In this document: in pieces, positions 1 through 33,228 of the stretch
Numbering within the stretch: the stretch's first letter is position 1
Layout: each line of letters begins with the position of its first letter
The notes under the pieces: generated by a model
Told to the model about the DNA's origin: nothing
The model's input: the letters and a program-made list of their open reading frames with translations, nothing else
Databases searched by the model: none
Assembly: GCA_947628725.1 (NCBI GenBank)
Contig: CANRAQ010000003.1
Coordinates: 1-33,228, forward strand
DNA from: an uncultured Bacilli bacterium
GTDB taxonomy: Bacteria > Bacillota_I > Bacilli_A > RF39 > UBA660
DNA length: 33,228 nt
Direction: 5' to 3'
Program-made: the position numbers and the translations under genes

Positions 1-459
1 AGTGAATATCAAAATTATACTACAGAAATAATAAATAGAAATCTACCAATATGGATGACATATGAACCTGGTAGTACATTTAAAATAATAACACTAGCAT
101 CCTCATTAGAAGAAAAAATAGTAGATTTAGATAATGATACTTATTATGATGGTGGCTCTATAACTGTTGGAGGTGCAACATTACACTGTTGGAAAGCAGG
201 AGGCCATGGTGCAGAAACATATCTTCAAGTTGTAGAAAATTCATGTAATCCGGGTTTTGTAAATTTAGGTTTAAAATTGGGTAAAGAAAAATTATTTAAT
301 TATATAAACTTATTTGGATTTGGTAAAAAAACTGGAATAGATTTAAATGGTGAATCAAATGGGATATTATTTAATGTAGATAAAATAGGTGATTTGGAAT
401 TAGCAACTACAGCATTTGGTCAAGGAGTATCAGTTACACCAATACACCTTACTGTCTAA
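1..459 (+). CDS. Class B penicillin-binding protein (SpoVD/FtsI-like), N-terminal part of the transpeptidase domain; open at the window edge and interrupted by the element
   Basis: Frame open from base 1: SEYQNYTTEIINRNLPIWMTYEPGSTFKIITLASSLEE. SxxK motif (STFK) and SxN motif (SCN in VENSCNPGF) are present, as is FGQGVSVTPI. It ends abruptly (HLTV*) inside element DNA and has no KTG motif. Confidence 0.93.
   Translation, partial: SEYQNYTTEIINRNLPIWMTYEPGSTFKIITLASSLEEKIVDLDNDTYYDGGSITVGGATLHCWKAGGHGAETYLQVVENSCNPGFVNLGLKLGKEKLFNYINLFGFGKKTGIDLNGESNGILFNVDKIGDLELATTAFGQGVSVTPIHLTV
440..446 (+). repeat. Left core direct repeat (attL) CAATACA
   Basis: Identical to 4175-4181; frame-restoring junction. 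Confidence 0.85.
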
Positions 460-677
460 TAAATGATACCTTATTATAACTATAGAAATAACTAGAAATA
501 TATGAAAAAGTATGATGTTCTATTCAATTATAATTGTTTTATATAAATAGTTGACTTCTTTGTCTTGTAAAATGTTGCAAATAAACGCAAAAAAATGAAA
601 AAATAAGTAAAAAAATAACAAAATATATTTATTTAGTTTTAGATAAATGATAAAATTAATATGAGGGAAGTGATAAT

Positions 678-1271
678 ATGACTAATGCTGAAAAGATTAT
701 TAAAATTGCAAATGAAAATAGTGGATATGTTACGACAAAACAAGTTAAAAATGCAAATATTAATACTATAGAATTGACGAGATTAGTAAATCAAAATAAA
801 TTAGAAAGAATCACAAGAGGCTATTATGCAATTGCTAATTCCTTATGTGATGATTATTATAAATATCAATTAAAATCTAAAAACTGTGTTTTTTCTCATT
901 CTACAGCACTTTATTTTTATGACTTATCTGATAGAACACCACTTTATTTTGATATGACTGTACCAGTTGGATATAATGGTAGTTTAAGTAAAGATAAAAA
1001 TATTACATTACATTATGTAAAAAAAGAGTTTTTAGAACTAGGTTTAACTACTGTTGAATCTCCTTTTGGAATGAAACTTAGAACTTATGATATAGAAAGA
1101 ACTATTTGTGACATAGTTAAATATAGAAATCATATGGATAAAGAAATCTTCACAAAAGCATTAAAATGGTATATTGAAAGAAAAGATAAAGATTTATTTA
1201 AATTAATGAAATATGCAAAAAAATTAAATATTGATAAAAAAGTTCTTGAATACATGGAGGTGTTATTATAG
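678..1271 (+). CDS. AbiEi-like antitoxin (type IV TA / abortive infection), N-terminal winged-helix
   Basis: N-terminal wHTH pattern (TKQVKNANINTIELTRLVNQNKLERITRGYYAI) and HSTALYFYDLSDRTP, typical of AbiEi; followed directly by an AbiEii gene. RBS gagggaag upstream. Confidence 0.88.
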   Translation: MTNAEKIIKIANENSGYVTTKQVKNANINTIELTRLVNQNKLERITRGYYAIANSLCDDYYKYQLKSKNCVFSHSTALYFYDLSDRTPLYFDMTVPVGYNGSLSKDKNITLHYVKKEFLELGLTTVESPFGMKLRTYDIERTICDIVKYRNHMDKEIFTKALKWYIERKDKDLFKLMKYAKKLNIDKKVLEYMEVLL

Positions 1272-2122
1272 TTAATTCTGATAAATTAAAAAACATCATA
1301 TTTAAAAAGGCACACGGAAATAGTGATATTTCACAAAAATTTTATCAATTGTTCTATTTTGAAAGAATTTTAGAAAGAATATCTATAAGTAATTATAGAG
1401 GCCAAATAATATTAAAAGGTGGATTATTACTTACTTCTATTATAGGAGATGAAGAAAGAACTACTAAAGATATGGATGCAACTTTAAAAGGTATACCACT
1501 TACAAAGAATGATGTAGAAAAAGTATTTAATGAAATATTCAATATAGATATCAATGATGGTGTATCATTTCAAATTATATCTATTAAAAATATTAGATTA
1601 GAAGATGAATATGGAGGTTTTAGATTAAAAATATTATCTAAATTGGATAATAATAAGACTTATATTACTGTTGAATTAACAACAGGTGATGTTATTACAC
1701 CAAGAGAAATGAAGTATAATTATAATTCTATTTTTGAAGATAAAAAGATACCTATAATGTCATATACACTTGAAACAGTACTATCAGAAAAATTTCAAAC
1801 TATTGTTACTAGAGGTTTATTGAATACCAGATTAAAAGATTTTTATGATGTTTATATATTAATCAATACAAAGATGAATGATTTAAGTAAAGATAACTTA
1901 ATTAAAGCAATAGAAAATACTTTTAAAAGAAGAGAAACAAATATTGATATAGAACGATTTAATGAAGTTATTAAAGATTTAAGTGATGATAATAATATGA
2001 ACAATTTATGGAATGAATATGTTTCAAAGAATCCATATGCAAAAGATATAAAATATGAAGATACAATTAAAGCAATAAACGAAATAATCAATATACTAGA
2101 AGAAGAATTAATTGGAGTATAG
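1268..2122 (+). CDS. AbiEii-like nucleotidyltransferase toxin; start likely non-canonical (ATA at 1268)
   Basis: FYFERILERISISNYRGQIILKGGLLLTSIIGDEERTTKDMDATLKG is an AbiEii nucleotidyltransferase signature. The ORF-track start (TTG 1349) lies inside the conserved QLFYFERI block. The frame is open upstream to 1250 with no ATG/GTG/TTG; GGAGG at 1256-1260 precedes ATA at 1268, which overlaps the abiEi TAG as ATAG. Confidence 0.82.
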   Translation: MVNSDKLKNIIFKKAHGNSDISQKFYQLFYFERILERISISNYRGQIILKGGLLLTSIIGDEERTTKDMDATLKGIPLTKNDVEKVFNEIFNIDINDGVSFQIISIKNIRLEDEYGGFRLKILSKLDNNKTYITVELTTGDVITPREMKYNYNSIFEDKKIPIMSYTLETVLSEKFQTIVTRGLLNTRLKDFYDVYILINTKMNDLSKDNLIKAIENTFKRRETNIDIERFNEVIKDLSDDNNMNNLWNEYVSKNPYAKDIKYEDTIKAINEIINILEEELIGV

Positions 2123-2266
2123 TAGGTTTAACTATGAATATTATTGGTAGTAAAATAATTGAATATGAAATATTTGAATTTTTTAAATATTGATTTTTTT
2201 AGCAATATTTATACTAAAATTAAAAAAGTTATGATCGTGATAAAATTAAATATTAAATTTTTTGTA

Positions 2267-2293
2267 GAACTTAAGTACTTAGGTTCTTTTTTT
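2267..2293 (+). terminator. Rho-independent terminator-like hairpin after the abiE genes
   Basis: GAACTTAAGT/ACTTAGGTTC stem (one G-U) followed by a run of seven T. Confidence 0.6.
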
Positions 2294-2332
2294 GAATTTA
2301 AAAAAATAAACTTAAAAGAAAGGACAAAGTAT

Positions 2333-2539
2333 ATGGAAAATATAAGTAAGATTCCATCAAAAATTATAGAAATAGAAACAAGTATTAAATTACTTGAATA
2401 TTTAAGAAGAAAAAATGCTATGGACGATGGAATGTATAACTTTTGTATTAATAAATTATTAAGAAAACAAGAATTAGAAAAAAATAGAATTGATTATGAT
2501 TATATAAATAATATAGATAATTATAAAATTTTAACCTAG
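2333..2539 (+). CDS. Small (~68 aa) protein upstream of the recombinase, function unknown
   Basis: RBS-like aaaggac, then ATG at 2333; MENISKIPSKIIEIETSIKLLEYLRRKNAMDDGMYNFCINKLLRKQELEKN. The upstream part of the 2159 ORF crosses a terminator and is unlikely to be coding. Confidence 0.6.
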   Translation: MENISKIPSKIIEIETSIKLLEYLRRKNAMDDGMYNFCINKLLRKQELEKNRIDYDYINNIDNYKILT

Positions 2540-2549
2540 GGGGTATATT

Positions 2550-4199
2550 GTGGATTTATATACAGTTAGGAATAACATTATGAAAGGTGTTCCACTACAA
2601 GAATTAAATTTAAGAGTCTGTTTTTATGCAAGAGTATCAACAGATAAAGATGAACAATTACATTCTTTATCTAATCAAATATCTTTCTTTAATGATTATA
2701 TTAGTAAAATTCCTAACTGGAAATTTATAGGTTCATATATTGATGAAGGAATATCGGGAACACAAGTCAAAAAGCGTGAAGAATTTTTAAGAATGATTGA
2801 AGATGCACGCATACATAAATTTGATTTAATATTAACTAAAGAAATATCAAGATTTTCAAGAAGTACACTAGATAGTATTATGTATACACAAGAATTATTA
2901 ACTAATGGTGTTGGCGTATATTTTTTAAATGATAATATAAATACAATACTACCTGATTCTGAACTTAGGCTTACAATGATGTCTTCTATTGCTCAAGATG
3001 AAGTTAGAAGACTTTCTGAAAGAGTTTCATTTGGTATGAAAAGAAGTATTGATAATGGTGTTGTACTGGGATGTTCAAATATTTATGGTTATGTAAAAGA
3101 TAAAGGAAAATTAGTAATAGATAAAGTCCAAGCAGAAATGATTAAGATAATATTTGATAGATATGCTAATACTACCGATGGTTTATCTAAACTATCAAGA
3201 TATTTGTTTAGTTTAGGATATAAAAGTAGGACAGGTAAAAGAATAGATACAACAATACTTACTAGAATTATAGAAAATCCTAAATACAAAGGATATTATT
3301 GTGGACATAAGTCAAAGGTATTAGACTATCGTACTAAACAAAAGAAAAAATTAAATGAATCTGACTGGATAATATATAAAGATTATGATAATGTTCCACC
3401 AATAGTATCTGAAAAACTATGGGAAAGAGCAAATATTAAATTAAAACAAAGGAAGGATAGTTTTACCAATCGAAAAGTTAATAAGAAAGTATTTCAAAAT
3501 AGATATACATATTCAGGAAAAATATATTGTGGATGCCACAATTTAACTTACCACAGATCAAGTTCAGGTAAAAGAAAAAATAATCCAGTATGGGAATGCC
3601 AAATATATAGGCGTGAAAGTTTAAAAGGTTGTTCTAATCCTAGAGTATTTGAACTTGAATTAGATAAAATATTTAAAGATATATTTAATAAATTATTTAA
3701 AAGAAGAAATGCTATTTTTAATGAAATATTAAGTGAATGTAAAAATTATTTAGAAACTAATAATAACGATATTGAAATAAAAAACTTTGAATCAAAGATA
3801 TTAGTTTTAAATAATAAAAAAGATAAATTATTAGAACTTGTTATGGAAGAATACTTATCTAAAGATGATTATAAAAAACAGATAGATATAATTAATGAAG
3901 ATTTAAATACTTATCAAAATAAAATACATGAATTAAAAAACAATAAGAAAGATAAAAACTATATAGAAAATAAAATTAATGAAATTAATAATGAATTAGA
4001 GAAATGTTTAGATGATGATAAATGTTATAGTGATATATTTAATGAAATAATAGATAAAATAATAGTTCACAAACAAAGTGATAAACAAATTAAATTAAAT
4101 ATTTTTATTAAGACAGGAGAAAGTGTATATACTACTTCTCTAAATTTAGGTAAAAAGTTTCATTTATTAGACCTCAATACAACAAATAACTGCCGTTAG
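2550..4199 (+). CDS. Large serine recombinase
   Basis: Resolvase catalytic motif CFYARVSTDKDEQ, SRFSRSTLDS, recombinase domain (GLSKLSRYLFSLGYKSRTGK...RIIENPKYKGYYCG), Cys-rich zinc-ribbon-like region (YCGC...WECQIYRR...GCSNP), C-terminal coiled coil. GTG start after gggggtatatt. Confidence 0.95.
   Translation: MDLYTVRNNIMKGVPLQELNLRVCFYARVSTDKDEQLHSLSNQISFFNDYISKIPNWKFIGSYIDEGISGTQVKKREEFLRMIEDARIHKFDLILTKEISRFSRSTLDSIMYTQELLTNGVGVYFLNDNINTILPDSELRLTMMSSIAQDEVRRLSERVSFGMKRSIDNGVVLGCSNIYGYVKDKGKLVIDKVQAEMIKIIFDRYANTTDGLSKLSRYLFSLGYKSRTGKRIDTTILTRIIENPKYKGYYCGHKSKVLDYRTKQKKKLNESDWIIYKDYDNVPPIVSEKLWERANIKLKQRKDSFTNRKVNKKVFQNRYTYSGKIYCGCHNLTYHRSSSGKRKNNPVWECQIYRRESLKGCSNPRVFELELDKIFKDIFNKLFKRRNAIFNEILSECKNYLETNNNDIEIKNFESKILVLNNKKDKLLELVMEEYLSKDDYKKQIDIINEDLNTYQNKIHELKNNKKDKNYIENKINEINNELEKCLDDDKCYSDIFNEIIDKIIVHKQSDKQIKLNIFIKTGESVYTTSLNLGKKFHLLDLNTTNNCR
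4175..4181 (+). repeat. Right core direct repeat (attR) CAATACA
   Basis: Identical to 440-446. Confidence 0.85.
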
Positions 4200-4845
4200 C
4201 GCTGCAATAAATGGTGGAATATTATATAAACCATACATAGTAAAAAGTTTGAGTGAACCAGAAACTAACAGTGTAATTTTAGAAAATAAACCTACAGTAG
4301 TTAGAAAAGTTATAAGTGATGATACAAGTATGAAAGTAAGATATGCTTTAGAATCAGTAGTTGCTCGTGGTACAGGACACAATGCATATATAGGAGGATA
4401 TAGAGTAGGTGGAAAAACAGGTACTGCTCAGAAGGCTCAAGATGGTAAATATTTAAGTGGAAACTATATAACAAGTTTTATAGGATTTTTACCTGCAGAT
4501 GATCCTAAAGTTGTAGTATATGTTGCTATAGATAATGCTAAAGGGATTACACAATATGGTGGAACTGTTGCTGCTCCAATCGCAAAAAATGTATTACTTA
4601 CTGCTATAGATGCACTTGGAATTGAAGAAAGAAAAGATGAAATACCAAGAGAATATCTATATACTGATAAACAGTATTCAGTAGTACCTAATGTGATTGG
4701 GATGACTGTAAAAGATGCAGTAAAAGAATTAAAAAAATTTAAAGTAGAATATAGTGGAGATGGAGATAAAATAACTTATCAATCACCAAGTGCTGGAACC
4801 GATTTATATGAAGGAGAAACTGTAAGACTATTATTATCAAATTAA
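4182..4845 (+). CDS. Class B PBP, C-terminal part of the transpeptidase domain plus PASTA domain (other half of 1..446)
   Basis: QITAVSAAINGGILYKPYIVK..., KTG motif (GGKTGTAQK), C-terminal PASTA-like VVPNVIGMTVKDAVKELKKFKVEY. In frame with the left half after excision at CAATACA. Confidence 0.93.
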
Positions 4846-4867
4846 TAATTTTTTGATATATTCTTAA

Positions 4868-4896
4868 TTGACAATATAAAAAATATATGTTAATCT
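4868..4896 (+). promoter_or_regulatory. SigA-type promoter (TTGACA-17-TAATCT)
   Basis: Consensus -35, 17-bp spacer, near-consensus -10; same module upstream of the next paralog. Confidence 0.7.
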
Positions 4897-4924
4897 ATAT
4901 TTTATTAAACGGGGAGTAATGATT

Positions 4925-6034
4925 ATGTTAAAAGAGTATAGTAAAGAAACAATTGAAAAAATTTCAAAATATTTCTTTGAAGAACTATCTAAATATGAAG
5001 GAGAGGAACCAATTTTATTTGATGATATAGATTCAAACTTATTAAATAAAATTCTTTTTAAATTTGAAGACCAATATTATTCATTTAAACATGATTTATA
5101 TTTATATAAAAAGATAGATTTCAGTAATGTTTCGTTTGATAACGTATATGTTATTGGATTAAATTTTACAGGATTTAGGGGAGTCAAAATAGATCCACAA
5201 ACGGTATTTAATAAAGACTTAAGGTATGCTAAATTATGTAATGTAGAAATAATTGGTGGTTTTGATGATGCTAATATTCGATTTACAGATTTTACAGGAA
5301 GTACAGGAGCAAAAATAAATCCACAAACGGTGTTATATAAAGACTTAAGTAATACTATATTACGTGATGCAGAAATAAAAGGAAGTTTTAATGGCGTTAA
5401 TATCAAAGGTACAGATTTTACAGGAAGTACAGGAGCAAAAATAAATCCACAAACGGTGTTATATGAAGACTTAAGTAATACTATATTATGTGATGCAGAA
5501 ATAAAAGGAAGTTTTAATGGCGTTAATATTAAAGGTACAGATTTTACAGGAAGTAAGGGAGCAAAAATAGATCCACAAACGCTATATAATAAAGAATTAA
5601 GGAATGCTAAATTATGTGATGTAAAAATAAAAGGAAGTTTTAATGGTGTTGATGTAAGGGATATAGATTTTACAGGAAGTACAGGAGCAAAAATAGATCC
5701 ACAAAAAGTAGTTAATAAGGATTTATCTGGGGCAAAATTATGCAATGTAGAAATAACAGGAAGTTTAGATGGTGTTAATATTGAAGGTACAAATTTTACA
5801 GGAAGTAAAGGTGCATTAGTTAATTTATATACTTTATGGTGTGATTTTCAATATACAAATTTCTGTGATGCAATTGTGTTAAGACCAGGATTAAGTTGTT
5901 ATTTGTATGATTATGTAAATAGAACTACAAAATATAATGAAAGTAAAATAGTAGAAATAAATCCGCAAGAAGAGTCAATTGAAAAAGAAGTAGAAGTTAT
6001 TAAAAGTAAAATTAAAAAAAATATTAAAAGATAA
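4925..6034 (+). CDS. Pentapeptide-like repeat protein with 42-aa units (paralog 1)
   Basis: Repeats of TDFTGSTGAKINPQTVLYKDLSNTILRDAEIKGSFNGVNIKG. Start at ATG 4925 is preferred over 4919 because of spacing from GGGGAG. Confidence 0.8.
   Translation: MLKEYSKETIEKISKYFFEELSKYEGEEPILFDDIDSNLLNKILFKFEDQYYSFKHDLYLYKKIDFSNVSFDNVYVIGLNFTGFRGVKIDPQTVFNKDLRYAKLCNVEIIGGFDDANIRFTDFTGSTGAKINPQTVLYKDLSNTILRDAEIKGSFNGVNIKGTDFTGSTGAKINPQTVLYEDLSNTILCDAEIKGSFNGVNIKGTDFTGSKGAKIDPQTLYNKELRNAKLCDVKIKGSFNGVDVRDIDFTGSTGAKIDPQKVVNKDLSGAKLCNVEITGSLDGVNIEGTNFTGSKGALVNLYTLWCDFQYTNFCDAIVLRPGLSCYLYDYVNRTTKYNESKIVEINPQEESIEKEVEVIKSKIKKNIKR
5285..5914 (+). repeat. Tandem 126-bp coding repeats (paralog 1); last unit boundary approximate
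   Basis: Unit starts at 5285, 5411, 5537, 5663 and 5789, each exactly 126 bp apart; the first two units are nearly identical. Confidence 0.85.
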
Positions 6035-6121
6035 GTATTAGATATGCTTATCTTTTAAGTTATATGATATTAGAAATATTTGAAATAAAGATAATTAAAT
6101 TGCTTTTCTATGAAGTAAAAT

Positions 6122-6150
6122 TTGACAATATAAAAAAAGTATGTTAATCT
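6122..6150 (+). promoter_or_regulatory. SigA-type promoter (TTGACA-17-TAATCT)
   Basis: Near-identical to the 4868-4896 module. Confidence 0.7.
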
Positions 6151-6178
6151 ATATTTCATTAAACGAGGTGGAATGATT

Positions 6179-7282
6179 ATGTTAAAAGAGTATAGTGAAG
6201 AAATAACTGGAAAAATTTCAAAATATTTCTTTGAAGAATTATCTAAATATGAAGGAGAGAAACCAATCTTATTTGATGATATAGATTCAGACTTATTAAA
6301 GAAAATTCTTTTTAGATTTGAAGACCAACATTATTCATTTAGACAAAATATATATCTATATAAAAAGATAGATTTCAGAAATGTTTCCTTTGACGATGTA
6401 GATGTTGAAGGAATTGATTTTATAGAATTTAGTGGAGTTAAAATAGATCCACAAAGGGTATTTAATAAAGATTTAAGTTATGCTAGATTATGCAATGTAG
6501 AAATAATAGGAAGTTTTAATGGCGCTGATGTAAGGAATACAGATTTTACAGGAAGTAAGGGAGCAAAAATAGATCCCCAAAAAGTACTTGACATGGATTT
6601 ATCTGGAACAAAATTAAGTGATGTAGAAATAATAGGAAGTTTTGATGGTGCTTATATAAGACATACTGATTTTACAGGAAGTACAGGAGCAAAAATAGAT
6701 CCACAAACAGTAAGTAGTAGTAATTTATATTGTACAAAATTATGTGATGCGGAAATAATAGGAAGTTTTGGTAATGTTTTTATTTCATGTACAGATTTTA
6801 CAGGAAGTAAGGGAGCAAAAATAAACCCTCAAGAAGTATGGCTCATGGATTTATCTGGAACAAAATTAAGTGATGTAGAAATAATAGGAAGTTTTGATGG
6901 TGCTAATATTTCACATACAGATTTTACAGGAAGTAAGGGAGCAAAAATAGACCCTCAAGAAGTGTACTCTAGGAGTTTATTTGGAACAATATTATGTGAT
7001 ACAGAAATAATAGGAAGTTTTAATGGCGTTAATATTGAAGGTACAGATTTTACAGGAAGTAAAGGTGCATTAGTGGATTTAGCTACTGTAGAAGAAAATT
7101 TTTATTATACAAATTTCTGCGATGCAACTTTAGTAGGACTAAGTAGATTTTGTGATGATAAAGCAAATAGAACCACAAAATTAGATGGAAGTAAAATATT
7201 AAAAACAAATTCACAAACAGAGTTAAAAGAAAAAAATGTAGAAATGATTAAAAGTAAAATTAAAAACATTTTATCTTTATAA
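6179..7282 (+). CDS. Pentapeptide-like repeat protein with 42-aa units (paralog 2)
   Basis: Same N-terminus (MLKEYSEE...ISKYFFEELSKYEGEKPILFDDIDSDLL) and DFTGSKGAKIDPQ repeats. Confidence 0.8.
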   Translation: MLKEYSEEITGKISKYFFEELSKYEGEKPILFDDIDSDLLKKILFRFEDQHYSFRQNIYLYKKIDFRNVSFDDVDVEGIDFIEFSGVKIDPQRVFNKDLSYARLCNVEIIGSFNGADVRNTDFTGSKGAKIDPQKVLDMDLSGTKLSDVEIIGSFDGAYIRHTDFTGSTGAKIDPQTVSSSNLYCTKLCDAEIIGSFGNVFISCTDFTGSKGAKINPQEVWLMDLSGTKLSDVEIIGSFDGANISHTDFTGSKGAKIDPQEVYSRSLFGTILCDTEIIGSFNGVNIEGTDFTGSKGALVDLATVEENFYYTNFCDATLVGLSRFCDDKANRTTKLDGSKILKTNSQTELKEKNVEMIKSKIKNILSL

Positions 7283-7348
7283 GATAATTAAAAATTTATG
7301 GAAATGACTTTATTAGTTATTTCCTTTTCTATGAAGTTAAATAAAAAG

Positions 7349-7377
7349 TTGACAAATGGTAAGGAATGTGTTAGTAT
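7349..7377 (+). promoter_or_regulatory. SigA-type promoter (TTGACA-17-TAGTAT)
   Basis: Consensus -35, 17-bp spacer, near-consensus -10; overlaps the spurious 7356 start of the ORF-track entry. Confidence 0.65.
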
Positions 7378-7400
7378 ATATGGCACTAGGGGGGAATTTT

Positions 7401-8957
7401 ATGAAAAAATTTAAATTACAAAAAAATAAAGTACTTGCTGTTATAGTGGCTGGAGTTATGTCTTCATCTGTTTTGGCTGCTTGTTCTAAAAAGAATGATG
7501 AAACTAAAAATATATCATCTAAGACTACAACTGTTGTTAGAAATGTAAATACTGCTCTTGATTTTTCATCAGATATATTATCTGGAGTAAATAAAGAAAA
7601 ACCAAGTAATGAAACAGGTAAATATGCAACTGAAAAACAAATATATTCAGAAATTAATACTAATATAGATACTAATTTTTCTGATTTAACAGAAAATATT
7701 AAGAAAAATACTTCTTTAATATTATTGTTAGATATATTTGCACCTGAAAATGAATATGGAAAAATAGATTCAAGTATAATATCAGAATTTAAATCAAGAA
7801 TAGATATTGATACTATGATGGAGGATTTCTATTCATTTGTTGCAACTGTAGAATCAGAAATTGAAGTAGAAGATAAATTTGTAAGAGTTAGTGATATTTT
7901 ACCAGATGTTAAATCTGATCAAAAACAAATATTATCTAAAATAGAAGATATTTGTTTAAATATTAAAAATCTTTCTAGCGACAGTAAAAATAGTTCAAAA
8001 ATTCAATCAGAGTTTAAGAAAATATATGATTTATTTGTAGATGAAGAAGAATTAGAAGTAGATGGATTAAGATTTAGTGTAAGAGATTTAGACTATGGAA
8101 ATAGAGCAGTTGCTGCTGCATATGCGCGTGCTGCATCATACTATGCTAGAAGTTATATTACAGATAAACAAATAAATGATATAGATAACAGAACTAATGA
8201 TCAAAATAATAAAGCACAAATAAAAATCATATTAGAAGTTTTAAATAATAGTATAATAGAAAAATCTACTGATGATGTTAATGAACAAATAAATACAAGC
8301 GTAAAAGAATTAGGAGAATTTGATTTAAATATATCAGATGACAATATAAAAAATATTATAAATATATTAAATATAGATTATTTAATGTCTGATAAAGTTT
8401 CTACAGTAGATGAAAGATCAATATTAGGTAAATATGATGATGAAGAAGTTAAAAGCGCTATAGATTCAATTACAGCTATATCATTACATAATATAAATAA
8501 TAAAGATAATTTAGTTATATGGTCTGAATTCTTAACTGATTCATATAAAACTACAGAACAAGGTAAGATAGATTCACTTGCACTTGATTATGTATTATTC
8601 AATACAGTAATGTTAAATAATACTGTTAAATCAGATGCATCTGACAATGAAATATTAAACAATCCATATTTTAAAAACTTAAAATTATATATATCTAAAC
8701 AAGATTTTGTTCAATCTGTAGAAAGAAATGGTAAAGTTGAAAATACACCAATTACATTTAAAAATATAGGTGAAGGAACAAAATTTGTATGTGATATTAT
8801 GGTTATAAGTGCATTAGCTAAATATCCTGAATTTAGTGATGCATACGGATTTACTGATGTCGCACAATCTAATTTTAATATTCAACTTCAACAATATCAA
8901 AATATAGTTATGGATGAATGTAAAAAAATAGATGACGAATATGTAATTATAAAATAA
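7401..8957 (+). CDS. Putative lipoprotein, function unknown
   Basis: RBS aggggggaa then ATG 7401; MKKFKLQKNKVLAVIVAGVMSSSVLAAC has a signal peptide with lipobox LAAC. Confidence 0.75.
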   Translation: MKKFKLQKNKVLAVIVAGVMSSSVLAACSKKNDETKNISSKTTTVVRNVNTALDFSSDILSGVNKEKPSNETGKYATEKQIYSEINTNIDTNFSDLTENIKKNTSLILLLDIFAPENEYGKIDSSIISEFKSRIDIDTMMEDFYSFVATVESEIEVEDKFVRVSDILPDVKSDQKQILSKIEDICLNIKNLSSDSKNSSKIQSEFKKIYDLFVDEEELEVDGLRFSVRDLDYGNRAVAAAYARAASYYARSYITDKQINDIDNRTNDQNNKAQIKIILEVLNNSIIEKSTDDVNEQINTSVKELGEFDLNISDDNIKNIINILNIDYLMSDKVSTVDERSILGKYDDEEVKSAIDSITAISLHNINNKDNLVIWSEFLTDSYKTTEQGKIDSLALDYVLFNTVMLNNTVKSDASDNEILNNPYFKNLKLYISKQDFVQSVERNGKVENTPITFKNIGEGTKFVCDIMVISALAKYPEFSDAYGFTDVAQSNFNIQLQQYQNIVMDECKKIDDEYVIIK

Positions 8958-8976
8958 AGTTCTTATGAACTTTTTT
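8957..8976 (+). terminator. Rho-independent terminator
   Basis: AAGTTC-TTAT-GAACTT followed by T-rich tract. Confidence 0.65.
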
Positions 8977-9031
8977 CTTTTGTCTATACTAGAAATTATA
9001 AATTATGATATAATTAATTAGAGGTGATTAC

Positions 9032-10423
9032 ATGAAATTTTATAATACATTGACTAGAAAAATTGAAGATTTTAAACCAATCAAAAAAGATGAGGTAACA
9101 ATGTATACATGTGGGCCTACTGTGTATCATTATGCTCATATAGGTAATCTTAGAACTTATATAATGGAAGATATATTAGAAAAAACTTTAAATTATATAG
9201 GTTATAAAGTAAAAAGATGTATGAATATAACTGATGTAGGGCATCTTACTAGTGATGCAGATACTGGTGAAGATAAAATGCTTAAAGGTGCGAAAAGAGA
9301 ACATAAAACTGTTTTAGAGATTGCCAAATATTATACAAATGTGTTTAAAAGTGATTGTGATAAATTAAATATCAAATGGCCAGAAATCGTAGTACCTGCT
9401 ACATCATTAATAGATTATTATATAGAATTTATAAAAAATTTAGAAGATAAAGGTTATGCTTATTTTAAAGGTGGTAATGTATATTTTGATACATCAAAAT
9501 TAAGTGATTATTATGTACTTACTAATCATACAGAAGATTCATTAAAAGAAGCAGTAAGAGATGATGTCACGCTAGATGTAAATAAAAAAAATAAGACTGA
9601 TTTTGTTCTTTGGTTTACTAAATCTAAATTTGATTCACAAGAATTAAAGTGGGATTCACCTTGGGGTATTGGGTATCCAGGTTGGCATATAGAATGTTCA
9701 TGCATATCTTTAAAATATTTAGGTGAATATTTAGATATACACTGTGGTGGTGTAGATAATATATTTCCACATCATACAAATGAAATTGCTCAAACAGAAA
9801 GTTGTGTAGGACATAAATGGTGTAATTATTGGTTTCATCCAGAACACCTAAACGATTCATCAGGTAAAATGAGTAAATCTAATGATGAATTTTTAACGGT
9901 ATCTCTATTAGAACAAAAAGGGTATAATCCACTAGTATATAGATTATTTTGCCTGCAATCACATTATCATAAACAACTTGTATTTAGTTATGATTCACTT
10001 GATAGCGCTAAACAGACTTATAATAAACTTTTAACTAGAATTAAAGGTATAGAAAAAGATAATTCAAAAATAGATTATGAAGAAGCAAAGAAATACCAAG
10101 ATAAATTTAAAAATGAATTAGAAAATGATCTTAATACCTCTAATGCTTTGACAGTATTATATGATGTATTAAAAAGTGATTTAAATAATAATACTAAGTT
10201 ATATTTAATCGAAGATTTTGATAAAGTTTTAAGTTTAGATTTGCTAAAAAAAGAAAAAATAGATGATGAATTACTAAATTATATAAATTCTAAAATAGAA
10301 GAAAGAAATTTAGCAAAACTTAATAAAGATTATGAAAAAGCAGATAATATTAGAAAAGAATTAGAACAAAAAGGTATTATATTAAAAGATACTAGAGAAA
10401 AAACTATATTTGAAATAATATAG
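9032..10423 (+). CDS. cysS: Cysteinyl-tRNA synthetase
   Basis: MKFYNTLTRKIEDFKPI...MYTCGPTVYHYAHIGNLRTYI; GWHIECSCIS; KMSKS. Confidence 0.96.
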   Translation: MKFYNTLTRKIEDFKPIKKDEVTMYTCGPTVYHYAHIGNLRTYIMEDILEKTLNYIGYKVKRCMNITDVGHLTSDADTGEDKMLKGAKREHKTVLEIAKYYTNVFKSDCDKLNIKWPEIVVPATSLIDYYIEFIKNLEDKGYAYFKGGNVYFDTSKLSDYYVLTNHTEDSLKEAVRDDVTLDVNKKNKTDFVLWFTKSKFDSQELKWDSPWGIGYPGWHIECSCISLKYLGEYLDIHCGGVDNIFPHHTNEIAQTESCVGHKWCNYWFHPEHLNDSSGKMSKSNDEFLTVSLLEQKGYNPLVYRLFCLQSHYHKQLVFSYDSLDSAKQTYNKLLTRIKGIEKDNSKIDYEEAKKYQDKFKNELENDLNTSNALTVLYDVLKSDLNNNTKLYLIEDFDKVLSLDLLKKEKIDDELLNYINSKIEERNLAKLNKDYEKADNIRKELEQKGIILKDTREKTIFEII

Positions 10424-10473
10424 TTTTTCTTGTAAAAATATAAAAAATATTATAAAATAATAATGGTGATAAG

Positions 10474-11379
10474 ATGAATAATAAGGTTGTAATAATTGGT
10501 TGTGGTAATGTTGGTATGAGTTATGCATATGCAATTTTTAATCAAAGAACATATGTAAACGAATTAGTGCTTATAGATATAAATAAAGAAAAAGTAGAAG
10601 GAGAAGTAATGGATTTAAATCATTGTCTTGCATATAGTCCTTCTAAAATAAATGTAAAACTTGGTGATTATAGTGATTGTAAAGATGCTAAAATAGTAGT
10701 AATTGCCGCAGGTGCTAATCAAAATGTTGGAGAAACTAGAATGGATTTAATAAGGAAAAATAGTTCTATTTTTGAATCTATAGTTACTAGTGTAATGAAA
10801 AGTGGATTTGATGGAATATTTTTAGTTGCTACAAATCCTTTAGATGTAATGACTTATTTAACTTATAAATATTCTAATTTACCTCATAATAGAGTTTTAG
10901 GAACAGGTACTACACTTGATACTGCGCGTTTAAAATATATTATAAGTGATAAAGTAGGTGTTAGCCCAAAAGATATAAATGCATATGTTATGGGTGAACA
11001 TGGTGATTCAGAATTTGTACCTTGGAGTAATGCTAATATTGCATTAAAAAGAATAAATTCATATCTAACTGAAGAAGATAAAATTAAAATAGAAGAAGAA
11101 GTACGAAATTCTGCATATGAAATAATAAAGAAAAAAGGTGCTACATACTATGGTATAGGTATGTGTCTTGTTAGAATAACTAATGCTATATTAGGTGATG
11201 AAAATGTAATACTATCTGTGTCTTCATATGATGAGAACAACGATATATATATTTCTACACCTGCTATAGTAAATAAAAATGGTGTTAAAAGTAAAATATA
11301 TGTACCTTTTAATGAAAGTGAAACAGAAAAAATTAAAAATTCTATAAAAGTAATTAAAGAAGCTATAGATAGTCTATAG
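10474..11379 (+). CDS. ldh: L-lactate dehydrogenase
   Basis: GCGNVGMSYAYAI nucleotide-binding motif, VVIAAGANQNVGETRMDLIRKN, VLGTGTTLDTARLK, GEHGDSEFVPWS. Confidence 0.92.
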   Translation: MNNKVVIIGCGNVGMSYAYAIFNQRTYVNELVLIDINKEKVEGEVMDLNHCLAYSPSKINVKLGDYSDCKDAKIVVIAAGANQNVGETRMDLIRKNSSIFESIVTSVMKSGFDGIFLVATNPLDVMTYLTYKYSNLPHNRVLGTGTTLDTARLKYIISDKVGVSPKDINAYVMGEHGDSEFVPWSNANIALKRINSYLTEEDKIKIEEEVRNSAYEIIKKKGATYYGIGMCLVRITNAILGDENVILSVSSYDENNDIYISTPAIVNKNGVKSKIYVPFNESETEKIKNSIKVIKEAIDSL

Positions 11380-11432
11380 TTTTTTCTTGTCCTATTTGTA
11401 ATTTTATCGAATAAAATTTATAGAGGGATAAA

Positions 11433-12425
11433 ATGACAATATTAATTAAATCAGTACTTGTAATGATGCTTAGTTTAATTATATCAATATGTATAGGTAT
11501 ACTGATAATACCTATGTTAAAAAAATTAAAGGCAAGTCAAAGGTTAAGTATATATTTACAAGATAAACATAAAGGAAAAGTTGGTACTCCTACTATGGGT
11601 GGATTAATATTTATATTACCAACTATATTAGTTATGTTGTTTATGTATTTATATAATAAAATTGAGTTAAATACGACTATAATTATAGTTATGTTTACAT
11701 TTTTGGCATATTCATTAATAGGATTTATAGATGATTTTTTAATTATAAAAAGAAAAAATAATAATGGTCTTAGTGAAAGTAGTAAATTTATATTACAGGT
11801 CGTAGTAGCAATAATATTTTTTTATCTATTTATGTTGAGTGGTAATGAACCTTTATTATGGGTTCATACTTTAGGAATAAAACTAGATATAGGCTTTTTA
11901 TATGGATTATTTATATTACTTGTATTAGTTGCAAGTAGTAATGCGGTAAATATAACTGATGGATTAGATGGACTTGCAGGTAGTTTATCTTTTATAGCAT
12001 TCTTAACTTTAGGAATAATTAGTTATAATACAGGTTGGTTAGAAGGATACGAAGAAGTAGCATTATTTTGCTTTTCTATTTCAGGTTCGTTAATAGGATT
12101 TTTAATGTTTAATTTAAATCCTGCTAAAGTATTTATGGGGGATACTGGTTCACTTGCACTTGGAGCAACTATGGGAAGTATAGCAATATTAACGAGACAT
12201 GAATTACTATTAGTATTGATAGGAATAGTATTTGTTATAGAAACTTTAACATGTATAATACAAAGGGTATATTATAAATTTACACATAAAAGATTATTTT
12301 TAATGACTCCAATACATCATAGTTTTGAAAAAAAGGGGTATAATGAAAGAGATATAGTAAAAATATTTTGTTTAGTTGGAATACTTTCAAGTATGTTTGC
12401 ACTCATATTTGGAGTAATCCTTTAA
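11433..12425 (+). CDS. mraY: Phospho-N-acetylmuramoyl-pentapeptide-transferase
   Basis: GTPTMGGLIFILP, FIDDFLIIKRKNNNGLSESSKF, NITDGLDGLAG, FMGDTGSLALGA, MTPIHHSFEKKGYNE. Confidence 0.96.
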   Translation: MTILIKSVLVMMLSLIISICIGILIIPMLKKLKASQRLSIYLQDKHKGKVGTPTMGGLIFILPTILVMLFMYLYNKIELNTTIIIVMFTFLAYSLIGFIDDFLIIKRKNNNGLSESSKFILQVVVAIIFFYLFMLSGNEPLLWVHTLGIKLDIGFLYGLFILLVLVASSNAVNITDGLDGLAGSLSFIAFLTLGIISYNTGWLEGYEEVALFCFSISGSLIGFLMFNLNPAKVFMGDTGSLALGATMGSIAILTRHELLLVLIGIVFVIETLTCIIQRVYYKFTHKRLFLMTPIHHSFEKKGYNERDIVKIFCLVGILSSMFALIFGVIL

Positions 12426-12508
12426 ATTTATTACTTTATTAATTACTTGTAATTTTATATAAAATATTGTAAAATAATATTGCATTAACCTTGAACGGAG
12501 GAAAAAAT

Positions 12509-14125
12509 ATGAAAAGAGATATACTAATAGGAGGAGCATGGCCATACGCTAATTATTATTTACATGTAGGACATTTAGCAGCATTATTACCTGGTGATGT
12601 TTTAGCAAGATATTATAGAGGTAAAGGGGATAATGTAATATATGTATCTGGATCTGATTGCCATGGTACACCAATAACACAAAGGGCACAAAAAGAAGGA
12701 GTAAAACCATCAGATATAGCTAATCATTATCATGAAGAATTTACTAAAATATTTTCAAGATTAGGTTTTGAATACGATAAATATTCAAGCACTATGTCAG
12801 AACATCATAAACAATATGTTAAAGATGTCTTCCTTAGATTAATTAAAAATGGTTACATATATGAAAAAGAAGAAGAACAAGATTATTGTTTAAATTGTTC
12901 AAAATTCTTATCAGATAGAGAAATAGTAGGAAAATGCCCTCATTGTGGTGGAGAAAGCACAGGAGAACAATGTGATAACTGTCTTGCATCATTAGATACT
13001 AAAGATGTTTTAGATAAACATTGTAAGGAATGTGGAAATAGTACAGTCTTAAAAAAGAATAAACATCTATATTTTAAATTAACAGAATTTAAAGATGAAT
13101 TACAAAAATTAATAGATGATAGAAAAACTAAATGGAGAAAAAACGCTGTTGGTGAATCACAAAAATATATAGAAATGGGTTTAGTAGATAGAGCAGTAAC
13201 TAGACAACTAGATTGGGGAATTGAAGTACCTGTAGATAATTATCAAGATAAAAGAATTTATGTATGGATAGAAGCAGTTTTAGGATATTTATCTGTTGCT
13301 AAAGAAGTAGCAGAATCAAGAGGTATCAATTTTGATGAATTTTTATCCGATAAAAATAAAAACTTAAGGACATATTATGTACATGGAAAAGATAATATAC
13401 CTTTTCATACAATAATACTTTCAGCACTATTATGTGGTTTAAAATTAGACTATAGATTACCAGATTATATCATATCAAGTGCATATGTAAACTTAAATGA
13501 TGAAAAAATGTCAAAAAGTAAAGGTAATTTATTAACTGCAGATGAACTTTTACAAATGTTTGATAGAGATACATTAAGATTTTATTTCATGTTCTATGGT
13601 CCAGAAACAAAAGATACAAATTGTTCTATAGATGATATTATACAAATGCATAATAAATTTTTAGTTGGAGTATTAGGTAATTTTGTAAATAGAAATTTAT
13701 CTTTTATAGAAAAGAAATTTGATGGACTAATAAAAGAAGGAAATATAGATAAAGATATAATTGAATATACTAAAAAAACCTATGATATAGTTGGCGATTC
13801 AATAGAAAAAGGTGAATTTAAAAATGCATTAAACTGTATAGTAGAATATATTAGTGCAGGAAATAAATATTATGATGAAAAACAACCATGGATACAAGTT
13901 AAAGAAGATATTAATGCATTTAACGATACAACATATACTTGTGTATACATGATGAGCAATATAGCAAACTTAATAAATCCATTTATACCAGATACTTCTA
14001 AAAAAATAAAAGACATATTATCTTTAGAAGACTATAAATGGGAACCTACTAAATTAAGTGGTGATATAAAGATAAAAAATCTATCTTTATTATTTGAAAG
14101 AATAGAAGATAAAAATAAAAAATAA
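12509..14125 (+). CDS. metG: Methionyl-tRNA synthetase
   Basis: MKRDILIGGAWPYANYYLHVGHLA, zinc-knuckle cysteines, KMSKSKGN. ATG at 12509 follows GGAGG. Confidence 0.95.
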   Translation: MKRDILIGGAWPYANYYLHVGHLAALLPGDVLARYYRGKGDNVIYVSGSDCHGTPITQRAQKEGVKPSDIANHYHEEFTKIFSRLGFEYDKYSSTMSEHHKQYVKDVFLRLIKNGYIYEKEEEQDYCLNCSKFLSDREIVGKCPHCGGESTGEQCDNCLASLDTKDVLDKHCKECGNSTVLKKNKHLYFKLTEFKDELQKLIDDRKTKWRKNAVGESQKYIEMGLVDRAVTRQLDWGIEVPVDNYQDKRIYVWIEAVLGYLSVAKEVAESRGINFDEFLSDKNKNLRTYYVHGKDNIPFHTIILSALLCGLKLDYRLPDYIISSAYVNLNDEKMSKSKGNLLTADELLQMFDRDTLRFYFMFYGPETKDTNCSIDDIIQMHNKFLVGVLGNFVNRNLSFIEKKFDGLIKEGNIDKDIIEYTKKTYDIVGDSIEKGEFKNALNCIVEYISAGNKYYDEKQPWIQVKEDINAFNDTTYTCVYMMSNIANLINPFIPDTSKKIKDILSLEDYKWEPTKLSGDIKIKNLSLLFERIEDKNKK

Positions 14126-14135
14126 GATTTTTTTC

Positions 14136-14723
14136 TTATTTTTTTTCTAAATCACTTAAATTTATACCAAAACTTTGTAAATGTTTATATATAGTCTCAA
14201 CAGGTACTCCTAATATATTATAGTAACTTCCATCAATTTTTTCTATAAAATTAGACATTACAGTTTCAATAACAAAACCTGATGCATACATCTTATTAGG
14301 CTCGTTTTGTATATAATATTCTATATCGCAATCTTCAATTTTTCTTAAAACTACCTTTGTTTTTGCATAGTCATTAATAACTTCATCAGTATTTTTATTT
14401 ATGAGTGCTACACCAGTTACAACATATGTAGTATTATTAGAACATAATTTTATAAATTTTCTTACTTCATCTAAATCTTTAGGTTTTTCTAATATTTGAT
14501 TATTAGTATAAACAACAGTATCAAGTCCAAGAATAATACCACTATCTACTTTATCTTTTACACTAAGTGCCTTACCTAAAGCTAAATCTTTTACATATTT
14601 ATATACATCATTAAAATTAGGTGATACTTCTTCAAAGTTACTTTCTATTAAAAAATGATTTAACTTAACTGTATTTAAAATATCACTTTTAAATTTAGAT
14701 GTACTTGCTAAAGTTAATTTCAT
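14136..14723 (-). CDS. maf: Maf family nucleotide pyrophosphatase
   Basis: MKLTLASTSKFKSDIL, GLDTVVYTNNQILEKPKDLDEVRKF, TYVVTGVAL, IDGSYYNILGVPVETI. RBS gaggtgttcaaat upstream. Confidence 0.88.
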   Translation of the reverse strand: MKLTLASTSKFKSDILNTVKLNHFLIESNFEEVSPNFNDVYKYVKDLALGKALSVKDKVDSGIILGLDTVVYTNNQILEKPKDLDEVRKFIKLCSNNTTYVVTGVALINKNTDEVINDYAKTKVVLRKIEDCDIEYYIQNEPNKMYASGFVIETVMSNFIEKIDGSYYNILGVPVETIYKHLQSFGINLSDLEKK

Positions 14724-15004
14724 ATTTGAACACCTCAATATGATTATATATTAGTTTAATTTATAAATCAAATAGTTAATAAAATACATTTAATACCTAA
14801 AAATAGGCATTTCAAGCATATTACCTTGAAATAATTAATTATAATGGTATTTTATACTCAATATAATTTTCATTTTACTATGATTATTTTATATTATATT
14901 ATTGATAAACAGTATTTTAGTTTATCTTTTTTTATAATATTACTTGAAAATTATATTTAAAATATGTTAAAATTTAATTGTAATAATCATATATACATAT
15001 AGTA

Positions 15005-15033
15005 TTGACAAATAGTATATGTAATGGTATTAT
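15005..15033 (+). promoter_or_regulatory. SigA-type promoter (TTGACA-17-TATTAT)
   Basis: Consensus -35, 17-bp spacer, near-consensus -10, upstream of the ligase. Confidence 0.7.
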
Positions 15034-15063
15034 AAAATCAATTTTGATTGGGGGAAGAGAAAT

Positions 15064-16770
15064 ATGGAAGATAAATTTAAAAAAGTTAGCCAATATGATT
15101 TTATGTATGAGAATTCGAAAAAATATTCAGGTAAAGTTGCAATTACTTATCAAGTACCAGACATTGGAAAAACCGTAGAAATAACTTACGAAGAGATGTA
15201 TGAAAAAATTGATCAGTATGCAAGAGCTTTATCTAAATATGGTTTAAAAAAGGGGGATAAGGTAGCAACCTGTGTTTTTAATACACCTGAAGGGATTTAT
15301 TTAATATATGCATTGAATAAAATTGGTGTAATAAATATTGGACTTAGTCCACTAAATAATCCTGAAGAAATGAGAAAAGATTTGCTAATTTCTAATCCTG
15401 ATTTAATTATTACAATGGATACTTTTTATCCTTTATTTAAAGACGATTCAAAAATTTTTAATATGTTAGTATTTACTCCTGTTGATTCTTACAATAAAAT
15501 TATTAGAGCGGGGTATGATTTAAAAGTAGGAAAAAAGTATGGGATAGATAGTAATTTAAAACTGAGTTCTATTGTAAATAAATGGAAAAATTATGAAACA
15601 TTGTTTGAAATAGTTGATAGAGATCAAACATCAGATGTTTTATTTACTAGTGGTTCGACTGGAATACATAAAGGTGTTGAATTAACGAATGAAAACTTTA
15701 ACGAATCTGTTATTGGTATGACTGAAATATACAAAGGGGATATATCTCCTTGGAAAACTCATTTAATTCAGATACCTATAGGTCATATGACATATGGAAG
15801 AGCTATTTTACACTATGCATTAAGTCAAGGAATGAATGCTGCTCTTTCGACTAAGCCATCACCTGCAGATTTTTATGAAGAACTTATTAGGACAAAGGCA
15901 AATGATTGCGCAGGAGGTCCACCACATTTTAGATCCTTTATAATTGAAGAAAATGGTAAACTTATAACAAATCCAAAGTTAAAACCAGGATCTTTAAGTG
16001 AATTAAAATTTGCAACTTCAGGCGGAGAGGAACAAAGAATTAGAGATTTAGAAGCAATTAATAAAGCATTTGAGTATTGTGGTAGTACTGCAAAACTTGG
16101 TAACGGGTTAGGCGCTACTGAAGCTACAGGGCCATTTATAGTAAATAATGGAAGTAAGGGATTTAAAGCAATACTTGGCGTTCCAATACCTAGTATTAAA
16201 ACTAAGTTAGTCAATCCAGAAACTGGAAATATAGAAGAAAAACAAGGGGAACTTCATATATCAGGACCAATAGTAATGAAGGGTTATTTTGAAAACAAGG
16301 AAGAAACAGATAAAGTTTTGTACTATGACAATAATGGAGTTAAGTGGTTTAAAACTGGAGATGTTGTTTCATTAGATGAAAATAGATTTTCTTATGTAAG
16401 TAGGCTTAAAAGAAATTATGTTTGTGACATTACAAATGTGTATCCAGAACAAATCGAATTAATCCTTGAATCTATTCCAGAAATCAGGGAAGCAGTAGTA
16501 GTTCCAGTGCCAGATGACGACAGACAATTTGTATCAAAATATTATATATCATTATATGATATGAATTGCGTTAATAAAGACTTTGAAGACAAAATATGTT
16601 CTTTAGTCGAGAATAAACTTAATTGTAGTAATTTACCTGGTTATATAGAATATACTGATAAACCTCTTGTTAGAAATGGAAGCACAAAGAAAGATATAAA
16701 ATATTATAGGCAAGATGCTTTAAAAGAACTTGATAAAAATAAACAAAAAAATTTAAAAAGAAATGATTAA
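15064..16770 (+). CDS. AMP-binding (ANL superfamily) acyl-CoA ligase/synthetase-like protein
   Basis: LFTSGSTGIHKGVELTNEN (A3 P-loop), GLGATEATGP, GELHISGPIVMKGYFENKEET, WFKTGDVVSLDENRFSYVSRLKR, NGSTKKDIKYYR. Confidence 0.88.
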   Translation: MEDKFKKVSQYDFMYENSKKYSGKVAITYQVPDIGKTVEITYEEMYEKIDQYARALSKYGLKKGDKVATCVFNTPEGIYLIYALNKIGVINIGLSPLNNPEEMRKDLLISNPDLIITMDTFYPLFKDDSKIFNMLVFTPVDSYNKIIRAGYDLKVGKKYGIDSNLKLSSIVNKWKNYETLFEIVDRDQTSDVLFTSGSTGIHKGVELTNENFNESVIGMTEIYKGDISPWKTHLIQIPIGHMTYGRAILHYALSQGMNAALSTKPSPADFYEELIRTKANDCAGGPPHFRSFIIEENGKLITNPKLKPGSLSELKFATSGGEEQRIRDLEAINKAFEYCGSTAKLGNGLGATEATGPFIVNNGSKGFKAILGVPIPSIKTKLVNPETGNIEEKQGELHISGPIVMKGYFENKEETDKVLYYDNNGVKWFKTGDVVSLDENRFSYVSRLKRNYVCDITNVYPEQIELILESIPEIREAVVVPVPDDDRQFVSKYYISLYDMNCVNKDFEDKICSLVENKLNCSNLPGYIEYTDKPLVRNGSTKKDIKYYRQDALKELDKNKQKNLKRND

Positions 16771-16825
16771 AGAGTGACATTTCTTTTCTTTTTTGATATA
16801 ATTTATAAAGAGTAGGTGGTTGTTA

Positions 16826-19039
16826 ATGGGACTATATTTTTCGTTATGTACTTTGTTGATATTACTTATATTTTTTATAGCGTTTTTTATAAAAAAGCGT
16901 GCTGAAAATATTGAAACAAAAATTTATGGTATTTTACTTTTTGTTACTATAATTGGATTATTTTTAGAATCTTTAACTGGAATTTGGTATAAGGTTGGGT
17001 TTGATTCTAATAATTTTTTATATAAATTTTTATCAAAGGCAGTTTTATCATATTATATTATATGGAGTTTAGTATATGCGCATTATATAATAAATGTTTG
17101 TAATAATAATAGAAAATTTTTGAAGGTATTAGATATTTTATCTATAATTGCGGTCATATTAACGCTTTCTTTTCCTATAAATTTTTTACAAACTGGAGAT
17201 TCTATTTTGCCACAAGGTCTATGTCTAATATTTCCGTATTCATTTTGTATAATATTTAGTATTATAGATCAGTATTATTGCATTAGATATCATAAGAATG
17301 TAGTAATGAAAAAAATTAGTACTGTTTATATATTTTTAATAATGGGAGCAGTCAACATTGTTTTGCAAATGGTTTTACCGGGGTTGTTTTTGTTAGGCTT
17401 TATATTAGCTTATATGGTCATTATAATGTACTTCACCATTGAAAACCCAGATGTTAAGTTAATTAATCAACTAGAACTTGCCAAAGATCAAGCAGAAAAG
17501 GCAAATCATGCTAAAACAGATTTTTTAAGTAGTATGTCTCATGAAATTAGAACTCCATTAAATGCAATAGTAGGTTTTAGTGAATGTATTGATAGAGCAG
17601 AAACTTTAGAAGAAGCAAAAGAAGATGCTAAAGATATAATAATGGCTTCTCAAAACTTACTTGAAATAGTAAATGGTATACTTGATATAAGTAAAATAGA
17701 AGCAGATAAGATGGAAATAGTAAATAATGAATATAACTTAAAAGAAATACTTCAAAATTTAACTAAATTAATAATTCCTAGAATAGGAGAAAAGGATATA
17801 GAGTTAAAAACATATTTTGCTCCAGATATACCTGATGTATTGTTTGGTGATAGTGGTAAGGTAAAGCAAGTTATAACTAATATACTTACTAATGCTGCTA
17901 AATATACTGAACAAGGTGAAATTAACTTTAAGGTAAATTGTGTAAATGAAAATGATAAATGTAAACTTGTTATATCTGTAAGTGACACAGGTAGAGGAAT
18001 AAAACAAGAACAAATAGATAAATTATTTACCAAATTTCAAAGACTTGATGAAGATAAAAACACTACAGTAGAAGGTACAGGACTAGGACTTGCAATTACA
18101 AAAAGACTTGTTGAAATGATGGGTGGTAAGATAGTTGTACAAAGTGAATATGGTAAAGGATCTACATTTACTATATATTTAAGCCAAGAAATAAGGCATA
18201 ATGTAATATATAAAAATGTTGCTTCTAATAATAATGAAATATTAAAGTATCCTGGTAAAAAGGTATTAGTAGTAGATGATAATAGGTTAAATCTTAAAGT
18301 TGAAACCAAAATTCTTAAAAATTATGATTTAGATATAGAATGTGTTGAAAGTGGATTTGAATCTATTGAAAAAGTTAAAAGTAATAAATATGATATAATT
18401 CTTATGGATATAATGATGCCTAAGATGGGTGGAGTAGAAACGTTGAAAAAATTAAACGAAATAGAGAATTTTTCGACACCTGTTATTGCACTTACTGCAG
18501 ATGCTATACAAGGAAAGGCAAAAAAATATTTGGAAGTAGGATTTAGTGGTTATTTATCTAAACCTATCGATGAAATAGAATTAAGAAATGTACTTTCAAA
18601 ACATTTAGATGGTAGTATAGAAAAGAAAGAAGAAAAAATGGATGTACCTATGGAAAAAGAAGAAAATAACAATAAAATTGATGTCAATTATTTAAAAGAT
18701 AATGATATTGATGTAGATGCTTCTATAGAACTTTTAGGTGACATTGATATGTATAATGATACATTAAAAGATTTTATTACAGAATCTGAAAGTAGAATAC
18801 CTAAAATGAAAGAATATTTAGATAATTCTGATGCTGCTAATTATGCTATATTAGCGCATGCAATGAAAAGTGATAGCAAGTATCTAGGATTTAAAAAATT
18901 AGCAGAGTTATCATTAAATCATGAATTGGAAGGTAAAAATAACAATATATCATATATAAAGGATAATTATGATGAACTTATGAAAGAAGTAAATAGAATT
19001 ATTGAAATAGTAAAGAAATATTTAGAGGAGATGGAATAA
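16826..19039 (+). CDS. Membrane hybrid histidine kinase (about 7 TM, HisKA, HATPase, REC, HPt)
   Basis: Seven hydrophobic segments at the N-terminus; H box [41 protein letters not shown]...[14 protein letters not shown]; HPt-like [15 protein letters not shown]. Confidence 0.93.
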
Positions 19040-19413
19040 TGGATAAGTCAATAATAGTAGCCGATGACTCAGAAATAATAAAAAATATTATAGAAAAAGC
19101 ACTAAGTAGCGAATTTAAAGTATTAAGGGCTTCTAATGGTAGAGAAGCAATCGAATATATTACGAAGGATACTAATAAAAGTATAGTAGGAATGCTTCTT
19201 GATTTAAATATGCCAGAGTATGATGGATTTTATGTATTAAACTATTTTAAAAACAATAATTTATTCAATAGAATACCAGTATCTATAATATCTGGAGATG
19301 ACTCTAAAGACACTATAGATAAAGCATTCACATATAATATAGTAGATATGCTAAACAAACCTTTTTCAATTGAAAATGTAAGAGGAATTGTTGGTAAAAT
19401 GTTAAATAAATAA
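19039..19413 (+). CDS. Stand-alone response regulator receiver (REC) protein
   Basis: SIIVADDSEIIKNII...LLDLNMPEYDGF...LNKPF; start codon overlaps the kinase stop (TAATGG); no output domain. Confidence 0.93.
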   Translation: MDKSIIVADDSEIIKNIIEKALSSEFKVLRASNGREAIEYITKDTNKSIVGMLLDLNMPEYDGFYVLNYFKNNNLFNRIPVSIISGDDSKDTIDKAFTYNIVDMLNKPFSIENVRGIVGKMLNK

Positions 19414-19496
19414 TCCTTAGAAATTCTAGGGATTTTTGCTAATATTGACTTTTAATATACATTTGATATAATAAAAATAATTTTAGGGGGACATAT

Positions 19497-20060
19497 ATGA
19501 AAAAAGATATGAATAATCAAAAATTAAAATTAATATTAGAAGAAATAAAAAAATTAATAGATGAATATAATGCTTTAAGTAATGAAAAATTATCTCTTTC
19601 AACTGAATTTATGAAACAAGATGTAAGTGATATATATGTATGTGTTTATAATGAAAATAGTGAAAGTGATCATATTGGATTATTTAGATCAATAGATTGG
19701 TTTTCAAATTATATGGAAGTTGAAAATCCTTATAATCTTCCAATTTATAGTTATGATTCAGGAAATCTTTATATCAGTTTAGATTCAAAATTTATAGCTG
19801 TTAGAAAGATACATGAAAACATTTATAAGGTAAATAGATGGCAACAAATGGGAACTAAACATATTATAAATGGTGAACCTTATGTGTGTAATTGCAATAT
19901 AAAGGAAGTTATGAAATTTGATGATCTTAGAGATATAATGTATAACGAAAAAATAATTAAAATATATGAACCTGGTAAGGCTAGTACTGATGAGATGGAA
20001 GAAACATTAGAGTATGCATCTAAATATTTTAATCTTAATGAAAAATATAAAGTATTATAA
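19497..20060 (+). CDS. Hypothetical protein
   Basis: Complete ORF with RBS (taggggg). Confidence 0.6.
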   Translation: MKKDMNNQKLKLILEEIKKLIDEYNALSNEKLSLSTEFMKQDVSDIYVCVYNENSESDHIGLFRSIDWFSNYMEVENPYNLPIYSYDSGNLYISLDSKFIAVRKIHENIYKVNRWQQMGTKHIINGEPYVCNCNIKEVMKFDDLRDIMYNEKIIKIYEPGKASTDEMEETLEYASKYFNLNEKYKVL

Positions 20061-20164
20061 AATTAATTTAACTAGTTCTGCTTATAGTAGAACTTTTTTA
20101 TATAAATAATATTGATTGCTTAAAAGTATTAAATGTGTTATTATTATACGAGGAAGTGATTTTT

Positions 20165-21589
20165 ATGAATTTACCAAATTTAAAAGAAGCAAAAATTAGA
20201 ACAAAAAATGATATTAAGATAATAAAGGATGCATATGAAATACCTGAAACTATGAAAAATATAGGAAAGGGTAAAAAATATTATTTAAAAACATATGGAT
20301 GTCAAATGAATGTTCATGATAGTGAAAATATAAAAGCTATATTAGAGGATATGGGTTTTAAAGAAACAGACAATTTAGATAAATCAGATATAATACTTTT
20401 AAATACATGCGCAATAAGAGAAAATGCTCATAATAAAATGTTTGGCTTTTTAGGTAGAGTAAAGCATCTTAAAGAAAGTAATCCAAATATAATATGTGGT
20501 ATATGTGGTTGCATGGCTCAAGAAGAAAGCGTTGTAAATGATATAAAAAGTAAATATAAATGGGTAGATATAGTATTTGGAACACATAATATACATAAAC
20601 TTCCTAGTATACTTGAAGAGTCATTAAAGGAAAAAAGACAAGAAATAGAAGTATATAGTATAGAAGGAGATGTCTACGAAAATATTCCAGTTAAAAGGGA
20701 TTCAAAATATAAGGCATGGGTAAATATAATGTATGGATGTGATAAATTTTGTACATATTGTATAGTCCCATATACTAGAGGTAAACAAAGAAGTAGAATG
20801 CCTGAAGATATAATTAGTGAAGTTAAAAAATTAGTTAGTGATGGATATAAAGAGGTTACATTGCTAGGACAAAATGTAAATGCTTATGGTAAAGATTTAA
20901 ATATTGATTACACTATGGGTGATTTACTTGAAGATGTTGCTAAAACTGGTATAGATAGATTAAGATTTGTAACATCACACCCTTGGGATTTTGATGATAA
21001 AATGATAGATATAATTGCAAAATATCCAAATATTATGCCATATATACACCTACCACTTCAATCAGGAAGTGATAGAATATTAAAGTTAATGGGAAGAAGA
21101 TATACTAAAGAAAAGTATATAGAATTATTTAATAAGATCAAAAATAAAGTACCAAATTGTTCTATAACTACTGATATTATAGTTGCATTTCCTGGTGAAA
21201 CTTTAAAAGATTTTAATGATACATTAGATGTAGTAAATACATGTAAGTTTGATTCTGCATTTACATTTATTTTTTCGCCTAGAGTAGGAACACCAGCTGC
21301 TTTGATGGAAAATAATTTAACAGAAGATGAAAAAAATGATAGGCTATATAAATTGAACGATATGATAAATAAATATGCTAATGAAGCAAATCAAAAATAT
21401 TTAAATAAAATAGTTCCTGTTTTATTAGAAGATTATAGTAAAAAAGATAAAAATTTGATGGGATATACAGATACTATGAAACTTGTAAATGTAAAATGTG
21501 ATAAAAAATATTTAGGAAAAATAGTAAATGTTAAAATAACAAGTGTAAACACATGGAGTTTAGATGGAAAATTTCAGAAAATTAAATAA
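20165..21589 (+). CDS. miaB: tRNA-2-methylthio-N6-dimethylallyladenosine synthase
   Basis: YYLKTYGCQMNVHDSENI, MYGCDKFCTYCIVPYTRGKQRSR (radical SAM CxxxCxxC), TLLGQNVNAYG, IHLPLQSGSDRILKLMGRRYT. Confidence 0.96.
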   Translation: MNLPNLKEAKIRTKNDIKIIKDAYEIPETMKNIGKGKKYYLKTYGCQMNVHDSENIKAILEDMGFKETDNLDKSDIILLNTCAIRENAHNKMFGFLGRVKHLKESNPNIICGICGCMAQEESVVNDIKSKYKWVDIVFGTHNIHKLPSILEESLKEKRQEIEVYSIEGDVYENIPVKRDSKYKAWVNIMYGCDKFCTYCIVPYTRGKQRSRMPEDIISEVKKLVSDGYKEVTLLGQNVNAYGKDLNIDYTMGDLLEDVAKTGIDRLRFVTSHPWDFDDKMIDIIAKYPNIMPYIHLPLQSGSDRILKLMGRRYTKEKYIELFNKIKNKVPNCSITTDIIVAFPGETLKDFNDTLDVVNTCKFDSAFTFIFSPRVGTPAALMENNLTEDEKNDRLYKLNDMINKYANEANQKYLNKIVPVLLEDYSKKDKNLMGYTDTMKLVNVKCDKKYLGKIVNVKITSVNTWSLDGKFQKIK

Positions 21590-21646
21590 TAATATACTTT
21601 TTTTAAAAAATTGTGATATAATTAAGTAGTGAATAGGAGTGAAGTT

Positions 21647-22834
21647 ATGAAATGTGTGAAGTGTGGAGCTGATATAGCAGACACAGCAAAGTTTTGTGGT
21701 TACTGTGGTAATCCAGTTGAAGTAGATTCAAGTAGTGAAGTAGTTAATGAAGTTCAACCAGATATGACAACTCAAGAACCTGTACAACAAGTTCAAACAG
21801 ATATACCAACTCAAGATGTACAATTAGAATCTCAAAATGTAGTAGGTGATACTGTACAACAAGTACAAAATACAGTAGAACAACCTATACCAAGCTATAC
21901 TGTAAATGATAGCAATAGTTCAAAAGGAAACAAAAATAATAAAGGATTATTTATAGCCTTAGGATGTGCTTTAGCAGTTATAGCAGTAGTATTAGTATCA
22001 TTTGCTTTATTTAAATCAAATTCAAATTCAGTTGATGCATTAAATAAAGCAGTAGCTAATTTAAATAGTAAAGGTGCTGATAGTGCTACTATAAAATTAG
22101 AAGCAAATATTGAAGCAAGTGAAATGGGAAGCGTTAAACTTTCATTGGAATCAAAAGCTGCTAAAGTTAATGATCAGTACTTAGTAGAAGTAAAATTAAA
22201 TAAAAATATAATTACAGATGAAATTAGTATGTTTATGTCATTTGATAAAGATAATGCAAAAGTATATGTACCATCATCATTTATTAATTTGATTGCTGGT
22301 GATGAAACTGATACTGTAGAAAACAAATGGTATAATTATACTATGAGTTTATCTGAATTAGGTTTAAATTTATCAGATTTAGAAAGTGAATCTGACACAG
22401 ATTTTGATTTTTCAAGTATAATTGATCAAAAACATTTTGTATATGTAGATTCAAGTAATAATTCTAATCATTATCAACTTAAAATAGATAAAGAATTAAT
22501 AGAAAAAATAAAAACTAAAGCAAGTAATGAATTAGATGCTGAAGATAAAGAAATGCTTGATTCAGTAGATACTAGTGAATTAGATGGTATGGAACCAATT
22601 ATATTAGATTTTTATATAACTAAAGATAATCAATTAGAAAAAATATCTATAGATTTAGCTAAATATATGGATAGTGAAGATGTTTCTAAAGCCGAGATAT
22701 CAATTAGTTTTGTAGATTTAGGTTCAACTGTAGTAACAATACCTGATGAAGCATTAAATTCAAAAGATTCTCTAGAAGACTATATTGGTAGTATGTCTAG
22801 TGATGATTACTCTATTGAAGATTATGAATTTTAA
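21647..22834 (+). CDS. Zinc-ribbon domain membrane protein
   Basis: MKCVKCGADIADTAKFCGYCGNPVE zinc ribbon, Q/T-rich linker, TM segment (GLFIALGCALAVIAVVLVSFALF), extracytoplasmic domain. Confidence 0.82.
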   Translation: MKCVKCGADIADTAKFCGYCGNPVEVDSSSEVVNEVQPDMTTQEPVQQVQTDIPTQDVQLESQNVVGDTVQQVQNTVEQPIPSYTVNDSNSSKGNKNNKGLFIALGCALAVIAVVLVSFALFKSNSNSVDALNKAVANLNSKGADSATIKLEANIEASEMGSVKLSLESKAAKVNDQYLVEVKLNKNIITDEISMFMSFDKDNAKVYVPSSFINLIAGDETDTVENKWYNYTMSLSELGLNLSDLESESDTDFDFSSIIDQKHFVYVDSSNNSNHYQLKIDKELIEKIKTKASNELDAEDKEMLDSVDTSELDGMEPIILDFYITKDNQLEKISIDLAKYMDSEDVSKAEISISFVDLGSTVVTIPDEALNSKDSLEDYIGSMSSDDYSIEDYEF

Positions 22835-22836
22835 TA

Positions 22837-22866
22837 TAAAACCTTCGATTATATATCGAGGGTTTT
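22837..22866 (+). terminator. Rho-independent terminator
   Basis: AAACCTTCGAT-tatat-ATCGAGGGTTTT hairpin. Confidence 0.65.
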
Positions 22867-22942
22867 AATATATTTAAAATATTAATTCCATAAATATCAT
22901 TTTTATTAATTAAATTCATATATTAAATTGAGGAGTGATTTT

Positions 22943-23473
22943 ATGGCATTATATAAGGAGATAGTCACTAAAGCTGTCATTGGTAAAGGTAAAAAATATT
23001 TTAAAGATAATTATAATATAACTACAGAAAATGTTCCAACTACTATATTAGGGTGTTGGGTTATCAATCATAAATTTAAAGGTTATAAAACTAATGATAG
23101 AATAGGTGTAAGTGGGTCATATGATGTAAATATATGGTATTCATATGATAACGATTCTAAAACTACTGTTGTAAGTAAAAATATTTCATACAATGATTTA
23201 TTCAATGTTAAACTTAAAGAAAATGCAGATTTATCTAGTGATACAGATATAATTGTAAGAACATTAAAACAACCAAGTTGTCTTGGAGTTAATTCTAATG
23301 AAAAAACTATATCATTCGACATTGAAAAAGAATTAGGTGTAGAAGTAGTAGGTGAAACAAAAGTAAAAATTGCTGTAGAAGAAGATGAAGAACCATGGGA
23401 TGAAATAGAGGATGAATTAACTGATAAAGATATAGAAGATATAGATAAAGTAGATGACAATTTTATAAAATAG
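22943..23473 (+). CDS. cotE: Outer spore coat morphogenetic protein CotE-like
   Basis: MALYKEIVTKAVIGKGKKYF...TTILGCWVINHKFKGYK...GSYDVNIWYSYDNDSKTTVV...TLKQPSCLGV...VEVVGETKVKIAVEEDEEPWDEIEDEL matches the CotE pattern with an acidic tail. Lies downstream of miaB as in Bacillus. Confidence 0.88.
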   Translation: MALYKEIVTKAVIGKGKKYFKDNYNITTENVPTTILGCWVINHKFKGYKTNDRIGVSGSYDVNIWYSYDNDSKTTVVSKNISYNDLFNVKLKENADLSSDTDIIVRTLKQPSCLGVNSNEKTISFDIEKELGVEVVGETKVKIAVEEDEEPWDEIEDELTDKDIEDIDKVDDNFIK

Positions 23474-23535
23474 TACTATTGTACTTTTTTTCTTTTTATG
23501 ATAGTATATTTACTTGTGTATGAAAGGATGTTAAC

Positions 23536-24033
23536 ATGAATAAATTAGGCATTAATGAATATAAATTGAATGATATTGAAAAGCAAATAATAAAGTTAAA
23601 ATTAGACTTGATAGATTATTATTTTACCTTTAATAATGAACAGTTGGATTTTAAATTTTTGAATGATTTACATAAATTTCTTTTTGGGGATTTTTATTTT
23701 GATTCACAATTAGGTACAAGGAAAATTGAAATTCCTGAAGAAGAATTAATAGAAGAAATATTAATAAAATTAAATTATTTATGTCTAGGTGGAGAAAAGA
23801 ATATAGAAGAAATATTATCACTATTAAAAGAATTATGGAAGATGCAACCATTTATTTTAGGAAATACTAGAACTTTAGTTGCCTTCTTAAAAATAATAAA
23901 TAATATATACTTATTAGGATTAGAAATAGATTCAGATATAAAAATAAAAAGTTGTCCTAAAATGTTTGAATTAAACAATTTTGTTAACCAAAAAAGGTTG
24001 ACAAAACAAAAAAACTTTGTTAATATTATATAG
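23536..24033 (+). CDS. Fic/DOC-like protein with degenerate active-site motif
   Basis: [24 protein letters not shown] (Fic N-terminal block) and [25 protein letters not shown] in place of HPFxxGNxR. Confidence 0.6.
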
Positions 24034-24050
24034 ATGAATGGAGGTGCTTT

Positions 24051-24335
24051 ATGGCAGTTAAAATGAGATTAAAAAGAATGGGTGCTAAAAAAAGACCATT
24101 TTATCGTATTGTAGTAGCAGATTCAAGATTCCCAAGAGATGGAAGATTTATTGAAGAAATAGGATATTATAATCCAATCGAAAATCCTGCAATTGTTAAA
24201 TTAGATAAAGATTTAGCGCTTAAATGGTTAAATGAAGGGGCAACACCTACAGATACAGTAAGAGATATATTAAGTAAAGAAGGAATTATGAAAGAATTCC
24301 ATGAATCTAAAAGTAAAAAAAAGAGTGGTAAATAA
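24051..24335 (+). CDS. rpsP: 30S ribosomal protein S16 (bS16)
   Basis: [42 protein letters not shown]. Confidence 0.98.
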
Positions 24336-24337
24336 TT

Positions 24338-24580
24338 ATGGAATTAGTTAGTTTAACAGAATATTTAGTAAAACAATTACTACCAGATGTAGAAAAAGTA
24401 GTTGTAAATAAAATAGATTCTAATGAAGATGTTGTCATTCAAGTTTTAGTTCCTAATGAATATATGAGCATTATAATTGGTAAAGGTGGAAGTATTGCTA
24501 ATTCAATACGCACTATAGTCCAAGCAGCTGCTTATGTAAAAAAATTAGGAAGAGTTAGAATAAATATAGATTCATTGTAA
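24338..24580 (+). CDS. khpA: KH-domain RNA-binding protein KhpA (YlqC)
   Basis: IIIGKGGSIANSIRTIVQAAA KH motif; immediately after rpsP. Confidence 0.92.
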   Translation: MELVSLTEYLVKQLLPDVEKVVVNKIDSNEDVVIQVLVPNEYMSIIIGKGGSIANSIRTIVQAAAYVKKLGRVRINIDSL

Positions 24581-24605
24581 AATTGGAGTTTTCCAATTTT
24601 TTTTG
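24578..24605 (+). terminator. Rho-independent terminator
   Basis: AAATTGGA-gttt-TCCAATTT plus T-run. Confidence 0.65.
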
Positions 24606-24670
24606 TCTATTTTGTTCAAATTTATTGTAATAAAAGTTTAGATATAATATAATAATAAGTAGGTGATAGA

Positions 24671-25465
24671 ATGAAGAAAAGGGTACTAAGTGCTATAGTT
24701 GCGTTTTTAATATTTATACCAATATTTTTAATAGGAGGTACTTTATTTAATGTAGCTTTTTATATTGTTACAATTCTAGGAATAAGAGAATTTATGAAAA
24801 TAAGGGATAAGAAAATACCTGATTTTATAAGATTTATAGTATATTTATTAATTACATTAATTTATTTTAGTAATACACTAAATAATGATTTAAGTTTTAA
24901 TATAGATTATAGACTAATATCTAGTTTATTTATAGTGATTTTACTTCCTGTAGTATTATATCATGATGATAAAGTATATGGCGTTTTAGATGCATTTTAC
25001 TTACTTGGTGGATTACTATTTTTAAGTTTTTCTATGTCACTTTTCTACTTATATAGGTCTATAGGATTAAATTTATTAGTATATTTATTAATAATTACAA
25101 TAATTACAGATTCATATGCTTACTTTATAGGTAGACTTATAGGTAAAAATAAATTACTTGAAGTAATTTCACCTAATAAGACACTAGAAGGTACAATAGG
25201 TGGAAGTTTAGTTGGAACTTTTGTTGGAGTAATGTATTATATAACTTTTGTATCAAATACAGTTAATATATTTAAATTAATAATAATATCATTATTTTTA
25301 AGTATAGTAGGACAGTTGGGAGATTTATTTTTCTCAGCAATTAAAAGAAAATATAATATAAAAGATTTTTCAAATATAATGCCTGGACATGGTGGAATTT
25401 TAGATAGATTGGATAGTATTATATTTGTTATGTTAGCATTTACATTTATAATAACAAAATTATAA
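24671..25465 (+). CDS. cdsA: Phosphatidate cytidylyltransferase
   Basis: ITDSYAYFIGRLIGKNKLLEVISPNKTLEGTIGGSLVG and GQLGDLFFSAIKRKYNIKDFSNIMPGHGGILDRLDS. Confidence 0.94.
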   Translation: MKKRVLSAIVAFLIFIPIFLIGGTLFNVAFYIVTILGIREFMKIRDKKIPDFIRFIVYLLITLIYFSNTLNNDLSFNIDYRLISSLFIVILLPVVLYHDDKVYGVLDAFYLLGGLLFLSFSMSLFYLYRSIGLNLLVYLLIITIITDSYAYFIGRLIGKNKLLEVISPNKTLEGTIGGSLVGTFVGVMYYITFVSNTVNIFKLIIISLFLSIVGQLGDLFFSAIKRKYNIKDFSNIMPGHGGILDRLDSIIFVMLAFTFIITKL

Positions 25466-25480
25466 TTAGAGGGAGATATT

Positions 25481-26752
25481 ATGACTATAATATATTTTAT
25501 ATTAATATTAGGTATTACGGTTTTTATACATGAATTTGGACACTTTATATTTGCTAAAAAATTTGGAGTACATGTATATGAATTTTCTATAGGTATGGGG
25601 CCAAAATTATTTAAATTCAAAAGAAAAAACGACGAGACAGATTATTGTATTAGACTTCTTCCTATCGGAGGATTTGTTCAAATGGCTGGTGAAGAAGTAG
25701 AAGTAGATGAAAACATACCAGAAGATAAAAGATTAGGTTCTAAACCAGCTTTACAAAGACTTATCATAATGGTTGCTGGTGTAATGATGAATTTTTTACT
25801 TGCAATAGTTTTATTATTTTTTATAGGACTATTTAATACAGTTTCTACTAATAATGTTTATATTGATGATAGTACATTAAAAGGTATTTCTGATGGCGAT
25901 AAGATAGTAAAAATAAATGGACATTTTGTAAATAATTATGATAAATTAGCGCTTGAAATGTCAATAGCAGAAGATAATGATTTTGAAATGACTGTAAAAG
26001 ATAAAAATGGTAAAGAAAAAGTTGTAACAGTTAATCCTATAGCTGTAGGAGAGTCAAATTTAATATATGGATATGATTATGGATTTAAGATTGCATCAGA
26101 TGATGGCAACTTAATAGTAGATGAATCAGAAATAAAAGATTTAAAAGATGGTTCAAAAATTATATCTATAGATGGTAAAGAAATATCAGATTATACTGAA
26201 CTATTAAAAACTTTAGATAATATAAGTGATAAATTTGTTTTAGGATATGAAGATGCAAAGGGTAATGACGATACTATCGTAATTGATATAAAAGAAAATA
26301 AAGATGATACTTTGAATGGATACAGTTACGGATTTTATATAACTGGAACAAAGGAAAAAGGATTTTTTGCTGCTATAAAATATGCTTTTCTTAAATTCTT
26401 CAGTACTATTGAACAAATGATATTTACAGTATTCTATTTAATAACTGGAAAAATAAGTTTAAGCATGATGGCAGGACCTGTTGGAATATATAATGTTGTA
26501 AGTGTATATTCACAATATGGAATAAGTCAGATAATTTCACTTCTATGTTTAATATGTATAAATGTAGGATTTATAAATATTTTACCATTACCTGCATTTG
26601 ATGGGGGACATGTATTATTTATAATAATAGAAAAAATAAGAGGAAAAAAAGTTGATCCGAAAGTTGAAAATATAGTACATAATATAGGATTTATACTTCT
26701 TATGATATTGATGGTAATAATAACATATAATGATATATTAAGGTTGTTTTAG
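25481..26752 (+). CDS. rseP: Site-2 intramembrane metalloprotease RseP/RasP
   Basis: HEFGHFIFAKKFGV (HExxH), PDZ-like region, LPLPAFDGGHVLF. Confidence 0.94.
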   Translation: MTIIYFILILGITVFIHEFGHFIFAKKFGVHVYEFSIGMGPKLFKFKRKNDETDYCIRLLPIGGFVQMAGEEVEVDENIPEDKRLGSKPALQRLIIMVAGVMMNFLLAIVLLFFIGLFNTVSTNNVYIDDSTLKGISDGDKIVKINGHFVNNYDKLALEMSIAEDNDFEMTVKDKNGKEKVVTVNPIAVGESNLIYGYDYGFKIASDDGNLIVDESEIKDLKDGSKIISIDGKEISDYTELLKTLDNISDKFVLGYEDAKGNDDTIVIDIKENKDDTLNGYSYGFYITGTKEKGFFAAIKYAFLKFFSTIEQMIFTVFYLITGKISLSMMAGPVGIYNVVSVYSQYGISQIISLLCLICINVGFINILPLPAFDGGHVLFIIIEKIRGKKVDPKVENIVHNIGFILLMILMVIITYNDILRLF

Positions 26753-26762
26753 GAGAGGTTTT

Positions 26763-27662
26763 ATGCTTAAAGTAGAAAATATTACAAAATATTATGGAGA
26801 TTTTAAAGCTGTTGATGATCTATCATTTACAGTAAATAACGGAGAAATATTTGGACTTCTTGGTGTGAATGGAGCCGGTAAAACCACTACATTTAGAATG
26901 ATAATGGGTTTACTTGATATAACCAGTGGGCAAATAACATTAGATGGTAAGAAGATAGATTATAATTTAAGTAATGAAATAGGTTTTTTAACTGAAGAAA
27001 GAAGTTTACTTACAAAATTAACCGTAAAAGAGCAAGCAATATATTTTGGTACTTTAAAAGGTATGAGTGAAGATAAAATATTGGAAAGACTAGATTATTT
27101 GTTAGATAAATTTCAAATATCAGAATATAAAGATAAAAAAATTAAAGAATTATCTAAAGGTAATCAACAAAAAATACAATTTATAACTGCAATATTACAT
27201 GAGCCAAAGTTACTTATATTAGATGAACCATTTTCAGGATTAGATCCACTTAATATTGAATTATTTAAAGAACAAATAATCGCGCTTTCAAAAAAGGGTA
27301 GTAAAATTATATTTTCTTCTCACAGAATGGATCATGTTGAACTTTTCTGTAAAAAACTTGTTATATTAGTAAATGGTAAAACAGTTTTATCTGGAAATAT
27401 TAAAGATATAAAAGAACAATATATGAAGAAAAATATAATAATAAAAGGTGACATTGATATAGATAAATTAAAATCTATCAAAGGTGTTGAAAGTGTAATA
27501 GAAAAAGCAGATGAATATGAAGTTAAAATTAGTTCAATAGATTATGTAAAAGATGTTTTTAAATATGTATCTAAATGTGATAATATAATGAAATTTGTTG
27601 TAGAAGAACCAAGCTTAAATGAAATATTTATATCAAAAGTAGGAGAAAAATATGAAAAGTAA
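26763..27662 (+). CDS. ABC transporter ATP-binding protein (NatA-like)
   Basis: LLGVNGAGKTTTFRMI Walker A, LSKGNQQKIQF signature, LLILDEPFSGLDP Walker B. Confidence 0.93.
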   Translation: MLKVENITKYYGDFKAVDDLSFTVNNGEIFGLLGVNGAGKTTTFRMIMGLLDITSGQITLDGKKIDYNLSNEIGFLTEERSLLTKLTVKEQAIYFGTLKGMSEDKILERLDYLLDKFQISEYKDKKIKELSKGNQQKIQFITAILHEPKLLILDEPFSGLDPLNIELFKEQIIALSKKGSKIIFSSHRMDHVELFCKKLVILVNGKTVLSGNIKDIKEQYMKKNIIIKGDIDIDKLKSIKGVESVIEKADEYEVKISSIDYVKDVFKYVSKCDNIMKFVVEEPSLNEIFISKVGEKYEK

Positions 27663-28983
27663 ATTAAATTTCTTAATTAATGTAAGTTTAAAGAAAAAAA
27701 TAAAAAGTAAATGGTTCTTGTTTGCAAATATAATTGTAGGATTACTTATTATAGGTATAATAAATATCGATAGCATAATAACATTATTTGGCGGAGATTT
27801 TAATGAAAAAACAAAAATATATGTTATAGATGAGACAAATATTGTTGTGGATAGTATTGAGCAAAGTTTAAAATATTATAGTGAATTTTTAAATGATGAA
27901 GATGATACTTACGAAATAGTTAAAACGGATAAATCAGAAAAAGAAATAATTGATTTAATAAATGAAGAAGAAAACAAATCACTATTGCTAGAAATATATT
28001 TTAATGATAAAAATAATATGGAAGCAAAATTAGTATCTTTATCGACTATAGATGCATATGATTATCAGTTAATAAGTAACTCACTAAATATTTCATCAAA
28101 TAATTATTTATTAAGTTCATTTGGTCTATCAGATGATCAACTTAGACAAATATCTGAAGGCATTACGATAAATAGGGAAATATTAGATGAAAATATAAAA
28201 GATGAAGATGAAAATACGGAAATGATAATGACTACTGTATTTCCAGTAATTATATTGCCATTTTTCATGTTGACTATATTTTTAATTCAATTTATAGGTA
28301 CAGAAATAAATGATGAAAAATCTACAAAGAGTATGGAAATAATTATTTCTAGTGTTCCACCAAAAACTCATTTTGCCGCTAAAATAATAGCAAACAATTT
28401 ATTCATTATATTACAACTTATTCTATTAGTTATTTTTGGAGCAATAGGTTTTGGAGTAAGAAAATTAATAGGTGGAAATACTATATTAAATGGACTAGGT
28501 GAAGAGGTTGGAAATATAATTAATACTATAACTAGGGGCGCATTAGGAGACAAATTTATAATTATAATAATATTTGCAGTAATACTTATGGTTCTTACAT
28601 TTATTGCATATTCAGTCATTGCAGGAATACTTGCATCAATGACAACTAATCCTGAAGATTATCAACAAATACAAGTACCAATAATTATTACACTATTATT
28701 AGGTTATTATTTATCAATAATGGCAGGTATGTTTAAAGGTTCTATGTTTATACAAATCTTATCATATTTCCCACTTATATCTGCAGTTTTATCACCATCA
28801 CTTTTAGTGTTAGGTCAAATAGGGTTAGTAGATGTAATAATTTCTATAGTAATTATTATAATAACTAATTATGCATTAATTAAATATGGTATTAGAGTAT
28901 ACAAGGTTGGAATATTAAACTATTCAACTACAGGATTGTGGAAAAAAATATTTAAGTCATTAAGAAATAAAGAAGTTTCTTAA
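27652..28983 (+). CDS. ABC transporter permease (NatB-like)
   Basis: Start overlaps the ATPase stop; TM/extracytoplasmic/TM layout; EINDEKSTKSMEIIISSVPP motif. Confidence 0.88.
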   Translation: MKSKLNFLINVSLKKKIKSKWFLFANIIVGLLIIGIINIDSIITLFGGDFNEKTKIYVIDETNIVVDSIEQSLKYYSEFLNDEDDTYEIVKTDKSEKEIIDLINEEENKSLLLEIYFNDKNNMEAKLVSLSTIDAYDYQLISNSLNISSNNYLLSSFGLSDDQLRQISEGITINREILDENIKDEDENTEMIMTTVFPVIILPFFMLTIFLIQFIGTEINDEKSTKSMEIIISSVPPKTHFAAKIIANNLFIILQLILLVIFGAIGFGVRKLIGGNTILNGLGEEVGNIINTITRGALGDKFIIIIIFAVILMVLTFIAYSVIAGILASMTTNPEDYQQIQVPIIITLLLGYYLSIMAGMFKGSMFIQILSYFPLISAVLSPSLLVLGQIGLVDVIISIVIIIITNYALIKYGIRVYKVGILNYSTTGLWKKIFKSLRNKEVS

Positions 28984-28996
28984 TGACTTTTACTTT
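28954..28996 (+). terminator. Long-stem terminator overlapping the permease stop codon
   Basis: AAGTCATTAAGAAA ... TTTCTTAATGACTT perfect 14-bp stem followed by T-rich sequence. Confidence 0.65.
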
Positions 28997-29096
28997 TTTG
29001 AATATAATTAAATGAGGGTAAAATTTGAACTTTTTTACGAAAAAGTATTGTAAAATTACAAAATTTAAGATATACTTATATAGTCATGTATTTGAT

Positions 29097-29173
<77 letters not shown>

Positions 29174-29184
29174 TCTTATAATAT

Positions 29185-29261
29185 GGCCGGTTGGTGAAGC
29201 GGCTTAACACACATGCCTTTCACGCATGCACTCACGGGTCCGAATCCCGTACCGGTCACCA
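29185..29261 (+). tRNA. tRNA-Glu(TTC)
   Basis: Acceptor GGCCGGT/ACCGGTC, anticodon loop CTTTCAC, T-loop GGTCCGAATCC, encoded CCA. Confidence 0.95.
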
Positions 29262-29357
29262 TTTATTGTATATTAACCTTTTTATAAAGGTTTTTTATTA
29301 TTTTATAAAAGTACTTGAATATTTATATTTTCAATAGTATAATTTAATTATTAGTAT

Positions 29358-29432
29358 TGCCCCATGGCCAAGCGGTAAGGCGGTGGACTCTGACTCCATA
29401 ATGCGTAGGTTCGAATCCTACTGGGGCAACCA
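29358..29432 (+). tRNA. tRNA-Gln(CTG)
   Basis: Acceptor TGCCCCA/TGGGGCA, anticodon loop CTCTGAC, T-arm GTAGGTTCGAATCCTAC, encoded CCA. Confidence 0.94.
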
Positions 29433-29435
29433 AAT

Positions 29436-29511
29436 GCTGAAATAGCGCAGTTGGTAGAGCAACTCATTCGTAATGAGTAGGTCGTAGGTTCAAGTCCTAT
29501 TTTCAGCACCA
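29436..29511 (+). tRNA. tRNA-Thr(CGT)
   Basis: Acceptor GCTGAAA/TTTCAGC, anticodon loop TTCGTAA, encoded CCA. Confidence 0.94.
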
Positions 29512-29610
29512 TTATAATAACAAACTCGGACTTTTTAAATTATTAGATAAGTTCGAGTTTTAATACAATAATTTATGATAAAATTATTTTAGTAATTAAG
29601 GGGGGAAAAT

Positions 29611-30468
29611 ATGAATACAGAAATAATAAAATCAGAAATTAATGTTAATAATAAAATTAATATTATGCGAATAGGAAATAAAGAATATATTTCTCTTACA
29701 GATTTGGCTAGATATGCTAACCCTGAGGAACCAAAAATTCCTATTCAAACATGGATGCGTAATAAAGATGTTATAGCTTATTTAGGATTGTGGGAAAAAT
29801 TAAATAATGAAAATTTCAAAGGTGTCGAATTTACGACCTTTGAATCTTTAGCAGGTAAAAATAGCTTTTATATGTCTCCACAAAAATGGATTAAGGAAAC
29901 CAATGCAATCGGAATAATATCTAAATCAGGTAATAATGGCGGTACTTATGCTTGTAATGATATAGCTTTAGAATTTGCAAGTTGGCTATCTCCAGAATTT
30001 AAATTGTATGTTATACAAGAATTTGAAAGATTAAAAAAGAATGAAGCATATCAATATAAAGTTGATTGGACAGCTAGTAGAATGCTTGCTAAATCTAATT
30101 ATCATATTCATACTGATTCAATTAAAGAAAATATTATTCCTAAATTAACTGAAAAGCAAAAACAATATGTATATGCTGAAGAAGCTGATGTATTAAATGT
30201 TGCTTTGTTTGGTATGACTGCGAAAGAATGGAGAGAGAAAAATCCTAATCTCGAAGGAAATATTCGAGATTACACGAATTTGAAACATTTACTCATTTTA
30301 TGTAATTTAGAAAATACAAATGCGGAACTTATTAATGATGGTTTACCACAAAAAGAAAGATTAGTAAAACTTAATAATTCAGCTATTAGGCAAATGAAAA
30401 TTTTAGAAAACGATAAATCTATAAAAGAATTAGAAGATTTAAATAAAAAATTAATAAGTACTAAATAG
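29611..30468 (+). CDS. KilA-N domain-containing protein (copy 1)
   Basis: NIMRIGNKEYISLTDLARYANPEEPKIPIQTWMRNKDVIAYLGLWEKLNN...FYMSPQKWIKETNAIGIISKSGNNGGTYACNDIALEFASWLSPEFKLYVIQEFERLK. Confidence 0.9.
   Translation: MNTEIIKSEINVNNKINIMRIGNKEYISLTDLARYANPEEPKIPIQTWMRNKDVIAYLGLWEKLNNENFKGVEFTTFESLAGKNSFYMSPQKWIKETNAIGIISKSGNNGGTYACNDIALEFASWLSPEFKLYVIQEFERLKKNEAYQYKVDWTASRMLAKSNYHIHTDSIKENIIPKLTEKQKQYVYAEEADVLNVALFGMTAKEWREKNPNLEGNIRDYTNLKHLLILCNLENTNAELINDGLPQKERLVKLNNSAIRQMKILENDKSIKELEDLNKKLISTK
29815..29844. repeat. Inverted repeat inside KilA-N copy 1 (9-bp arms)
   Basis: TTCAAAGGT (29815-29823) and ACCTTTGAA (29836-29844). Confidence 0.85.
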
Positions 30469-30598
30469 TTATGACAATTTAGGAAACACATTTATATATC
30501 GACAAACAATAATCAAATATAAGTAACAAATTTTTTAGGTAAATATATATTTTATCCAAGTATATGATAAAATTATTTTAGTAATTAAGGGGGAAAAT

Positions 30599-31471
30599 AT
30601 GGATAAAGAGTTAATTAAAACAGAAATAAATGTTAATAACAATAAAATAGGTATTTTAAGAATCGGTGACACCGACTATATATCATTAACTGATTTAGCA
30701 AAATATTCCAATCCTGAAAATCCTGCTAATGTTATAATACATTGGATGAGCAATAAAGGAACATTTGATTATATAGGATTATGGGAACAATTAAATAATG
30801 AAAATTTTAATTTCACGGAATTCCGTGAAATTAAAAATAATGAAGTTGGATATTCATCATTTACTTTAAGTCCTAAAAGATGGATTGATAAGACAAATGC
30901 CATAGGAATATATTCTAAGGGTGGGAAATATAGCATAGGAACATTTGCTCATCCTGATATAGCATTTGAATTTGCTAGTTGGTTAAGTCCTACTTTTAAA
31001 TTATATTTGATTAAAGAATTTGAAAGATTAAAAAAGAATGAGGCATATCAAGAAAAAATTGAATGGCATGCTAATAGAGTTTTATCTAGAACAAATTATT
31101 TAGTCCATACGGATGCCATAAAAAATTATATTGTACCATTATTAACTGAAAAACAAAAACAATATGTGTATGCTGAAGAAGCTGATGTATTAAATGTTGC
31201 TTTATTTGGTATGACTGCGAAAGAATGGAGAAAAATTAATCCAAAATTGGCTAAAGATGGAAATATTAGAGATTACACTGATTTAGTACATTTAGTCATA
31301 TTAAACAATTTAGAAAACTCTAATGCTGAATTTATTAAGTTAGGATTATCACAAAAAGAAAGATTAATAAGACTTAATGATTCCGCTAGAAATCAAATGG
31401 AAATCTTAAAAAATAATAATGGAATAAAAGAATTGGAAAACATTGATAAATACTTAATTGAAACTAAATGA
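30599..31471 (+). CDS. KilA-N domain-containing protein (copy 2)
   Basis: Paralogous to 29611..30468 over the whole length. Confidence 0.9.
   Translation: MDKELIKTEINVNNNKIGILRIGDTDYISLTDLAKYSNPENPANVIIHWMSNKGTFDYIGLWEQLNNENFNFTEFREIKNNEVGYSSFTLSPKRWIDKTNAIGIYSKGGKYSIGTFAHPDIAFEFASWLSPTFKLYLIKEFERLKKNEAYQEKIEWHANRVLSRTNYLVHTDAIKNYIVPLLTEKQKQYVYAEEADVLNVALFGMTAKEWRKINPKLAKDGNIRDYTDLVHLVILNNLENSNAEFIKLGLSQKERLIRLNDSARNQMEILKNNNGIKELENIDKYLIETK
30805..30836. repeat. Perfect 32-bp palindrome inside KilA-N copy 2
   Basis: TTTTAATTTCACGGAA/TTCCGTGAAATTAAAA. Confidence 0.95.
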
Positions 31472-31583
31472 ATATTTGTCAAATTAGGGAACACGCTTCT
31501 ATATCGACAAACAATAATAAAATATAAGATGTGAAATAAAAAAGTAAATTCCAGTTTCAAAAAATGTAAAAGGAATGTAAGAG

Positions 31584-31609
31584 AAACCTCTATTTTAAAG
31601 AGGTTTTTG
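31584..31609 (+). terminator. Rho-independent terminator
   Basis: AAACCTCT...AGAGGTTT followed by TTT. Confidence 0.6.
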
Positions 31610-31679
31610 TATTGTAAATGTCAATATATTTTTGGACAAAAATGGCAATTTCAAAGTTGGACACTTTTAGGATAGAATT

Positions 31680-32441
31680 CTATCCTTTTTGGTTGCCATC
31701 AAGTTGTTCAATTTTATCTTTTATTCTGTAAGAATTACCTGTTATATTTATTACATGGGAATGATGTAATAATCTATCTAATATGGCATTGGCAAGTGTA
31801 TTATCACTAAAGACTTCTCCCCATTTACTAAATACCATATTTGTTGTTATTATTGTTGAATGCTTTTCATATCTTTTAGCTATCAGTTGGAATAGTAAAT
31901 TTGCTCCTTGTTTATCAACTGGTAAATATCCTATCTCATCTATAATCAATAACTGATATCTACAAAAATGTTTTATTCTTGCTTCTAGTTTATTTTCAAA
32001 ATGTGCCTTATTTAGTTGAGTTATTAAATCATGGCAAGATATAAAATACACTGAATACCTTTTCTTTGCTGCTGTTATTCCTATTGAGATTGCCAAGTGA
32101 GTTTTCCCAACTCCACTTGATCCTACAAACAATATGTTTTCATGTTTCTCTAAAAATCTTAATGTATTTAAATCTTCTATTTCTTCTTTATTTATTGATG
32201 GTTGATAATCAAAATCAAAATCTGACAGTTCTTTTTCATATGGAAATGCTGATACTGTCACTTGTATTTTTGATGCTCTTTCATCTCGATATTCTATTTC
32301 TTTATTTGTAAGCTCTAATAGAGCTTTTTGAAATGGTATTTTCTTTTTTACTATCTCATCTATATAATTTGGTAAATAACTTCTAAATTTTTCTAGTTTT
32401 AATAATTCTAAATTGTTTAATAATTTACTATATTCATTCAT
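31680..32441 (-). CDS. istB: IS21-family helper ATPase IstB
   Basis: FVGSSGVGKTHLAISIG Walker A, LLIIDEIGYLPVDKQGANLLFQLIAKRYEKHSTIITTN, ILDRLLHHSHVINITGNSYR. Confidence 0.95.
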   Translation of the reverse strand: MNEYSKLLNNLELLKLEKFRSYLPNYIDEIVKKKIPFQKALLELTNKEIEYRDERASKIQVTVSAFPYEKELSDFDFDYQPSINKEEIEDLNTLRFLEKHENILFVGSSGVGKTHLAISIGITAAKKRYSVYFISCHDLITQLNKAHFENKLEARIKHFCRYQLLIIDEIGYLPVDKQGANLLFQLIAKRYEKHSTIITTNMVFSKWGEVFSDNTLANAILDRLLHHSHVINITGNSYRIKDKIEQLDGNQKG

Positions 32442-33228
32442 CTATAATCACTCCTAATATTTTATCTTTCTTTTTTAGTTCTATTATTTCTTGTATTTCT
32501 TCTTCTGTTTTATTTTTATATGCTTCACTTTTCATTATTTCTTTTAAATCACTTTCATGATAATTTAAATACTTATCGCTTATTTCATATTGGCAAATAA
32601 AATCTGTAATGTTATAATATATATTGATTCTGGAATCAATCTCTGATATGGTTACTTGTTTTCCTATCAGATATGTTGGAACTGAGTATTTTTTACCTTT
32701 ATACGTTATCATGGATTCTTTTGATACTTTATATGTTTTTTCAGGCTCATAATAGTTTATCAATCTATCCCATAACGGTAATGAGTTTAAATACTCTTTT
32801 TCTTTTTCATGAACTTTACTTGGAATTATCCCAACTCCTTGTACAACTTCGTTATTAATATCTTCCATTATTTCTTTTACTATTTTATTTAATTCTTCCC
32901 AAGTTTCAAATTCTTCATTATATGGTCTTAGTCTTTCCATTATTCTAGCTAATGTTTCTACTTTTCCTTTTGTTTCAGGCCGATATCCTATACAAGCAAG
33001 TGGGGTAAATCCTGCATCATTACTAAATTCTTTAAATCTTTTATTAAATACAACTTCAGTCGTTGTTGTCCTTGCTTTATCAACTACTGTTCTCATATTA
33101 TCAAATAATATTTCTCTAGGACAACCATTAAAATATCCAAAACCCTCAACTAAACATTTAAATAAAGTATTTTGATTTCTATCATTTGTTAATTCAATAT
33201 ATTTATATCTTGAATAACCAAGTATCAT
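32434..33228 (-). CDS. istA: IS21-family transposase IstA, partial (N-terminus beyond window)
   Basis: GYFNGCPREILFDNMRTVVDKA, ACIGYRPETKGKVETLARIMERLRPYN; overlaps the istB start as in IS21. Confidence 0.92.
   Translation of the reverse strand: MILGYSRYKYIELTNDRNQNTLFKCLVEGFGYFNGCPREILFDNMRTVVDKARTTTTEVVFNKRFKEFSNDAGFTPLACIGYRPETKGKVETLARIMERLRPYNEEFETWEELNKIVKEIMEDINNEVVQGVGIIPSKVHEKEKEYLNSLPLWDRLINYYEPEKTYKVSKESMITYKGKKYSVPTYLIGKQVTISEIDSRINIYYNITDFICQYEISDKYLNYHESDLKEIMKSEAYKNKTEEEIQEIIELKKKDKILGVIIDE

Follow-up and report, generated by a model that had tools for sequence, protein, structure and literature searches.

Small serine-recombinase elements in spoVD and other spore genes of RF39-type Bacilli suggest DNA-level splicing at spore formation

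Intervening elements have been described in sigK (the skin element), spsM (SPbeta), spoVFB, spoVR, gerE and yabG, where excision in the terminal mother cell restores the interrupted gene and the element stays in the forespore, and published elements of this kind almost always lie in mother-cell genes (PMC6957869, PMC5595907, PMC5025042, PMC10747680). The restoration of a gene by excision is thus already known in principle, and mother-cell gene rearrangement is so far on record for only a few genes and strains. Here we describe a small element, carrying a large serine recombinase (LSR), that splits spoVD in an uncultured gut bacterium of RF39 with a tiny genome, together with insertions in spoVD and other spore genes in dozens of related species, which suggest that DNA-level splicing takes place at spore formation.

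The stretch of DNA that we analysed (33,228 nucleotides; henceforth the window) is a complete contig of a metagenome-assembled genome of 1.07 Mb in 103 contigs (92% complete), obtained by short-read metagenome assembly. The contig starts at SpoVD codon 267, and the first 266 codons of the gene are absent from the assembly. As had been read from the sequence originally, the SxxK and SxN motifs of this class B penicillin-binding protein (PBP) lie to the left of the element, with KTG and PASTA to its right (Table 1). TIGR02214, the SpoVD model, was the best-scoring model for both gene halves; the joined product, which is N-terminally incomplete, scored 494 bits against a cut-off of 688, and an intact ortholog from the same genus passed that cut-off with 715.9 bits. 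Intact orthologs were found in seven same-genus species in all. The original prediction had left two identities open for the split PBP, namely SpoVD or a division PBP whose interruption would act as an on/off switch for an essential function. The former was borne out; the latter falls, since the gene is SpoVD and the genome encodes an intact PBP2x/FtsI-like protein (contig C18). The only other class B PBP found, a PBP2B-like protein (C75), is intact as well.

Table 1 Features of the split spoVD locus and, elsewhere in the window, CotE.
Feature	Position	Strand	Details
spoVD 5' part	1..446	+	codons 267 to ~415; SxxK (STFK), SxN (SCN)
Crossover dinucleotide CA, attL	445..446	+	invariant over 13 attL junctions
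Intervening element	447..4181	+	3,735 bp
Left inverted-repeat arm GTCTAATAAATG	454..465	+	predicted attP
AbiEi antitoxin/regulator	678..1271	+	197 aa; PF13338 2e-10; PADLOC AbiEi 1.2e-70
AbiEii nucleotidyltransferase toxin	1271..2122	+	PF08843 4e-36; PADLOC AbiEii 8e-91; start codon ambiguous, first ATG/GTG/TTG at 1349
Terminator-like hairpin and U-run	2266..2293	+	directly 5' of the 68-aa ORF; alignment of 41 loci
68-aa ORF	2333..2539	+	candidate recombination directionality factor
Large serine recombinase	2550..4199	+	549 aa; Resolvase, Recombinase and zinc-ribbon domains; YARVS at residue 26
Right inverted-repeat arm CATTTATTAGAC	4161..4172	+	predicted attP
Crossover dinucleotide CA, attR	4180..4181	+	invariant
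spoVD 3' part	4182..4845	+	from codon 415; KTG and one PASTA domain
CotE, intact	22928-23473		identity via ortholog, PF10628

A second intact SpoVD, beside which the original prediction would have read the split copy as a dead pseudogene, was not found in the window's assembly, and sporulation genes are kept. Specifically, the genome encodes Spo0A, SpoIVA, CotE, an uninterrupted SigK-like sigma factor and a SigG-like sigma factor (the sigma models scored below their curated cut-offs, yet with E-values of 1e-77 or lower). A published survey predicts that RF39 bacteria are able to form spores and at the same time lists spoVD among their reduced or absent genes (PMC10868615); splitting of the gene may be the cause of this apparent absence, at least in part.

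Joining the flanks of the element (position 446 to position 4182) yielded, as originally predicted, a single stop-free frame with GVSVTPIQQITAVSAAINGGILYKPY spanning the join, and the joined product aligned to the intact ortholog without gaps (322 of 367 residues identical). The heptamer CAATACA, previously noted at both junctions, is indeed present at 440-446 and 4175-4181, but the minimal shared core is shorter: among ~57 homologous junctions CA alone was common to all attL and attR sites while the remaining bases varied, meaning that the 7-bp match is partly due to chance. The arms GTCTAATAAATG and CATTTATTAGAC at the two ends of the element form a 12-bp inverted repeat and would face each other in a circular form, so that the predicted attP is palindromic, as expected for a serine integrase. 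Gap-free, in-frame restoration was also obtained in silico at 11 further junction pairs, covering three sites in spoVD (A, B and C; see below) as well as spoIVA and genes for a D,D-carboxypeptidase, a GerS-like protein and a SpoVE/FtsW protein.

The original description of a serine-recombinase element was upheld by the domain content of the LSR. Its catalytic serine lies within the YARVS motif, and its 3' codons extend beyond the crossover into spoVD DNA. The nearest named NCBIfam models were those of CcrA/B/C (101 vs 900 bits, i.e., far under the cut-off). Besides the LSR we found genes that had not been named before, namely a predicted type IV toxin-antitoxin pair (AbiE), formed by adjacent AbiEi and AbiEii genes, and a conserved 68-aa ORF. 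The latter had no Pfam match; it was located immediately 5' of the LSR in all related loci covering that stretch, and the best-conserved non-coding sequence among 41 aligned loci ran from the terminator-like hairpin to its start codon. Given this constant position and conserved leader, its product is the best candidate for a recombination directionality factor (RDF). None of the four element genes is a phage structural or lysis gene and the LSR had no relatives in IMG/VR, which rules out a prophage; equally, we found no relaxase or conjugation genes among the element's ORFs, so that it does not qualify as an integrative and conjugative element.

To place the insertion in context, we scanned one genome per species and obtained 65 loci, of which 63 carried a close relative of the LSR; named relatives included Candidatus Aphodocola, which has been placed in family CAG-433 of order RF39 (PMC8035907). 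In 57 of these 63 loci from RF39-type Bacilli, the window included, the LSR was located directly 5' of spoVD codon ~415 (site C). Among the corresponding 57 3' halves, 54 were open to the natural stop, 3 ran off a contig end and none was broken. A single attR type was detected in 36 of 388 species and 24 of 152 genera of the family, with no hits in a reversed control. The gene was also found cut at codon ~296, beside SxxK (site A; two species), and at codon ~349, at SxN (site B; four species, plus two in which single halves only were found), and in one species it was in three pieces, with cuts at codons 296 and 414. Where LSRs were found at codons ~296 and ~349, they differed from that at codon ~415 (41-44% identical). 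Related elements measured 3.1-7 kb and carried one recombinase with two to six cargo genes. The window's contig starts 87 nt short of the crossover at site A, and in two other species contigs end near that site. At first sight these ends suggest points at which the assembly graph may have split into an occupied and an empty form.

The association with sporulation extended beyond spoVD. We compared the surroundings of PF07508 recombinase loci from 41 genera of the family and the window's genus with a reference of 780 ORFs from a relative that has no PF07508 recombinase. Across the family, 24 of the 29 assigned LSR targets were spore or probable spore-envelope genes (3 of the 24 came from the attR search; approximately half of the loci had no assigned target). 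Genes found split beside an LSR included core sporulation genes (spoVD, spoIVA, cotE, cotJC and genes for a CotD-like coat protein and a SpoVE/FtsW protein) as well as genes for a D,D-carboxypeptidase, a SafA-like LysM protein, a LysM amidase, a collagen-like protein and a GerS-like lipoprotein (a weak match). All of the well-identified targets are known from B. subtilis as mother-cell-expressed genes. The remaining, non-spore targets were zupT, the 3' end of serS and the region upstream of rbgA (at three loci), with a calcium P-type ATPase gene in one species outside the family-wide set. If one tenth of genes are assumed to be spore-type, the chance of observing 24 of 29 is ~1e-19 and that of 11 of 14 distinct genes ~3e-9; for 4 of the 11 spore-type target classes, however, a link to spores is no more than probable. 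Among the assigned targets, LSR elements in this lineage strongly prefer spore genes. The window's genome itself contains a second LSR element on another contig (C2), adjoining a CotD-like fragment without a start.

We also looked for excised forms and for signs of sporulation control. No circular form of the element was seen: a search for the attP pattern over 388 species gave hits in four, and where their contigs could be matched these were not excised circles but tandem elements inside spoVD. In these tandem cases another LSR was present at the spoVD 3' half, and the inner LSR was broken, either by an IS21-type insertion (L258/L291) or by frameshifts (L264/L292). In B. subtilis, spoVD is under sigma-E control. 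No sigma-E or sigma-K promoter could be recognised by eye before the LSR operon in the 41 aligned loci, which have the conserved terminator-like hairpin there instead.

The original prediction likened the locus to skin and SPbeta. That comparison still offers the best reading of an LSR element, a split spoVD and in-frame restoration, although the assembly that holds the window yielded no empty spoVD site. We therefore propose the following scenario. A non-viral, site-specific element would integrate through its own LSR at a fixed spoVD codon and hold the gene in two pieces in vegetative cells, presumably at no cost because SpoVD is needed only for the spore cortex; the AbiE pair may help to retain it there. 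In the terminal mother cell, the element would then be excised during sporulation by the LSR, for which the 68-aa protein would probably serve as directionality factor; recombination of attL with attR would restore spoVD exactly, and the forespore would retain the integrated copy. We regard such skin-like rebuilding of spoVD in the mother cell as the best explanation, and a probable one, because of the preference for spore genes, the intact halves and the conservation of both the recombinase, which is under purifying selection, and its partner ORF; the lack of an excised form in assemblies and of a recognisable sporulation promoter speaks against it.

The main rival is an ordinary mobile element that turns over without developmental control, integrating and being excised at low frequency in vegetative cells, with spoVD as a tolerated site and insertions too young to have decayed. 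LSR and spoVD divergences across species were uncorrelated (r = 0.03), which leaves vertical inheritance of the insertion unsupported and indicates that the element moves horizontally and that insertions are often gained and lost; the intact spoVD halves could then partly reflect the youth of the insertions. High turnover is likewise indicated by a pair of loci (L233/L266) with clearly different LSRs next to near-identical spoVD 3' halves: no synonymous difference separates the halves, and between the LSRs one third of the synonymous sites have changed. The missing promoter and the few non-spore targets would also fit this rival. On the other hand, in three close pairs of loci the gene and the LSR have diverged in parallel, and there the dN/dS of the 3' half was 0.05-0.09; moreover, the spore-gene preference would be unexpected for sites that are merely tolerated, and not one of the 57 3' halves was broken. 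We consider this rival rather unlikely.

It is more doubtful still that spoVD has been inactivated for good, i.e., that cortex and spores are no longer made and the split gene is a pseudogene. The survey's listing of spoVD as reduced or absent and our failure to see an excised form would fit such a loss, but the same survey predicts spore formation (PMC10868615), the sporulation genes named above (Spo0A, SigK, SpoIVA, SigG-like and CotE) are kept, and both halves are open and constrained like intact genes. Within the genus, dN/dS was ~0.09-0.14 for split spoVD segments vs 0.06-0.12 for intact genes. Open reading frames in both halves could alternatively mean that these are translated separately and act as a two-piece enzyme. 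We find this very improbable: a signal peptide, a membrane anchor and evidence of a separate promoter are all lacking from the 3' half, a short tail encoded by the element terminates the left half, and the cuts vary among species (codons 296, 349 and 414), one falling at SxxK and one at SxN. An assembly chimera might be suspected in a short-read metagenome assembly, but is scarcely credible given that base-exact, identical junctions recur in dozens of assemblies that other laboratories made independently and from other animals.

If mother-cell rebuilding of spoVD is what occurs, it would account for the persistence of small, non-viral elements in genome-reduced bacteria, because at such sites any damage from excision is limited to a cell that is already dying. 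In a broader reading, DNA splicing would be a routine part of spore formation in this lineage: many species would have one or more small, mutually unrelated LSR elements in their mother-cell genes, some with spoVD in three pieces, spore assembly would require several independent excisions, and mother-cell genes would be the default niche of non-viral elements; we see this broader proposition as evenly balanced. Surveys of gene absence may overlook split spore genes, and the loci provide numerous natural LSR/att pairs whose sites are precisely defined.

Like skin in sigK of B. subtilis and Clostridioides difficile, the spoVD element is an LSR element that splits a mother-cell sporulation gene, and in both cases exact excision restores the gene (in silico for spoVD). 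Here, however, the target is a cortex transpeptidase rather than a sigma factor. Skin elements are 14-48 kb long, whereas the elements described here span 3.1-7 kb and have no phage genes, with a putative RDF role and putative sigma control. Furthermore, the small protein CD1234 encoded within C. difficile skin is an RDF (PMC5025042), whereas the 68-aa protein is only a candidate. SPbeta in spsM, vfbin in spoVFB, vrin in spoVR and yin in yabG are also LSR elements that interrupt sporulation genes, almost all of them mother-cell genes (PMC4191935, PMC6957869, PMC10747680). Yet these are prophages or prophage-like and occur in single or few strains, while the attR type reported here recurs across 36 of 388 species. 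The gin element in gerE of Bacillus cereus ATCC10987 is, as here, not a prophage and relies on serine recombination to rebuild a sporulation gene, with GirC/GirX as partner protein (PMC5595907); it differs in its size of 28.6 kb and its three recombinases, compared with a single recombinase plus two to six cargo genes in our elements. SCC, whose CcrA/B/C recombinases gave the nearest named LSR models, resembles our elements in tandem accretion at one site, but its insertion at the rlmH 3' end leaves that gene intact, whereas spoVD is split.

The literature searched contains no description of an intervening element occurring naturally in spoVD, spoIVA, cotE or spoVE; an experimental secondary insertion of ICEBs1 in spoVD has been described (PMC3715440), as has a C. 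difficile prophage that adjoins a cotJC homologue (PMC11222575). Relative to that literature, what is new here is the natural targeting of these four genes, the use of three independent sites within one gene, the very small size and non-viral nature of elements that carry toxin-antitoxin or other cargo, and their family-wide prevalence.

Besides the single element that splits spoVD in the window, we found spoVD genes carrying two elements in tandem, with an attP-like junction between them (locus pairs L258/L291, L264/L292 and L218/L290). The inner recombinase is broken in two of these three arrays, and the 3′ half of spoVD there has another recombinase beside it. At L258, the large serine recombinase (LSR) is interrupted by an IS21-type pair similar to the one in the window, which probably caused the assembly break at the contig end. 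Directly upstream of the 68-aa ORF (the candidate recombination directionality factor) and the LSR, a terminator-like hairpin is conserved in the window and 41 related loci; this could possibly be an attenuator that holds the recombinase off.

LSR elements were also found at other genes. The site within spoIVA that is split at L100 was also struck in G059 (L139), and spoIVA is likewise present as halves in G017 and G015. In G058 (L137), an LSR splits the ortholog of the window's CotE-like gene. The second LSR element of the window's genome (L097) adjoins the 3′ terminus of a CotD-like coat gene, an arrangement also detected in G018, G021, G032 and G034 and, weakly, in G067. The upstream side of rbgA is a non-sporulation target that has been used repeatedly, with an LSR inserted just 5′ of the gene in three species (L128, L130 and L158).

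Coordinates of features in the window and at other LSR loci
Feature	Location	Strand	Remarks
Hairpin	window 2266-2293
Pentapeptide-repeat proteins	window 4919-7282		two, 371 and 369 aa
CotE-like gene	window 22928-23473		intact
Paralogous protein pair	window 29611-31471		side by side; each matches PDC-S22, a PADLOC candidate defence family
IstB/IstA-like pair	window 31680-33228	(-)	IS21 type; at contig end
L097, second LSR element of G000	contig C2, about 7443-9805		MazE/MazF-like ORFs
L100, spoIVA split by LSR element	G002:C25 7965-12578		codon 121

Immediately 3′ of spoVD in the window, the pentapeptide-repeat genes lie in tandem and are clearly a duplication; in relatives, by contrast, the neighbours of spoVD are ldh and others.
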